Shown here piece after piece: positions 1 to 64,000 of a stretch of DNA of 64,000 nucleotides. The DNA is from Streptacidiphilus sp. 4-A2. GTDB taxonomy: Bacteria > Actinomycetota > Actinomycetes > Streptomycetales > Streptomycetaceae. Below the pieces are notes generated by a model that had not been told where the DNA came from, made no database searches, and was given only the letters and a program-made list of their open reading frames with translations. The position numbers and the translations under genes are program-made. Location: positions 5,084,001 through 5,148,000 of the forward strand of contig JAAFYY010000001.1 in NCBI GenBank assembly GCA_014284505.1, in the 5' to 3' direction. The stretch's first letter is position 1. Every line of letters begins with the position of its first letter.

Positions 1-649
1 CGTTGCAGCTCCCGGGCCCGGTTGGGGCCGAGCAGCGCCGCGGCGGCGCGCTTGTCCAGCTCGACCACCAGTGCGGCCGCCCACGGCATGAGCAGCAGCA
101 GCGCTGCCCCGCCCACGGTCAGCTCGACATCCCAACTCCCCTGCCACAGCTGCACCCTGGTGGCCGCCGGGAAGATCCAGGCCCAGCCGAAGACGGAGAC
201 GGCGAGCAGCCCGGCGGTCCAGCCGATGAGCACGCCGACCGCGCACAGCGACACCAGCGGCGCGGCCAGCAGGTGGTAGCCGAACTGCCGCCAGGTGGAC
301 TCCGAGCGCAGCCAGGTCAGGGTGCCCACGCCGAACCAGCGCCCCTCGCGCTCCGGCGCGGGGGTATCTCCAGGTCCAGCAGGACCCGGAAGCGGTCCCG
401 TTGCAGCCAGGTGAGCGGCCGCTGGGCCAGCAGCAGCGCCACCAGCAGTGCGGTCCCGCTCCAGCCGAAGAGGTCGTCCGGGAGCAGCACCGCCACCAGC
501 GGCCCCGGCAGGGCCAGCGGTACCCCGGCCGCGCCGAAGGCCGTGTCCCGCCACCCGCGGCGGGTGAACGGGGCCCACAGCAGGCGAAGCACGGCCCACC
601 CGGGGGATGCCTGCGGCGCGCTGCCCGGGTCCGCACTGATCGTTGCCAT
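1..649 (-). CDS. Sensor histidine kinase, N-terminal membrane sensor part (runs off the window)
   Basis: Only the N-terminus is present; the kinase core would lie beyond position 1. The start codon at 649 begins MATISADPG. It is followed by several hydrophobic segments (GVPLALPGPLVAVLLPDD, the LLVALLLAQRP stretch, then HLLAAPLVSLCAVGVLIGW, VFGWAWIFPAA and AALLLLMPWAAALVVELDKRAAA). The conserved L-D-L-E-I-P and W-x-Q-F-G-Y-H-L-L features resemble the putative sensor domain found at the N-terminus of Streptomyces NarL-type two-component kinases. A frameshift at about 360-366, in a C run after the L-E-I-P motif, splits the frame; restoring one base joins both parts. The hydrophobic pattern is seen directly. 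The kinase assignment is inferred from the domain family because no H-box or ATPase domain is in view. It could instead be a stand-alone sensor-domain membrane protein. Confidence 0.6.
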
Positions 650-849
650 GCGGCAGAGCCTAAGTCCCATGATCAGCACGCACCATGAACCCTGATTCCA
701 CCTAAGGGTGGACCTGGCACCACCCCCGTTTCGGATTCGCGCACTACCGACTCCGGGCCGGATTCCCGGCAGGCTCTTCACCGGGCCCGAAAGCCGGGCC
801 GCACAGGGGGGAACACCGATAACTCGACGATCGACCTGGACCTGCCGGG

Positions 850-1218
850 GTGCGCGCTGCTGACTCGCCCTGGTCGCTGTGTTTCGCCCGGGAACCCGGG
901 GGCGGGTGGCCCTGGAGGTCTACAACAACGGTCTGCTGCTGGATGTCCGGTCGCCAGGCCGCTGGCGGCGGACGTGCTGCGCGGGCCCGGCGTGCGAGAG
1001 CGACGGACGGGCGACGGTGCTGGCCTGGGGCATCTGCCACCGGACGGGCTGCCGCCCTCGGTGTGGTTCAGCCAGCGGCACCGGCAGCCGCAGGCGGCCG
1101 AAGCGGTCGGCGCCGCCGGGGAGTTGGTTCGCGCTGACGGGGGCAGCTACGACCACGTCCTGGTGCGCGCCGGACGGCCGGAGCGAGCGGCTGCGGTCCG
1201 CGCGGGTGGTCGCGATGA
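850..1218 (+). CDS. Hypothetical protein, frameshifted
   Basis: I do not recognise a function. Joining reading frames gives a plausible small protein containing REPGGRVALEVYNNGLLLDV, DVLRGPGVRE, VLAWGHLPPDG and GGSYDHVLVRAGRPERA-like segments. Its stop (1216-1218) overlaps the ATG of the next gene (1215) in an ATGA arrangement, which supports a real, translationally coupled gene. At least two indels (near 895 and 955-1020) must be assumed. The GTG start at 850 is a guess, because the upstream frame is also open and there is no convincing ribosome binding site. No signal peptide or membrane segment is visible. Confidence 0.35.
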
Positions 1219-1709
1219 CCACCACCGTGCTGCTGCCCCGGCCGGTGCGGCCGCCCGCCCGGTCGGCCCGCTCACCGCCGGACGTCCGGGAAGCACCGGG
1301 CGCCCGGAAGCGCCGGGCGTCGCGAGGCGCGGGCCCGGTCCGGGGCCGGCTGCTGCCGCGGGTGCTGGTCGGGCTCGGGCTGGCGCTGCTGCCCTGGCTG
1401 GTGGTGCTCGCCACCACGCTGCCGACCACCGCGACCGCCTGCCACTGGTCACTGGCCTGGGTCGGCCTGGACTGTCTGGAGGCGCTCGGTCTGATCGGCA
1501 CCGGGGTGCTGCTGCGCCGCGGTGATCCGCGCCGCAGCCTGACCGCCGTGGCCACGGCCGTGCTGCTGGTCTGCGACGCCTGGTTCGACACCACCACCTC
1601 GACCCCCGGGCGCCGGCTTCGCTCGGCCCTGGCCATGGCCCTGCTGGTGGAGCTGCCCCTGGCCGGGCTCTGCCTGCGGCTGGCACTGCGCGCCCTGCCG
1701 CGCGGATAA
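1215..1709 (+). CDS. Small multi-pass membrane protein of unknown function
   Basis: A 164-residue protein beginning MTTTVLLPRP. After a basic, low-complexity N-terminal third it has about four membrane spans: LPRVLVGLGLALLPWLVVLATTL, a segment around WSLAWVGLDCLEALGLIGTGVLL, LTAVATAVLLVCDAWFD and ALAMALLVELPLAGLCLRLAL. The W-V-G-L-D-x-L-E-A motif and the R-R-G-D-P-R loop are, from memory, seen in a conserved Streptomyces membrane-protein family without known function. The start overlaps the preceding stop by an ATGA. It converges on glyS, with a strong hairpin between them. No catalytic motif is visible. Confidence 0.6.
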   Translation: MTTTVLLPRPVRPPARSARSPPDVREAPGARKRRASRGAGPVRGRLLPRVLVGLGLALLPWLVVLATTLPTTATACHWSLAWVGLDCLEALGLIGTGVLLRRGDPRRSLTAVATAVLLVCDAWFDTTTSTPGRRLRSALAMALLVELPLAGLCLRLALRALPRG

Positions 1710-1767
1710 CCGCCCGGGCGCGCCGCCGACAGGCAGGACACCGCCGGAGAAAGCCGCCGGAAAAACA

Positions 1768-1809
1768 CCGCCGCCCGGCGCGTCCTGTACGGGACGCGCC
1801 GGGCGGCGG
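1768..1809. terminator. Bidirectional hairpin terminator between convergent genes
   Basis: An 18-bp perfect GC-rich inverted repeat (arms 1768-1785 and 1792-1809) with a 6-base loop lies between the ends of the membrane-protein gene and glyS. No U-run follows, as is common for actinobacterial terminators. Confidence 0.75.
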
Positions 1810-1826
1810 CGTTGGCGTGGCGGGGT

Positions 1827-3210
1827 TCAGCAGCCCAGCAGCTTGCCGGCCAGGAAGCCCTCGACCTGGTCCAGCGAGATCCGCTGCTGCTCCATGGTGT
1901 CGCGCTCGCGCACGGTGACCGCGTTGTCGTCGAGCGTGTCGAAGTCGACGGTGATGCAGAACGGCGTGCCGATCTCGTCCTGGCGGCGGTAGCGGCGGCC
2001 GATCGCGCCGCGTCGTCGAACTCGACGTTCCAGTGCTTGCGCAGGTCCGCGGCCAGGCCGCGGGCCTTCGGCGACAGGGCGGCGTTGGGACAGCGGCAGC
2101 ACCGCGACCTTCACCGGGGCGAGCCGCGGGTCGAGCCGCATGACCACGCGCTTCTCCATCACGCCCTTGGCGTTGGGAGCCTCGTCCTCGCGGTAGGCGT
2201 CCAGCATGAAGGCCAGCATGGCGCGGTTGATGCCGGCCGCGGGCTCGATCACATACGGGAACCAGCGCTCGCCCGACTCCTGGTCGAAGTACTTGAGGTC
2301 CTGGCCGGAGTGCTCCGAGTGCTGGGTGAGGTCGTAGTCGGTGCGGTTGGCCACACCTTCGAGCTCACCGAACTCGTTGCCGCCGAACTGGAAGCGGTAC
2401 TCGATGTCGACCGTGCGCTTGGAGTAGTGCGACAGCTTCTCCTTGGCGTGCTCGTAGAAGCGCATGTTCTCCTCGCGCAGCCCGAGGTCGCGGTACCAGT
2501 TCCAGCGCTCCTGCAGCCAGTAGTCGAACCAGGTCTCGTCCTCGCCGGGCTTGACGAAGAACTCCATCTCCATCTGCTCGAACTCGCGGGTGCGGAAGAT
2601 GAAGTTGCCGGGCGTGATCTCGTTGCGGAAGCTCTTGCCGGTCTGGCGATGCCGAACGGCGGCTTCTTCCGCGAGGTCTGCTGCACCGCGGCAAAGTTGA
2701 CGAAGATGCCCTGGGCGGTCTCCGGGCGCAGGTAGGCCCGGCCGGCCGGGTCGCCCGCGTTGAAGGCGCCGAGGTGGGTTTCGAGCATCCCGGACATCGG
2801 CTTGGGCTCGGTGAAGCCGCCCTTGTTGCCGCAGTTGGGGCAGTTGATGTCGGCCAGGCCGTTGGCGGGAACGTGGCCGTGCTTGGCCTCGTACGCCTCC
2901 TCCAGGTGGTCGCGCGGTAGCGCTTGTGGCAGGAGGTGCACTCGGTCAGCGGGTCGCTGAAGGTGGCGACGTGGCCGCTGGCCTCCCACACCTCACGGGC
3001 CAGGATCACCGAGGAGTCGAGGCCGACGACGTCCTCACGGCCGATGACCATATTGCGCCACCACTGCCGCTTGATGTTCTCCTTGAGCTCGACACCCAGC
3101 GGACCGTAGTCCCAGGCGGCCTTCTGGCCGCCGTAGATCTCGCTGCAGGGATAAACGAAGCCACGGCGCTTGCTCAGGCTGACGATGGTGTCGATCTTGT
3201 CGGCGGCCAC
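1827..3210 (-). CDS. glyS: Glycyl-tRNA synthetase (homodimeric class II), with several indels
   Basis: Charges tRNA-Gly with glycine in the cytoplasm. Recognised from [20 protein letters not shown], the [20 protein letters not shown] motif, [10 protein letters not shown], the zinc-type cysteine pairs CTSCHKRY and INCPNCG, the class II segment [12 protein letters not shown], and the C-terminal [15 protein letters not shown] anticodon-binding region. The 1384-bp span restores to about 462 codons, the usual family length, after fixing indels near 2918, 2655, 2088 and 2013. The GTG at 3210 (VAADKID) matches family starts; an upstream ATG at 3255 is in frame and possible. Since the gene is essential and each break resumes in correct family sequence, I take the frameshifts as sequencing errors. 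It is transcribed away from zur. Confidence 0.9.
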
Positions 3211-3557
3211 AGTGCTCTCTTCAGTACGACGAATGCGGTCAGTGATGGATTTCATTGCACGCGGGACCCCGCGCCGACGCTGAGTCGGCGGCGGGACCGA
3301 ATAATTCAGGTTACCGGCCCTGGCCGCCGAGGCTTCAATTCGTTTCGGACGTGAACCCGACAGGAGCCCCGGACAGCAGCCCGGCGCGGTGCCCGGCCGG
3401 GCCCGTATTTGACAACGGTTTCCATTTCGCACACGATGGGAGTGCCCGGGACTGCGTCCGCGCCCGCGCCCGTCGCCCCCGCGGAAGCCTCCGGACTGGC
3501 ACAATGGCGGCCTAGACAGCCAGTCCGAAGCCCTTCGAGACCTTAGAGGAGATTCCG
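3211..3557. promoter_or_regulatory. Divergent glyS-zur intergenic region
   Basis: About 350 bases without a credible gene separate glyS (minus) from zur (plus). It holds a TTGACA-like -35 at 3409-3414 with CACGAT 17 bases later (3432-3437), overlapped by a Zur-like palindrome. From memory of Streptomyces coelicolor, zinc-uptake genes lie between glyS and zur; none is present here. Confidence 0.5.
3410..3424 (+). promoter_or_regulatory. Zur-box-like operator upstream of zur
   Basis: The 15-mer TGACAACGGTTTCCA is an imperfect 7-1-7 palindrome (5 of 7 positions paired) resembling the actinobacterial Zur box TGaaAACgaTTTTCA. It overlaps the putative -35 element, a position expected for repression. 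It precedes the zur gene by about 130 bases, suggesting autoregulation. The match is judged by eye. Confidence 0.5.
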
Positions 3558-3991
3558 GTGACGCCGCCCGCGAACCCGTCCTCCCCGCGCGGTCGACCAA
3601 ACAGCGCACCGCTGTCGCCTCGCTGCTGGCGGAGGTGGACGACTTCCGCAGTGCCCAGGAGCTGCACGACCTGCTCAAGCACCGTGGCGACTCGGTCGGC
3701 CTGACCACCGTCTACCGCACCCTCCAGTCGCTCGCCGACGCCGGCGAGATCGACGTGCTGCGCACCGACGAGGGCGAGGCGGTCTACCGGCGGTGCAGCA
3801 GCGGGCACCACCACCACCTGGTGTGCCGCCGCTGCGGGCGCACGGTGGAGGTGGAGGGCCCGGCGGTGGAGCGCTGGGCCGAGGGCATCGCCAGCGAGCA
3901 CGGCTTCGTGGACATCGCGCACACCCTGGAGATCTTCGGCACCTGCGCCGACTGCGCGGCGCAGGCGGCGGAGCAGGAGCAGCTGCCCTGA
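3558..3991 (+). CDS. zur: Zinc uptake regulator Zur (Fur family)
   Basis: A DNA-binding repressor that uses zinc as co-repressor. The winged-helix region reads [53 protein letters not shown]. The metal-binding region reads [26 protein letters not shown], with C-x2-C at VCRRCG and a second C-x2-C at GTCADC forming the structural zinc site, plus the H-H-H-H sensory cluster. The GTG start at 3558 follows AGAGGAG at a good distance. One base is missing just after the start, so the first ~25 codons lie in another frame; the restored length is about 144 residues, normal for Zur. A Zur-like site lies upstream. No adjacent znuABC is present. It converges on uppS. Confidence 0.88.
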
Positions 3992-4021
3992 CGCCCGCGC
4001 GCGGCGGCGAGGGTGTGCCCC

Positions 4022-4042
4022 GCGGATCCCTGCCGGATCCGC
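4022..4042. terminator. Hairpin between convergent zur and uppS
   Basis: An 8-bp perfect inverted repeat (GCGGATCC / GGATCCGC, 5-base loop) in the 85-base gap between the zur stop and the uppS stop. It is immediately followed by imperfect 12-bp repeats that run into the uppS 3-prime end. Confidence 0.55.
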
Positions 4043-4076
4043 AGGTCACGCCTTGGAGCACCAGCTGGTGGACCAG

Positions 4077-4914
4077 CTAGTGGACCAGCTGCTCCGGCAC
4101 GGTCGGGTCATTGGGCTGCGCCCCGCCGTAGCGGCGGTCCCGGGAGGCGTACTGCTCGCAGGCGCGCCACAGGTCGCGGCGGTCGAAGTCGGGCCACAGC
4201 ACGTCCTGGAACACCAGCTCCGCGTAGGCCGACTGCCAGAGCAGGAAGTTCGAGGTCGCTGCTCGCCACTGGGGCGACGAACAGGTCCACGTCGGGCATG
4301 TCCCGGTGGTACATGTACTTGGCCAGGGTCTTCTCGTTGACCTTCTTCGGGTCGAGCCGGCCGGCCGCGACATCGGCCGCGAGCGCCGCCGCGGCGTCCG
4401 CGATCTCGGCCCGGCCGCCGTAGTTGACGCACATGTACAGCGTCATCGCGTCGTTGTCGCGGGTCAGCTCCTCGGCCACCTGGAGCTCCTGGACCACGCT
4501 CTTCCACAGCCTGGGCATCCGCCCGGCCCAGCGGATCCGGATGCCCATCTCGTGCATCTCGTCCCGGCGGCGGTGGATGACGTCGCGGTTGAAGTTCATC
4601 AGGAAGCGCACCTCGTCGGGCGAGCGCTTCCAGTTCTCGGTGGAGAAGGCGTACAGGGAGAGGTTCTTCACCCCGAGTTCCAGGCAGCCCTTGAGGACGT
4701 CCAGGACCACACCCTCGCCGACCTTGTGGCCCTCGGTGCGCGGCAGACCGCGCTCCTTGGCCCAGCGGCCGTTGCCGTCCATCACGATCGCCACATGCTG
4801 GGGAACCAGCTCGGCCGGGATCGCGGGCGGACGCGCGCCGCTGGGGTGAAGGGACGGCGGCAGGTACTCCCGCTGCTTGGCGCCCCCGAACAGTCCACGT
4901 CGTGCAGTTGCCAT
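4077..4914 (-). CDS. uppS: Isoprenyl (undecaprenyl-type) diphosphate synthase
   Basis: A cis-prenyltransferase that extends allylic diphosphates with isopentenyl diphosphate to make the polyprenyl lipid carrier for cell-wall synthesis. The signature [20 protein letters not shown] (catalytic Asp in MDGNGRW) is near residue 40, followed by [21 protein letters not shown] and VNYGGRAEI. The C-terminal dimer/substrate region reads [23 protein letters not shown]. The start ATG at 4914 (MATARRGLF) is followed by an uninterrupted frame to about 4280. An indel cluster at 4265-4285, inside the D-L-F-V-R-S-S-G-E-Q-R-x-S-N-F motif, then shifts frame. The corrected length of ~279 residues fits the family. 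It lies downstream of recO on the same strand, probably in one operon. Confidence 0.92.
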
Positions 4915-4981
4915 GAGCCTTCAGTTCTCCACTCGGTCCACTCGGCCGGCCCGCGCCGGCCCGAGGTGCGTCGCCCGCCCG

Positions 4982-5727
4982 CTAACGGTCCACGTACTTC
5001 AGCGAGCGCAGGCCCCGCTCCAGGTGCCACTGGACGTACGCCGCGACCAGGCCGCTGCCCTCACGGCAGTGGCGCGGCTCACAGGCGTCCGCCGACTCCC
5101 AGTCGCCGGAGAGCAGTGCTCCCAGCAACTCCATCGTCTCAGGGAGGGTACGACACTGCCGGGTACCCGGCAGTCGTGGCAGAGTACCCCGCCGGTCTGC
5201 ACCGAGAAGAAACGGTTGGGACCGGGCAGCCCGCACTTGGCGCAGTCGTCGAAGCTGGGCGCGTAGCCGTTGACCGACAGCGACCGCAGCAGGAAGGCGT
5301 CCAGTACCAGCGGCGGCGCGTGTCCCCCGGCCGCGAGCGTCCGCAGCGCGCCGACCAGCAGCAGGTACTGCTGGACCGCGGGCTCGCCCTCGTTCTCGGT
5401 GAAGCGCTCGGCGGTCTCCAGCATCGCGGTGCCCGCGGTGTAGCCGGCGTAGTCGGCCACTATCCGGGCGCCGAACGGGGCGATCGTCTCGACCTGGGTG
5501 CACAGCGCCAGATGGCGGCTGACCAGTTCCTCGCCCCGGGAGAAGAACTGCACGTCGACATGGGAGAACGGCTCCAGCCGCGCGCCGAACTTGGACTTGG
5601 TGCGGCGTACCCCGCGGGCGACGGCACGGACCCGTCCGTGCTGGCGGGTGAGCAGGGTGATGATGCGGTCCGCCTCACCCAGCTTCTGGGTGCGCAGCAC
5701 CACAGCGTCGTCGCGGAAGAGGGCCAT
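4982..5727 (-). CDS. recO: DNA repair protein RecO
   Basis: A recombination mediator that, with RecR, loads RecA onto SSB-coated gaps. The N-terminal OB-fold reads [42 protein letters not shown]. The middle helical part carries the C-x2-C...C-x2-C zinc motif (FDDCAKCG ... GVLCHDC). One indel near 5150-5165 moves the last ~55 residues ([16 protein letters not shown]...LRSLKYVDR) into another frame. The restored length of ~248 residues is typical. The ATG at 5727 is the only good start. It sits between a TerB-like gene and uppS, an order I recall as standard in Streptomyces. Confidence 0.9.
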
Positions 5728-5789
5728 GCCGCCATTGTCGCGCACCGCGCGGGGCAGCGGGGACATCGGGGCAGCGGGGACAGCAGGGC

Positions 5790-6452
5790 CTAGGAGTGCG
5801 GCTGGCGGGTGGCCGCGGTCAGGGTCGCGTCGATCCGGGCGGCGGAGAGCCCCATGCAGCTGCCGGCCGTGCGCAGCATCTCCCGCTCGGCGGGGCGGTA
5901 GGAGCCGTCGGCCAGCGCGATGCAGGCGCCCTGGAGCAGCAGGTGCTCCAGCCCGGGCACGGACAGGTGCGGCACCAGCGGCTCCAGCGCGGTGTGCAGT
6001 TCCACGGCCAGGCCGCTGCCGCAGCCGTACAGCCCGGAGAGCTCCTGGTCGCCCTCGCGCAGGGCCGCCAGCGCGGCCAGCACCTCCGTCTCGTCCAGGG
6101 CATACCCGGCCTCGCGCAGCACCGAGACCGCGGCGTCGCGGGTGGCCCGGCCGCCGGTGCCGCCGGCCGCCAGCACCGCGAGCACGATGGTGTACTGCGC
6201 GGTGCGCAGCATGGACAGCAGATTCCCGGAGGTCGGCCGCTCCAGCGCGTCCAGGCCGTAGCGGGCGGAGCAGGAGGTGCACTGGAGGGAGCTCCCGGCG
6301 TCGCCCAGTGGCAGCAGCGGCAGTGCCAGCAGCCGCAGCCATCGTCGTCCGCGCTGCCTGCGGTAGTTGCGGTCGCCGCCGCAGCCCGGGCAGAAGAACT
6401 CGCCCAGCACGTCGGTGCGCCATCGGGCGCTGACACCCACCAACTGCGTCAT
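5790..6452 (-). CDS. TerB-family protein with N-terminal zinc ribbon
   Basis: An intact 220-residue protein. The first ~75 residues carry two Cys pairs ([13 protein letters not shown] and [11 protein letters not shown]) forming a probable zinc ribbon around a hydrophobic stretch ([12 protein letters not shown]). The rest is an all-helical TerB-like domain with repeated acidic patches ([38 protein letters not shown]). TerB domains bind metal and occur in tellurite and stress modules. The family is recognised, but a specific function is unknown and tellurite resistance should not be assumed. It lies just upstream of recO on the same strand and may be co-transcribed. Confidence 0.75.
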
Positions 6453-6579
6453 GGCGCGACTCCCCTGCCTGCCACACCGACCCCGCTGCCGGTTGTCCCG
6501 ATGCTGTCACGACCTTGACGCCCTGTCAGTACCCCGAGCGGCCAGCGGGTCCGGAAATTGTGGCGGAAAACACACTGGC

Positions 6580-6599
6580 CCCCCGCTGAACAGCGGGGA
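6580..6599 (-). terminator. Hairpin downstream of leuA
   Basis: An 8-bp inverted repeat (CCCCGCTG / CAGCGGGG) about 45 bases beyond the leuA stop, in the gap before the TerB-like gene. It is probably the leuA terminator; no U-run is seen. Confidence 0.5.
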
Positions 6600-6644
6600 G
6601 CCGGTGCGGGGCCGAATCGGGGCCGGAAGGATGAACTGCGGGTG

Positions 6645-8549
<1,905 letters not shown>

Positions 8550-8568
<19 letters not shown>

Positions 8569-8597
8569 CAGCTAAGAAGAAGCAGCCCGATGCGCAT
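8550..8597 (-). CDS. leuL: leuA leader peptide (15 residues, four consecutive Leu)
   Basis: The ORF encodes MRIGLLLLSCRGEGL, with four adjacent Leu codons (CTG CTT CTT CTT) including the less common CTT, ending in TAG 117 bases before leuA. An AGGGTG lies ~8 bases before the ATG. A run of Leu codons followed by a stem whose first arm overlaps the leader is the hallmark of ribosome-mediated attenuation. Such leaders are known for Streptomyces leuA. Confidence 0.78.
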
Positions 8598-8735
8598 GAT
8601 GGAGTTCACCCTAACCCAGGGCCGATCGCGACCACAGCTCAAACCCCGGTTTGTTCCACCTGTCGAGACGGTACGGACACGGACCACTCCTTTCGGTGAC
8701 TGACAGGGCATGTGATCTCTGACACTTTGGGCGAT

Positions 8736-9870
8736 ATGACCGTACATCTCCCCGGAGTATCGTCCGTTTTCTGCGGAATCATTCCGCCGCATCTGCTGGA
8801 GCACCTTGCCCACGATGTGGACGCCGCAGTCCGCGAGGCCGCCCGACGCACCCTCACCCACGATGCCCTGCACCGGCAGCAGCGCGCCGGGCGCCGTACC
8901 GCCGTACCCGCGCCCGCGGCCCGGCCGCGCCCCGGAGCCGACCGCGCGCCGCACCGTCCACGACGGCCACCACCAGCACACCCTGCCCGGCCCGGTGGTC
9001 CGCACCGAGGGCTCCGCCCCGGTCGCCGACCAGGCCGTGGACCACGCCTACGACGGCCTCGGCGACACCTTCGCCTTCTACCTCGACGCCTACGGCCGCC
9101 GCTCGGTCGACGGCCGGGGCCTGCCGCTGGACGCCACCGTCCACTACGGCGTGCACTACGACAACGCCTTCTGGAACGGGCGGCAGATGGTCTTCGGCGA
9201 CGGCGACGGCACGCTCTTCCAGGACTTCACCGGGTGCGTCGAGATCATCGGGCACGAGCTCACCCACGGCGTCACCCAGTACAGCGCGAACCTCGACTAC
9301 CAGGGCCAGTCCGGGGCGCTCAACGAGTCGGTCTCCGACGTCTTCGGCTCCCTGGTCAAGCAGTACGCCCTGGGCCAGACCGCCGACCGGGCGGACTGGC
9401 TGATCGGCGCCGGGCTGCTGGCGCCCGGCGTGCAGGGGGTGGCCCTGCGCTCGCTGAAGGCCCCGGGCACCGCCTACCACGACGCCCGGCTCGGCACCGA
9501 CCCCCAGCCCGCGACCATGGCCGGCTACCTGGACACCGAGGCCGACAACGGCGGGGTGCACCTCAACTCCGGCATCCCCAACCACGCCTTCTACCTCGCC
9601 GCCGAAGCCCTCGGCGGCCACGCCTGGGAGCGCGCCGGGCAGATCTGGTACGACGTGCTCACCGGCGGCCGGCTCCCCTCCGACGCCGACTTCGCGGCCT
9701 TCGCCACCGCCACCGCCGACGCCGCCCGGGCCCGCTACGGCCCGGGCGCGGAACTGCGGGCGGTACAGGCGGCCTGGACCACCGTCGGAGTGGGCGCCGG
9801 AGTGGGCGCGGAATCGACGGCCGGGACTTCGGACGCGACAAGAATTAACGCGCCCCTGCGGCCCGCATAG
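8736..9870 (+). CDS. M4-family (thermolysin/protealysin-like) metalloprotease
   Basis: A zinc endopeptidase. The short N-terminal propeptide reads SSVFCGIIPPHLLEHLAHD, the P-P-x-x-L motif typical of protealysin-type precursors rather than long thermolysin propeptides; no classical signal peptide is visible. The catalytic domain has HELTH (zinc ligands plus catalytic Glu), GALNESVSDVFG (third zinc ligand), and GVHLNSGIPNHAFY with the catalytic His. One indel lies between ~8880 and 8940, separating propeptide and catalytic frames; the restored length is ~378 residues. The ATG at 8736 begins MTVHLPG. An emfourin-like inhibitor gene follows after 48 bases. It is divergent from leuA. Protealysins can be cytoplasmic or exported without a signal peptide, so location is uncertain. 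Confidence 0.9.
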
Positions 9871-9918
9871 GGCGCAGGGCCTGTCGCCGCGCACACCCAA
9901 CGGAGCACACTGGACACT

Positions 9919-10188
9919 ATGCGTATCCAGGTCATCCGCGACGGCGGGGTCAGCGGTGTCGAGCGGCGCGCCGCGCTCGACACCGAGGGCCGCCCCGACG
10001 CCCCGCACATCCACGCCCTGGCCCGCGAGGTGCTGAGCTCGGGCACCCGCACCGCCTCCTTCGGCGTGCCGGACGGCTTCCACTACGCCATCACGGTCGA
10101 CGAGCGCGGCACCGTGTACTGCACCGAACCCCAGCTCACCGACGGCCAGCGGGATCTGATCGGGCTGGTGCTGGCACAGGGCCGGTAG
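9919..10188 (+). CDS. Emfourin-like protealysin inhibitor
   Basis: A short, intact 89-residue protein, MRIQVIRDGGVSGVERRAALDT...TASFGVPDGFHYAITVDERGTVYCTEPQLTDGQRDLIGLVLAQG. The R-x-G-G-x-(A/S)-G start and the D-x-F-x-Y-x-I-x-V core match the emfourin family, proteins that bind and inhibit protealysin-like M4 proteases. It lies 48 bases downstream of such a protease on the same strand, the usual genetic pairing. It lacks a signal peptide, so inhibition would be intracellular, protecting the producer. Family assignment is from pattern recognition; inhibition of this particular protease is inferred from linkage. Confidence 0.8.
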   Translation: MRIQVIRDGGVSGVERRAALDTEGRPDAPHIHALAREVLSSGTRTASFGVPDGFHYAITVDERGTVYCTEPQLTDGQRDLIGLVLAQGR

Positions 10189-10344
10189 CCGGGCCGCGGC
10201 AGCCGCGGCCCCCTGGGCCCGCCCCGGCGTCCCGGAACGGACCCCCGCAGAATGATGACCCGCACGGGCTTACTCGTGCAATCAGACGATCACATACTTC
10301 CGGGCCGCCACCGCTGCTCCGGGTCTGGAAGGATGTACAGCGGT

Positions 10345-11361
10345 ATGACACAGCAACCGGCCTCCCGCACCACGCCCACCAGCGCCGACGTCGCCCGCCG
10401 CGCCGGGGTGTCCCGCGCCACGGTCTCCTATGTGCTCAACGACAGCGCCACCGGGCGCGTCAGCGAGCAGACCCGCAAACGGGTCCGCGAAGCCGCCGAG
10501 GAACTGGGCTATGTCCCGCACGCGGCCGCCCGGGCGCTGCGCGCCGGGCACACCGGGATCGTCCTGCTGACCATGCCGGAGCTGGTCTTCGGCCCGCTGT
10601 TCAACTCGTTCCTGACCGAGCTGCGCAACGCGCTGCGCACCCTCGGCTACCCGATCGCCGTCTACGCCGACTCCGGCACCGCCGAGGCCGCCGCGAGCTG
10701 GGCCGAACTGCGCCCGACCGCGGTGCTGGTGGGCGCGGGCTCCGGGATCACCCCGCGCGGGGTGGAGCTGCTGCGCCGCTCCGGCACCCGGGCCGTACTC
10801 ACCATCGGCGGCGAACCCGTCGAGGGCGCACACTCGCTGATGCTCGATCAGATCCAGATCGGCACCGTGGCCGCCGCCCATCTGCTCTCCCGGGGCCACC
10901 GGCGGATCGGCGCGATCGTCCCGGCCGACCCCGGACTCGGCTTCTTCAGCCGCCCGCGGCTGGAGGGGCTCCGCGCCGCCTATGCCGAGCACGGCGGCCC
11001 GGGGAGCCGGGTCGAGCCGCTCCCCCTCGACTACACCGAGCAGTCGGCGGCCCAACTCGCGGCCGGCTGGCGCGAGTCGGGCCTGTCCGCGCTGTTCACC
11101 TACAACGACGAGTACGCGCTGCTGCTGCTGAGCGCGTTCCAGGACGCCGGACTGCGGATCCCCGAGGATGTCGCCCTGGTCGGCGCGGACGATGTGCTGC
11201 TGGCCCGGCTGACCAGGCCCCGGCTGACCACCGTCCGGCTGGAAATCCCGGACGGCGCAAGGCTGGCGCAGCTGATCGACCGGCTGATCCGCAACCCGGA
11301 CACCCCGCCCGAGCTGCACACCCTGGGCGCCTCGCACATCGTCGTCCGCGACTCGGGCTGA
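10345..11361 (+). CDS. LacI/GalR-family transcriptional regulator
   Basis: A 338-residue intact repressor. The N-terminal helix-turn-helix is ADVARRAGVSRATVSYVLND with the hinge helix YVPHAAARALRAG. The periplasmic-binding-protein-like effector domain follows (GIVLLTMPELVFGPLFNSF..., SRGHRRIGAIVP, ALFTYNDEYALLLLSAFQDAGLRIPEDVALVGADDVLLARLTRPRLTTV). The usual sugar-binding Asp/Arg set appears conserved, but the ligand cannot be told. The ATG at 10345 is chosen over 10333, which abuts the ribosome binding site. An imperfect palindrome GCACG-N8-CGTGC at 10262-10279 could be an autoregulatory operator. No sugar transport or catabolic genes are next to it, so its regulon is probably elsewhere. Confidence 0.88.
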   Translation: MTQQPASRTTPTSADVARRAGVSRATVSYVLNDSATGRVSEQTRKRVREAAEELGYVPHAAARALRAGHTGIVLLTMPELVFGPLFNSFLTELRNALRTLGYPIAVYADSGTAEAAASWAELRPTAVLVGAGSGITPRGVELLRRSGTRAVLTIGGEPVEGAHSLMLDQIQIGTVAAAHLLSRGHRRIGAIVPADPGLGFFSRPRLEGLRAAYAEHGGPGSRVEPLPLDYTEQSAAQLAAGWRESGLSALFTYNDEYALLLLSAFQDAGLRIPEDVALVGADDVLLARLTRPRLTTVRLEIPDGARLAQLIDRLIRNPDTPPELHTLGASHIVVRDSG

Positions 11362-11375
11362 TCCAACCGCGGCCC

Positions 11376-11404
11376 GGCCGACGCCGTCTGACGAGGCGTC
11401 GGCC
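11376..11404. terminator. Hairpin between convergent LacI gene and era
   Basis: A 10-bp perfect inverted repeat (GGCCGACGCC / GGCGTCGGCC) with a 9-base loop between the two stop codons. Confidence 0.7.
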
Positions 11405-11437
11405 GAAGTGGCATCCGAAGTGGCGTCCGAGGCGGCG

Positions 11438-12421
11438 TCAGAAGCCGAGCTTGCGCAGCTGCTTGGGGTCGCGCTGCCAGTCCTTGGCGACCTTCACATG
11501 CAGATCCAGATAGACCGGCGTGCCCAGCAGCGCCTCGATCTGCTTGCGGGCGACCGTGCCCACATGCTTCAGCCGCGCGCCCCTGGCGCCGATCACGATG
11601 GCCTTCTGGCTCTGCCGCTCGATGTAGACATTGGCGTGGATGTCCAGCAGCGGCCGACCCTCGGGACGCCCCTCGCGCGGCAGCATCTCCTCGACCACCA
11701 CCGCCAGCGAGTGCGGCAGCTCGTCGCGGACGCCCTCCAGCGCGGCCTCGCGGATCAGCTCGGCGACCATGATCTGCTCGGGCTCGTCGGTGAGGTCGCC
11801 CTCCGGGTAGAGCAGCGGGCCCTCCGGCAGCAGCGGCACCAGCAGATCGGCCAGCAGGTCCACCTGCTTGCCGGCGACCGCGGACACCGGGATGATCTCG
11901 GCCCACTCGAAGCCGAGCTCCACCCCCAGCTGGGAGATCGCGATCAGCTGCTCGGCGAGCTGCTTGGAGTCCACCAGGTCGGTCTTGGTCACCACCGCGA
12001 CCTTGGGGGTCCGCTTGATCCCGGCCAGCTCCTTGGCGATGAACTTGTCGCCCGGGCCGAGCTTCTGGTCGGCGGGGACGCAGAAGCCGATCACGTCCAC
12101 CTCCGCCCAGGTCGAGCGGACCACGTCGTTCAGCCGCTCGCCGAGGAGCGTGCGCGGCTTGTGCAGGCCGGGGGTGTCCACCAGGATCAGCTGCGCGTCC
12201 GGGCGGTGCACGATGCCGCGGACGGTGTGCCGGGTGGTCTGCGGGCGGTCGGAGGTGATCGCGACCTTGGTCCCGACCAGGGCGTTGGTCAGCGTGGACT
12301 TGCCCGCGTTGGGCCGCCCGACGAAGCAGGCGAAGCCCGAGCGGTGCGGCCGGTCCCCCTGTGGGGTGGCTTCGGCGGCGTCGGCGGGCCTGGCGGACTG
12401 CTGGGTGGGGCGAGAGCTCAT
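11438..12421 (-). CDS. era: GTPase Era
   Basis: A ribosome-assembly GTPase that binds the 3-prime end of 16S rRNA. G1 is GRPNAGKST, G2 TTRHTVRG, G3 DTPG (LILVDTPGLHKP), G4 TKTD (VVTKTDLVD) and G5 VSAVAG. The C-terminal KH domain carries the family motif VYIERQSQKAIVIGARGARLKHVG. The intact protein has ~327 residues. The ATG at 12421 (MSSRPTQQ) has GGGGGAG upstream; an in-frame ATG at 12430 is also possible. The N-terminal ~25 residues are a variable actinobacterial extension. It is followed by nothing on its strand before the LacI terminator and preceded by a small membrane-protein gene. Confidence 0.95.
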   Translation of the reverse strand: MSSRPTQQSARPADAAEATPQGDRPHRSGFACFVGRPNAGKSTLTNALVGTKVAITSDRPQTTRHTVRGIVHRPDAQLILVDTPGLHKPRTLLGERLNDVVRSTWAEVDVIGFCVPADQKLGPGDKFIAKELAGIKRTPKVAVVTKTDLVDSKQLAEQLIAISQLGVELGFEWAEIIPVSAVAGKQVDLLADLLVPLLPEGPLLYPEGDLTDEPEQIMVAELIREAALEGVRDELPHSLAVVVEEMLPREGRPEGRPLLDIHANVYIERQSQKAIVIGARGARLKHVGTVARKQIEALLGTPVYLDLHVKVAKDWQRDPKQLRKLGF

Positions 12422-12509
12422 GGAGACCATTCTCCCCCATCCGCGGAGCCCCCCGGTGCCGCCGCCTCTGCCGGGGTGGCCGAGCCGCGCCGCCGGGGGC
12501 GGCCGGGAG

Positions 12510-12668
12510 TCACTTCCCGCGCTTGAACAGGGCCCCCAGCCCACCGCCCACGGTGAAGATCGCGACGATGATGGAGACCGCCAGCCAGACCGGATTCCGG
12601 TCCTCCTGCCAGTGCCCCATCCCCATCAGCACGAACAGCACACCCGCGACAAACGCCACGCCCCCCAT
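12510..12668 (-). CDS. Small two-helix membrane protein (52 residues)
   Basis: A short protein, MGGVAFVAGVLFVLMGMGHW...NPVWLAVSIIVAIFTVGGGLGALFKRGK, with two hydrophobic helices separated by a short charged loop and a basic C-terminus. AGGAGG lies 6 bases before the ATG at 12668, which strongly supports translation. From memory, similar small proteins lie between era and the deaminase-like gene in other Streptomyces. Function unknown. Confidence 0.7.
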   Translation of the reverse strand: MGGVAFVAGVLFVLMGMGHWQEDRNPVWLAVSIIVAIFTVGGGLGALFKRGK

Positions 12669-12735
12669 GCCACCCCTCCTGCCATGGCGCTCCGGCCCGG
12701 CCCGCTCCGGGCCCGGCCGACTGTCGTCGGCCCGC

Positions 12736-13146
12736 TCAGCGGGCCTGGGCGACCAGCCGCAGCGTCCCGTCCGGGGCGGCCAGCAGCACCGGGGTGCCCA
12801 CGCCGCCCAGATCCCGCACCGCGGCCAGGTCCTCCGCCGCGGGCTGCTCGGCCGCGCCGACCACGGCCGCCGCCTCCAGCCCCTTGGCCCCGCTGGCCAC
12901 CGCCATCGCCACCGCCGTACGCAGGGCGCTGAGCCGCAGCGACTCCAGCGCGACGGTCCCGGCGACATAGGTGCGCCCGGTCTCGTCCCGCACGGCCGCG
13001 CCCTCGGACACGCCGTTGCGGGCGCGGGCGGACCGCGCCAGGGTGATGATCTTCCGGTCTTCCGGGTCCAGCACGGTCTCCGGGTCCAATGCAGTCTCCG
13101 GGTCCAACGCACGCTCCGGGTTCGTTCCCGCCGCCAGCTCGCTCAT
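12736..13146 (-). CDS. Cytidine deaminase-like protein lacking the zinc site
   Basis: A 136-residue protein with a cytidine-deaminase-like fold signature (ARSARARNGVSEGAAVRDETGRTYVAGTVALESLRLSALRTAVAMAVASGAKGLEAAAVV). True deaminases need a catalytic H/C-A-E and a P-C-x2-C zinc motif; neither is visible, so it may be an inactive or regulatory homologue. The first ~40 residues are a linker with threefold repeats of (A/V)LDPET encoded by an 18-bp tandem repeat. The ATG start is at 13146. It lies upstream of the small membrane gene and era on the same strand. Many annotations call this family cytidine deaminase; I would not infer that activity. Confidence 0.65.
   Translation of the reverse strand: MSELAAGTNPERALDPETALDPETVLDPEDRKIITLARSARARNGVSEGAAVRDETGRTYVAGTVALESLRLSALRTAVAMAVASGAKGLEAAAVVGAAEQPAAEDLAAVRDLGGVGTPVLLAAPDGTLRLVAQAR
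13061..13124 (-). repeat. 18-bp in-frame tandem repeat in the deaminase-like gene
   Basis: About 3.5 copies of an 18-bp unit containing TCCGGGTCCA (starting 13061, 13079, 13097, 13115), encoding the ALDPET linker repeats. Confidence 0.75.
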
Positions 13147-13286
13147 GGGTACGAGGATACGGCCCGGTCGACCGGCCGCACTCGTCCATGGCCGGACAGC
13201 GGTAGGCCGGACCGGCGTGCGCCGGACCGCCATGGTGGCGATCCGGCGCAGGTCGGCCTTCAGCGGCTGCCGGCGGCTGCCAGGTG

Positions 13287-14660
13287 TCAGCGCGGGTTGC
13301 CGTTGGTGTGCAGGCTCGCGCCGAGCGCCGCGGTCAGCTGCCCGTCGGAGGTGTCGCCGTCGAGCGACCACACCATGGTCCCGCGCAGCCCGTTGGCGTC
13401 GATGTACTGGCCCTTGATCCAGACCGAGGCCGGGTCGTCGTAGGTGTAGAAGGTGCCGCTCGCCGGGTCGTACTTGTACGGCTCCTCGGAGAGCGGGTCC
13501 CAGTAGGTCTTGCCGGGCGCGGCCACGACCTGGTTGTAGTTCGGCGTGCCGCCGCCCGCGGTCGCGGCCTGGAACAGCCCGTCACCGTTCGGGCCTGCGG
13601 CGACCCCGGTCCACTCGTGCGCGTAGTAGGGGATGGAAAGCGAGATCTGCCAGGGCCGGACCCCCTGGGACTCGTAGTACCTGACCGACTGGTCGACGCT
13701 GAACCGGTTGGCCGCCGGGTTCGGGTCGCGCGGGTCCGTGTACAGCGCGGAGGACAGGTCGGTCGGGCCGCTCGGCTCCCAGCTGCCGTGGTAGTCGAAG
13801 GTCATCACATTGAACCAGTCCACCACCTTCGCCACCTGCTTCAGCTGGAGCTTGGCCGCGAAGACCGGGTTGCCCGCGGTGTTGGCCGCCAGCAGGTAGT
13901 GCCGGTCGCCGGCCCCGCTCGCGCTGACCGCACTCAGCTGGCTGCGGAACTCCTGCATCAGCGCGGTGTAGTCGGCGGTGTCCTGCGGACCGTAGGGGTT
14001 GCCGTTGCCCGGCTCGTCCGGATACTCCCAGTCCACCGCGAAGCCGTCGAAGATGCCCGCGGCGGCACCGGCCGGCAGCCCGGGAATGTCGCCCTTGATG
14101 TACTGGTCGATGCAGGAGGCCACGAACTTCTCCCGGCCGGCCGCGGTGGACGCCAGCGCCGAGAACTGCCCGGACCAGGCCCAGCCGCCGATCGACATCA
14201 CGATCTTGAGTCTGGGGTACTCCGCCTTGAGCTCGCGGAGCTGGTTGAAGTTGCCCATCAGCGCCTGCCCGGAGGCGTCCGCCTGCCCGTCGACCGCCTC
14301 CCCGGCCGCGAACGGGCGCTGGTAGTCCGCCCAGCTGTCGCCGCTGTCACAGGTGCCGTCGGCGCTGATGTCACTGAATCCGTAGTCGAGCTCGGTGAGA
14401 TTCTTGATCTCCCCGGTGGTGACCAGATTCTTCTCCAGGAAGCCGGAGTAGATGCCCCACTGGGTGAAATAGCCGACCAGCTGCTTCTGCGAACCGGGGT
14501 AGCCGCCGTTCTGCGGTGCGGCCGCCGTCCTGGCCTGCGGCTGCGGCTGCGCCTGCGCGCTGCCGGGCGCCATCGCCAGCAGTGCAACCGCGCTCACCGC
14601 GGCCGTCGCCGCCACGAGCGCGCGGCGCCCGGTGGCGCCGAGGGAGAAGGATGCGGACAT
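13287..14660 (-). CDS. Secreted GH18 chitinase-like glycoside hydrolase
   Basis: A 457-residue protein with a Sec signal peptide (basic start, then RRALVAATAAVSAVALLAMAPGSAQA) and a GH18 TIM barrel: QLVGYFTQWGIY, LKIVMSIGGWAWS (SxGG strand), FDGFAVDWEYPDEPG (catalytic strand with Glu acid), WFNVMTFDYHGSW (M-T-[FY]-D-Y), and GTMVWSLDGDTSDGQL near the end. In the D-x-x-D-x-D-x-E motif the second Asp is Ala (D-G-F-A-V-D-W-E), which may alter activity or specificity. The ATG at 14660 has AGAGGAG upstream. No carbohydrate-binding module is seen. Two DasR-like sites lie ~100-140 bases upstream, so induction by N-acetylglucosamine or chitin is expected. Confidence 0.92.
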   Translation of the reverse strand: MSASFSLGATGRRALVAATAAVSAVALLAMAPGSAQAQPQPQARTAAAPQNGGYPGSQKQLVGYFTQWGIYSGFLEKNLVTTGEIKNLTELDYGFSDISADGTCDSGDSWADYQRPFAAGEAVDGQADASGQALMGNFNQLRELKAEYPRLKIVMSIGGWAWSGQFSALASTAAGREKFVASCIDQYIKGDIPGLPAGAAAGIFDGFAVDWEYPDEPGNGNPYGPQDTADYTALMQEFRSQLSAVSASGAGDRHYLLAANTAGNPVFAAKLQLKQVAKVVDWFNVMTFDYHGSWEPSGPTDLSSALYTDPRDPNPAANRFSVDQSVRYYESQGVRPWQISLSIPYYAHEWTGVAAGPNGDGLFQAATAGGGTPNYNQVVAAPGKTYWDPLSEEPYKYDPASGTFYTYDDPASVWIKGQYIDANGLRGTMVWSLDGDTSDGQLTAALGASLHTNGNPR

Positions 14661-14763
14661 GTGCTCTCCTCTGTCGAGTCGGTCGAGTACGTCGAATACG
14701 GAGACCTGAGCGGGGGAGGGCGGCATCGCACGGCACATCCGGCCGGATCCCACGCCCCCCGAA

Positions 14764-14779
14764 CGTGGTATAGACCAGA
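14764..14779 (-). promoter_or_regulatory. DasR-like operator 1 upstream of the GH18 gene
   Basis: CGTGGTATAGACCAGA matches the DasR responsive element AGTGGTCTAGACCACT at 12 of 16 positions, with the core TGGT-TAGACCA intact. DasR is the GlcNAc-responsive GntR regulator of Streptomyces chitin genes. Confidence 0.65.
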
Positions 14780-14785
14780 TACGCG

Positions 14786-14801
14786 ATAGGTATAGTCCAC
14801 T
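14786..14801 (-). promoter_or_regulatory. DasR-like operator 2 upstream of the GH18 gene
   Basis: ATAGGTATAGTCCACT matches the same consensus at 12 of 16 positions. Its start is 22 bases, two helical turns, from site 1, so both would face the same side of the DNA. Confidence 0.55.
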
Positions 14802-14922
14802 GACTGACGCCGGGTCAATGGAACCGCGTCCCGGCCGCTGCGGAAACAGCAGGTCTGTCAACTAACCTGCCAATAGCGCGTATTGGGAGGTAAGGCCGAG
14901 AAACTCCGGCACCCGCCGGAAA

Positions 14923-14973
14923 CCCCGACGGCCCCGGCCGGACCTCCGAGAGGTCCGGCCGGGGCCGTCGGGG
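14923..14973. terminator. Very strong 24-bp hairpin terminator
   Basis: A perfect 24-bp GC-rich stem (arms 14923-14946 and 14950-14973) with a 3-base loop lies 38 bases beyond the stop of the first M20 gene and insulates it from the GH18 promoter region. Confidence 0.85.
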
Positions 14974-15011
14974 CGGCGGCCGCTGCCGCGCGGGTCAGTG
15001 CTGGTCGCGGT

Positions 15012-16212
15012 TCAGGACTGGTCGCGGTTCAGCCGCCGGATGGCGAGTTCCGCGAGCAGCGCGGCCCCGTCGGCGAGCACGGAGTCGTCGAAGACCGCCT
15101 GCGGGGAGTGGTTGTAGGGGCCGTGGCCGGGTCGACACCGGGCGGGCAGGCACCGAGGAAGAAGAAGGCGGAGGGGAGGCGCTCCGCCACAAAGGAGAAG
15201 TCCTCGGCCGCGGCCTGAGGCTGAGGCATCATCACCACCCGCTCCGCGCCCAGCAGTTCACTGGCCACCTCGACGGCCAGCGCGGCCTCGCCGGCGTTGT
15301 TGACGGTGGGCGGGTAGACATCGGTGAAGACCGCGTCCACCTCCAGACCGTGGGCCGCGGCGATGCCGCGCACCACCCGCAGCGACTCCTCGCGCACCCG
15401 CTCCCGGCCCTCGGGCGAGCGAACGGTGGCCTCGAAGAAGGCGTCGGCCGGAATGACATTGTTGATGGTGCCCGCGTGCATGGTCCCGACGGTGATCACC
15501 ACCGGGTCGAAGGCATCGAAGCGGCGGGTGACCATGGTCTGCAGGGCCAGCACCGCCTCACAGGCCGCCGGAATCGGGTCCAGTGCCGCATGCGGGGCCG
15601 AACCGTGCCCGCCGCGCCCGCGCATGGTCACCGTCAGCGTGTCCGCCGCCGCCATGATCGGACCGGGCCGGACCGCGACCGTGCCGCTCGGGTAGGTCGC
15701 CGAGGTGACATGCAGGGCGTAGGCGGCCACCGGCGGGGCGCCCGCCGCGTCCAGCAGCCCCTCCTCCAGCATGGCCCTGGCCCCGGCCAGCCCCTCCTCC
15801 CCGGGCTGGAACATGAACACCACGGTGCCGGGCAGTTCCTCGCGGCGTTCGCACAGCAGCCGCGCCGCCCCCAGCCCCGCCACATGCAGATCATGCCCAC
15901 ACGCATGCATCACCCCCGCAAACCGCGAAGCAAACGACACCCCACTCGCCTCCGCCACCGGCAACGCATCCATATCCCCCGCAACAACACCACCGGACCC
16001 GGACGACCACCACGCAACACCGCCGTCACCGAACCCAGCTTCTCCCCCACCGACACCTCCAACGGCAACCCCGCCAACGCCCCCAATACCCGCCCCTGCG
16101 TCAACGGCAACTCCAGACCGACCTCCGGCTCCCGATGCAACTCCCGCCGCAACCCCACCAACTCCGGCAGAATCACAGCAGCGGACTCACGCAAGGTGGG
16201 TGTCGAGGTCAT
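15012..16212 (-). CDS. M20-family amidohydrolase/aminoacylase (copy A)
   Basis: Likely hydrolyses N-acyl amino acids or similar amides with a dinuclear metal site. Seen: [39 protein letters not shown] (metal-binding Cys/His), FQPGEEG (catalytic Glu pair), AYALHV, the lid domain [25 protein letters not shown] and YNHSPQAVFDDS. Start ATG 16212 with AGGAG upstream. Two breaks: a short G run just before MDALP (about 15975) and the C-terminal C-P-P-G region (about 15145). Restored length is about 400 residues. The 5-prime half has unusual G/T-ending codons and is nearly identical to copy B (19144-20353); the 3-prime third is divergent with normal codons. An Lrp-family gene diverges from it. Confidence 0.88.
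15815..16193 (-). repeat. Near-identical segment shared by the two M20 genes (copy A)
   Basis: This stretch matches 19955-20334 with only a handful of substitutions and a few indels by eye, in the same orientation. A second well-conserved block follows (about 15530-15670 versus 19670-19810). Outside these blocks identity falls sharply. Confidence 0.85.
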
Positions 16213-16472
16213 GGGGTTCTCCTGCTTCGTCTGCTTCGTCGCGGATCGGCCGAAGTGAGTCGGGCCGACGGGGTGAGCCGGACCTGGTTGAAACATCTAC
16301 CAGTTCGGGTGCCGTCGCGGTAACCCCCGCGGCATCCGGGGCTGCGGCCTGGCGGCGGTCTACCCTGGGCGGCGATGAGCACCCACCGCAGGCTGCCGCA
16401 GCAGCAGCCGTCCGCACCACGGCCCTCCGCACCGCAGCCCTCCGCACCGCAGCAGCTGCCCGGAACCGAGCC

Positions 16473-17488
16473 GTGACCGACGAGCTGGATCTCGCACTGG
16501 TGGACGCGCTGCGGATGGATCCGCGCGCGCCCTGGTCGCGGCTGGCCCGGCCGCTGGGCGTGGACCCGGCGACGCTGTCCCGCCGCTGGGCCCGGCTGAC
16601 GGCGGCCGGGGACGCCTGGGTGACCTGCTACCCCTCCACCGACCGGCTCGGCTACGGGGTGATCGCGCTGGTGGAGGTGGAATGCCTGGCCAACCAGGCG
16701 TCCGAGGTGGCCGCGCGGCTGTCCCGGGACCCGCAGACCGCGTCCATCGAGCTGGTGACCGGGAGCGCCGATCTGCTGCTGACCGTCGCCGCGACCGTGC
16801 GCCCGGAGCTGGGCCGCTATGTGCTGGACCGGATCGGCGCCCTGCCCGGGGTGCTGCGCACCCGGACCTCGCTGGTGGAGCGCACGGTCCGGGAGGGCAG
16901 CCGCTGGCGGGACGGCGCGCTGGACACCGGGCAGCGCGCGGCCATCGGACCGCCCCCGCCGCTGACCGTCGGACGCCCGCTCGGGCGGAGCAGCTCGCGG
17001 CCGACCGGTCGTTGCTGGCGGCGCTGGGGCAGGACGGCCGGATGCCCTACGCGGAGCTGGCGGAGCGCACCGGCCTGCCGGCCTCCACTGTCCGGCGGCG
17101 GCTGAAGGATCTGCGCGAGTCGGGCCGGCTGCTGCTGCGCTGCGACGCGTCACCGCGGCTGGCCGGGCACCCGGTCTCGGTGATGCTGTGGCTGGAGCTC
17201 CCGGCCGACCGTCTGGAGCAGGCAGCGCGCTGGTTCGCGGCACTGCCGCAGACCCGGATGTGCGCGGTGACGGTCGGGTCGGCGAACCTCGCCGCATTTC
17301 TGATCGTCCATCAACTCACCGATCTGCGCGCACTGGAGGAGGAGATCGGCCGACAACTTCCGCAGGCCCGGGTGCGGGAGCGGCAGTTGGTGCTGCGGCC
17401 GGTGAAACTCGTCGGCCATCTGCTCGACCAGGCCGGCCGCACCCGCGGCTATGTCCCGCTGGACCCGTGGGCGGCCTGGGCCGACTGA
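16473..17488 (+). CDS. Double-domain Lrp/AsnC-family regulator
   Basis: Two Lrp units in tandem. The first is TDELDLALVDALRMDPRAPWSRLARPLGVDPATLSRRWARLTAAG (AsnC HTH) followed by a RAM domain (VIALVEVECL...ASIELVTGSADLLLTV). The second HTH is LLAALGQDGRMPYAELAERTGLPASTVRRRLKDLRESG with its own RAM domain (MLWLELPADRLEQAARWFAALPQTRMCAVTVGSANLAAFL). One indel at about 16945-16985 lies between the halves; restored length ~338 residues. GTG 16473 is the start because the upstream ATG at 16375 is out of frame. It is transcribed divergently from M20 copy A, a typical setting for a local regulator of amidohydrolase genes. Effector probably an amino acid or its derivative; this is inference. Confidence 0.82.
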
Positions 17489-17510
17489 GCCAACACCCGC
17501 CCGCTGGGCG

Positions 17511-18974
17511 CTACTTGCCGAGGTAGGTCGCCATCATCTGCTTGGCGATGGGCGCGGCCAGGCCCGAACCGGAGATCTCGGTGCGCTGGGTGCTGCTGGC
17601 CTCGATGACGACGGCGACGGCGATGTCCTTGCCGTCGGGCCCCTTGGCGTAGGAGACGAACCAGGCATAGGGATTGCCGGAGTTGTTGACGCCGTGCTGG
17701 GCGGTTCCGGTCTTGCCGCCGACGGTGACGCCGGGGATCTGCGCGGTGGTCCCGGTGCCGTTCTGGACGACATCGACCATCATCGTCTGGATCTCGGCGG
17801 CAACAGCCGGGGTGGTGGCCTGGGACAGCTGCTTCGGCGTGGTCTGCGAGATGACGCTGCCGTCGGCCGCGCGCTCCTGGGCGACCAGATAGGGCTGCAT
17901 CAGCGAGCCGTTGTTGCAGATGGCGGCGCCGACCATGGCCATCTCCAGCGGCGTGGCCCGGGTGTCGAACTGGCCGATGGAGGAGAGCATGTTGCTGGCC
18001 GGTTGATGCCGCTGTCGAAGACACTGGCATCAACCCGGACCGGGATGTTCAGGCTGGGGTTGTTGAAGCCGAACCGGTCGGCCTCCTGCACCATCCGGGC
18101 ATTGCCGACCTCGTCGCCGAACTTGGCGAAGACGGTGTTGCAGGAGACCGCCAACGCGGCCTCCATGGACACGTTGAGGCACGGGTCGTTGTCCTCGTTG
18201 CTCAGCTTCGTGGTGCTGTCCGGCAGCGGCAGCGGGTCGGGGGTGTCCGTCCGGGCGTTGATGTCGGTGACCACCCCGGTCTCCAGTGCCGCCGCCGCGG
18301 TGACCAGCTTGAAGGTCGAGCCGGGCGGATAAGTCTGCCGCAGCGCCCGGTTCAGCATCGGGCTGGCGGGGTCGTAGAGCAGCTTGTTGTAGGCGGGACC
18401 GCTGGCGTCACTGCCGCTCGCGAAGACGCCGGGGTCGAAGGAGGGCGCGCTGACCAGGGCCAGGATCGCCCCGGTTGCCGGATCAACGGCCACCGCGGCG
18501 CCGGTCTTGCCCTCGCTGACAAAGGCGTTGTAGGCGGCGGCCTGGACCTTGGGGTCGATCGTGGTGACGACGTTGCCGCCCTGCTTCTGCTTGCCCGTCA
18601 GCAGGGCCTCGAAGTTGTTGACGGCCAGCCGGGAGTCGTTGCCGCTGAGGACCGGGTCCTCGACGCCCTCCAGCATGCTGGTGCCGTAGAGGACCGAGGA
18701 GTAGCCGGTCACCGGCGCGTACATGGGGCCCTGCGGGAAGGAGTCCACATACGTGTACCTGTTGCCGTTGACCAGGTCACTCCTGGTGACGGCCTGTCCG
18801 CCGACGATGATCTGCCCGCGCGGGTAGCTGTACGCCTCGATCTTGACCCGGGCGTTGTTCTGGTTGGCGTCGAGGGAGCCGGCCTCGAATTATCTGCACC
18901 CAGTTGACGCGGATCAGCAGCGCCAGCACGAGGACCAGGCTGAACACCGACACCCGACGGATGGGCTGGTTCAC
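17511..18974 (-). CDS. Penicillin-binding protein (class B-like transpeptidase)
   Basis: A membrane-anchored D,D-transpeptidase. N-terminal anchor: MNQPIRRVSVFSLVLVLALLIRVNWVQ. Then a dimerisation/pedestal-like region (ANQNNARVKIEAY...YPRGQIIVGGQAV, YAPVTGYSS) and the transpeptidase domain with the three active-site motifs: S-x-x-K in PPGSTFKLVTA (nucleophile), S-x-N in LAVSCNTVFAKFGDE, and K-T-G in VGGKTGTAQHG. Length of ~488 residues fits the PbpA-type proteins of actinobacteria. Two breaks, near 18000 and 18890. It converges on the Lrp gene (22-base gap) and lies upstream of nothing obviously related. Its placement between two M20 genes is unusual and may mean a separate arrival. Beta-lactams would be expected to bind it. 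Confidence 0.9.
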
Positions 18975-19143
18975 GGTCGGGTGGCCTCCTGTCGGCGTGC
19001 GAGCAGGCGGAATCGCCCCTCGGCATGCCGATCATGACGCCCGGAGCACCGCCCCCGGTTCCAGTGAGCTCCGCCACGCCCCGCCTGCCCGGTCCGGCCC
19101 GCCTGTCCGGTGCCCACCCGGTCAGGGCGGACCAGGTCGATGA

Positions 19144-20353
19144 CTACTCGTCAGTTCCCCGGCGGAGCCGGCCGAGGGCCAGTGCGGCCAGCAGGGCCGC
19201 GCCGTCGCCGAGCACGGAGTCGTCGAAGACGGCCTCCGGCGAGTGGTTGTAGGGCGAGCTGAACGGGTCGCGGTCGGGCGGGCAGGCACTCAGCATCAGA
19301 TAGGCGGCGGGCACCAGTTCGCCGATGACCGCGAAGTCCTCGGCCCCGGCAACGGCATGCGGCATCTCGACATAGCGGTCCGCCCCGAGCAGCCCGCGCG
19401 CGGTTTCGGCCGCGAAGGCCGCCTCGGTGTGGTCGTTGACGGTGACCGGGTAGCCCTCCTTGACCGACACCTCCACGGTGAGGCCGTGGGCCTCGCCGAC
19501 GCCACGCACCACCCTCGGGCCTCCGCCAGCACCCGGTTCCTGGACTCGGGGGAGAAGGAGCGGATGGTCGCGCCGAAGGTGGCGTCGTCCGGGATGACAT
19601 TGTTGACCGTCCCGGCGTGGAAGCTGCCGACGGTGACCACCACCGGGTCGAAGACGTCGAAGCGGCGGGTGACCATGGTCTGCAGGGCCAGCACCGCCTC
19701 GCAGGCCGCCGGAACCGGGTCCAGCGCCGCATGCGGGGCCGAACCGTGCCCGCCGCGCCCGCGCATGGTCACCGTGATCGAGTCCGCCGCCGCCATGATC
19801 GGACCGGGCCTGGTGGCGGCCCATCCGGCAGGCAGCATGGAGGCGGCGACATGCAGGGCGTAGGCGGCCACCGGCCGCTCGCCGGCCGCGTCCAGCAGCC
19901 CCTCCTCCAGCATGATCCGCGCCCCGCCGTCCCCTCCTCGCCGGGCTGGAAGGCGAACACCACGGTGCCGGGCAGTTCCTCGCGGCGTTCGCACAGCAGC
20001 CGCGCCGCCCCACCAGCCCCGCCACATGCAGATCATGCCCACACGCATGCATCACCCCCGCAAACCGCGAAGCAAACGGCAACCCACTCGCCTCCGCCAC
20101 CGGCAACGCATCCATATCCCCCGCAACAACACCACCGGACCCGGACGACCACCACGCAACACCGCCGTCACCGAACCCAGCTTCTCCCCACCGACACCTC
20201 CAACGGCAACCCCGCCAACGCCCCCAACACCCGCCCCTGCGTCAACGGCAACTCCAGACCGACCTCCGGCTCCCGATGCAACTCCCGCCGCAACCCCACC
20301 AACTCCGGCAGAATCACAGCAGCGGACTCACGCAGGCTCGCAATGTCGGTCAT
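19144..20353 (-). CDS. M20-family amidohydrolase/aminoacylase (copy B)
   Basis: A paralogue of the gene at 15012-16212 with the same motifs: [71 protein letters not shown]. Start ATG 20353 (MTDIASL) with AGGAG upstream, 12 bases beyond the corC-like stop on the same strand, so it is probably co-transcribed with it. Breaks near 20190 (C run, frame lost after the EVSVG segment), just before MDALP, around 19930-20015 and near 19515. The N-terminal half is nearly identical to copy A and uses unusual codons; the C-terminal third differs. Substrate unknown. Confidence 0.85.
19955..20334 (-). repeat. Near-identical segment shared by the two M20 genes (copy B)
   Basis: Partner of 15815-16193, same orientation, about 4.1 kb away. 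Both segments are rich in codons ending in G or T on the coding strand, unlike neighbouring genes. Confidence 0.85.
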
Positions 20354-20364
20354 GACGCTTCTCC

Positions 20365-22020
20365 TCACAGGGGCGATTCCCGCACATCCTCACCCTGCCC
20401 CCGGCCGGCGGGCGTCACCTGCACGGTTTGGCGTCCGCGCGCCTCTCCCGCGCACGGATACGCCGCGGGCCGCCGTCCGCACGCAGCGATACGCAGCGGC
20501 GCGGACGACGGCCCGGTGAAAACGGCGGCCCGGCTACCTGTCCCCCGGGTGCTCCCCGGACGCTCCCCGGCACGTTCGCCGGCGCGCTCGGGGTGCCGTT
20601 CGCCGCCGTGCCGGTCGTCCTCCTCGGCGTCCCGGCGGTTCTCCGCATCCCTCCGGCTCTCGCTGTCCCGGCGGCTCTCGCTGTCCCGGCGGCTCTCGGC
20701 GTCGCGACGGCCGCCGCGGCCGCGCCGCTCGCGCGGGACCGGCTGCGCCAGCAGCGTGCCGATGCGGTTGCGGCGGCCGGCCGTGCTCTCCGCGGTGAGC
20801 CGGATCGCGGCGACCGGCGCGTCCTCCTCCGGCACCGGCACCTCCGCGCCGGAACCGGGGATCGGCACCCGGCCGAGGGCCTTGGCCAGCAGCCCGCCGA
20901 CGGTGTCCACGTCCTCGTCGTCCAGCTCGATGCCGAAGAGCTCACCGAGCTCCTCCACCGGCAGCCGTGCGGTGATCCGGAACGCGCCGTCCGGCAGGAT
21001 CTCCACCGGCGGGGCCTCCCGGTCGTACTCGTCGGTGATCTCGCCGACGATCTCCTCCAGGATGTCCTCGATGGTGACCAGCCCGGCGGTGCCGCCGTAC
21101 TCGTCGATGACCACGGCCACATGGATCCGGTCCCGCTGCATCTCCCGCAGCAGGTCCCCGGCCGGCTTGCTGTCCGGGACATAGGTGGCCTGCCGCATCA
21201 CCGCGCTGACCGGGTCGGACTCCGCCTCCCGGTTCACATGGGTGCAGCGGACCAGGTCCTTGAGATAGACGATGCCGACCACGTCGTCCTCGTTCTCACC
21301 GACGACCGGCATCCGGGAGAAGCCGCTGCGCAGCGCGAGCGTCAGCGCCTGGCGGACGGTCTTGCCGCGCTCGACCATCACCAGGTCGGTCCGGGGCACC
21401 ATCACCTCGCGGACGATGGTGTCGCCGAGCTCGAAAACCGAGTGCACCATCCGGCGCTCCTCGTCCTCGATCAGCGAGTCCTGCTCGGCGAGGTCGACCA
21501 GGGCCCGCAGCTCGGCCTCGGAGGCGAAGGGCCCCTCACGGAAGCCCTTGCCGGGGGTGAGCGCGTTGCCGACCAGGATCAGCAGCCTCGGGATCGGGCC
21601 GAGGATGCGGTTCAGCGGCAGCAGCACCACCGAGGAGGCGGTGGCCACGTTCATCGGGTGCTGCCGGCCGATGGTGCGCGGGGAGACACCCACCGCCACA
21701 TAGGACACCAGCACCATCGCGCCGATGGCCACCAGCGCCGCCTGCCAGGTCTGGTGCAGCGAGCGCACGCAGACCACGGTCACCAGGACGGCCGCGGCCA
21801 TCTCGCAGGTGACCCGGATCAGGGTGGCCAGGTTCAGGAACCGGATCGGGTCCTGGGCCAGGGTGAGCATCCGCTCGGCGCCCCGGCGGCCGTTCCGGAC
21901 GGCCTCCTCGGCGCGGAAGCGGGACACCCGGGAGATGCCCGCTTCCGCACAGGCCGCGAGCCAGGCGAAGACCACCAGCACCACGGCAATCACGAGGAAG
22001 CCGGTACTACTGCCACTCAT
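20365..22020 (-). CDS. CorC/HlyC-type membrane protein with CBS pair (CNNM family)
   Basis: A likely magnesium/cobalt efflux-type or membrane-homeostasis protein, not a true haemolysin. N-terminal DUF21/CNNM membrane domain ([63 protein letters not shown]), then paired CBS domains ([69 protein letters not shown]...[27 protein letters not shown]), then a CorC_HlyC domain ([14 protein letters not shown]). The ~140-residue C-terminal tail is low-complexity with R-R-D-x-E-S repeats encoded by an 18-bp repeat, and may include frame-shifted sequence. ATG 22020 starts the frame. It is upstream of M20 copy B and downstream of ybeY and phoH on the same strand. Confidence 0.88.
20630..20712 (-). repeat. 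18-bp in-frame tandem repeat in the corC-like tail
   Basis: About four imperfect copies of a unit containing GGCTCTCGCTGTCCCGGC, encoding RRD(S/A)ES repeats in a charged tail. Confidence 0.75.
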
Positions 22021-22054
22021 GTCGAACTGCCACTCACTCCTGTCCTGCGCCCGT

Positions 22055-22542
22055 TCACCGGGTGGTGGGGGCCGGGGACGGGCCGGTCTCGCCGCGGGAG
22101 GCGCGCCAGTCGTCCAGGATCCGCTTCTGGAGGCCGAACATGGCCTGCTCCTCCTCCGGCTCCTCGTGGTCGTAGCCGAGGACGTGCAGCACGCCGTGCA
22201 CGGTGAGCAGCTGGAGCTCGGCGTCCATCGAGTGCCCGTTGGCCGCGCCCTGCGCGGTGGCGACCTCGGGGCAGAGCACGATGTCGCCGAGCAGGCCCTG
22301 CGGCAGTTCCTCGTCCTCCTTGCCGGACGCAGCTCGTCCATGGGGAAGGACATCACGTCGGTGGGGCCCGGCAGGTCCATCCACTGGACGTGCAGCGCCT
22401 CCATCGCCTCCGCGTCGACGACGATCACGGACAGTTCGGAGAGCGGGTGGATGCGCATCCGGTCCAGGGCGAAGCGGGCGACGTCCAGGATGGCCTGCTC
22501 GTCGACCTCCGTACCGGACTCGTTGTTGATGTCGATCGACAT
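22055..22542 (-). CDS. ybeY: Endoribonuclease YbeY (rRNA maturation)
   Basis: A single-strand metallo-endoribonuclease for 16S rRNA 3-prime processing and ribosome quality control. Recognised by [10 protein letters not shown], the [11 protein letters not shown] motif and the zinc-binding H-x3-H-x5-H motif in [18 protein letters not shown]. One indel near 22330 (after MDELRP) shifts frame; restored length is ~162 residues. ATG 22542 begins the protein, 14 bases beyond the phoH stop, so the genes are probably one operon, as in most bacteria. Confidence 0.93.
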
Positions 22543-22556
22543 GGGGGAGTGGAATC

Positions 22557-23693
<1,137 letters not shown>

Positions 23694-23892
23694 GGGTCGG
23701 CGCTGGGGCCTGCCTCATCCCATCTCGGTAGGGTCCGCCGGGCTCTCGGCTCCGGTGAGTCCAGGGTACGACGGACGGAAGGGCCAGTGGCAATGATGGT
23801 CCGCCGGGGGCGGGGGCGACGCCAGCGGTTTTCACCACTGTTCACCTGGGTTGCGGCCTTCACCGGCGCCGGGGCACCGGGCTGCGACTCGA

Positions 23893-24813
23893 TCACCGGC
23901 GCCGGGGCACCGGTACGCGGGCCAGGTCCTCGGCCACCACCAGTTCGCCGTCGAAGTGCTGCCGGGCCTCGGTCAGGTGCCCCTCCAGGTCGGGGTAGCG
24001 CTGTGAGAAGTGGGTGAGCACCAGCGTGCGCACCCCCGCCTCGGCGGCGGTCCTGGCGGCCTGGGCGGCGGTGAGGTGGCCGTGCTCCTCGGCCAGCCGG
24101 GCGTCGGCCTCCAGGAAGGTCGCCTCGATCACCAGCAGGTCCACCCCGTCGGCGAGCTCGGCCACCCCCGGGCACAGCCGGGTGTCCATCACAAAGGCGG
24201 CGCTCTGCCCCCGGCGCACCTCGCTGACCTGTTCCAGCGCCACCGTGCGGCCGTCCGGCGCGGTGACCGTGCCCAGCCGCTGGAGCTCGCCCACCAGCGG
24301 CCCGGCGATGCCGTGCGCGGCCAGCCGCTCGGGCAGCAGCCGCCGGCCGTCCGGCTCGGTCAGCCGGTAGCCGAAGGACTCCACCGGGTGCGACAGCCGG
24401 ACCGCCCGCAGCTCGAACGGCGCCCCGGACGCCTCCAGCACCCCGGAGGCGCTGATCGGGTCGGGCAGCAGCGGCACCGTCTCGTGGAAGGCGCTGGCAT
24501 GCCGCAGCCGCTCGAAGTAGACCTGGCCGGAGGCCGGGTAGTGCACGGTGAACGGGTGCGGCGGCCGGTCCAGGTTGATCCGCTGGACCACCCCGGGCAG
24601 GCCGAGGCAGTGGTCGCCGTGGAAGTGGGTGACGCAGACGTGCGTGATGCTGCCGGCGCTGACCCCGGCGTACAGCAGCTGGCGCTGCGTGCCCTCGCCG
24701 GGGTCGAACAGCAGGCCCTCGCCGTCCCACAGCAGCAGGTAGCCGTTGTGGTTGCGGTGCCGGGTGGGGACCTGGCTGGCCGTCCCCAGCACCACGAGTT
24801 CGCGCCGCGACAC
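23893..24813 (-). CDS. rnz: Ribonuclease Z (tRNA 3-prime processing endonuclease)
   Basis: Cleaves the 3-prime trailer from tRNA precursors. A 306-residue intact metallo-beta-lactamase fold: [19 protein letters not shown], the motif [13 protein letters not shown] with the zinc ligands, [15 protein letters not shown], the F-V-M-D-T-R segment and [12 protein letters not shown]. The GTG at 24813 starts the frame only 3 bases after the HIT gene stop, indicating translational coupling. Two 20-base copies of CACCGGCGCCGGGGCACCGG occur around its stop (near 23863 and 23897). Confidence 0.93.
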
Positions 24814-24816
24814 CTG

Positions 24817-25190
24817 TCAGACCATCTTCCCGGTCAGCTTGTGGTCGCCGCCGAGGACATGCACATGCGCGTGGAACACGGTCTGCCCGCCCCGGCACCG
24901 GTGTTGAAGATCAGCCGGTAGCCGGACCCGCCCGCGCTCTCGGTGATCTTCTCGTCCTCGGCGACCCGCCCGGCCTCCGCCAGCAGGGCCCCGGCCAGCG
25001 CCGGATCGGCATCCGCGAGCGCGGCGGCGTTGGGGTAGTGCGCCTTGGGGACGACCAGCACGTGCACCGGCGCCTGCGGGCTGATGTCGCGGAAGGCGAA
25101 GGTGTCCTCGGTCTCGCGGACCACCGTCGAGGGGATCCTCCCCGCCACGATCCCGCAGAACAGGCAGTCCGCCTGGGGCTCTCCGGACAT
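24817..25190 (-). CDS. HIT-family (histidine triad) nucleotide hydrolase
   Basis: A Hint-like nucleotidyl hydrolase/transferase. It reads DCLFCGIVAGRIPSTVVRETEDTFAFRDISPQAPVHVLVVPKAHYPNAAAL... and ends with the triad HAHVHVLGGDHKLTGKMV. An indel near 24895-24905 puts the triad in another frame; restored length is ~124 residues, normal for the family. ATG 25190 begins MSGEPQAD. It immediately precedes rnz on the same strand. Confidence 0.9.
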
Positions 25191-25273
25191 GTCGTCATCT
25201 CCATCTGCTCGGCGGCACGGTCCTGTGGTGCCGTGCCCGCATCGTACCGGCGGTGTCACCGCGCCCGGCGCGC

Positions 25274-26344
25274 TCAGCCGCGCAGGGCGGCCCGCTCCTG
25301 CTCCGCGGCCCGCCGGGCCGCCGACAGCGCCGCCAGTTGCACCACGATCCCGACCACCAGCACCGCCGTCGCCTGCCCGGCCAGCGGCGGCACCAGCAGC
25401 AGCGCCAGCGCGGCCAGCGTCAGCGCGGACACCCCGGCCAGGGTCAGCCCGACATAGCGGCTGGCCCTGCCACTGCGCAGCAGCGGCTGCCGCAGCGGCT
25501 GCGGGACCTGCCGCACGGCCCAGAGCAGCCACACCGTCCAGGCGGCGGCGACCACCGCCAGGCAGACGATCCGGGCCGGCCAGCCGGACGTCGACTGCGA
25601 CTCGACCAGGAACTCGCTGAGGAAGAACGAACCGAGCGAGATCCACCGGGCCGGGGCGATCAGCCGCACGGTGACCACCCGCAGATTGTGCTCGCCCGCC
25701 CGGAACGCCCCCTCGCCGGTGGCGGCCACGGCGGCGAAGCCCTGCACCGCACCGTAGTTGTCCCCGCGCCGCATCTGGATCAGCGCCAGCTGGTTGCGCG
25801 CGCCCCGGTGCTCGGGGGCCAGCCGCAGCGCCTCCCGGTAGCTCTGCTCGGCCTCGGCCGGCCGGTTGGAGCGGTCGAAGACCAGACCGATGGTGAAGTG
25901 GGTGTCCGGCTCGTGCGGGGCCAGCTCGCGGGCCCGGGCGGCAGCCGGACCGGCCACCTCCTCGTGGAACCGCCCGCTGGTGTTGGCCAGCAGCACCTTG
26001 GCCACCAGCATGTGCCCGTACCAGTGCTCGGGCTCCAGCCGGACCGCCTCACCGGCCGCGTTCCAGGCCTCCTCCCACTGCTCCAGCTCGATCAGCGCCA
26101 GCGCCCGGAAGCGCCAGGCGACCACCATGCCCGGCCTGGCCACCAGCGCCTGCCCGGTGGCCTCCAGGCAGCCCTGGTAGTCCCGCTGGCTGTAGCGGCA
26201 GCGGGCCATCGCGCACCAGGCCTCGGCGTTCCCCGGCTCCTCGGCCAGCGCCTCCGCCAGCAGCGCGGCCGCCTGCTCCGGACGGCCGAGATCCAGCAGC
26301 GCCCGGGCCCGTTGCAGCCGGCCCGCGCCCTCCTCCCCGCTCAC
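25274..26344 (-). CDS. TPR-repeat membrane protein
   Basis: A 356-residue protein. The first ~210 residues are TPR-like helical repeats (LLDLGRPEQAAALLAEALAEEPGNAEAWCAMARCRYSQRDYQGCLEATGQALV..., PDTHFTIGLVFDRSNRPAEAEQSYREALRLAPEH). The C-terminal ~120 residues contain about four membrane helices (ARIVCLAVVAAAWTVWLLWAV; YVGLTLAGVSALTLAALALLLV; ATAVLVVGIVVQLAALSA). The start overlaps the stop of the upstream AAA ATPase by 4 bases (ATGA), so the two are translationally coupled and may act together, for example as a chaperone pair. No specific substrate can be proposed. Confidence 0.8.
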   Translation of the reverse strand: MSGEEGAGRLQRARALLDLGRPEQAAALLAEALAEEPGNAEAWCAMARCRYSQRDYQGCLEATGQALVARPGMVVAWRFRALALIELEQWEEAWNAAGEAVRLEPEHWYGHMLVAKVLLANTSGRFHEEVAGPAAARARELAPHEPDTHFTIGLVFDRSNRPAEAEQSYREALRLAPEHRGARNQLALIQMRRGDNYGAVQGFAAVAATGEGAFRAGEHNLRVVTVRLIAPARWISLGSFFLSEFLVESQSTSGWPARIVCLAVVAAAWTVWLLWAVRQVPQPLRQPLLRSGRASRYVGLTLAGVSALTLAALALLLVPPLAGQATAVLVVGIVVQLAALSAARRAAEQERAALRG

Positions 26345-27767
26345 AGCTTGCGGCTCTTCTTGAGGAAGGCCACCAGGTCGTCGTACATGCCGCCCTCGTT
26401 GGCGAACATGGCGACATTGCGGGCGGCCGCGAACCAGGACTCGATGGACGGCTGGACCTGCCCGACCGCGTCCAGCAGGTCGCGCATGCCGATCATCCGG
26501 ACCCGGCCGCTGGCGGCGGAGTCCAGCAGCGCCGACTCGGCCGCCGACTCGCAGATGTGGGCGAGGTCGGCGCCGGAGTAGCCGTCGGTCTTCTTGGCCA
26601 GCTTGACCAGGTCCACGCCCTCGATCGGGCGGTCCCGCAGGTGGTAGCGGAGCACCGCCTCCCGGGCGGCCTGGTCCGGCGGCAGCACCAGCAGCGTCCG
26701 GTCCAGCCGGCCCGGGCGGCGCAGCGCGTTGTCCACGTCCCAGGGGTGGTTGGTGGCGGCCAGCACGAACACCCCGTCGTTGTCGGACTGCGCCCCGTCC
26801 AGCTCGGTGAGCAGCTGGTTCACCGTGCCGCGCATGGCGTTGTGGCGCAGGCTGCTGCGCTTGCCGCCGAGAGCGTCGATCTCGTCCAGGAAGACCACGC
26901 AGGGGGCGTTCCGGCGGGCTGCCGCGAAGACCTCGTGCAGATTGCGTTCGGACTGGCCGATGTAGATGTCGAGCACGTCGCTGAGGCTGACGGTGATGAA
27001 CTTGGCCCCCAGCTCCCCGGCGACGGCGCGGGCGATGAAGGTCTTGCCGCAGCCGGGCGGCCCGTACAGCAGCAGGCCGCCGCGGAGCGACTTGCCGTAG
27101 AGGCGGCGCAGCTCGGGGTTGCGCATGGGCGCGAGGAAGGCGGCCTCCAGCCGCTTCTTGACCTCGGTCATGCCGCCGACGTCGGCGAGGCCGATATGGC
27201 TGGTCTCGATGTCCCAGGCGGGCTCCTCCCCCGGGTCGTCCTCGCCGTCGGCCGCGGAGGGCTGCACAAAGCGCGGCTGGACCACATCGCTGAGCTGCTG
27301 CTCGGCGGTACGCCAGTCGAAGGCGGGCATGCTGTCAGGCCCGGGCGCCGGGTCCGGGAACTGCGCCGGGTCCGGGAGCTGAGACGGGTCCTGGAGCTGA
27401 GACGGGTCCGGGAACTGAGACGGGTCCGCCATCGGCGCGGAGCCGGGGCCGAAGCCGTCCAGCGGGCCGGTGCCGGTGCCGGTGCCGATACCGGTGCCGG
27501 ACCCGGTGTCGCTGTCAGGCCCGGTGAACCGGTCGGGGCGGTCTGCAGGTCCGGGGCCGGGCCCACGCCCATGGCCCGCAGCATCAGCTCTCGTGCCTCG
27601 CCGCTCGCCGGCTCGTGCTGGAGTGCGACGGCGACCTGCGCCACCGCCTCCTGCGGAGCTCCTGCGTCCAAAAGCAGCGCGGCCAGGTGCAGCCGCAGGG
27701 GTACGTCCGCCGGAGCCGCTTCGACAGCGGCTCGAAGACTGCGGATCAACGGGGAGTCATCAGCCAT
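26341..27767 (-). CDS. Cdc48/FtsH-like AAA ATPase with N-terminal helical domain
   Basis: A type-1 AAA module: LADVGGMTEVKKRLEAAFLAPMRNPELRRLYGKSLRGG, Walker A GPPGCGKTFIARAVAGELGA, Walker B CVVFLDEIDALGGKR, sensor 1 AATNHPWDVDNALRRPGRLDR with the Arg finger, and GYSGADLAHICESAAESAL. There is no protease domain. The N-terminal part (MADDSPLIRSLRAAVEAAPADVPLRLHLAALLLDAG) is a TPR-like helical pair in another frame; a break at ~27500-27560 separates it, and one restored base gives ~475 residues. A Pro/Asp-rich linker (PSQFPDPSQLQDPSQLPDP) is encoded by 18-bp repeats. It is coupled to the downstream TPR membrane protein. Confidence 0.87.
27352..27430 (-). repeat. 18-bp in-frame tandem repeat in the AAA ATPase linker
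   Basis: About four imperfect copies of a unit like GGGTCCGGGAACTGAGAC, encoding DPSQ(F/L)P repeats; a G-T-G-T-G-rich segment follows upstream in the restored frame. Confidence 0.75.
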
Positions 27768-27884
27768 GGGCCTGACCCTACGGTGTGATGATCCGGCGTT
27801 TCCACGGGGCTGGTCCTGGAGCCGCCGAGGACCGTCCGACCAGGGCCGGGCAGCGGGGCCGGGCGGCAGTACGCGAGCGGGGGT

Positions 27885-28628
27885 TCAGCCCCAGCGGCCG
27901 CTGCGGCCCAGCAGCAGGGCGCCGGCCGCGACGCCCGCGGTGGAGGTACGCAGCACCGAGGGGCCCAGCCGGTAGGGCTCGGCGCCCGCCTCCGCGAACC
28001 GCGCCAGCTCGTCCGGGGCGACCCCGCCCTCGGGGCCGACCACCAGTACCAGCTCGCCGCCGGACGGCAGCGGCGCGGAGGCCAGCGGCCGGGAGCCCTC
28101 CTCGTGCAGCACCGCGCCGAGGGCCGCGCCCGCGAGCAGCCCGGCGACCTGCCGGGTGCTCATCGGGTCGGTGACCTCGGGGAAGCGCAGCCGCCTGGAC
28201 TGCTTACCGGCCTCGCGGGCGGTGGCCCGCCACTTGGCCAGCGCCTTGGCTCCGCGCTCGCCCTTCCACTGGGTGATGCAGCGGGAGGCGGCCCAGGGCA
28301 CCACCCGGTCTACGCCGACCTCGGTCATCAGCTCGACCGCGAGCTCGCCCCGGTCGCCCTTGGGCAGCGCCTGGACCACCACCAGCCGCAGCTCCGGCTC
28401 GGGCTCCGCGAGCAGTTCGCTGACCTCGACCTCCAGCGCCTCCTTGCCGAGCACGCCGACGACGTTTCCGCACACCCCCGCGCCCGCGCCGTCGGTCAGC
28501 ACCACCTGCTCGCCGACGGCCAGCCGGCGCACCGCGACGGCATGACGGCCCTCCGGGCCGTCCAGTCGGACGACCGCGCCGACGGGCGCCAGTCGGGCGG
28601 TGTCCACGACGAACACGGGGGCGGTCAC
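27885..28628 (-). CDS. rsmE: 16S rRNA m3U1498 methyltransferase
   Basis: A SPOUT-fold methyltransferase that modifies U1498 of 16S rRNA. The PUA-like N-terminus ([38 protein letters not shown]) precedes the SPOUT core ([76 protein letters not shown] and [15 protein letters not shown] with the trefoil knot). The intact protein has ~247 residues. The GTG at 28628 has GGAGAG upstream. It follows dnaJ and hrcA on the same strand, as in many Gram-positive bacteria. Confidence 0.94.
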
Positions 28629-28720
28629 GGTGGTTCTCTCCAGCTCTGGTCGTGCCGGGCCCAGGCCCGCGCCGCCCGGCACCTGTCGGTGCCGGGCGGC
28701 GGGTAGGAACCCGGATGGTG

Positions 28721-29865
28721 CTAGCGGCCGTTGAAGGCGTCCTTGAGACGCGAGAACAGGCCCTGCTGGCCGGGGCGAAGGTGCCCGAGGGCCGCTCCTC
28801 GCGCGCAGCTTGGCGAGCCGCCGCAGCAGCTCCTCCTGGTCCGGGTCCAGCTTGCTCGGGGTCTGCACCTCGACATGCACTATCAGGTCGCCACGGCCGC
28901 CGCCGCGCAGGTGGGTGATGCCGCGTCCGTGCAGCGGGATCGACTGTCCGGACTGGGTGCCCGGGCGCACGTCGATCTCGACCGTGCCGTCCAGGGTCTC
29001 CAGTGGCACCTTGGTGCCCAGCGAGGCCGCGGTCATCGGCAGGGTGACCGTGCAGTGCAGGTCGTCGCCGCGGCGCTGGAAGGTGGAGTGGGCGTTCTCA
29101 CTGATCTCGACGTACAGGTCGCCCGCGGGGCCGCCGCCGGGGCCGACCTCGCCCTCGCCCGCCAGCTGGATCCGGGTGCCGTTGTCGACACCGGCCGGGA
29201 TCTTGACGGTGAGGGTGCGCCGGGCGCGGACCCGGCCGTCGCCCGCGCACTCGGGGCAGGGGTGGGCACCACGGTGCCGAACCCCTGGCACTGCGGGCAC
29301 GGCCGTGAGGTCATCACCTGGCCCAGGAAGGACCGGGTGACCTGGGACACCTCGCCGCGGCCGCGACACATGTCACAGGTCTGCGCGGAGGTGCCGGGGG
29401 CCGCGCCCTCGCCGTTGCAGGTGGTGCAGACGACGGCGGTGTCGACCTGGATGTCCTTGGTGGTACCGAACGCGGCCTCTTCGAGGTCGATGTCGATCCG
29501 GATCATCGCGTCCTGGCCGCGCCTGGTCCGCGAGCGCGGACCGCGCTGGCCGCCGGCCGCCCGCCGAAGAAGGCGTCCATGATGTCGCTGAAGCCGAAGC
29601 CCGCGCCCGCGCCGAAGCCGCCCGGGCCCGCGCCGCCGCCGTTGGCGGACAGCGGGTCGCCGCCCAGGTCGTAGATCTGCCGCTTGTTGGGGTCGGAGAG
29701 GACCTCGTAGGCGGCGTTGATCTCCTTGAAACGCTCCTGCGTCTTGGGGTCTGGGTTCACGTCGGGGTGCAGTTCGCGCGCCAGCCGGCGGAACGCCTTC
29801 TTGATCTCGTCCTGCCCCGCGTCACGCCGGACGCCGAGTACCGCGTAGTAGTCCGTGGCCACCAA
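28721..29865 (-). CDS. dnaJ: Chaperone DnaJ (second, hrcA-linked copy)
   Basis: A type I J-protein co-chaperone of DnaK. The J domain is [36 protein letters not shown] with HPD. A Gly-rich linker follows, then four zinc-binding repeats [24 protein letters not shown] and CPECAGDG, and the C-terminal substrate domain ([45 protein letters not shown]). Breaks near 29550, 29270 and 28795 spread it over three frames; corrected length is ~380 residues. ATG 29865. It lies just downstream of hrcA and is thus probably controlled by the CIRCE element. Confidence 0.93.
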
Positions 29866-29923
29866 AATGCTCCGCTTGTTTCCGTTCGCGCCGACGTTCC
29901 AGTATCCAGCTCAGGCAAGGACC

Positions 29924-30938
29924 CTAGGACGCCGCCAGAATCTGGCCGACATATCGTGCCACCGCCCGGACGGCGCCCATGGTGCCCGGGTAGTCCATCC
30001 GCGTCGGCCCGACCACGCCCAGTTTGGCGACGGTCTCGTCGCCCGAACCGTAGCCCACCGACACGACGGACGTGGAATTCAGACCTTCGTAGGCGTTCTC
30101 CTTGCCGATCCGGACCATCATGCCCGCGTCAGCGGTCTCCCCGAGCAGCTTCAGCAGGATCACCTGCTCCTCAAGGGCTTCCAGCACCGGTGCGATGGTG
30201 AGTGGGAAGTCATGCGGGAAGCGCGTCAGGTTGGCGGTGCCGCCGAGCACGATCCGCTCCTCGGTCTGCTCCGCCAGGGCCTCGAACAGGGTGGTCAGCA
30301 CGGCTGTGACCGACCCCCGGTCCTCGTGCTCGAAGGCCTCGGGGAGGTCCTGGAGCAGCGTCGGCACCTCGGCGAAACGCTGGCCGCCGGCCTTGCTGTT
30401 GAGCCGGGCCCGCAGGTCCGCGAGCGTGTTCTCGCCGATGGCCGCCGGGCAGTCGATCAGCCGCTGCTCGACCCGGCCGGTGTCGGTGATCAGCACCATC
30501 ATGACCCTGGTCGGCGTCAGCGCCACCAGTTCCACATGGCGCACCGCCGAGCGGGACAGCGAGGGGTACTGGACGATGGCGACCTGGCGGGTCAGCTGCG
30601 CCAGCAGCCGCACCGTCCGGGTGACCACGTCGTCCAGGTCGGGCGTGGTCCAGGAAGCTGGTGATGGCCCGCCGCTCCGCGCCGGACAGCGGCTTGACCT
30701 CGGTCAGCCGGTCGACGAAGAGCCGGTAGCCCTTGTCCGTGGGCACCCGCCCGGCGCTGGTGTGCGGCTGCTGGATGTAGCCCTCGTCCTCCAGTGCAGC
30801 CATGTCGTTACGCACAGTGGCCGGGGACACGCCGAGATTGTGCCGCTCCACCAAGGCCTTGGAGCCGACGGGTTCCTCAGTGCCCACGTAGTCCTGCACG
30901 ATGGCACGCAGCACCGCGAGCTTGCGGTCGTCGAGCAC
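29924..30938 (-). CDS. hrcA: Heat-inducible transcription repressor HrcA
   Basis: Represses chaperone genes by binding CIRCE. The winged-helix N-terminus reads [77 protein letters not shown]. The effector region reads [44 protein letters not shown] and [20 protein letters not shown] at the end. A break at ~30645 separates the two; restored length ~338 residues. GTG 30938 has AGGAGG 10 bases upstream. A CIRCE palindrome lies 32 bases before the start, so it is autoregulated together with dnaJ. Confidence 0.94.
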
Positions 30939-30969
30939 GGGGCACGCACCTCCTGACATCCGGTCGGCT

Positions 30970-30996
30970 CTGGCACTCTGGTAACAGGAGTGCCAG
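30970..30996 (-). promoter_or_regulatory. CIRCE operator upstream of hrcA-dnaJ
   Basis: A perfect 9-bp inverted repeat CTGGCACTC-N9-GAGTGCCAG. It matches the CIRCE consensus TTAGCACTC-N9-GAGTGCTAA at 7 of 9 positions per arm, with exact spacing, just upstream of hrcA. Confidence 0.92.
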
Positions 30997-31120
30997 CACC
31001 CGTCCGGCCAGTGTAAGGCGGAAGAGTGCGCCACCGGAACGGCTGGGCCGTCCCGGACGTACTTGTGGGTAGGCCCAGCAGGGCAGAATTGTCAGTGAAG
31101 GCACACTTTGAGGAGGGGCC

Positions 31121-32038
31121 ATGGCCAGGACACGCTTCGCACCCGACCGCGGCTTGACCAACCGCATGCTCATGACGATGTTTTTGATCGGGCTGCTGTA
31201 TGTGGTCTTCGTAGGTGTGCTGATCGTGGTACTCAAGGGCGCCTGGCCGATCGTCGTGATCGTCGCCGGGGGCCTGTTCATCGCGCAGTTCTGGTTCAGC
31301 GACAAGATCGCGGCCTTCAGCATGGGCGCCCGCGAGGTCACGCCGCAGGAATACCCGGAGCTGCACGGGGCGGTCGACCGGCTGTGCGCACTGGCCGACA
31401 TGGCCAAGCCGCGGGTGGCGGTGGCACAGAGTGACGTGCCGAACGCGTTCGCGACCGGGCGCAACGAGAAGAACGCTGTGGTGTGCGTCACCACCGGCCT
31501 GCTGCGCAGACTGGAGCCTGCCGAGCTCGAAGGCGTGCTCGCCCACGAGCTCTCCCATATCGCGCACCGGGACGTGATGGTGATGACCATCGCCGGCTTC
31601 CTGGGCGTGCTGGCCGGGGTGATCACCCGGATCGGTGTGCAGTTCGGCATGTTCGGCGGCTTCGACCGGCGTGACAACCGGGACGACAACAGCGGCATGA
31701 TCATGCTGGTGGTGATCGCCGTCAGTGCCGTCGCCTATGCCATCAGCTTCCTGCTGACCCGGATGCTGTCGCGCTACCGCGAGCTCTCCGCCGACCGCTC
31801 GGCGGCGCTGCTGACCGGCCGGCCCTCGGCCCTGGCCTCCGCGCTGACCAAGGTCACCGGGCAGATGGCAGCCATCCCGACCCAGGACCTGCGCCGCGCG
31901 CAGCCGTTCAACGCCTTCTACTTCGCCCCGGCGCTGAAGCCGAGCGAGGCCATGAGCAACGCCTTCTCGACCCACCCGACGCTGGAGAAGCGGCTGGAGC
32001 AGCTGGGCAAGATCAGCGCCGAGCTCGGCCGCTCGTAA
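31121..32038 (+). CDS. htpX: Membrane zinc metalloprotease HtpX (M48)
   Basis: An intact 305-residue inner-membrane protease for quality control of membrane proteins. N-terminal helices LMTMFLIGLLYVVFVGVLIVVL and PIVVIVAGGLFIAQFWF; then the conserved VAVAQSDVPNAFATGRNEKNAVVCVTTGLL, the active site HELSHIAHRD, two further helices (VMTIAGFLGVLAGVI; MLVVIAVSAVAYAISFLL), and LSRYRELSADRSAALLTGRP with the third zinc ligand. ATG 31121 follows GAGGAGG. The pspAB gene lies downstream. It is divergent from hrcA. Confidence 0.95.
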   Translation: MARTRFAPDRGLTNRMLMTMFLIGLLYVVFVGVLIVVLKGAWPIVVIVAGGLFIAQFWFSDKIAAFSMGAREVTPQEYPELHGAVDRLCALADMAKPRVAVAQSDVPNAFATGRNEKNAVVCVTTGLLRRLEPAELEGVLAHELSHIAHRDVMVMTIAGFLGVLAGVITRIGVQFGMFGGFDRRDNRDDNSGMIMLVVIAVSAVAYAISFLLTRMLSRYRELSADRSAALLTGRPSALASALTKVTGQMAAIPTQDLRRAQPFNAFYFAPALKPSEAMSNAFSTHPTLEKRLEQLGKISAELGRS

Positions 32039-32104
32039 CCGCCCCCCGTTCCCGCCCCTCCCGCCTCCTGCCTCCTGCCCCGCCTGCCTCACGAGGAGCA
32101 CCCC

Positions 32105-32686
32105 ATGGGCTTCCTGGACGCCCTGCTCGGCCGCACCAAGCCCGTCAAGCCCGACCTGGACCAGCTCTTCGGCCTGCCCTCGGCCGCGATCACGCTGGAG
32201 GCCGCGGCCGGATTCAAGCCCACCGGCGTCGGATCGGTGTGCTTCGCCGCCGTCGAGGGCGGCGCCTTCGCGCAGATCCAGCAGGATGTACAGGCCCTGC
32301 TGGACGCCGACACCGGCAGCGAGGGGCATGTCCCGATCGAGCCCACCCGCGACGACTACGGCTACACCTGGCTGACCTCGCGGCACGCCCCGGACGACAT
32401 CGTCTCGCTGGTCAACGACGTGCACGCGGTGAACACCGCGCTGGAGAGCACCGGCTTCGGCCCGCAGCTGCTCTGCTCGCTGGTGAACTTCACCGACGCC
32501 CAGAACCGCAAACTGGCCCTGGTCTACCTGTACAAGCGCGGCAGCTTCTACCCGTTCGCGCCGCTGCGGGGCGAGAAGCGGGACAACCCGCTGGAGATCC
32601 AGATCAAGGCGATGCTCGGCAACGACCTGCGGATCGAGCAGGAGCTGACCCGCTGGTTCCCGGTCTGGGGAGCGCCCGGACTGTGA
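32105..32686 (+). CDS. pspAB: PspA-associated protein PspAB
   Basis: A 193-residue soluble protein beginning MGFLDALLGRTKPVKPDLDQLFGLPSAAITLEAAAGFKPTGVGSVCFAAVEGGAF and containing DDYGYTWLTSRHAPDDIVSLVNDVHAVNTALESTGFGPQLLCSLVNF and YLYKRGSFYPFAP. This matches the PspAB family, found beside htpX in actinobacteria and linked to envelope stress. The mechanism is unknown. ATG 32105 follows ACGAGGAGC. Its stop overlaps the GTG of the next gene by 4 bases. Confidence 0.85.
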   Translation: MGFLDALLGRTKPVKPDLDQLFGLPSAAITLEAAAGFKPTGVGSVCFAAVEGGAFAQIQQDVQALLDADTGSEGHVPIEPTRDDYGYTWLTSRHAPDDIVSLVNDVHAVNTALESTGFGPQLLCSLVNFTDAQNRKLALVYLYKRGSFYPFAPLRGEKRDNPLEIQIKAMLGNDLRIEQELTRWFPVWGAPGL

Positions 32687-33521
32687 CCGCGAGCCCCTCG
32701 TCCCGCCACTACAGCCCCGATCTGACCCCGCCCTGGAAGCGCTCGACGCCTCCGCCGGAGGTGCCCGCCGAGCGGGACCTGGTGGTGGAGGAGCGCAGCA
32801 CCGGCTTCTGCGGCGCGGTGCTGCGCTGCGAGAAGACCGCCGAGGGCCTCACCGTCACGCTGGAGGACCGTCACCGCAAGCTGCGGGTCTTCCCGCTGAC
32901 CCGGGCGGCTTCCTGGTCGACGGCAGGCCGGTGACCCTGGTCCGGCCGGTGTCCGCGGCGGCGGCCGCGCCCTCGGCCCCGGCCCGGACCGCGTCCGGCT
33001 CGCTGGCGGTGCCGGGTGCCCGGGCCCGGGTGGCGCTGCCCAGCCGGATCTATGTCGAGGGCAAGCACGACGCCGAGCTGGTCGAGCGGGTCTGGGGCGA
33101 CGACCTGCGGATCGAGGGCGTGGTGGTGGAGTACCTGGAGGGCATCGACGACCTTCCGGCCATCGTCGCGGACTTCGCCCCGGAGCCCGGGCGGCGGCTC
33201 GGCGTGCTGGTGGACCACCTGGTCCCCGGCAGCAAGGAGTCGCGGATCGCGGAGCAGGTCGGCGGGGCCGACGTGCTGGTCGTCGGCCACCCGTACATCG
33301 ACGTCTGGGCCGCGGTGAAGCCCTCCTCGGTGGGCATCGCGGCCTGGCCCGAGGTCCCGCGCGGCGAGGAGTGGAAGCTCGGCGTCTGCCGCCGGCTGGG
33401 CTGGGCCGCCGACACCAGGGACGCCTGGCGCCGGATCCTGGCCTCGGTGGACTCCTTCCGCGACCTGGAACCGGCACTGCTGGGGCGGGTCGAGGAACTG
33501 ATCGACTTCGTCACCGGCTGA
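32683..33521 (+). CDS. DUF3097 family protein
   Basis: A conserved actinobacterial protein of unknown function. The N-terminal part reads VTASPSSRHYSPDLTPPWKRSTPPPEVPAERDLVVEERSTGFCGAV. The main domain reads SRIYVEGKHDAELVERVWGDDLRIEGVVVEYLEGIDDLPAIVADFAPEPGRRLGVLVDHLVPGSKESRIAEQVGGADVLVVGHPYIDVW; the V-E-G-K-x-D and V-D-H-L patterns recall a TOPRIM-type metal site, which is only a suggestion. A break near 32905 is repaired by one base, giving ~279 residues. The GTG start overlaps the pspAB stop (GTGA). Confidence 0.82.
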
Positions 33522-33531
33522 CCACGGCGGC

Positions 33532-33645
33532 CGGGCCGGTCGGGTCCGGCCGGTCGGGTCCGGTCGCTTGGGTCCGGGCTGTTCGGGTCCGGGCCGGTCG
33601 GGTCCGGGCTGTTCGGGTCCGGGTCGGTTGAGTCCGGGCCGGGCC
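33532..33645. repeat. Degenerate GGGTCCGG-type repeats between convergent genes
   Basis: Multiple imperfect copies of a 14-16-base unit resembling CGGTCGGGTCCGGGC fill the gap between the DUF3097 gene and hemW. There is no coding potential on either strand that resembles a protein, and no clear hairpin. Confidence 0.65.
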
Positions 33646-33657
33646 GGCCCCGGCGGC

Positions 33658-34896
33658 TCAGTCGACCAGGTCCCGGACCACGGCGTCGGCCAGCAGCCGG
33701 CCGCGCAGGGTCAGTACCGCCCGCCCGTCGGCGTAGGGCGCGGCCGCCAGCAGGCCGTCGGCCAGAGCCTGCCCGGCGGCCTTGCGCCCGGCCTCGTGCA
33801 GCAGGTCCAGCGGGCAGCCGTCGGCGAGCCGGAGCTCCAGCAGGATCCGCTCGACCCGGCGGTCCTCCTCGCTCAGCCGTTCACGCCCCTGCGCCGGAGT
33901 GCGGCCCTCGGCGAGCGCCTGCGCATAGGCCGCCGGATGCTTGGCATTCCACCAGCGCACGCCCCCGACATGGCTGTGCGCGCCGGGGCCCGCACCCCAC
34001 CAGTCCGCGCCGGTCCAGTACAGCTCGTTGTGCCGGCAGCGGGCCGCCGGACCGGTTGCCCAGTTGGACACCTCGTACCAGTCGAGACCGGCGGCGCTCA
34101 GCAGTTCCTCGGCGATCAGGTAGCGGTCGGCGTGGACGTCGTCGTCGGTCATCGGGATCTCGCCGCGGCGGATCCGGGCCGCCAGCCTGGTGCCCTCCTC
34201 GACGATCAGCGCATAGGCCGAGACATGGTCGGGACCGGCCCCGAGCGCCGCCTCCAGCGAGGCCCGCCAGTCGTCGTCGCTCTCGCCCGGCGTGCCGTAG
34301 ATCAGGTCCAGGTTGATGTGCTCGAAGCCCTCCGCCCTGGCCTCGGCCACGCAGGCCTCCGGGCGTCCCGGGGTGTGCCGGCGCTCCAGCAGTTCCAGCA
34401 CCCGCGGCCGGGCGCTCTGCATGCCGAAGCTGAGCCGGTTGAAGCCGCCCGCGCGCAGCTCCGCCAGATAGGCCGGGCCGACCGACTCCGGGTTGGCCTC
34501 GGTGCTGACCTCCGCCCCCGGCGCCAGGCCGAACTCGTCCCGGATCGCGGCCAGCATCCGGACCAGGTCGCGGGCCGGGAGCAGGGTCGGCGTGCCACCG
34601 CCGAGGAACACCGTCTGCACCGGGAGCTCGGCGTCTCCCAGCACCCGCCGGGCGTGCCGGATCTCGGCGACCAGATTGTCCGCGTAGGTCTCCTGCGAGG
34701 CCACGGCCCCGGAGGAGTGCAGCTCGGAGGCGGTGTAGGTGTTGAAGTCGCAGTACCCGCAGCGGGTCGCGCAGTAGGGGACGTGGACGTAGAAACCGAA
34801 GGGCCGCTGCCCGAGCTCGCTCAGGGCGTGCTCGGGCAGGGCCCCGTCGGCGGGGACGGCTTCGCCGTCAGGGAGTGCGGAGGGCATGGATCCCAT
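33658..34896 (-). CDS. hemW: Radical SAM haem chaperone HemW
   Basis: A 412-residue intact protein related to oxygen-independent coproporphyrinogen oxidase but now regarded as a haem-trafficking chaperone. The radical-SAM cluster motif is C-x3-C-x2-C in YCATRCGYCDFNTYTASEL, followed by TVFLGGGTPTLL, VSTEANPESVGPAYLAELRAGGFNRLSFGMQS and INLDLIYGTPGES. The C-terminal HemN-like domain includes WATGPAARCRHNELYWTGADWWGAGPGAHSHV. It lacks the fourth N-terminal Cys of true HemN, favouring HemW. Start 34896, or the in-frame ATG at 34887. Confidence 0.9.
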   Translation of the reverse strand: MGSMPSALPDGEAVPADGALPEHALSELGQRPFGFYVHVPYCATRCGYCDFNTYTASELHSSGAVASQETYADNLVAEIRHARRVLGDAELPVQTVFLGGGTPTLLPARDLVRMLAAIRDEFGLAPGAEVSTEANPESVGPAYLAELRAGGFNRLSFGMQSARPRVLELLERRHTPGRPEACVAEARAEGFEHINLDLIYGTPGESDDDWRASLEAALGAGPDHVSAYALIVEEGTRLAARIRRGEIPMTDDDVHADRYLIAEELLSAAGLDWYEVSNWATGPAARCRHNELYWTGADWWGAGPGAHSHVGGVRWWNAKHPAAYAQALAEGRTPAQGRERLSEEDRRVERILLELRLADGCPLDLLHEAGRKAAGQALADGLLAAAPYADGRAVLTLRGRLLADAVVRDLVD

Positions 34897-34980
34897 TGTC
34901 CGGCATCAGGAGCGGCGCCCGGCGCCCCGCCGGGCGCCGGTCGGCCGCAGGCCGGGCACAGACCGGTCGCCGGCCGGGCG

Positions 34981-36913
34981 CTACGCCTCGACGGTGCCCG
35001 CGTACATCTTCTCGATCGCGGCGGAGTGCTCGCGCTCCACCACCGGACGCTTGACCTTGAGGCTGGGGGTCAGCTCGCCGTGCTCGATGTCCAGGTCGCG
35101 CGGCAGCACGGTGAACTTCTTGATGGTCTGCCAGCGCTGGAGACCGGTGTTGAGCTCCCGTACAAAGCCGTCGATCAGCTTGTCCACCTGCTCCGAGGCG
35201 CAGACCTCGGCGTAGGAGCGGCCGCCCAGCCCGTGGCTGGAGGCCCACTGCATGATGGCCGGCTCGTCCAGGGTGATCAGCGCGGTACAGAAGTTCCGGC
35301 TGGCACCGATGACCAGGATGTTGCTGACGAACGGGCAGACCGCCTTGAACCGGCCCTCGACCTCGCTGGGGGCGACGTACTTGCCGCCGGAGGTCTTGAA
35401 CATGTCCTTCTTGCGGTCGGTGATCCGGACGAAGCCGTCCTTGTCGATCTCGCCGATGTCACCGGTGTGGAACCAGCCGTCGCTCTCCAGCACCTCGGCG
35501 GTGCGCTCCGGCTGGTTGTGGTAGCCGCGCATCACGCCCGGGCCGCGCAGCAGGATCTCGCCGTCCTCCGCGATCCGGACCTCGGAGCCGGGCAGGGGCG
35601 TGCCGACGGTGCCCACCCGGTAGTCCTCGCCGGGGTTGACCGTGGTCCCGGCGCTGCTCTCGGTCAGCCCGTATCCCTCCAGGATGTGCACCCGGCCCCG
35701 GAGAAGAAGTAGGCGATGTCCGGGCGAGCGCCGCGCTGCCGGAGATGCAGGCCCGCATCCGGCCGCCGAAGGCCTCCCGGATCTTCGCGTAGACCAGCCG
35801 GTCGGCGACGGCGTGCTGCGCCGCGAGGGTGAACGGGACCTTCCGGGTGCCGGTGGCGATCAGCGACTGCGCCCGGTGCGGGCGTAGTCGCGGGCGACTT
35901 GGCGGCCACATGAAGATCTTGTACTTGGCCCCGCCCTCCCGCCCGGGCCTTGGACGCGATGCCGTTGTAGACTTCTCGAACACCGTGGCGCGGAGGCATG
36001 TAGGTGGGCCTGACCACCGGCAGGTTGTGGATGATCCGGTCACCCGCCGTCGACGGCGGTGATCGATCCCACCTGGATTGGCTGGAGGTCAGTGCCTTGC
36101 CGAAGACGTGCGACAGCGGCAGCCACAGGTACTGGACGTCGTCCTTGGTCAGCAGCCCGTTGGTGACCTGCGGCGGCCTCGTAGGCCCAGCAGTCGTGGA
36201 CCAGCGGACGCCCCTTGGGGCGGCCGGTGGTGCCCGAGGTGTAGATCAGCGTCGCCAGCTGGTCGCGGCCGATCGCGGCGACGGTGTCGCGGACCGCCTG
36301 CGGGCTCTCCTTGAGGTGGGCCCGGCCGCGCTCCTCAGCTCGTCCAGCGAGAGCACTCCACGCTGCTCGTCGCTCGGGCTGCCGTCGATGGTGACGACGA
36401 ACGCAGCTCGGGCAAGGTGACCGCACTCGCCGAGGATCTTCGCCAGCTGCTTGGCGTCCTCCACCACCACACCGCGGCTGCCGGAGTCCTCCAGGATGAA
36501 GGAGGTCTCGTCGGCGTTGGTGCTGGGGTAGATCGCGGTGACGGCCGCCCCGGCGCACATGATGCCCATGTCGGTGAGGATCCACTCGATCCGGGTGGAG
36601 CAGGAGATGGCGATCCGCTCCTCCGGCCGGACACCCAGCGACATCAGCCCGGCCGCGACGGCCTCGACCCGCGCGGCGGCCTGGGCCCAGGTCAGCGAGA
36701 GCCACTGCTCGGCACCGGGGGCGCCGTCGGCGGCATGCTCGTCCACCGGAGCCGGATAGCGGTAGGCCTCGCGGTCAGGGGTCTGCGCCACCCGGGAGAG
36801 GAAGAGCTGTGCGACCGAGTTCGGACGCTGCTCGACCAGCGCAGTGGCGGGGGTCGCGGTCGCGCTGAGGACGGCGGGGCTCTGCGCTGCGGAGCTCTGG
36901 GGGTGGGGCTCAC
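34981..36913 (-). CDS. Long-chain acyl-CoA ligase (AMP-forming), heavily frameshifted
   Basis: Activates fatty acids with ATP and CoA. Seen in order: RPNSVAQLFLSRVAQTPDREAYRY, ERIAISCSTRIEWILTDMGIMCAGAAVTAIYPS, the P-loop-like LATLIYTSGTTGRPKG (A3), the glycine-rich EGYGLTESSAGTTVNPG, then SDGWFHTGDIGEIDKDGFVRITDRKKDMFKTSGGKYVAPSEVE (A7/A8) and LTPSLKVKRPVVEREHSAAIEKMYAG (A10 Lys region). At least seven indels lie between 35690 and 36900, so the middle third is approximate. The GTG at 36913 with GGAGG upstream gives a natural start once a C run is repaired; expected length is ~640 residues. It is upstream of hemW. Confidence 0.87.
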
Positions 36914-37242
36914 GGCTACCTCCGGCGGCCCAACGTCCGGGCCGAGACGTTTGTTAACCCACGAGTAACTACGGGGCACGCTCAGGGTAGAACTTCCGGG
37001 CCCGGCACGTAAGGGGCGAGAAGGGCGAGCTGCGGACGGGTTACCGACAAGTAGTCGGCAAACACCCTCAAAATGGCTTGCCGGTCGGCAAGTAAGCAAC
37101 CTACGATGAGGATCTCACTGTATGCCTTACCGGACTGCGGTGATGACAGGTACAACGTACGCAGACCGACGGCCTGGCGCGCGACGCGACGGCGCCCAGC
37201 GGGTGCACCACCCCTCCCACCTCGACCTCCTGAGAGAACCGT
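36914..37242. promoter_or_regulatory. Divergent promoter region between acyl-CoA ligase and ABC exporter
   Basis: A ~330-base stretch without a convincing gene, locally richer in A+T around 36950-37130. It carries two palindromes, CCGAC-N5-GTCGG (37044-37058) and CTTGCC-N4-GGCAAG (37077-37092), sharing a GTCGGCAA core. They are good candidates for a TetR/MarR-type operator. Confidence 0.5.
37077..37092. promoter_or_regulatory. Palindromic operator candidate upstream of the ABC exporter
   Basis: CTTGCCGGTCGGCAAG, a 6-bp perfect dyad with 4-base centre. A related half-site (GTCGGCAA) recurs at 37054-37061 beside the second palindrome. No regulator gene adjoins. Confidence 0.45.
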
Positions 37243-38975
37243 GTGCTGATCCGACTCCTGCGGGCCCATCTAGGCCCCTACACCAGGCCCATCTCGGTCC
37301 TGGTGCTGCTGCAGCTGATCCAGACCATAGCCACCCTCTACCTTCCCACGCTCAACGCCGACATCATCGACAACGGCGTGGTCAAGGGCGACACCACCTA
37401 CATCCTGCAGACCGGCGGGATCATGCTCGGGGTCACGGTGGCCCAGGTCGTCTGCGCCATCGGCGCGGTGTACTTCGGGCACGCACCGCCATGGCGCTCG
37501 GACGCGACATCCGCGCCTCGGTCTTCGACCGGGTCCAGTCGTTCTCGGCCCGCGAGGTCGGCCAGTTCGGCGCCCCCTCGCTGATCACCCGCAGCACCAA
37601 CGACGTCCAGCAGGTCCAGATGCTGGTGCTGATGACCTTCACGCTGATGGTCTCCGCGCCCATCATGTGCGTCGGCGGCATCATCATGGCGCTGAACCAG
37701 GACGTCCCGCTGTCCACCCTGCTGGTCGCGATCGTGCCGGTGCTGGGCGTGGTCATCGGCCTGATCGTCAGCCGGCTGCGCCCGCTGTTCCGCTCCATGC
37801 AGGTGCGCATCGACAACATCAACCGGATCCTGCGCGAGCAGATCACCGGCCTGCGGGTGATCCGGGCGTTCGTCAAGGACGGCTACGAGCGCGAGCGCTT
37901 CGGCGAGGCCAACGCCGACCTCACCCAGAACGCGATCCGCGTCGGCAAGCTGCTGGCGCTGATGTTCCCGCTGGTGATGATGGTGGTCAACGTCTCCAGC
38001 GTGGCGGTGCTGTGGTTCGGCTCGTACCGGATCAACAGCGGCGCGATGCAGATCGGCGCGCTCACCGCCTTCCTCAGCTATCTGATGCAGATCCTGATGT
38101 CGGTGATGATGGCGACCTTCATGTTCATGATGATCCCCCGCGCCGAGGTCTGCGCCGAGCGCATCGAGGAGGTGCTGGACACCGAGACCACCGTGGTCCC
38201 GCCGCTGGTGCCGGTCCGCGAGCTCAAGCGGACCGGGTACCTGGAGCTGCGCGGCGCCGAGTTCCGCTACCCCGGCGCAGAGTCCGCGGTGCTGCGCGAC
38301 ATCAACATCGACGCCCGCCCCGGCGAGACCACCGCGATCATCGGCAGCACCGGCTCCGGCAAGACCACCCTGCTGACGCTGATCCCCCGGCTGTCCGACG
38401 CCACCGACGGCACCGTGCTGGTCGACGGCGTGAACGTGCGCGACCTGGACCCGGCACTGCTCTCCCGCGTGGTCGGACTGGTCCCGCAGAAGCCCTACCT
38501 GTTCTCCGGCACCGTCGCCAGCAACCTGCGCTACGGCAACCCCGACGCCACCGACGAGGAGCTCTGGGCCGCGCTGGAGACCGCCCAGGCCCGGGACTTC
38601 GTGGAGAAGCTGCCGGAAGGCCTGGACGCCCCGATCGCCCAGGGCGGCACCAATGTCTCCGGCGGCCAGCGCCAGCGCCTGGCCATCGCCCGGGTGCTGG
38701 TCCGCCGTCCGGAGATCTACCTGTTCGACGACTCCTTCTCCGCCCTGGACTACGCCACCGACGCGCGGCTGCGCGCGGCTCTCGCCCACGAGACCGCCGA
38801 CTCCACCGTGGTCATCGTCGCCCAGCGGGTCAGCACCATTCGCGACGCCGACCGGATCATCGTCCTGGACGAGGGCAGTGTCGTCGGCACCGGAACCCAC
38901 CACGAGTTGATGGACACCAACGAGACCTACCGCGAAATCGTCCTCTCCCAGCTGACCGAGGCGGAGGCGGCATGA
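37243..38975 (+). CDS. ABC exporter half-transporter 1 (degenerate ATP site subunit)
   Basis: A membrane-spanning domain fused to an ABC ATPase. Six-helix region: LVLLQLIQTIATLYLPTLNADIIDNG; FTLMVSAPIMCVGGIIMAL; LLVAIVPVLGVVIGLIVSRL; FPLVMMVVNVSSVAVLWFG. ATPase: Walker A IIGSTGSGKTTLL, Q-loop VPQKPYLFSGT, signature VSGGQRQRLAIARVL, Walker B YLFDDSFSALD in which the catalytic Glu is Asp, as in the degenerate site of heterodimeric exporters such as TM287/288 and LmrCD. A break near 37480 is repaired by one base (~577 residues). GTG 37243. Its stop overlaps the next ATG by 4 bases. The substrate, possibly lipid or drug, cannot be told. Confidence 0.92.
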
Positions 38976-40987
38976 GTTCCGAACAGGAAGCGGCGGCCAA
39001 GCGCCGCGGCCCCGCCGCGATGCCCGGCCCCGGCCGGATGATGGCCGGGGGACCGGTCGAGAAGTCGCTGAACTTCAAGGCCTCCGGCAAGCGGCTGCTC
39101 GGGCTGCTGCGCCCGGAACGCGCGCTGATCTCGATCGCGCTGGTGCTGGCCCTGGTCAGCGTCACCATGTCGGTGATCGGTCCGAAGATCCTCGGCAACG
39201 CCACCGACCTGATCCTGGCCGGGTCTTCGGCAAGAAGCTGCCGGCCGGTGTCACCCAGGCCGACTACGTCGCCCAACTGCGCCGGACGGGCCACGGCCGA
39301 CAGGCCGACCTGTTCGCCGCGATGCACCACGTCCGTCCCGGTCAGGGCATCGACTTCAACGCCGTCGGCAGCGTGCTGCTGTGGGTGCTGGGGATCTACG
39401 TGCTGTCGGGCCTGTGCGGCATCGTCCAGGCCCGGCTGCTGAACCGGGCGCTGCAACGCTCCGTCCAGCGGCTGCGCGCCGAGGTCGAGGACAAGATCTC
39501 CCGGCTGCCGCTGCGCTACTTCGACCAGCAGCCGCGCGGCGAGGTGCTGAGCCGGGTCACCAACGACATCGACAACATCGGGCAGACCCTCCAGCAGACG
39601 CTCAGCCAGATCCTGGTCTCGCTGCTGACCATCATCGGCGTGCTCAGCATGATGTTCTACATCTCCTGGCTGCTGGCCCTGATCGCGCTGCTCAGCGTCC
39701 CGGCCTCGGTGGTGATCGCCACCAAGGTCGGCAAGCGGGCGCAGCCCCAGTTCGTCGCCCAGTGGAAGACCACCGGCAAGCTCAACGCGCACATCGAGGA
39801 GATGTACAGCGGGCACGCCCTGGTCAAGGTCTTCGGGCGGCAGGAGGAGTCGGCGGAGCTCTTCCGCGAGCAGAACGAGAAGCTCTACAACTCCAGCTTC
39901 CGGGCGCAGTTCGTCTCCGGGATGATCCAGCCCTGCATGATGTTCATCGGCAACATCAACTATGTGCTGGTGGCGGTCGTCGGCGGGCTGCGGGTCGCCT
40001 CCGGCGCACTGTCCATCGGCGACGTGCAGGCGTTCATCCAGTACTCGCGGCAGTTCAGCCAGCCGCTGACCCAGGTCGCGAGCATGTCCAACCTGGTGCA
40101 GTCCGGCGTCGCCTCCGCGGAGCGGGTCTTCGAGCTGCTGGACGCTCCCGAGCAGGAGCCCGACCCGGCCCACCCGTCACCCACCACCACCCTTGACGGA
40201 GGTGCTTCGCACCACACCTCCCTCCCGGAGCGCCCCCAGGCGCTGCGCGGCCAGGTCGCGTTCGAGCACGTGGCCTTCCGCTACGACCCGGCCAAGCCGC
40301 TGATCGAGGACCTCTCGCTGACCGCCGACCCCGGTCACACGGTGCCATCGTCGGCCACCGGCGCCGGGAAGCACCACCTGGTCAACCTGCTGATGCGGTT
40401 CTACGAGGTCTCCGGCGGCCGATCACCCTGGACGGCGTGGACATCGCCAAGATGTCGCCGCGAGAGCTGCGCTCCGGGATCGGCATGGTGCTCCAGGACA
40501 CCTGGCTGTTCGGCGGCTCCATCGCCGACAACATCGGCTACGGGCGGGAGGGGGCGACCCGCGAGGAGATCATCGCCGCCGCCAGGGCCGCGCACGTCGA
40601 CCGCTTTGTCCGCACCCTGCCGAGGGCTACGACACGGTCATCGACGACGAGGGCACCGGGGTCAGCGCGGGTGAGAAGCAGCTGATCACCATCGCCCGGG
40701 CGTTCCTGGCCGAGCCGTCGATCCTGGTCCTGGACGAGGCCACCAGCTCCGTGGACACCCGCACCGAGGTGCTGATCCAGCGGGCCATGGCCAAGCTGCG
40801 TACCGGCCGCACCGCCTTCGTCATCGCCCACCGGCTGTCGACGATCCGCGACGCGGACACCATCCTGGTGATGGAGAACGGCGCGATCGTCGAACAGGGC
40901 AACCACAGCGACCTGTTGGAGGCGGACGGGGCCTACGCCCGGCTGTACTCCGCACAGTTCTCGCAGGCGGTGGCGGAGGTCGACTGA
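38972..40987 (+). CDS. ABC exporter half-transporter 2 (catalytic subunit)
   Basis: Partner of the preceding gene, overlapping it by ATGA. Membrane domain: [96 protein letters not shown]. Characteristic [23 protein letters not shown] and [19 protein letters not shown]. ATPase: Walker A remnant TGAGK (damaged by indels near 40340-40375), [20 protein letters not shown], signature region [17 protein letters not shown], Walker [17 protein letters not shown] with intact Glu, H-loop [11 protein letters not shown]. Further breaks near 39225, 40420 and 40620. A non-conserved ~30-residue insert (about 40155-40240) precedes the ATPase. Confidence 0.9.
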
Positions 40988-41003
40988 CCTCCGCGCCGCG
41001 AAC

Positions 41004-41045
41004 AGACCGCCACCCCTCGGCCCCCGGGCCGGGGGGTGGCGGTCT
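41004..41045. terminator. Hairpin between convergent ABC and kinase genes
   Basis: A 13-bp perfect inverted repeat (AGACCGCCACCCC / GGGGTGGCGGTCT) with a GC-rich internal loop, between the stops of the ABC exporter and the kinase. Confidence 0.8.
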
Positions 41046-41057
41046 TCTGTCCACCGG

Positions 41058-43163
41058 TCAGCTGGAGCTGCGCAGCGCGGGCCAGGTCTGCTGCCCGACC
41101 TCGCCGTCCACGCCGAGCCCCTTGTCCCGCTGGAAGGCCTCCACCGCAGCCTTGGTGTTCGGGCCGTACTGGCCGTCGATCCCGTCCACCACGTTGTAGC
41201 CGCGGTAGGTGAGGATGCACTGGATCTCCTTCACCGCGGCGACGTCGGTGGATCCGGGATCGGTCTCGGCACTGCCCGAGTAGTAGCCCGCAGTTGGTGA
41301 TCCAGGCCGGCTGCTGCGGCGGCGGCGCGGGCTGGGTGGTGGCCGTGACCGGGGTGGTGGCCGTCACCGGGGTGGCCGGCGTGGTCGCGCCGACCGGCGT
41401 GCCCGGCCGGCTGGGCGCACCGCCCTGGTGCTTGCGGTTCCCGGCCGGCGGCGTGGTGGAGGCCCGGCCGCCGGGGGTGTTCGAGGCGGACGGCGTGGTG
41501 GAGGGCGTGAGCGAGCCGGACGGCGTGGGCGAGGCCGGGTCGCTCTGGTATCCCACGCCCTGCGGGCCGGTCGGTGTGGCCGCGCCGGACGCCCCGGCCG
41601 CCGCGGCGTGCTGCCCGGAGGAGCCGGTCAGCAGCACGGCGGTGCCCGCGATGGCGGCCACGGCCAGCACCGCGGCGGCCACCAGCAATCCGGTACGCCG
41701 TCCGCCCTGCCGCTCGCGAACCGACCCACCGCCCGACTCCCGGCCCGACTCCCGGCCAGACTGGAACTGCGGCGCGGGCGCGGCGGACTGGATCACATAG
41801 GGCGCCATCGGCGCGGCCGAGGTCGGCGTCCGTGCCACCGGGTCCGGGTACCCGGACTGCGCATACGGCGGCTGCAGGTGTGCCGCGGCCGAGTGCACCG
41901 CGGGCACGGTCGGCGGGGTCGGCTGCTGGCCCACCGGATACCCGTACTGCCGCGGCGCGACCGGGGTGGGCGCGGCGGCCCGGAGCCCCACCGGCGTGGC
42001 GGCGGCGTCCGGGGCGGCGGCGTCCGGGGCGGGAGCGTCCGGGGCGGGAGCGTCCGGGGCGGGAGCGTCCGGGTGGCGGCGTCCGAGGTGGGGGCCGGCT
42101 CCGGTACCGCGGCGCTCGCGGCGGCGTCGGACGGCGTGCGGCGGGAAAGGATCAGCGTCTCCGGCGGGGACACCGACTCCAGCGGCTCCAGCGGCAACTG
42201 GCTTACTGCGGAGGCGACCTGAATACGCGTCATAATCGACTCGTGCAGCCCCGCCGACCACGGCGTCCACCTGCCTGGTCGCCGCGGCCGCCACCACCTG
42301 CTCCGGGGTGGGCCGCTGCCCCTGGTCCTTGGCCAGGCAGGCGACCACCAGCTCCGCGAGTTGCGGATCGGCCGCCGTGACCCGCGCCAGCACGTCCTCC
42401 TTGGGCGGGTCGAAGGCCACCCGGTGCAGGACGTCGACGCTGGTCCCGTCTCCGAACGGGGCGTTGCCGGTGAGCGCGTAGGCGAGGACCGAGCCCAGCG
42501 CGAAGACATCGGAGGCCGTGCCCACCGGCAGGCCCCTGACCTGTTCCGGCGACATGTACGCGGGGGTGCCGACCTGCTGTCCGGTCATGGTGATCGAGCT
42601 GGTGTCACCGGCCTGGGAGATACCGAAGTCGATCACCCGGCAGCCGTCCGGGCCGAGGATCACATTGGAGGCTTGATGTCCCGGTGCACCACCGCGGCCC
42701 GTTCCATCGCGCCGACCGCCTGGCCCAGGTCGGCGGCCAGCCGCCAGGCCGCGGCCAGGTCCAGCGTCCCGTGCTCGGCGACGGTCGCGGAGAGGCTGAG
42801 CCCGGGTATGTACTCGGTGGCCATCCACAGCAGGTCCTGGTCGAAGCCCCGGCCCAGCAGCACCGCGGTCTGCCCGCCCTGGACCCTGGCCAGGGCCTCC
42901 GCCTCGCGCTCGAACCGGCGGCGGAACTGGACGTCCTCGGCGTACTCCGGCCTGATCACCTTGACCGCGGCGAGCCCGAGGCCGCCGTTCGGGTCCCGGC
43001 CCAGATAGATCCGGCCCATACCGCCGCTGCCTATCAGCGCCAGGATCCGGAACGGGCCGACCCGCTGCGGATCGACCGCCCGGAGCGGGCTCGCCCCCAG
43101 CCGGTCCAGCCCCGTGGCGGCGAAGACCCGCGGATCGACGACGGAGTGGCTCTGCTCAGGCAT
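41058..43163 (-). CDS. Receptor-type Ser/Thr protein kinase with peptidoglycan-binding domain
   Basis: A Hanks-type kinase: FRILALIGSGGMGRIYLG (Gly loop), LAAVKVIRPE (catalytic Lys), VVHRDIKP (catalytic loop), CRVIDFGISQ (DFG) and GTPAYMSPEQVRG. A long Pro/Ala-rich cytoplasmic linker follows, then one transmembrane helix (TGLLVAAAVLAVAAIAGTAVLLTGSS) and an extracellular Ser/Thr/Pro-rich stalk. After frame repair there is a peptidoglycan-binding-1-type domain (VKEIQC-LTYRGYNVVDGIDGQYGPNTKAAVEAFQ, ending in the W-P-A-L-R-S-S-S segment at 41058). Breaks near 42670, 42230, 42075 and 41290. ATG 43163. Most actinobacterial PknB homologues use PASTA domains instead. It may sense cell-wall state; its targets are unknown. 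Confidence 0.87.
42003..42090 (-). repeat. 15-bp in-frame tandem repeat in the kinase linker
   Basis: About five to six copies of GCGTCCGGGGCGGGA-like units encoding APDAP repeats. One unit (near 42070) has lost bases, coinciding with a frameshift. Confidence 0.75.
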
Positions 43164-43228
43164 CGGACGGCTCGGCTTCCTCACGCGACAGGTTGTCAGC
43201 GGGAGGCTACCGCAACCCCAGCAGGCAC

Positions 43229-43260
43229 AGGCGGGGCTCGTGGCCACACGAGCCCCACCT
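43229..43260 (-). terminator. lepA terminator
   Basis: A 10-bp perfect stem (GGGGCTCGTG / CACGAGCCCC) with a GCCA loop, about 45 bases beyond the lepA stop. Confidence 0.75.
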
Positions 43261-43304
43261 GTTACCCGGCGCGGCGCGCCGGGTGCCGTTCCTCTGGCCG
43301 GGTA

Positions 43305-45176
43305 CTACTTCTTCTTGTCCGCGGGGGCGTCGGAGTCCGTCGACAGCGCGGCGATGAAGGCCTCCTGCGGGACCTCCACCCGGCCGACCATCTTCATCCG
43401 CTTCTTGCCCTCCTTCTGCTTCTCCAGCAGCTTCCGCTTACGCGAGATGTCACCGCCGTAGCACTTGGCGAGGACGTCCTTGCGGATGGCCCGCACGGTC
43501 TCGCGGGCGATCACCCGGGAGCCGATGGCGGCCTGGATCGGCACCTCGAACTGCTGGCGCGGGATCAGCTTCTGCAGCTTCCCGGCCATCATCACGCCGT
43601 AGTTGTAGGCCTTGTCCTTGTGGACCACGGCCGAGAAGGCGTCCACCGCGTCACCGTGCAGCAGGATGTCGACCTTCACCAGGTCGGCCGCCTGCTCGCC
43701 GATCGGCTCGTAGTCGAAGGAGCCGTAGCCGCGGGTCTTGGACTTCAGCATGTCGAAGAAGTCGAAGACGATCTCGGCCAGCGGCAGCGTGTAGCGCAGC
43801 TCGACCCGGTCCTCGGAGAGGTAGTCCATGCCCTGGAGGGCGCCCCGGCGTCCCTGGCAGAGCTCCATGATCGCGCCGACGAACTCGTTCGGCGCGAGGA
43901 TGGTCCCGCGCACCACGGGCTCGTTGACCTCGCTGATCTTGCCGCCGGGGAACTCGCTGGGGTTGGTCACGGTGATCTCGCTGCCGTCCTCCATGACCAC
44001 CCGGTAGACCACGTTCGGGGCGGTGGAGATCAGGTCCAGCTTGAACTCGCGCTCCAGCCGCTCCCGGATGATCTCCAGGTGCAGCAGCCCGAGGAAGCCG
44101 CAGCGGAAGCCGAAGCCCAGCGCGACCGAGGTCTCCGGCTCGTACACCAGGGCGGCGTCGTTCAGCTGGAGCTTGTCCAGGGCGTCGCGCAGCAGCGGGT
44201 AGTCGCTGCCGTCCAGCGGGTAGAGACCGGAGAAGACCATCGGCAGCGGGTCCTTGTAGCCGCCCAGCGCCTCGGTCGCGCCGCGGTGCAGCGAGGTGAT
44301 GGTGTCACCGACCTTGGACTGCCGGACGTCCTTCACCCCGGTGATGATGTAGCCGACCTCGCCGACCCCCAGGCCGTCGGCGACCTTGGGCTCCGGCGAG
44401 ATGACGCCGATCTCCAGCAGCTCGTGGGCGGCGCCGGTCGACATCATGGTGATCCGCTCGCGCTTGGTCAGCTCACCGTCCACCACTCGGACATAGGTGA
44501 CCACGCCGCGGTAGGTGTCATAGACCGAGTCGAAGATCATCGCGCGGGCCGGGGCGTCCTTGACCCCGACCGGGGCCGGGATCCGCTCGACCACCGCGTC
44601 CAGGATCGCCTCCACGCCCAGGCCGCTCTTGGCGCTGGCCAGCAGCACGTCGCTGGGGTCGCAGCCGATGATCCGGGCGAGCTCCTCGGAGTACTTCTCC
44701 GGCTGTGCGGCCGGAAGGTCGATCTTGTTGAGCACCGGGATGATGGTGAGGTCGTTCTCCAGCGCCAGGTACAGGTTGGCGAGGGTCTGCGCCTCGATGC
44801 CCTGGGCCGCGTCCACCACCAGCAGCGTGCCCTCGCAGGCCGCGAGCGACCGGGAGACCTCGTAGGTGAAGTCGACGTGGCCGGGGGTGTCGATCATGTT
44901 CAGGATGTGCGTGGTGCCCTGACCGGCGCCGTCGAGCGGCGCCCACGGCAGGCGCACCGCCTGGGACTTGATGGTGATGCCGCGCTCGCGCTCGATGTCC
45001 ATCCGGTCGAGGTACTGCGCACGCATCATCCGGGGGTCGACCACACCGGTGATCTGGAGCATCCGGTCGGCAAGCGTGGACTTGCCGTGGTCGATGTGGG
45101 CGATGATGCAGAAGTTGCGGATCAGCGCCGGGTCGGTGCGGCTGGGCTCCGGAACGTTGACGGGGATGGCGGGCAC
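43305..45176 (-). CDS. lepA: Elongation factor 4 (LepA), back-translocating GTPase
   Basis: A 623-residue intact translational GTPase. G1 [15 protein letters not shown]2 [13 protein letters not shown]3 DTPGHVDF, G4 NKIDLP, G5 SAKSGLG. Then domains II, III and V, the LepA signature GYGSFDYEP, and the LepA-specific C-terminus ([71 protein letters not shown]). GTG 45176 starts [12 protein letters not shown], matching other actinobacterial starts. It is divergent from the small monooxygenase-like gene and rpsT. Confidence 0.97.
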
Positions 45177-45452
45177 GCAGGATCCAATGGTGTCGAGTGG
45201 AGGAGCAGGACGGAGGGTCGTCGCGGGGTGTTCCCCGCCTATCGTCCCACGACCGGGGGCCGGGCCGCTCAGAGCCACCCGCGGCGGGTCCCCCGCTCCC
45301 TCCCACGGCTCCCTCCCGGCTCTCCAGCGGCTCTCCGGCGGGTGCCCCGCGAGGGGCTCTCCCCGCCGGGGGCGGTCAGGGGCGCGGTCGTGGGCATGGC
45401 CGGGGGCGGCCAGGGGCGCGGTCACGCCGTGGGTCCGGCATGATCCCTGACC

Positions 45453-45740
45453 ATGATCCTGGAATCCGCCCGTCTCGATGTCCGCCCCGGCCACGAGGAG
45501 GACTTCCTCGCCGCCTTCGCGCAGGCCCGCCCGCTGATCGAGGTCCAGCCCGGCTTCGTCTCACTGCGGCTGCTGCGCTGCCTCGACCCCGGCGCCGAGT
45601 CCCGCTTCCTGCTCCAGGTCGAGTGGGAGCGGCTGGAGGACCACACCGAGGGCTTCCGGCAGTCACCCGAGTACCAGAGCTGGCGCGAGCTGCTGCACCA
45701 CTTCTACTCGCCGTTCCCGCTGGTCGAGCATTTTGGGTAG
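45453..45740 (+). CDS. Antibiotic-biosynthesis-monooxygenase (ABM) domain protein
   Basis: A single 95-residue ferredoxin-like alpha/beta domain: [94 protein letters not shown]. The V-x-P-G-x-E-x-x-F...PGF and W-x-x-x-x-x-H...F-R pattern is typical of the ABM fold, which includes small monooxygenases, haem-degrading enzymes and many proteins of unknown role. No cofactor motif is diagnostic. It lies between lepA and rpsT and points toward rpsT. Confidence 0.8.
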
Positions 45741-45900
45741 CCACGACACCCCTGGTAGCCTGGGTCACCGTGTCTGCGATGCCGCATGCCCACTCACCGC
45801 GTGGTGGGCGGCGGGTCGGCGAAGCGGACACCGGCGCAGCCGTGCCGCTGGCGCGGTTGTACCGACACCCAGTTCCAACACTCAAGACTGAGGCTCATTC

Positions 45901-46167
45901 GTGGCGAACATCAAGTCCCAGATCAAGCGCATCAAGACCAACGAGAAGGCTCGTCAGCGCAACAAGGCTGTCAAGTCCTCGCTGAAGACCGCCGTCCGCA
46001 AGGCCCGTGAGGCCATGGAGGCCGGCGACGTCGAGAAGGCTCTCGTGCTGACCCGCGAGGCCAACAAGAAGCTCGACAAGGCCGCCAGCAAGGGCGTCAT
46101 CCACAAGAACCAGGCTGCCAACAAGAAGTCCGCGCTCGCCGCGCGGGCTGCCGGGCTCCAGGGCTGA
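45901..46167 (+). CDS. rpsT: 30S ribosomal protein S20
   Basis: An intact 88-residue basic helical protein, [46 protein letters not shown]...[24 protein letters not shown], binding 16S rRNA. The GTG start at 45901 gives the standard N-terminus. Codon choice (AAG, CGT, CTC) is typical of highly expressed genes. It converges on holA with a very long perfect palindrome between them. Confidence 0.97.
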
Positions 46168-46473
46168 TCCGCACTTCAAGGCTGATCTGCTTTCTCGGTC
46201 GCGCTTGACGACCACCCGCCGGAACGGATGACGCGGTCCCTCTCAACCGCGCCGCTCCGGCCCCGCACAGCCCCTCCGGCCCTCTACCCGGTCAGCTGTG
46301 CGCACTCTCGCACCGCACGCGGCCTGCGTTCGCCACGCGGGTGCGGTGCAGTCCGGCTTCAGTCATGGACAGCGTGAAGGCCCCTGCCTCGATCGAGGCA
46401 GGGGCCTTCACGCTGTCCGGGCTGCGTACGGGCCGGTCCTTCACGCGGGCCGGGCTGCGTGCGGGCGCGCCGC
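46168..46473. other. rpsT-holA intergenic region
   Basis: A ~306-base gap with no supported gene. Apart from the 52-bp palindrome at 46367-46418 and partial repeats of its GTGAAGG/CGTGAAGG ends nearby (46430-46465), nothing recognisable is present. Confidence 0.6.
46367..46418. terminator. 52-bp perfect palindrome, bidirectional terminator of rpsT and holA
   Basis: A 26-bp arm followed immediately by its exact reverse complement (centre between 46392 and 46393, GATC at the dyad). In RNA the central bases must form the loop. It lies between convergent rpsT and holA, so it can terminate both. Exceptionally long and perfect for a terminator in this window. Confidence 0.85.
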
Positions 46474-47455
46474 TCAGCGCTGGGAGCGGGCCGCCCGGGA
46501 GACGGTGACCACGCACTGCTCAAGGGCGTAGGCGGGATCGCCCGAACCGCCCTTGACCGCCGCGTCCGTCTCGGCGATGGCGCGCAGGGCCGTCGCCACA
46601 CCGTCGCCGGTCCAGCCGCGCAGCTGCTGGCGGACCCGGTCGATCTTCCAGGGCGGCATACCCAGCTCCCGCGCCAGATCCCCCGGACGCATCCCCCGGT
46701 CGGCGGTGGCGACCCGGCCGATGGCACGCCCCGGAGGCCAGCGCGAAGACGATGCCGGTGGGCTTCTCCCCCACCGCCAGCGCCCAGCGCAACTGCCCCA
46801 GGGCCTCGGCGGTACGCCCGGTCACCGCCAGGTCGGCGACCTGGAAGCCGGAGGACTCGGCCCGGCCGGTGTAGTAGCGGGCGACCACGGTCTCGTCGAT
46901 GGTGCCCTCGGTGTCCGCGGCCAGCTGGCTGCACGCCGAGGCGAGCTCACGCAGGTCGCTGCCGACCGCGTCCAGCAGCGCCGTGCAGGCGTCCTCGGTC
47001 GCGGAACGGCCGGTCACCCGGAACTCCGAGCGGACAAAGGCCAGCCGTTCGGCGGGCTTGGTGAGCTTGGGGCAGAGCACCTCCCGGGCGCCCGCCTTCT
47101 TTGCCGCGTCCAGCAGCGCCTTGCCCTTGGCCGCGCCCGCGTGGACCAGGACCATCATCACCTCGGGGGCCGGGTCCTCAAGATAGGACTTGACCTCCTT
47201 GACGGTGTCCGCGGCGAGGTCCTGTGCCGCTCTGACCACGATCACCTTGCGCTCGGAGAACAGCGACGGGCTGGTCAACTCGCTGAGCATGCCGGGCTGC
47301 AGAGCGCCCGGCTGGAGATCGCGGACATCGGTGTCGGGATCGGCCTGCCGGGCCGCGGAGGTGGTCTGCGCCACGGCGCGGTCGAGCAGCAGCTCCTCCT
47401 GGCCGACGACCAGCGTCAGCGGGGAGAGCAGGTCTTCACTGGATTTCCTGGCCAT
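46474..47455 (-). CDS. holA: DNA polymerase III delta subunit
   Basis: A clamp-loader subunit that opens the sliding clamp. It reads ARKSSEDLLSPLTLVVGQEELLLDRAVAQTTSAA...LTSPSLFSERKVIVVRAAQDL, APEVMMVLVHAGAAKGKALLDAAKKAGA, GSDLRELASACSQLAADTEGTIDETVV, and the C-terminal collar MRPGDLARELGMPPWKIDRVRQQLRGW. A break at ~46735 is repaired by small indels; corrected length ~327 residues. ATG 47455 (MARKSSED) preferred over an in-frame upstream start. It lies downstream of comEC/comEA on the same strand with an unknown small gene between. Confidence 0.92.
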
Positions 47456-47587
47456 CGTCGCCAGCCTAGCGGCTGCCGCCGACAACCCGCTCCCCCTGTT
47501 CCCCCGCTGCTCCCACCGCCCTGCTCGTCCACTGCTCCGGTTACCCGGAACTGCTGCGGTTGCCCGGCCCGGCTCACTCCGGCCGGA

Positions 47588-47854
47588 TCACTCCAGCCAG
47601 CCGTCGTACTCCGCAGCCAGCGTGCTCAGTGCTGCCCGGTTGAGCCCGTCCGGCACCGGCGCCTGGAGGACCAGCAGCCACTGGGCGTCCTCTGCGTCGT
47701 CCTCACCCGCGAGTGCCTCGCGGTGGAGCTCCGGCTCCGGCAGGTCCGGATAACGCTGCCCGAGCTCGTCGGAGACGGCCTCGGCGGCGTCGCGATCGGG
47801 AAGGACCAACACCCATGAATCTTCATCCACATACGGCTTTTCATCGTGCATCAC
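47588..47854 (-). CDS. Hypothetical acidic protein (88 residues)
   Basis: MMHDEKPYVDEDSWVLVLPDRDAAEAVSDELGQRYPDLPEPELHREALAGEDDAEDAQWLLVLQAPVPDGLNRAALSTLAAEYDGWLE. A compact alpha/beta-looking acidic protein, no signal or membrane segment. It is oriented with, and placed between, comEC and holA, a position where Streptomyces genomes carry a conserved small protein as far as I recall. Function unknown. Confidence 0.65.
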   Translation of the reverse strand: MMHDEKPYVDEDSWVLVLPDRDAAEAVSDELGQRYPDLPEPELHREALAGEDDAEDAQWLLVLQAPVPDGLNRAALSTLAAEYDGWLE

Positions 47855-47881
47855 ACCATTATCGAGGGTTGGTCGCCGCGG

Positions 47882-50437
47882 TCAGACGGCCCCCTCGTCG
47901 ATGACCGCGAGCTCCCCGTCGAGGTCGGTCCGCAGCACCCTGCTGCCCACCGAGCGCAGCAGTTCCAGGGTGGAGGCGGCCGGGTGGCCGTAGGAGTTGC
48001 CCAGGCCCACCGAGATCAGCGCGATCCGCGGCGCCAGCGCCCGGATCAGGTCGGCGTCCTGCTTGGCCGAGCCGTGATGGGCGACCTTCAGCAGGTCCAG
48101 CCGACGCAACCCCGGGAAGGCCGGGAGCCGCTCCAGCAGCCGGGCCTGGGCGGGCGGCTCCAGATCCCCCAGGAAAGCCATCCGCAGCCCGGGCGCGGTG
48201 ACCAGCAGCGCCACACTGGCGTTGTTCGGCCCCGGGGTGTCCGCGCCGAGCGGCCCGTCCGGCCACAGCACCTGCCAGCGCAGCTCGCCCAGGCTGCGCC
48301 GCTCGCCAGGGAGCGCCCGCACCAGCGGCACCCCGCCGTCGCGGCCCAGCGCCTGACCCGCGCCGTCTCACCCTGCGGATCCGTGTCGCTGGTGGTCTCG
48401 ATCGTGCCCACCCGACGGCCGCTGAGCACCCCGGGCAGCCCCTCCACATGATCGGCATGCTCATGAGTCAGCAGCAGCAACGGGATCCGGGTGACCCCAG
48501 CGTCCGCAGGCAGTGATCGACAGCGCGCGGATCCGGCCCGGTGTCGATCACCAGAGCGGTGCCCGGGGCAATCCCGGGACCGGTACCCGGTGACAGCACC
48601 AGCGCGTCACCCTGGCCGACATCGCAGGCCACCACCCGCCAGTGCGGCGGCGGCCAGCCGGTGACCAGTCGGGTGACCGGGGCCGGGCGCAGCAGGACGG
48701 CCAGCAGCACGAGCGCCAGCAGCAGCGCGACCAGCCGTCGTCGCAGTACCGGCAGGCAGGCGACCGCCGCGCAGATCACCGCCGCCAGCAGCAGCGCCCC
48801 GGTCCAGCCGCCGGGCCAGCTGATCTCCGCGCCCGGGATCTCCGCCCCTCGGCGGGCCAGACCGGCGATCCAGGCGGTGGGCACGGAGCCCAGCCGGGCC
48901 AGCGCCGTGGCCGCGCCCAGGGACAGCGGAGCGGTGGCCATGGCGGCGAATCCCAGCAGGGTGGCCGGAGCCACCGCCGCCTCGGCAAGCAGATTGCAGG
49001 GGACGGCGACCAGGCTGAGCCGGGCCGCCTTCAGCACCAGCAGCGGCCCGCACAGCGCCTGCGCCGCGGCCGCGCAGGCCACCGCCTCGGCGAGGTGCCT
49101 GGGCCAGCCCCGCCGGACCAGCGCCCTGCTCCAGCGCGGACCGAGGGTCAGCAGTCCCCCGGTGAGCAGCGCGGACAGGGCGAAGCCGAAGGAGCGTGCC
49201 AGCCACGGGTCGATCAGCATCAGCAGCAGCGTCGCCCCGGCCAGCCCCGCCAGTGGCGCCGCCCGGCGGCCGGTGGCCAGCGCCAGCAGCATCACCAGAC
49301 AGGTGGCCGCGGCCCTGAGCACACTCGGATCCGTACGGCAGAGCACGACGAACCCGATGGTGCAGCCGGCGCCCAGCAGCGCGGTCAGCCGCAGCGGCAG
49401 GCCCAGCCGGGCCGCGACCCGCCGCGCTCCGGCGTTCGGGAGCGGGTGGCCGCGCCGAGCAGCAGCACCATCAGCACCGAGAGGTTGGAGCCGGAGACGG
49501 AGGTGATGTGGACCAGGTCGGTGGTGAGGAACGCCTGCTCCAGGTCCGGCGACAGCCGGCTGGTGTCCCCGTCGACCAGGGCCGGGAGCAGCCCACGGGG
49601 GTCGGGGTCGAGCGGGTCGCAGGCCCGGCTGAGACCGGCCCGCAGCGCCCCGGCCACCCGCTGCGCCGGCGAGGGCGGTGCCAGGATCCGCGGCGGTCCC
49701 CGGGTGAACAGCACGGCGGCGCTGTCGCCGCCGTCCTCCGCCGGGCCCAGCCTGGCCTCCGCACGCAGCCGGGTCGACGGCAGCAGTCCGAGCCAGCGCT
49801 CGGCCCCCGGCCCCGGGCGAGGACGGTGACAGGCGTACGGGTGCGGACCGCGCCCCGGAGGCGGCACCGGCGCTGCCCCGGGGCGACCGCGACCTGGACC
49901 TGGTCACCGTCCCGCGGAGCAGGACATAGCCGCGGGCGGTCGGGCTGTTCCCCGGACGCGGGTCGGTGGTGACGGTCATGTCGACCGTCACGTCGGCCCG
50001 CTGGGCGGCCAGCCCCGGGACCGGGCCCCGGTGCAGGTCCGCCGTGGCGAGCGTGGTGGCGACCGCGGCGGCACCCGCGCTCAGCAGCAGCCCGGCCAGC
50101 GGACGCGGCAGGAACAGGACCCGCAGTGGCCGGCACCGCCACGCGAGCCGACGCGGGGACGGGGGCCGGTCCCGCGCGGAAGGGCGGTCCGCGCGGCCCC
50201 TGGCGCGGTGGTCGGTGAGCAGCAGCGCGACTGCGGTCAGAACCGCGACCGCGGCCGCCGCCAGCACCCACCCGGTCGCGCCCGGCCCGGTGCTGAGGAC
50301 GGCGGCGGCGCAGCCCCAGGCCGCGAAGGCCGGGCCGACCAGGCGGAGGTCCTGGGGCGGGTGCTCCCCGCGCCGGCCGGTCCCGGCGCGGCCGTTCGCC
50401 CCGGCCGCCGGTCGCCCCGGTCCGGATGCTGTCTCAT
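47882..50437 (-). CDS. comEC: ComEC/Rec2 competence-type membrane channel
   Basis: A large polytopic protein related to the DNA-uptake channel. N-terminal helices (FAAWGCAAAVLSTGPGATGWVLAAAAVAVLTAVALLL; PLAGLLLSAGAAAVATTLATADLH), a soluble OB-like segment, then the competence core (HITSVSGSNLSVLMVLLLGA, VLRAAATCLVMLLALATGRR, LARSFGFALSALLTGGLL). A metallo-beta-lactamase domain with VACDVGQGDALVLSPG, LLLTHEHADHVEGL and LLKVAHHGSAKQD ends the protein. At least five breaks (near 50390, 49830-49950, 49440, 48480, 48355). ATG 50437 has a strong AAAGGAGG. Streptomyces are not known to be naturally transformable, so its role is open. Confidence 0.9.
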
Positions 50438-50484
50438 GTCGCCTCCTTTCAGAGCCGCTGCTGGGACTGTCTTCAAAGGCGCTC

Positions 50485-51796
50485 TCAGGGCCGTAGCGCG
50501 GACCTGAGGTCCTGGAGTCTGCGTTCACCGAAGCCGCTGACGTGGCGGAGCTGTTCCACCGACTGGAAGCCGCCGTGCTGCTCGCGGTACTGGATGATGC
50601 GCTGGGCCAGCACCGGCCCCACCCCTGGTAGCGCGTCCAGTTGCTGGGCGGTCGCGCTGTTGAGGCTGACCGGGGTGACCGGAGAGCCCGGGGAGCCTCC
50701 GGCACCGGTCGCGCCCCCGGCGCGCCGACCGCTCCGGGGGCCGTTCCGACCAGCACCTCCTCGCCGTCGCCCAGCGGCCGGGCCAGGTTCAGCCCGGTCA
50801 GATCAGTCCCGGGGAGCGGGCCGCCCGCCGCCGAGAGGGCGTCCTGGACCCGGGAGCCCGGCGGGAGGGTCCGCAGGCCCGGTGCGCGGACCTTCCCGGC
50901 GACATCCACCACCAGCGCGCTGGGCCGCGACGGCCCAGCTGCGGGAGCGGCGCTGGGGCCGGGGCCGGGCGCGGGTGACCCGGCGGCGGCCGACACCGCG
51001 ACCGGTCCCGGGTCGAGCGCCATCGCCCCGGGGCTGACCGCGCTGTCCGCCACCGGCACGGCAACCGGCTCGGGACGACCGGACCAGAAGTGCTGCATGC
51101 CGTAGACCAGGGCGAGGACAAGGAGCACGGACAGGCCGACCAGGGCTCGTCGGTCCAGGTCGAGCCGCTCCTGGAGTGCGAGCGGCAGCCGGGTCAGCAG
51201 CGGGGCCCGCTTGCCCGCGGGCGCCGCCGCCCTGCCGTCTCCCATTCCGCCGTCTCCCGCTCCGCCGTCTCCCGCTCCGGGTGGTCCCAGCTCCACCGGA
51301 TCCGGCTCCAGCGCGGACAACTCCCCCGCGCCGGAGCCACCGGGTGGCGGAGCCGACGGCACGAAGGCCGGCCGGGCGGACAGCAGTACCGGAGGCAACG
51401 AAGGCAGGTCGGACACGATCGGCGACAGTGCCGGCGAAGCCAAGAACAGTGGAGCGGCCGGAGGCGGCGGGTCGGGCGACCGCACCGGAGCAGGCGGGTC
51501 GGGCGACTCGGCCTGGGCAAGCAGGCCGGAGGGCTCGGGCGGATCAGGCAGGACAGGCAGGCCGGGCGGGTCGGGCAGGCCGGCGGGTCGGGCAGGCCGG
51601 GCGGGTCAGGCAGGCCGGGCGGGTCAGGCAGGCCGGGCGGGTCAGGCAGGTCGGGCGGGGTGGCGGGTGGTGGTTCTGCCGGTGGGGCGGGGCGGGCGTT
51701 GCGGAGCGGGGCCGGCTGCGGGCTGAAGAGGGCGTCCAGGCGCTGCCGGACCTCGACGTCGGGGGTGCGGCGGGAGGGGGTGGTCGCGGTTCTCAT
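50485..51796 (-). CDS. comEA: ComEA-like helix-hairpin-helix DNA-binding protein
   Basis: An anchored DNA receptor partner of ComEC. Long Pro-rich N-terminus (MRTATTPSRRTPDVEVRQRLDALFSP, then P-P-G-L-P-D repeats), one membrane helix (RRALVGLSVLLVLALVYGMQHFW), a SLBB-like segment (ALVVDVAGKVRAPGLRTLPPGSRVQDALSAAGGPLPGTDLTGLNLARPLGDGEEVLV), and a C-terminal HhH after frame repair (VSLNSATAQQLDALPGVGPVLAQRIIQYREQHGGFQSVEQLRHVSGFGERRLQDLRSAL). Breaks near 50700, 51470-51600. ATG 51796. The comEC start lies 48 bases downstream. Confidence 0.9.
51555..51660 (-). repeat. 18-bp in-frame tandem repeat in comEA
   Basis: About five to six copies of GCCGGGCGGGTCAGGCAG encoding DPPGLP. One unit (about 51580) is 17 bases, which shifts the frame, consistent with a sequencing deletion or replication slippage. 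Confidence 0.8.
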
Positions 51797-51895
51797 GGCG
51801 ACGACGCTAGACCGCCGCCAGGCCGCCCGAGCAGCATCGACGGCGCCCTGTGGACAACCAGGGGGTGTGGACAACTCCCTCACCCGGGAGGGTGA

Positions 51896-52733
51896 TTACC
51901 GGGGCGATACGACGACGGCGAGCAGTCCCGGACCCACATGCGCGCCGATCACCGCACCCACCTCGCCCACATACAGCTCCCGCAGCCCCGGGATCCGCTC
52001 GCGCAGCCGCTCGGCGATCGCCTCGGCCCGTTCCGGAGCGGCCAGGTGGTGCACGGTGACGTCCACCTCCGCCAGCCCGGCCTGCTGGATCGCGATCTCC
52101 TCCAGCCGGGCGATGGCCCGGGTGGCGGTGCGGACCTTCTCCAGCGGCTGGATCCGGCCGTCCTCCAGGTGCAGCAGCGGCTTGACCGCCAGGGCGGAGC
52201 CGAGCAGTGCCCGAGCCGATCCGATCCGGCCGCCGCGGCGCAGATGCTCCAGGGTGTCCACGTAGAAGAAGCCGGAGGTGGCCGCCGCGCGCTTCTCCGC
52301 TGCGGCCGCCACCTCGTCCGGTGTGCCCCCGGCCAGCACGGTCTCGGCTGCGGTCAGTACGCAGTAGCCGAGGGCCATGGCCACCATTCGGGTGTCCACC
52401 ACCCGCACCGGCAGCGGAGCGTCCTGCGCGGCCAGCAGCGCCGCCTCGTAGGTCCCGGAGAACTCGGCCGAGAGGTGCAGCGAGACCACTGCCTCCGCTC
52501 CCCGGGCGCAGCCGCGCGGTAGGCGCTGGCGAGGCCTCCGGGCTGGGCCGGGAGGTGGTGACCCGGACCCGGCGCTGGAGCGCGTGGGCGATGTCCGCCG
52601 AGGATGCCTCGCCGCCCTCGGACAGCACCTCGTCACCCACCACCACGCTCAGCGGCACCACGTCGATCCCGTACCGGGAGATCGCCTCGCCAGGTAGGTA
52701 GGCCGTGGAGTCGGTGACGATGGCGACGCGCAT
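51896..52733 (-). CDS. DegV-family fatty-acid-binding protein
   Basis: Binds a fatty acid; homologues in Gram-positive bacteria (FakB) present it to a kinase. It reads MRVAIVTDSTAYLPGEAISRYGIDVVPLSVVVGDEV, TSRPSPE (T-S-Q/R-P-S motif), VSLHLSAEFSGTYEAALLAAQ (S-x-x-S-G-T), VRVVDTRMVAMALGYCVLTAAE, GFFYVDTLEHLRRGGRIGSARALLGSALAVKPLLHLEDGRIQPLEKVRT. One break at ~52520-52545; corrected length ~280 residues. ATG 52733. No FakA-like kinase gene is adjacent. Confidence 0.9.
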
Positions 52734-52925
52734 GTCCGGGAGATTACCCTCCGCAGCCGGGGAGGGACAGGGGAACCTGAGCCCAGGTCCCGGCCCTGGC
52801 AGGGGGTGGCGCGAGCGTCCTGAACGGCCCGCAGGAGAAGTCCCCCTCGGCGGGGGCCGGCCGGGACCAGGGATGGAGCGGGCAGGCAGCGGGCAGGCGG
52901 CGGCGAGCCGGGCGGAGGCCTCCGG

Positions 52926-53539
52926 TCAGGCCTTCCGCAGCCGCGGCCGGCGCTGTCCGTCCAGGACGTCTGCGGCCGCTCGGCGGGACCGGGCGCGGCC
53001 GGGGTCCAGTGCCGCAGCGCGCCTGCCTCCGCCTCGCACTCCTCGCTCAGCCGGGCCAGGTCCTCGTCGGCGAAGCGGTGCAGCCGGTCCTGGGCGGCCC
53101 AGCGCAGCGAGGAGGCCGAGTGGACGATCCGGTCGGCGCGCTCGCGGACACCGGCCAACTGGCCCTCCACCCGTTTCTGGTCGGGTTCGCGCTCCAGCAG
53201 GCGCAGCTTGGTGTCGAGCTCGTCGGCGTGCTCGTCCAGCCGGGTGAGCAGCAGCAACGACTCGGAGAGCTGCGGGTCGCTGCCCGAGCCCGCCTCCAGC
53301 ACCCGGCGGGAGGCCGACAGCGCCGTGCGCACCTCGGCGCGCAGGCCGGCGACCTGGCCGTGGGCACCGCCGCGGGTGAGCGCGCGGGCCTTGATCGCGA
53401 CATCCTCGGCGGCGCGGCGGGCAGGTGGCACCGCCCGTCGTACGGCCTGGCGGGTCTTCACCACGGCCAGGCTGACCAGCCCGACAACCGCGCCCACAAA
53501 CAGCACCACGATGCCGAGCACAACGGCGAGTGCCTCCAC
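52926..53539 (-). CDS. Membrane-anchored coiled-coil protein of unknown function
   Basis: N-terminal helix VEALAVVLGIVVLFVGAVVGLVSLAVV, then a long, mostly helical charged region (ARRAAEDVAIKARALTRGGAHGQVAGLRAEVRTALSASRRVLEAG..., LLTRLDEHADELDTKLRLLEREPDQKRVEGQLAGVRERADRIVHSASSLRWAAQDRLHRFADEDLARLSEECEAEAGAL). GTG 53539 with GGGAG upstream. The C-terminus is uncertain: one frame stops at 52926, another runs on into degV, so a break near 52990 is assumed. A coiled-coil scaffold role is plausible but not shown. Confidence 0.6.
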
Positions 53540-53623
53540 GACGGTCTCCCTCCCCCATAGATCCTGTTGAGTCCGTACTCCGCGCCTTGGGGCGCTCCGC
53601 AGAGCGTGCCCCCGGAACGACGA

Positions 53624-53656
53624 ATGTCCCCCCACCGTAGCCCGATGGGGGACATC
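53624..53656 (-). terminator. leuS terminator hairpin
   Basis: ATGTCCCCC / GGGGGACAT inverted repeat with an 11-15-base loop, ~105 bases beyond the leuS stop and before the coiled-coil gene. Confidence 0.6.
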
Positions 53657-53762
53657 CACCTCTGTTCCGACGCGGTGCCCGGGTCGGTTCAGGGGAACCT
53701 CAGGGTCACCCCGAGCCCCGAACCCGACCCGAACCCGACGCCGGCCAGTCACGTCAGTCGGT

Positions 53763-56629
53763 TCAGCCCGTGACGATGTTGACCAGCTTCGGCGCCCGGA
53801 CGATCACCTTGCGCACCTGGGCGCCGTCGATCGCCGCGACCACGTTCGGGGCGGCCAGCGCCAGCGTCTCCAGCTCGGCGTCGGAGATCGCCGGGGGGAC
53901 CTCCAGCCGGGCCTTGACCTTGCCCTTGACCTGCACGACGCAGGTCACGGTGTCGTCCACCAGGTAGGCCGGGTCGGCCACCGGCAGCGGCTGTGCACCA
54001 GTGAGGTGTCGTGGCCCAGCCGGGACCACAGCTCCTCGGCGATGTGCGGGGCCAGCGGCGCGACCAGCAGCACCGTCTGCTCGGCCACCACCCGGGGCGT
54101 GCTGCCCGCTTGACCAGGTGGTTGTTCAGCTCGGTGGCCTTGGCGACGGCCGTGTTGAAGCGCAGTCCGGCCATGTCCTTGCGGACGCCGTCGATGGTCT
54201 TGTTCAGGATCCGCAGCGTGGCCTCGTCCGGCTCCTCGTCGGTGACGACGACCGCGCCGGTCTCCTCGTCGACGACGTTGCGCCACAGCCGCTGCAGGAA
54301 GCGGTAGGAGCCGACGACGGCGCGGTGTCCCAGGGACGGAGACGTCCAGCGGGCCCATCGCCATCTCGTACAGGCGCAGGGTGTCCACGCTGTACTCACC
54401 GGTGACCTCCTCCGGGGCGACCACGTTCTTCAGCGACTTGCCGATCTTGCCGACCTCCCGGCTGACCTGCTCGCCCTGGTAGTACCAGGCGCCGTCGCGC
54501 TCCTCGACCTCGGCCGCCGGGACCGGGAAGCCGCGCTGGTCGCGGTAGACCTGGCCCTGGATCATGCCCTGGTTGAACAGCTTGTGGAACGGCTCGCCGG
54601 AGCTGACATGGCCCAGGTCGAACAGCACCTTGTGCCAGAACCGCGCGTACAGCAGGTGCAGCACCGCGTGCTCGGCGCCACCGACGTACAGGTCGACGCC
54701 GCCGGCCGGCTTGGCCGCGTCCGGGCCCATCCAGTAGCGCTCGTTGACCGGGTCGACCACGGCCTCGCTGTTGTCGGGGTCGACGTAGCGCAGCTCGTAC
54801 CAGCAGGAACCGGCCCAGTTGGGCATGGTGTTGGTCTCACGCCGGTAGGTCCGCACGCCGTCGCCGCGGCCCAGGTCCAGCTCGACGGTGACCCAGTCCT
54901 CGCGGCGGACAGCGGGGTCTCCGGGGAGGTGTCGGCGTCGTCCGGGTCGAAGGTGCGCGGCGAGTAGTCGTCGATCTCGGGCAGCTCGACCGGCAGCATG
55001 GACTCGGGCAGCGGGTGCGCGACGCCGTCCTCGTCGTAGACGATCGGGAAGGGCTCGCCCCAGTAGCGCTGGCGGCTGAACAGCCAGTCGCGCAGCTTGA
55101 AGGTGACCGTGCCCTCGCCGATGCCGCGGGCGGCCAGCCATTCACTGATGGCCTTCTTGGCGTCGGCGACGCCCAGGCCGTCCAGCGAGATCTCGGCGTT
55201 GGCGGAGTTGACGATCACCGCGTCGTAGGAGACGAAGGCGCTGTCCAGCCGTCGGTGTCGGTGTCGCGGCCGTCGGTCGGCTGCACCACGCAGCGGATCG
55301 GCAGCCGGAAGGCGCGGGCGAACTCGAAGTCGCGGACGTCGTGCGCCGGGACGGCCATGATCGCGCCGGTCCCGTAGCCCGCCAGCACGTAGTCGGCGAT
55401 GAACACCGGGACCTGCTCGCCGCCGGCCGGGTTGGTCGCGTACGCGCCGGTGAACACGCCGGTCTTGGCGCGGCCCTCGCTCTGCCGCTCCACCTCCGAC
55501 TTGGCGGCGGCCTGCTTGCGGTACGCGGCCACGGCCTCGCCGGGGGTGGCGTGGCCGCCGGTCCACTCGGCGGGCAGGTCCTCGCTCGGCCAGGCGTCCG
55601 GGACGACGGTGTCGACCAGGTCGTGCTCGGGGGCCAGCACCATGTAGGTCGAGCCGAACAGGGTGTCCGGGCGGGTGGTGAACACCGTGACCGCGGAGCC
55701 CGGGTGGCCGACCACCGCGAAGTCGACCTTGGCGCCCTCGGAGCGGCCGATCCAGTTGCGCTGCTGCAGCTTGATGGCGTCCGGCCAGTCCAGCAGGTCC
55801 AGGTCGTCGATCAGGCGGTCACTGTAGGCGGTGATCCGCATCATCCACTGGCGCAGATTGGACTTGAAGACCGGGAAGTTGCCGCGCTCGGAGCGGCCGT
55901 CGGCGGTGACCTCCTCGTTGGCCAGCACCGTGCCCAGGCCGGGGCACCAGTTGACCGGGGCCTTCTTGATGTACGCCAGCCGGTAGTCGCTCAGCAGTTC
56001 GTCGCGCTCGGCGGGGCTCAGCTCGGCCCAGGGGCGGCCGTCGGCGGTGGGCTGCTCGCCGCGCTCGAAGCGGGCGACCAGTTCGCCGATCGGACGGGCC
56101 TGGCCGGCCTCGGGGTCGTACCAGGAGTTGAAGATCTGCAGGAAGATCCACTGCGTCCAGCGGTAGTACGCCGGGTCGATGGTGGTGACCGAGCGGCGCT
56201 GGTCGTGACCCAGGCCCAGGCTGCGCAGCTGGCGGCGGAACTCGACGATGTTCGCCTCGGTGGTCACCCGGGGGTGGGTGCCGGTCTGCACGGCGTACTG
56301 CTCGGCCGGCAGCCCGAAGGCGTCGAAGCCCATGGTGTGCAGCACATTGTGGCCGGTCATCCGCATGTAGCGGGCGTAGACGTCAGTGGCGATGTACCCC
56401 AGCGGGTGCCCGACGTGCAGGCCGCTGCCCGAGGGATAGGGGAACATGTCCATGATGAAGGCGTGCGGCTTGCCGGTGACGTCCGTGCCGTCGGCCAGCG
56501 TCCCGCGCGGGTTGGGGGCGTCGAACGCGCCCTCGCGCTCCCAGCGGTCCTGCCATTCGCTCTCGATCCGCGCCGCCAGCGCGGGGTGTAGCGGTACGCC
56601 TCGGGCGCCTCGGGTGTGGTCTCGCTCAT
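53763..56629 (-). CDS. leuS: Leucyl-tRNA synthetase, with several indels
   Basis: Class I synthetase charging tRNA-Leu. HIGH-type motif [32 protein letters not shown], the editing domain ([38 protein letters not shown]), [38 protein letters not shown], the KMSKS-equivalent [10 protein letters not shown], the anticodon domain and a C-terminal [44 protein letters not shown]. Breaks near 56585, 55245, 54915, 54335, 54110 and 53990; corrected length ~956 residues. ATG 56629 (MSETTPEAP). A Leu-rich leader ORF and a strong terminator lie in its 5-prime leader. Confidence 0.94.
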
Positions 56630-56760
56630 CGTCCTCAAACTCCATCAAGGGGTTCGGGCGGGCCGTACCGGGCCCGTCCACCAGCAGAACCGTTCCGTGC
56701 GGCCCCGGCCCGGTCGCCTACCGGGGGCCCGGGCCGAAGCCGTCTCCCTGCGAAACTGCG

Positions 56761-56793
56761 AAAGAAAACAGAAAAACCCCTCGCAGGAGGGGT
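56761..56793 (-). terminator. Intrinsic terminator (attenuator) in the leuS leader
   Basis: Stem ACCCCTC / GAGGGGT with a 4-base loop (56776-56793), followed on the transcribed strand by TTTTTCTGTTTTCTTT. This is a canonical U-tract terminator, rare in this window, 130 bases before leuS. Confidence 0.85.
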
Positions 56794-56839
56794 CGCCACG
56801 CTGACTCCGGCCACACCGCCTCGGGCGGGCCGGTCCTTG

Positions 56840-56878
56840 TCAGCGCGGCCGGATAAGGAGCAGACGCGCGGTTCGCAT
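56840..56878 (-). CDS. leuS leader peptide (12 residues, three consecutive Leu)
   Basis: The ORF MRTARLLLIRPR ends in TGA 47 bases before the terminator stem. Three adjacent Leu codons (CTG CTC CTT) in so short an ORF, followed by an intrinsic terminator and then leuS, fit ribosome-mediated attenuation by charged tRNA-Leu. The ribosome binding site is weak, so translation is inferred. Confidence 0.65.
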   Translation of the reverse strand: MRTARLLLIRPR

Positions 56879-56949
56879 GGCCACAGGTTACCGCAGCGCC
56901 TGCCACCGGTGAACGTCCGCTGTGGCCGGACGGCCGGGCCGCCGCGGGG

Positions 56950-57801
56950 TCAGCCGAGGGGCGTGGCGGTGAAGTCCCGGAACCAGAGCTCCGAGTTGTC
57001 CACCCGCAGGCCGACCCCGCCGGGCTTGCTGAGCGCGCCCGGCGCGTGGTCCACCACCGAGAGCGCGGTGCTGCCGTTGATCTCCAGGGACAGCTGGACC
57101 GTCCCCGAGGGGCCGTCGACCGCGCTCGCCGAGACCTGCTGCCAGCTCCCGTAGGGGATCGGGCAGGAGGCCTGGGCCAGGGTGGCGTAGTCGCCGCCGT
57201 CCACCGCCGCCGAGTCGTGGGCGGTGACCTTGCGCTTGATCACCACCATGCCGTCGCGGCGGCGGAAGCTGAGCGCGTACAGCTCCGAGGGGCTGTGGTA
57301 GCGCAGCCAGAAGTGCGCACCGTCCCACTCGGAGGCCGGGGTGCGCTTGGTGGTGATCGGCTGGTCCACCTTGACCGAGCTGCTGACCCGGACCGAGCCG
57401 AAGTCGCGGCGGCGGGTGACCAGGCGGAACACCGCCGAGTCGTTGTACCGGGCGGAGTCGGTGCCGGTCTCGCCGGAGGTCGGGGACCCCGGTCCAGCCG
57501 CAGCCGTCCTGGGCGAAGAGCGAGCCGCTGGTGACGATCCAGTCCGCGGAGTCGTGCGCCTGCGGGCTGCTGGGCTCCCGGTAGGCGTACTCGTTGGTGA
57601 CCAGCCCGCTGCCGGGGAAGCTCGCCGTGAACGGCTGCACGCTGTCCCCCGAGCCCTGAGAACCACCGGAGCCGCCGGAGCCACCGGAGCCGCCGGAGCC
57701 ACCGAGGCCGCCGAACTCCAGCGCCGCGCCGACGCCGACCGCCGCGGCCCCGCCACCAGCCCGCCGATCAGGGCGCGCCGCGAGGGCGTGCCCCGGCTCA
57801 T
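56950..57801 (-). CDS. Tat-exported concanavalin/laminin-G-like lectin protein
   Basis: MSRGTPSRRALIGGLVAGG is a twin-arginine-like signal (S-R-R-A-L-I). After frame repair a (G-G-S)n linker of about six repeats follows, then a beta-sandwich: ADWIVTSGSLFAQDG-GWTGVPTSGETGTDSARYNDSAVFRLVTRRRDFGSVRVSSSVKVDQPITTKRTPASEWDGAHFWLRYHSPSELYALSFRRRDGMVVIKRKV and GSWQQVSASAVDGPSGTVQLSLEINGSTALSVVDHAPGALSKPGGVGLRVDNSELWFRDFTATPL. This layout resembles carbohydrate-binding concanavalin-like folds. Breaks near 57750 and 57490. Its ATG overlaps the deacetylase stop (ATGA), so it belongs to the polysaccharide operon and may bind or tether the product. Confidence 0.75.
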   Translation of the reverse strand: MSRGTPSRRALIGGLVAGPRRSASARRWSSAASVAPAAPVAPAAPVVLRARGTACSRSRRASPAAGWSPTSTPTGSPAARRRTTPRTGSSPAARSSPRTAAAGPGSPTSGETGTDSARYNDSAVFRLVTRRRDFGSVRVSSSVKVDQPITTKRTPASEWDGAHFWLRYHSPSELYALSFRRRDGMVVIKRKVTAHDSAAVDGGDYATLAQASCPIPYGSWQQVSASAVDGPSGTVQLSLEINGSTALSVVDHAPGALSKPGGVGLRVDNSELWFRDFTATPLG

Positions 57802-59909
57802 GACGCCGTCCCGGTCACCTTGAAGCCGGTAATCGTCGGCCAGGTGCGCCGGGTCAGGTCCCGGTACGCCGAGAAGCCGACGCCGCCGGTCTCGTTCTTG
57901 GCCAGCAGGGTCATCCGCACTGTTCCGTCCACGGACACCAGTGTCGCGGTGGGGGTCACCGTGACCGACACCAGGTGGGTGCCGGCGGCGGTGAGCGCAC
58001 GGGCGCCAACCAGCTGCTGGTTGTCGGCGTCGCCGGAGAAGACCTCAAGCTGGTCCCGGTAGATCTGGACGCTGATCGCCAGCGGGCTGCCGACGCGCAC
58101 CCACACCGCCCCGCTGACCGCGGTGTTGCTGAGCCGGGAGACCGTGCCGCTGACCGTGTAGTCGGTCCAGGCGGCGGTGCGCTCGGGCTGGTAGGCGCCG
58201 TAGACGGAGAGGCTGCCCGAAGACTGCGGCTCCAGTTCCTGCGAGGTGATCCGGAACGGCGCGGTCAGGCCGGGCGCGACCTCCAGCGGGCGTTGGGTCG
58301 AGCAGGACGGCCTCCGACACCGGCAGGGCGTCCGGGCCGCCGGGACGCACCGCGGGGGCCGCCTCGGAGACGCTCACCTTGTCGAACACCGGCCAGGCCA
58401 CGCCGGGGCGGTTGATCCCGACCCGGATGCCGAACCCGCCGGTGAGCTGGGTCGGGCTGGTGACCTTGGAGGTCCAGCTGAGCACCGCGGTGCCGTCCAC
58501 CCGGGCGGTGGTGACCGGGCCCTGCACGGTCACCTCGACCGTGTGCCGGGAGACGTCGGCGATCTTCTTCTCGGCCAGCTTGATGTTGTCCCGGGAGATC
58601 GACAGCGTGCCGCGGCTGATGCCGACCACGATGGGCTCCGCGCTGTCGTCGCGGACCGAGATGGACGCCTGGTTGGTGCCGTCCGACAGCCCGGAGACGG
58701 TGGCGTCGACCTGGTAGTCGTCCCAGTCGAGGCTGCTCATCTGGCGGAAGTCGGCGGCCGCGTAGTGCGCCCGGCCTGGTACGGGCCCTTGCCGGTGAAC
58801 GGGCCGAGCCGCCCTGCTTGGAGCCGTCGTACGGTCCACTGTGTGGCTCGGACAGCGGGTCGAGTCCTCGGAGCGACCTGGGTCCACTGCGCCAGCTCGG
58901 AGCAGCATCGAGGGTGTGCTCTTCAGCACCTCAAGACGCTGCACTTCTGCATGGTGCCGGCCCGGCGGCTGGCGGTCAGCGCCGGGAGGAGACGTCGGTC
59001 AGCGTGGCCACGAAGTACTTGGCCATGATGTCGGATGTGGGCCGGGCTTGGCAGGTTGGCCTTGGTCCGACTCCGAGTAAGGGTAGGCGAAAGAACAGCG
59101 CCGGGCAGGCCGTGGCCCTCCATGGTGGAGATGGACTTGTCGATGTCCGCCTCCACCCGGGACTGGTACTGCCGTAGGTCTCCAGCCGTGCTGGGTCGGC
59201 AGCCAAGCCGGTTGGCCAGCGCCGAGCCCTGGTCACCCTGCGCGTCGATGGCGGTCCGGTAGTGCAGGTCGTAGTGTGGTCCTGGAAGTCCCAGCGGCCA
59301 GAGGCGGCCATCCGGCTGATCTCGTTCCAGGTCAGTAGTAGGGGCGGTCGTGGTCCACCCCGCTCCGAGATCAGGAACGAGCGCCGTGCATGTGTACTTG
59401 GCGAGGATCTTGTCCCCGTAGACCCACAGCCGTTGGTGCCGTCGTCGAAGGTGATGTAGACCGACCGCGGCGGGCCGGCCGCGCGCAGGTAGTCGGCAAC
59501 TCCTGGCTGGTCAGGCCGGTAGCCGGCCCGCCTGGAGGCCGCCATCTGGCCGCGAAGGTGGTCGGGCTGACCACGTACTCGCTGGTGTTGGTCGGCTGAT
59601 GTCGTGGTAGGTCAGCACGATCGGCGCGGTGGTCGCGGGCAGCGCCTCACCGAGCCGGACCAGCCGCGGTCTGGTCCGCGTCCAGCTGGACCACGGTGCC
59701 GGGGGCTGCGGGGTCATGTACTTCTGGTACTCGTTACTCGGCCGCGCGTAGAAGGGCATGGCCAGGATCGCCAGGGCGAGCGCCAGCAGGCCGAGCCGCG
59801 CGTCCAGTGGCCGCGGCGCGCGCCCTTGGCGTGCCGCGCGCCGGGCGGCGCGGATCTCCGGCGGCAGCGAGGCCGACCCGCCCGGCTGCGCGCCGGGGGG
59901 GGTGGTCAC
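57798..59909 (-). CDS. Membrane-anchored polysaccharide N-deacetylase with C-terminal beta-sandwich modules
   Basis: N-terminal anchor RLGLLALALAILAMPFYARP. CE4-type domain after frame repair: APIVLTYHDISRPT, TTFAAQMAALQAGGYR, VYITFDDGTNG (metal/catalytic Asp pair) and WDFQDHTYDLHYRT, whose His residues are five apart as in PgaB/IcaB rather than the usual H-x3-H. C-terminal half: two jelly-roll-like modules (DWDDYQVDATVSGLSDGTNQASISVRDDSAEPIVVGISRG...KVSVSEAAP; VGSPLAISVQIYRDQLEVFSGDADNQQ...FKVTGTAS). More than ten indels between 58740 and 59720; size ~700 residues. GTG 59909 (VTTPPGAQPGG) has GAGGGAG upstream. Expected to remove N-acetyl groups from an exported aminosugar polymer outside the membrane. 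Confidence 0.8.
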
Positions 59910-59967
59910 GGAAGGATGCTCCCTCTGCTGCACGATGGCGTAGATGCCGCAGACGACGCGATGGAGA

Positions 59968-61495
59968 TCAGGCGGCGATCAGCCGCCCCACAGCACGCAG
60001 GGCCTTCATCACGTCGCTCCTGGACAGACACCGCGCCGGATGGTCGCGAAGGAGTACGGCAGCAGCCAGGCCAGCAGCAGCGACGAGAGCAGGCTCATCA
60101 GCGGCCGTAGCGCCAGCGGTGTCACCGGGGTTGTCGATCTTGAATGCCAGTCCCCACACGCACCCTTGAGGACCACGCCGCAGAGGTAGAGCAGGGTGAG
60201 GAAGGCGGCTCCGTTGGCGGGCCCCAGACGATGTGCCGGAAGGCCATGATCGGGCGGCCACCACCCACAGCGCGTGCCCGTAGTAGAGCAGGCCGGGCCG
60301 AGGCCGCGGCGCCACATGAAGGAGCCGGTGAAAAACAGTTCCGGATGAAGCTCTTCTTCCAGCGGATCTGCTGCTTCAGAGGGCCGGAAGCGGGCCGGGA
60401 CTTGGTCCACACCTTGGCGGACTGGACGTAGCCGATCCGCCACTTGCGCTCAGGTAGTCGCGCTCGGTGACGAACGGCGAGTCGCGTACTTCTGCTTGAG
60501 GCCTTGCCGCGCCACTTCTGCCCCAGCACATAGCCGGTCAGCTGCGGTCGGTGGCAAAGCGGAAGGGGGCGCCCATGAAGCGGTCACCGGCCAGGCCGGG
60601 AGGTAGTTGTAGATGGCGTCGCGCGGAACACCGCCAGCGGCCGGATACGCAGGTGACCGAGCCGAAGGTGGACTCGGCCGCCTTGGCCACCCGAACTGCC
60701 CCTCGTACCAGACGTCCTGCATCTTGTGGAACATGGTGTCGGCGGCGTTCAGCGCCGGGCGTGGCCGCTGACCGCGCCCAGCTCCGGGTGCGCGACCAGG
60801 GCCTCGACACAGCGGGCCAGGGCGTCCGGGCCAGGATGCAGTCGGAGTCGGAGAAGGCGATGACCTCGCCGTCGGCGATCTCGCACGCCTTGACCAGGCG
60901 TGCTTCTTGCCCAGGTTCTTCTCCAGTAGATCACGGTGATGCCGAGCTCGGCCTCCAGCCGCGCAGCACCTCGACCGTGCCGTCCTCGGACTGGTCGTCG
61001 ACCACGATCACGTCGAGGTTCGGTAGTCGCAGAGGATCATCGAGCGGACGCATTCCTCGATGACGTCGACCTCGTCCTTGACGCCAGCAGGAAGCTCACC
61101 TTGGGCGTGGCCGAGGACAGCGGGGAAGCTGCCCAGGTCGGCGGGCGCTTGCGCAGGGTCCGCTCGGACGGGTCGTCATAGCGGCTGTAGGCGATGAACA
61201 GCATGGAATGGTGCCGACCAGCACGGTGAAGCCGTAGCCGAGACCAGCGGGCTCTGCTCCAGCCTGGGCGCCTCGCGGCCAGGATCAGCAGCAACGCAGC
61301 AGGCACAGCAGGGTGAGCACCCGGCGGGTGGCATGCCGCACCGAGGGATGCATCCGGTCCAGCAGCCGGCGCATCGGCCCGGGGCGGAACGCGGCGTCGG
61401 CCGAGCGCAGCGGCGGAGCGGCGGCGCGGGCCGGAACGCCGGAGCCGCTGCGCAGGGTCGCGGTCGCGGTGGCGGCCGTGGCGTGCTCCGCTCAC
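59968..61495 (-). CDS. Processive family-2 glycosyltransferase (polysaccharide synthase)
   Basis: Membrane-embedded synthase of the hyaluronan/chitin/PNAG type. After frame repair: YRTS-type nucleotide site, GEVIAFSDSDCILAPDALARCVEALVAHPELGAVSGHAR (D-x-D), KMQDVWYEGQFGVAKAAESTFGSVTCVSGPLAVFRRDAI, GDRFMGAPFRFATDRQLTGYVLGQKW, and the processivity motif KQQIRWKKSFIRN (Q-x-x-R-W). C-terminal helices (LYYGHALWVVAAPIMAF; AAFLTLLYLCGVVLKGCVWGLAF; LMSLLSSLLLAWLLPYSF). More than ten indels. GTG 61495 overlaps the upstream stop (GTGA), assuming one missing base; an internal ATG at 61374 is the alternative. Gap to the deacetylase is 58 bases. Confidence 0.83.
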
Positions 61496-63148
61496 CGGCC
61501 GCGGGCCAGCGGTCCCACTCGCCCCAGGCCGCCTGCGGCTGCGCCGGGACGGTGGGCGGATGGGGCTGGTACGCTCCTCGACTGTAGGTCGCGGATGACT
61601 GTACGACTGTCTGATGGGTACTGCTGGCCTGACTGGTACGGCTGATATGGCTGGTCCGAATGGTACGGCGCGCCGGCTGGTGGTTCCCGCCGACTGTACG
61701 AGTCGTCGGACTTAGGCTGGCCGTACTGCGGTTCGGAACCGTAGGCTGTCGTCACAGGATCGCCTTCGCCGGACGAGTCGAGCCGGTAGGTGGCGTCCAG
61801 CACGATGCCCGGCTGTCGCTCCCAGACCGGTGAGCCAGTCCAGGTCGCGCCGGTGGACGGTGTGCACCAGCACCAGGTCCCAGTTCCCGTACTGCGGGCG
61901 GACTCACTGACGAGCACCTCCGCGCCGATCCGGACCGCGGGCACCAGCGGGTCGGTGAAGTGCACCTTGGCGCCGTCCTCCCGGAGTTCCTCCAGGATCT
62001 CCAGCGCGGGCGACTCGCGCAGGTCCGCGACACCGGGCTTGTAGGCGACGCCCACCAGCAGCCCGCGCGCCGGAGATGCTGAGACCGCGTCGGCGAGCAG
62101 CTCACGTACCCGGCGGACCACCTGGCGCGGACGCCCGGCGATGGCGGTCATCGCGGCGTCGATCAGCGGCGAGGATATCCGCTTGGCCGCAGCTGCCAGA
62201 GCAGGTAGTGCGCGGTCGCAGGGTATGCAGTGGCCGCCGACGCCGGGCCGGGGTAGAAGGGCATGAAGCCGTAGGGCTTGGTTGCCGCGGCCTCGATGAT
62301 CGGCGCCGGGTCCAGCCCCAGTCCGCGGCAGTTCTCGGCGAACTCGTTGGCCAGCGCGATGTTGACGGCCCGGAAGGTGTTCTCCAGAGCTTGGTCATCT
62401 CCGCCTCCTCCGGGGAGGCAGCACATGCACCGAGGGCGGTGCGGCGCAGTACGGCGGCGGCCAGCTCGTGGAGCGGGCTCCCGTGCCGCCGACCACCCTG
62501 GGCGTGCTCTCCTGGGTGTGCCGGGCGTTGGGGTCGATCCGCTCCGGGGAGAAGGCGACATGGATGTCGGTCCCGGCCACCAGGCCGCGCTCGGCCAGCG
62601 GCCGAACCAGCAGGTCACCGGTGGTGCCGACATAGGTGGTGGAGGTGAGCACCAGCAGTTGGCCGGGACGGCATGAGCGACGACGGAGGCACAGGCCGCC
62701 GCCATCGCCCGGAGGTCGGGCACCTGGTGCCGGTCGACCGGGGTCGGGACGCAGATCAGCACGGTGGCGGCCCCGGCGACCCGGGCCGGGTCCGAGGTAA
62801 GAACGAAGCTGCCGCCCTCACCCCCGGCCGCACCCGCCGCTTCGGCGTCGGCGTCGGCACCGGCTTCGGCACCGGCTTCGGCAAGGCTGGTGGCCAGGCG
62901 CTCGTGGTCGCTCGGGAGCAGGTCGACGTCGCGGCGGCGGATCGCGTCCAGCCGGCCTCGCTGACGTCGAGCCCGATGACCCGGTTGCCCGCCGCGAGCA
63001 GGGCGAGGGCGGTGGGCAGGCCCACATAACCGAGCCCGACCACGGCAACCGTCGCGGCTGCGTGCTCCTCCGCCCCGACCTGCGGGTAGGAGTCAGGCCC
63101 TGGTGATGAGCCGTCGGCCACGAGCTCCATGGGCACAGGGAATCGCAT
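61492..63148 (-). CDS. UDP-glucose/UDP-N-acetylhexosamine 6-dehydrogenase with Tyr/Gln/Pro-rich tail
   Basis: Oxidises a nucleotide sugar at C6 to the uronic acid with NAD. Rossmann start ATVAVVGLGYVGLPTALALLAAGNRVIGLDVS, TVLICVPTPVDRHQVPDLRAM, LVLTSTTYVGTTGDLLVRPL, VAFSPERIDPNARHTQESTPRVVGG, LLENTFRAVNIALANEFAENCRGLGLD, the catalytic Cys in GVGGHCIPCD (about 62210-62235), then the C-terminal VAYKPGVADLRESPALEILEEL. A ~70-residue tail (GSEPQYGQPKSDD..., DQPYQPYQSGQQYPSD) is unusual. Breaks near 62960, 62660, 62480, 62390, 62240, 62190, 61910. Start 63148 tentative. First gene of the polysaccharide operon. Whether it acts on UDP-Glc or UDP-ManNAc/GlcNAc cannot be decided by eye. Confidence 0.85.
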
Positions 63149-63310
63149 ATGCACTCCGCAGACGGTCGACGTGGCGTGGTGGCTGGCCGGCCGCATGCGG
63201 GGACCCCGCTGCCCTGCCCTGACTTTGACGGAAGCTCGGCCGTCACTCAGTCGATGCTCAGCGTGGTAAGGCTCGCGTGAGAGGTATGTGGAAGTCAAGT
63301 GAAGATCGAA

Positions 63311-63333
63311 GCCTAATCGTGTGCCAATTAGGC
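63311..63333. promoter_or_regulatory. Inverted repeat 1 (operator candidate)
   Basis: GCCTAAT-N9-ATTAGGC, a perfect 7-bp dyad in AT-rich sequence about 165 bases upstream of the dehydrogenase start. Confidence 0.5.
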
Positions 63334-63339
63334 CTATTT

Positions 63340-63363
63340 AATGTCCTTTTAAGGGAGGACATT
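63340..63363. promoter_or_regulatory. Inverted repeat 2 (operator candidate)
   Basis: AATGTCCT-N8-AGGACATT, a perfect 8-bp dyad 6 bases from inverted repeat 1. Neither site matches a regulator consensus I know. Confidence 0.5.
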
Positions 63364-63463
63364 GGCACAGAATGACCATTTTTGTCCTTCCTGACGTTCT
63401 CTCAGCTCTCAGCAAAGCGTGATCGATACGTCATGCGATCACTGCAAACCGTTCCGGAACGGA

Positions 63464-63505
63464 CATGGCCCCCGCCCCCGCCTGCGCGGCGGGACAGGGG
63501 CCATG
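63464..63505 (-). terminator. Terminator after the S53 protease gene
   Basis: CATGGCCCC / GGGGCCATG inverted repeat with further internal GC pairing, just downstream of the protease stop. Confidence 0.7.
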
Positions 63506-63519
63506 ACTGACCGTCGCGG

Positions 63520-64000
63520 CTAGCGACGGTCCCCCGGGAGCGCGGGAGGCACCGGCGACCGGAGACACCGGAGGCGCTGGAGGTGCCGGCGGGCCGGGCG
63601 AAGCGGGCGGAGCCCGGGTAGCCGGCGAAGCCCTTGAAGCCGGGGCTGAAGGAGGCCAGATAGCCGGGGCGGGCGAGCCGACCCCGGTCACGTCGTTGTA
63701 GCCCTTGACCGCGTGCAGCGAGCTGTCGTGCCCCATGGTGCGCAGGCTGACGTCGTAGCCGTAGGTGTCGTCCACCCCGTCGTGGTAGTCCACCCGGACC
63801 TGGGCCAGTGCCGTCCGCGGGCCCAGCGGGGTGTCGGTCACCCCGTGGAAGGCCGGGGTGTTGTAGCGCTCGTAGAGCTCGGGGTTGGCGAAGCCCAGCG
63901 GTGCGCCCGCGGCCTGCTCGGCCAGGGCCTGGACGGCGGCGAAGACCGGGCAGGCGACGCTGGTCCCGCCGACCCGGTACTCCCCGTACCTGGTGGAGCC
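63520..64000 (-). CDS. S53-family (sedolisin) serine protease, C-terminal part
   Basis: Secreted acid-acting serine-carboxyl peptidase; only the last ~155 residues are in the window. Seen: YRVGGTSVACPVFAAVQALAEQAAGAPLGFANPELYERY, with the catalytic Ser in G-G-T-S, and the C-terminal HDSSLHAVKGYNDVTGVGSPAPAY, the Asp-Val-Thr-Gly-x-Gly calcium-binding region typical of S53. The stop is placed at 63520 after one indel near 63660; without it the frame would run to 63431. The N-terminal pro-domain and the Glu/Asp catalytic residues lie beyond position 64000. Confidence 0.82.

What the first reader, a model, noticed from the sequence alone, without database searches (positions are those of the whole stretch)
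56950..63148. Four-gene exopolysaccharide operon combining a uronic-acid sugar enzyme, processive synthase, PgaB-like deacetylase and a secreted lectin
Gene order on the minus strand is UDP-sugar 6-dehydrogenase, family-2 synthase with Q-x-x-R-W, membrane-anchored N-deacetylase, Tat-type beta-sandwich protein. Three junctions are tight (GTGA overlap, 58-base gap, ATGA overlap). Known Streptomyces PNAG loci (matAB), as I recall them, fuse deacetylase and synthase and have no dehydrogenase. Hyaluronan loci have a dehydrogenase and synthase but no deacetylase. This combination implies a new heteropolymer with uronic acid and de-N-acetylated aminosugar, with its own binding protein. The product is inference; domain motifs and layout are seen.
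Basis: partly seen in the sequence, partly recalled or inferred. Interest (0 to 1): 0.82.

Follow-up and report, generated by a model that had tools for sequence, protein, structure and literature searches.

The report
Five-gene actinobacterial amino-uronic polysaccharide operon
A conserved set of genes in Streptomyces-like soil bacteria appears to make, partly deacetylate and bind an undescribed acidic amino-sugar polymer on the cell surface, and it includes a tiny membrane protein gene hidden in a gap.

Summary
The four genes are real and in the stated order, and they are not pseudogenes. The window comes from an error-rich assembly: even the neighbouring leuS is split. The region recurs at the same place in 3 of 13 congeners. 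The unit dehydrogenase - processive GT2 - deacetylase, often with a secreted concanavalin/CBM66-like protein, recurs with other flanks in Kitasatospora, Actinacidiphila and Streptomyces.

Three corrections. (1) The dehydrogenase is not UDP-glucose dehydrogenase-like. It groups with WbpA-like (UDP-GlcNAc 6-dehydrogenase type) enzymes, so the likely acidic sugar is GlcNAcA rather than GlcA, and hyaluronan is a weaker analogue. (2) The "gap" between synthase and deacetylase is a fifth gene: a 34-46 residue, single-span membrane peptide, usually overlapping both neighbours, present in 19 of 22 distinct loci examined. (3) The deacetylase usually carries one or two lectin-like domains of its own.

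Best reading: a synthase-dependent exopolysaccharide operon making a partly de-N-acetylated polymer of GlcNAc and/or GlcNAcA. The polymer itself is inferred. Three related loci (L069, L096, L097) lack an adjacent dehydrogenase, so the acidic sugar is not proven. My literature searches, in open-licence PMC only, found no description of this locus. New variant of a known kind.

The parts
61752..63148 (-). Nucleotide-sugar 6-dehydrogenase, WbpA-like (UDP-HexNAc type); frame broken in this assembly
   Evidence: Intact homologue in G009 is 456 aa, TIGR03026 364.5 bits; tree and active-site signature GPGVGGHCIPCDPHYL; window pieces; GTGA end
60009..61755 (-). Processive family-2 glycosyltransferase (NodC/hyaluronan synthase class) with a Pro/Gln/Tyr-rich N-terminal tail; frame broken in this assembly
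   Evidence: G009 homologue: Pfam PF00535 94.8 bits, NodC 125.5 and PgaC 113.9 bits, both below their cut-offs; PDB best hyaluronan synthase; invariant catalytic residues; window match with stops inside
59906..60009 (-). Fifth gene, not in the finding: 35-residue (in G009) single-membrane-span peptide; frame broken in this assembly
   Evidence: ATG overlaps the GT stop and TGA overlaps the deacetylase GTG; in 19 of 22 distinct loci examined, L096 having the frame without a standard start; hydrophobic 19-residue stretch
57798..59909 (-). Membrane-anchored CE4 (PgaB/IcaB-type) de-N-acetylase with two C-terminal laminin-G/CBM66-like domains; frame broken in this assembly
56950..57801 (-). Twin-arginine concanavalin-A-like/CBM66-like protein, presumably exported

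Best explanation
A synthase-dependent exopolysaccharide operon. The dehydrogenase oxidises UDP-GlcNAc to UDP-GlcNAcA (inferred from family placement). The membrane GT2 polymerises it, alone or alternating with UDP-GlcNAc, and extrudes the chain through its own membrane part (as in hyaluronan and chitin synthases; inferred). The 35-residue single-span peptide, translationally coupled to the synthase, is an accessory subunit, in the role that IcaD/PgaD plays beside PNAG synthases (inferred; no homology claimed). On the outside the anchored PgaB-like enzyme removes N-acetyl groups while its laminin-G-like domains hold the chain. The twin-arginine CBM66-like protein binds the finished, mixed-charge polymer at the hyphal surface. 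Shown: genes, order, overlaps, domains, catalytic residues, co-conservation. Not shown: sugars, linkage, polymer, export, phenotype.
For: Order and 4-nt overlaps are conserved across loci with differing flanks. In 101 family genomes the GT is in 9, the deacetylase in 8 and the lectin-like protein in 7, nested sets; hypergeometric 2e-9 for lectin with GT, ignoring shared ancestry. Dehydrogenase: UDP-ManNAc (WecC-type) models 184-193 bits, TviB 140, TuaD 107; the tree groups it with WbpA-like enzymes (99/97), away from WecC/Cap5O and UGDH; its best plasmid relative lies beside a Gfo/Idh/MocA oxidoreductase and an aminotransferase, as expected of a WbpA beside WbpB and WbpE (Wbp pathway from passages of PMC10622841). 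A Paenibacillus plasmid carries deacetylase - HexNAc-type dehydrogenase - GT2 - deacetylase - GH18. A distant actinobacterial genome (G119) has the GT beside deacetylases and repeated lectin-like domains. The peptide is in 19 of 22 distinct loci.
Against: L069 (MAG) and L096 (G043) have GT and peptide frame but no adjacent dehydrogenase, and G043's best dehydrogenase elsewhere is only 42% identical. G119 (L097) has none on the GT's contig, though two homologues lie elsewhere, and no peptide. L096's deacetylase is only weakly similar (26% over 125 residues) and no lectin-like gene was found there. The closest PDB chains to the dehydrogenase are a UDP-ManNAc-type enzyme, Cap5O (UDP-ManNAc enzyme, recalled) and CalS8 (TDP/UDP-glucose enzyme, recalled), so the substrate is not certain. 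WbpA itself was not in the tree, and the cluster clade's join to its nearest relatives is weak (85/57). Peptide dN is below dS in 37 of 45 pairs, equal in 1 and above in 7. A lectin-like fold shows no ligand; polyuronate lyases share the jelly roll.
Confidence: 0.55

Rival explanations
1. Hyaluronan-like polymer: the dehydrogenase makes UDP-GlcA and the GT2 alternates GlcA and GlcNAc, followed by de-N-acetylation.
For: GT best PDB match is hyaluronan synthase; a dehydrogenase-synthase pair is the hyaluronan layout (recalled).
Against: Dehydrogenase scores and active-site signature are of HexNAc type: UDP-glucose dehydrogenase chains 1dli/1dlj (streptococcal, recalled) 36-41 bits against 161 for a UDP-ManNAc-type dehydrogenase; tree.
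Confidence: 0.13
2. Neutral poly-GlcNAc (chitin- or PNAG-like) that is de-N-acetylated, with the dehydrogenase serving another glycan and co-transcribed only by history.
For: L069, L096 and L097 have GT plus a deacetylase without an adjacent dehydrogenase; GT resembles NodC/PgaC; deacetylase resembles PgaB/IcaB.
Against: 4-nt overlap of dehydrogenase and GT in 14 of 15 loci measured; an independent Paenibacillus locus pairs the same three functions.
Confidence: 0.2
3. Copolymer with ManNAcA: the dehydrogenase acts on UDP-ManNAc, as WecC does.
For: Highest-scoring named NCBIfam models and the top PDB chain are UDP-ManNAc-type dehydrogenases.
Against: Tree puts WecC/Cap5O in a separate clade; no epimerase among the eight proteins, seven of them flanking or neighbouring genes or synthase/deacetylase of L069, that were scanned (a small part of the flanks); recalled WbpA-type signature.
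Confidence: 0.1
4. About one part only: the fourth protein is a lyase or hydrolase that trims the polymer rather than a lectin.
For: Jelly-roll polyuronate lyases (alginate, ulvan, glucuronan) are among the Foldseek matches; many invariant Arg, Tyr, Lys and one His residue.
Confidence: 0.2
5. About this strain only: a degenerate pseudogene cluster.
For: Frameshifting gaps are denser in dehydrogenase, GT and deacetylase (10-22 per kb) than in leuS or the lectin-like gene (2.3-2.4 per kb).
Against: Most are one-base deletions (9 of 14, 28 of 30 in the GT core, 24 of 35); substitutions keep the codon-position pattern of working genes; leuS is broken too; congeners are intact.
Confidence: 0.05

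Closest known systems
Streptomyces matAB (PNAG)
   Same: GT2 synthase plus carbohydrate-esterase deacetylase making a surface polysaccharide in Streptomyces; a second gene (matA) of unclear function (passages of PMC5972031)
   Different: MatB is bifunctional (deacetylase and synthase in one protein); no dehydrogenase and no CBM66-like protein are named in the passages seen; here the GT scores nearer NodC than PgaC
icaADBC / pgaABCD (PNAG)
   Same: Synthase, small membrane accessory protein (IcaD/PgaD, recalled) and a PgaB/IcaB-type deacetylase; the accessory is here only 34-46 aa
   Different: No dehydrogenase in those loci (recalled); the deacetylase carries laminin-G/CBM66-like domains where PgaB has a C-terminal hydrolase domain (recalled; also the title and abstract start of PMC5933820 in the listing); equivalog cut-offs not reached
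Hyaluronan loci (hasA-hasB, recalled)
   Same: Dehydrogenase next to a processive GT2 of the hyaluronan synthase class
   Different: Dehydrogenase of a different clade; deacetylase, peptide and lectin-like protein added
Wbp pathway (WbpA)
   Same: Dehydrogenase clade and its active-site signature (recalled for WbpA)
   Different: No WbpB/E/D/I partners recognised here, and a synthase-dependent, not O-antigen, setting
Paenibacillus cellulositrophicus plasmid locus NZ_CP045296 (L074)
   Same: Deacetylase, HexNAc-type dehydrogenase, GT2 and deacetylase in one strand run
   Different: GH18 gene in place of the lectin-like gene; no peptide found; GT about 30% and dehydrogenase about 36% identical

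Membership tests
Synthase-dependent exopolysaccharide system | Processive GT2 with D, DxD and QxxRW and flanking membrane spans | tested here: met
   Invariant residues in 6 aligned synthases; Pfam and PDB matches. Membrane spans judged by eye from hydrophobic stretches; no predictor was run
Synthase-dependent exopolysaccharide system | Secreted polymer made by the locus | not testable with these tools
   Needs chemistry
PNAG (pga/ica/mat) system | GT passes the PgaC/IcaA equivalog cut-off | tested here: not met
   113.9 bits against 422.3
PNAG (pga/ica/mat) system | Deacetylase passes the PgaB or IcaB equivalog cut-off | tested here: not met
   93.7 against 321.9 and 56.8 against 248.35
Nod factor synthase NodC | GT passes the NodC equivalog cut-off | tested here: not met
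   125.5 bits against 550
UDP-glucose 6-dehydrogenase | Groups with UGDH and has the GGSC active-site form | tested here: not met
   GGHC and a separate clade; TuaD 107 bits against cut-off 700
WecC-type UDP-ManNAc dehydrogenase | Passes the WecC or archaeal equivalog cut-off | tested here: not met
   184.2 against 459 and 192.9 against 750
WbpA-type UDP-GlcNAc 6-dehydrogenase | Groups with WbpA-like enzymes | tested here: inconclusive
   Grouped at 99/97 with enzymes including one beside wbpB/wbpE-like genes; WbpA itself was not in the tree
WbpA-type UDP-GlcNAc 6-dehydrogenase | Activity on UDP-GlcNAc | not testable with these tools
   -
CE4 polysaccharide deacetylase | Metal and catalytic motifs, fold | tested here: met
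CBM66-like carbohydrate-binding protein | Jelly-roll fold | tested here: met
CBM66-like carbohydrate-binding protein | Binds a glycan | not testable with these tools
   -

The most novel reading that the evidence does not exclude
These operons make a hitherto unknown amino-uronic polymer: a carboxylated chitin or chitosan in which GlcNAcA (alone or alternating with GlcNAc) is polymerised by one GT2 synthase that works with a 35-residue single-span subunit, then de-N-acetylated to a mixed-charge chain held by dedicated CBM66-like proteins.
Probability: 0.35. Interest if true: 0.78.

Novelty: new variant of a known kind. Interest (0 to 1): 0.56.

Why it matters
It would add a polymer class to the Streptomyces surface beside PNAG (MatAB) and the CslA glycan, which control pellet formation (passages of PMC5972031). 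It also offers a natural enzymatic route to carboxylated chitosan, and a very small candidate subunit for a processive synthase, directly testable by deletion.

Tried and rejected
Rejected: pseudogene reading; dolichol-phosphate-type GT (28 bits to 5mlz against 66 to hyaluronan synthase); a non-coding spacer between GT and deacetylase (the alignment shows a reading frame; no RNA fold was computed). Led nowhere: megablast of the GT in plasmids (no match); lectin-like protein in plasmids (no match); deacetylase in plasmids (only the catalytic part, 29% or less in the rows listed); viral contigs (two loci, 28% over 110 residues, not followed); Actinoplanes paper (abstract and passages of PMC13390465: other clusters); Frankia nod paper (passages of PMC4447401: nodABC-type). 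Literature searches listed no paper that I could recognise as describing this locus; that covers open-licence PMC only, and apart from the papers named as passages I saw listings with abstract starts only. The promoter scan was not run. I did not test whether mat or csl genes are also in this genome. Rows left out: the dehydrogenase tree holds 14 of the 17 distinct relatives' cluster enzymes at hand (L051 and L068, split in two frames, and L063, cut by its contig end, were left out); A1 holds 6 of the synthases at hand.

Full report
WHERE IT IS. The window is G000:C4:5084001-5148000 in a 9.05 Mb, 4-contig genome with completeness 76.5%. On the minus strand, after a peptidase gene (S8 family in Pfam) and before leuS, the finding's genes are present only as fragments. 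Of 13 congeners in the set, three (G009, G013, G003) hold the region at 81-85% DNA identity, with the same flanks, and their genes are open except for one frameshift in the G013 synthase.

NOT PSEUDOGENES. Against G009, the window's frameshifting gaps number 14 in the dehydrogenase, 38 in the GT, 35 in the deacetylase, 3 in the small gene, 2 in the beta-sandwich gene and 7 in leuS. Most are one-base deletions (9 of 14 in the dehydrogenase, 28 of 30 in the GT core, 24 of 35 in the deacetylase, 7 of 7 in leuS). Substitution frequencies by codon position in the GT core are 2.3/2.1/15.8%, the pattern of working genes and close to that of the congeners. A split leuS and 76.5% completeness point to consensus errors. 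The uneven density (GT about nine times leuS) remains unexplained; local read depth is a guess.

THE UNIT. With the GT alignment, 14 named loci were found (only two peptide patterns were used, so this is a lower bound). tblastn shows GT and deacetylase in 14 of 14. The dehydrogenase is in 12: 11 over most of its length (L068's is split in two frames) and L063 cut by its contig end. L057's contig starts at the GT, and L069 has none on its contig. The lectin-like gene is in 8 of 14, seven after the deacetylase and one (L068) between dehydrogenase and GT. Among the six without it, L062-L065 and L070 have deacetylases with a single lectin-like domain and L069's has none; L068 too has a single one, as does L053, which has the separate gene as well. 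S. mangrovisoli holds one locus with and one without the lectin-like gene. In 101 family genomes (three searches that I take to have drawn the same set) the GT is in 9, the deacetylase (E <= 1e-15) in 8 and the lectin-like protein in 7, nested sets. In 149 genomes of the phylum the GT passes E 1e-50 in 2, the window's own and G119.

THE DEHYDROGENASE. TIGR03026 is passed. Among named subtypes the UDP-ManNAc models score best, then TviB, then UDP-glucose models; none reaches its own cut-off. PDB order is a UDP-ManNAcA-type dehydrogenase 161 bits, Cap5O 152, CalS8 145, an NDP-GalNAcA-type enzyme 110, then UDP-glucose dehydrogenases from 104 down to 35. In a tree of 29 sequences the 14 cluster enzymes form one clade (100/100) inside a group of 22 (99/97). 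Apart from the Paenibacillus enzyme, the group shares a KPxG...PGPGxGGHC(I/L)PxDP-like signature. It includes an Azospirillum gene beside Gfo/Idh/MocA and aminotransferase genes, the arrangement expected of the Wbp pathway, in which WbpA turns UDP-GlcNAc into UDP-GlcNAcA (passages of PMC10622841). WecC/Cap5O and UGDH fall outside. The tree has long branches, the clade's nearest join is weak (85/57) and WbpA is absent from it; that this signature belongs to WbpA is recalled. In eight GT-bearing genomes the other dehydrogenases found at E <= 1e-20 are at most 45% identical.

THE SYNTHASE. NodC 125.5 and PgaC 113.9 bits, far below equivalog cut-offs; best PDB match hyaluronan synthase; plasmid matches listed are chiefly NodC, the highest score being a Paenibacillus GT. 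The five other rows of the alignment are 74-93% identical to the first; the most distant cluster synthases are about 64%.

THE FIFTH GENE. The spacing from GT stop to deacetylase start is about 100 nt in most loci. Aligning it shows a reading frame: a 34-46 residue peptide with a basic N-terminus, one hydrophobic span (peak 19-residue hydropathy 1.55-2.81), an invariant Tyr and, in 18 of the 19, (S/T)RG near the C-terminus (TGG in L069). Of 23 rows examined (L052 and L064 are the same genome, so 22 distinct loci), 20 rows, or 19 distinct loci, have it. In 18 of the 19 it overlaps the GT stop by 1 or 4 nt; L070's start lies 16 nt downstream. L096 has the frame without an ATG, GTG or TTG start, a CTG overlapping the GT stop being the candidate. 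L097 (G119) and L074 (Paenibacillus) have none. Among 45 pairs at 60% or more identity dN is below dS in 37, equal in 1 and above in 7, so selection evidence is moderate; conservation of frame, position and overlaps is the stronger argument. The window copy is at 60009-59906.

DEACETYLASE AND LECTIN-LIKE PROTEIN. The deacetylase has an N-terminal membrane helix, a CE4 domain with invariant TFDDG and H-x4-H (14 of 14) and, in 13 of those 14, one or two laminin-G/CBM66-like domains (model mean pLDDT 74.9). The fourth protein has invariant RR (8 of 8; the surroundings look Tat-like by eye in most, less so in L066 and L067) and a CBM66-like jelly roll. Its family is related to a 282-residue protein encoded near the G119 GT (hhalign probability 94, E 1.3e-7), and similar stretches, by eye, recur in the large proteins next to it.

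WHAT SPEAKS AGAINST. Loci L069 and L096 lack an adjacent dehydrogenase, and G043 (L096) has only a 42% relative elsewhere; G119 has none on the GT's contig but two homologues elsewhere. So the synthase family can exist without it. The polymer could be neutral in those, or in all.

VERDICT. The operon and its coherence as a surface-polysaccharide unit are well supported. Identity of the acidic sugar (GlcNAcA favoured) and the polymer are inference. It fails the cut-offs of the PNAG and NodC families and the UGDH placement, so it is filed as a new variant of synthase-dependent exopolysaccharide systems.

Noticed in passing
L074 (NZ_CP045296.1, Paenibacillus cellulositrophicus plasmid), 1442-9108: Deacetylase, HexNAc-type dehydrogenase (not in the listed annotation), GT2, deacetylase and GH18 in one run: a possible Firmicute counterpart.
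   Followed up: partly
L085/L097 (G119 contig 85), 1-12000: GT and deacetylase next to large proteins with repeated lectin-like stretches, PKD-like repeats (by eye) and a second deacetylase-like region.
   Followed up: partly
L069, 2613-3518: A GGDEF (diguanylate cyclase) gene directly upstream of the GT in an uncultured actinobacterium; may hint at c-di-GMP control.
   Followed up: no
L058 and L062: Streptomyces mangrovisoli carries two versions of the locus, one with and one without the lectin-like gene.
   Followed up: no
window 59800-63150 against 53700-57800: Small deletions are several times denser in the dehydrogenase-GT-deacetylase stretch than in leuS or the lectin-like gene; cause unknown.
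   Followed up: partly
L011/L055, synthase near L055:8290: The G013 genome has one frameshift in the synthase gene; error or mutation not resolved.
   Followed up: no
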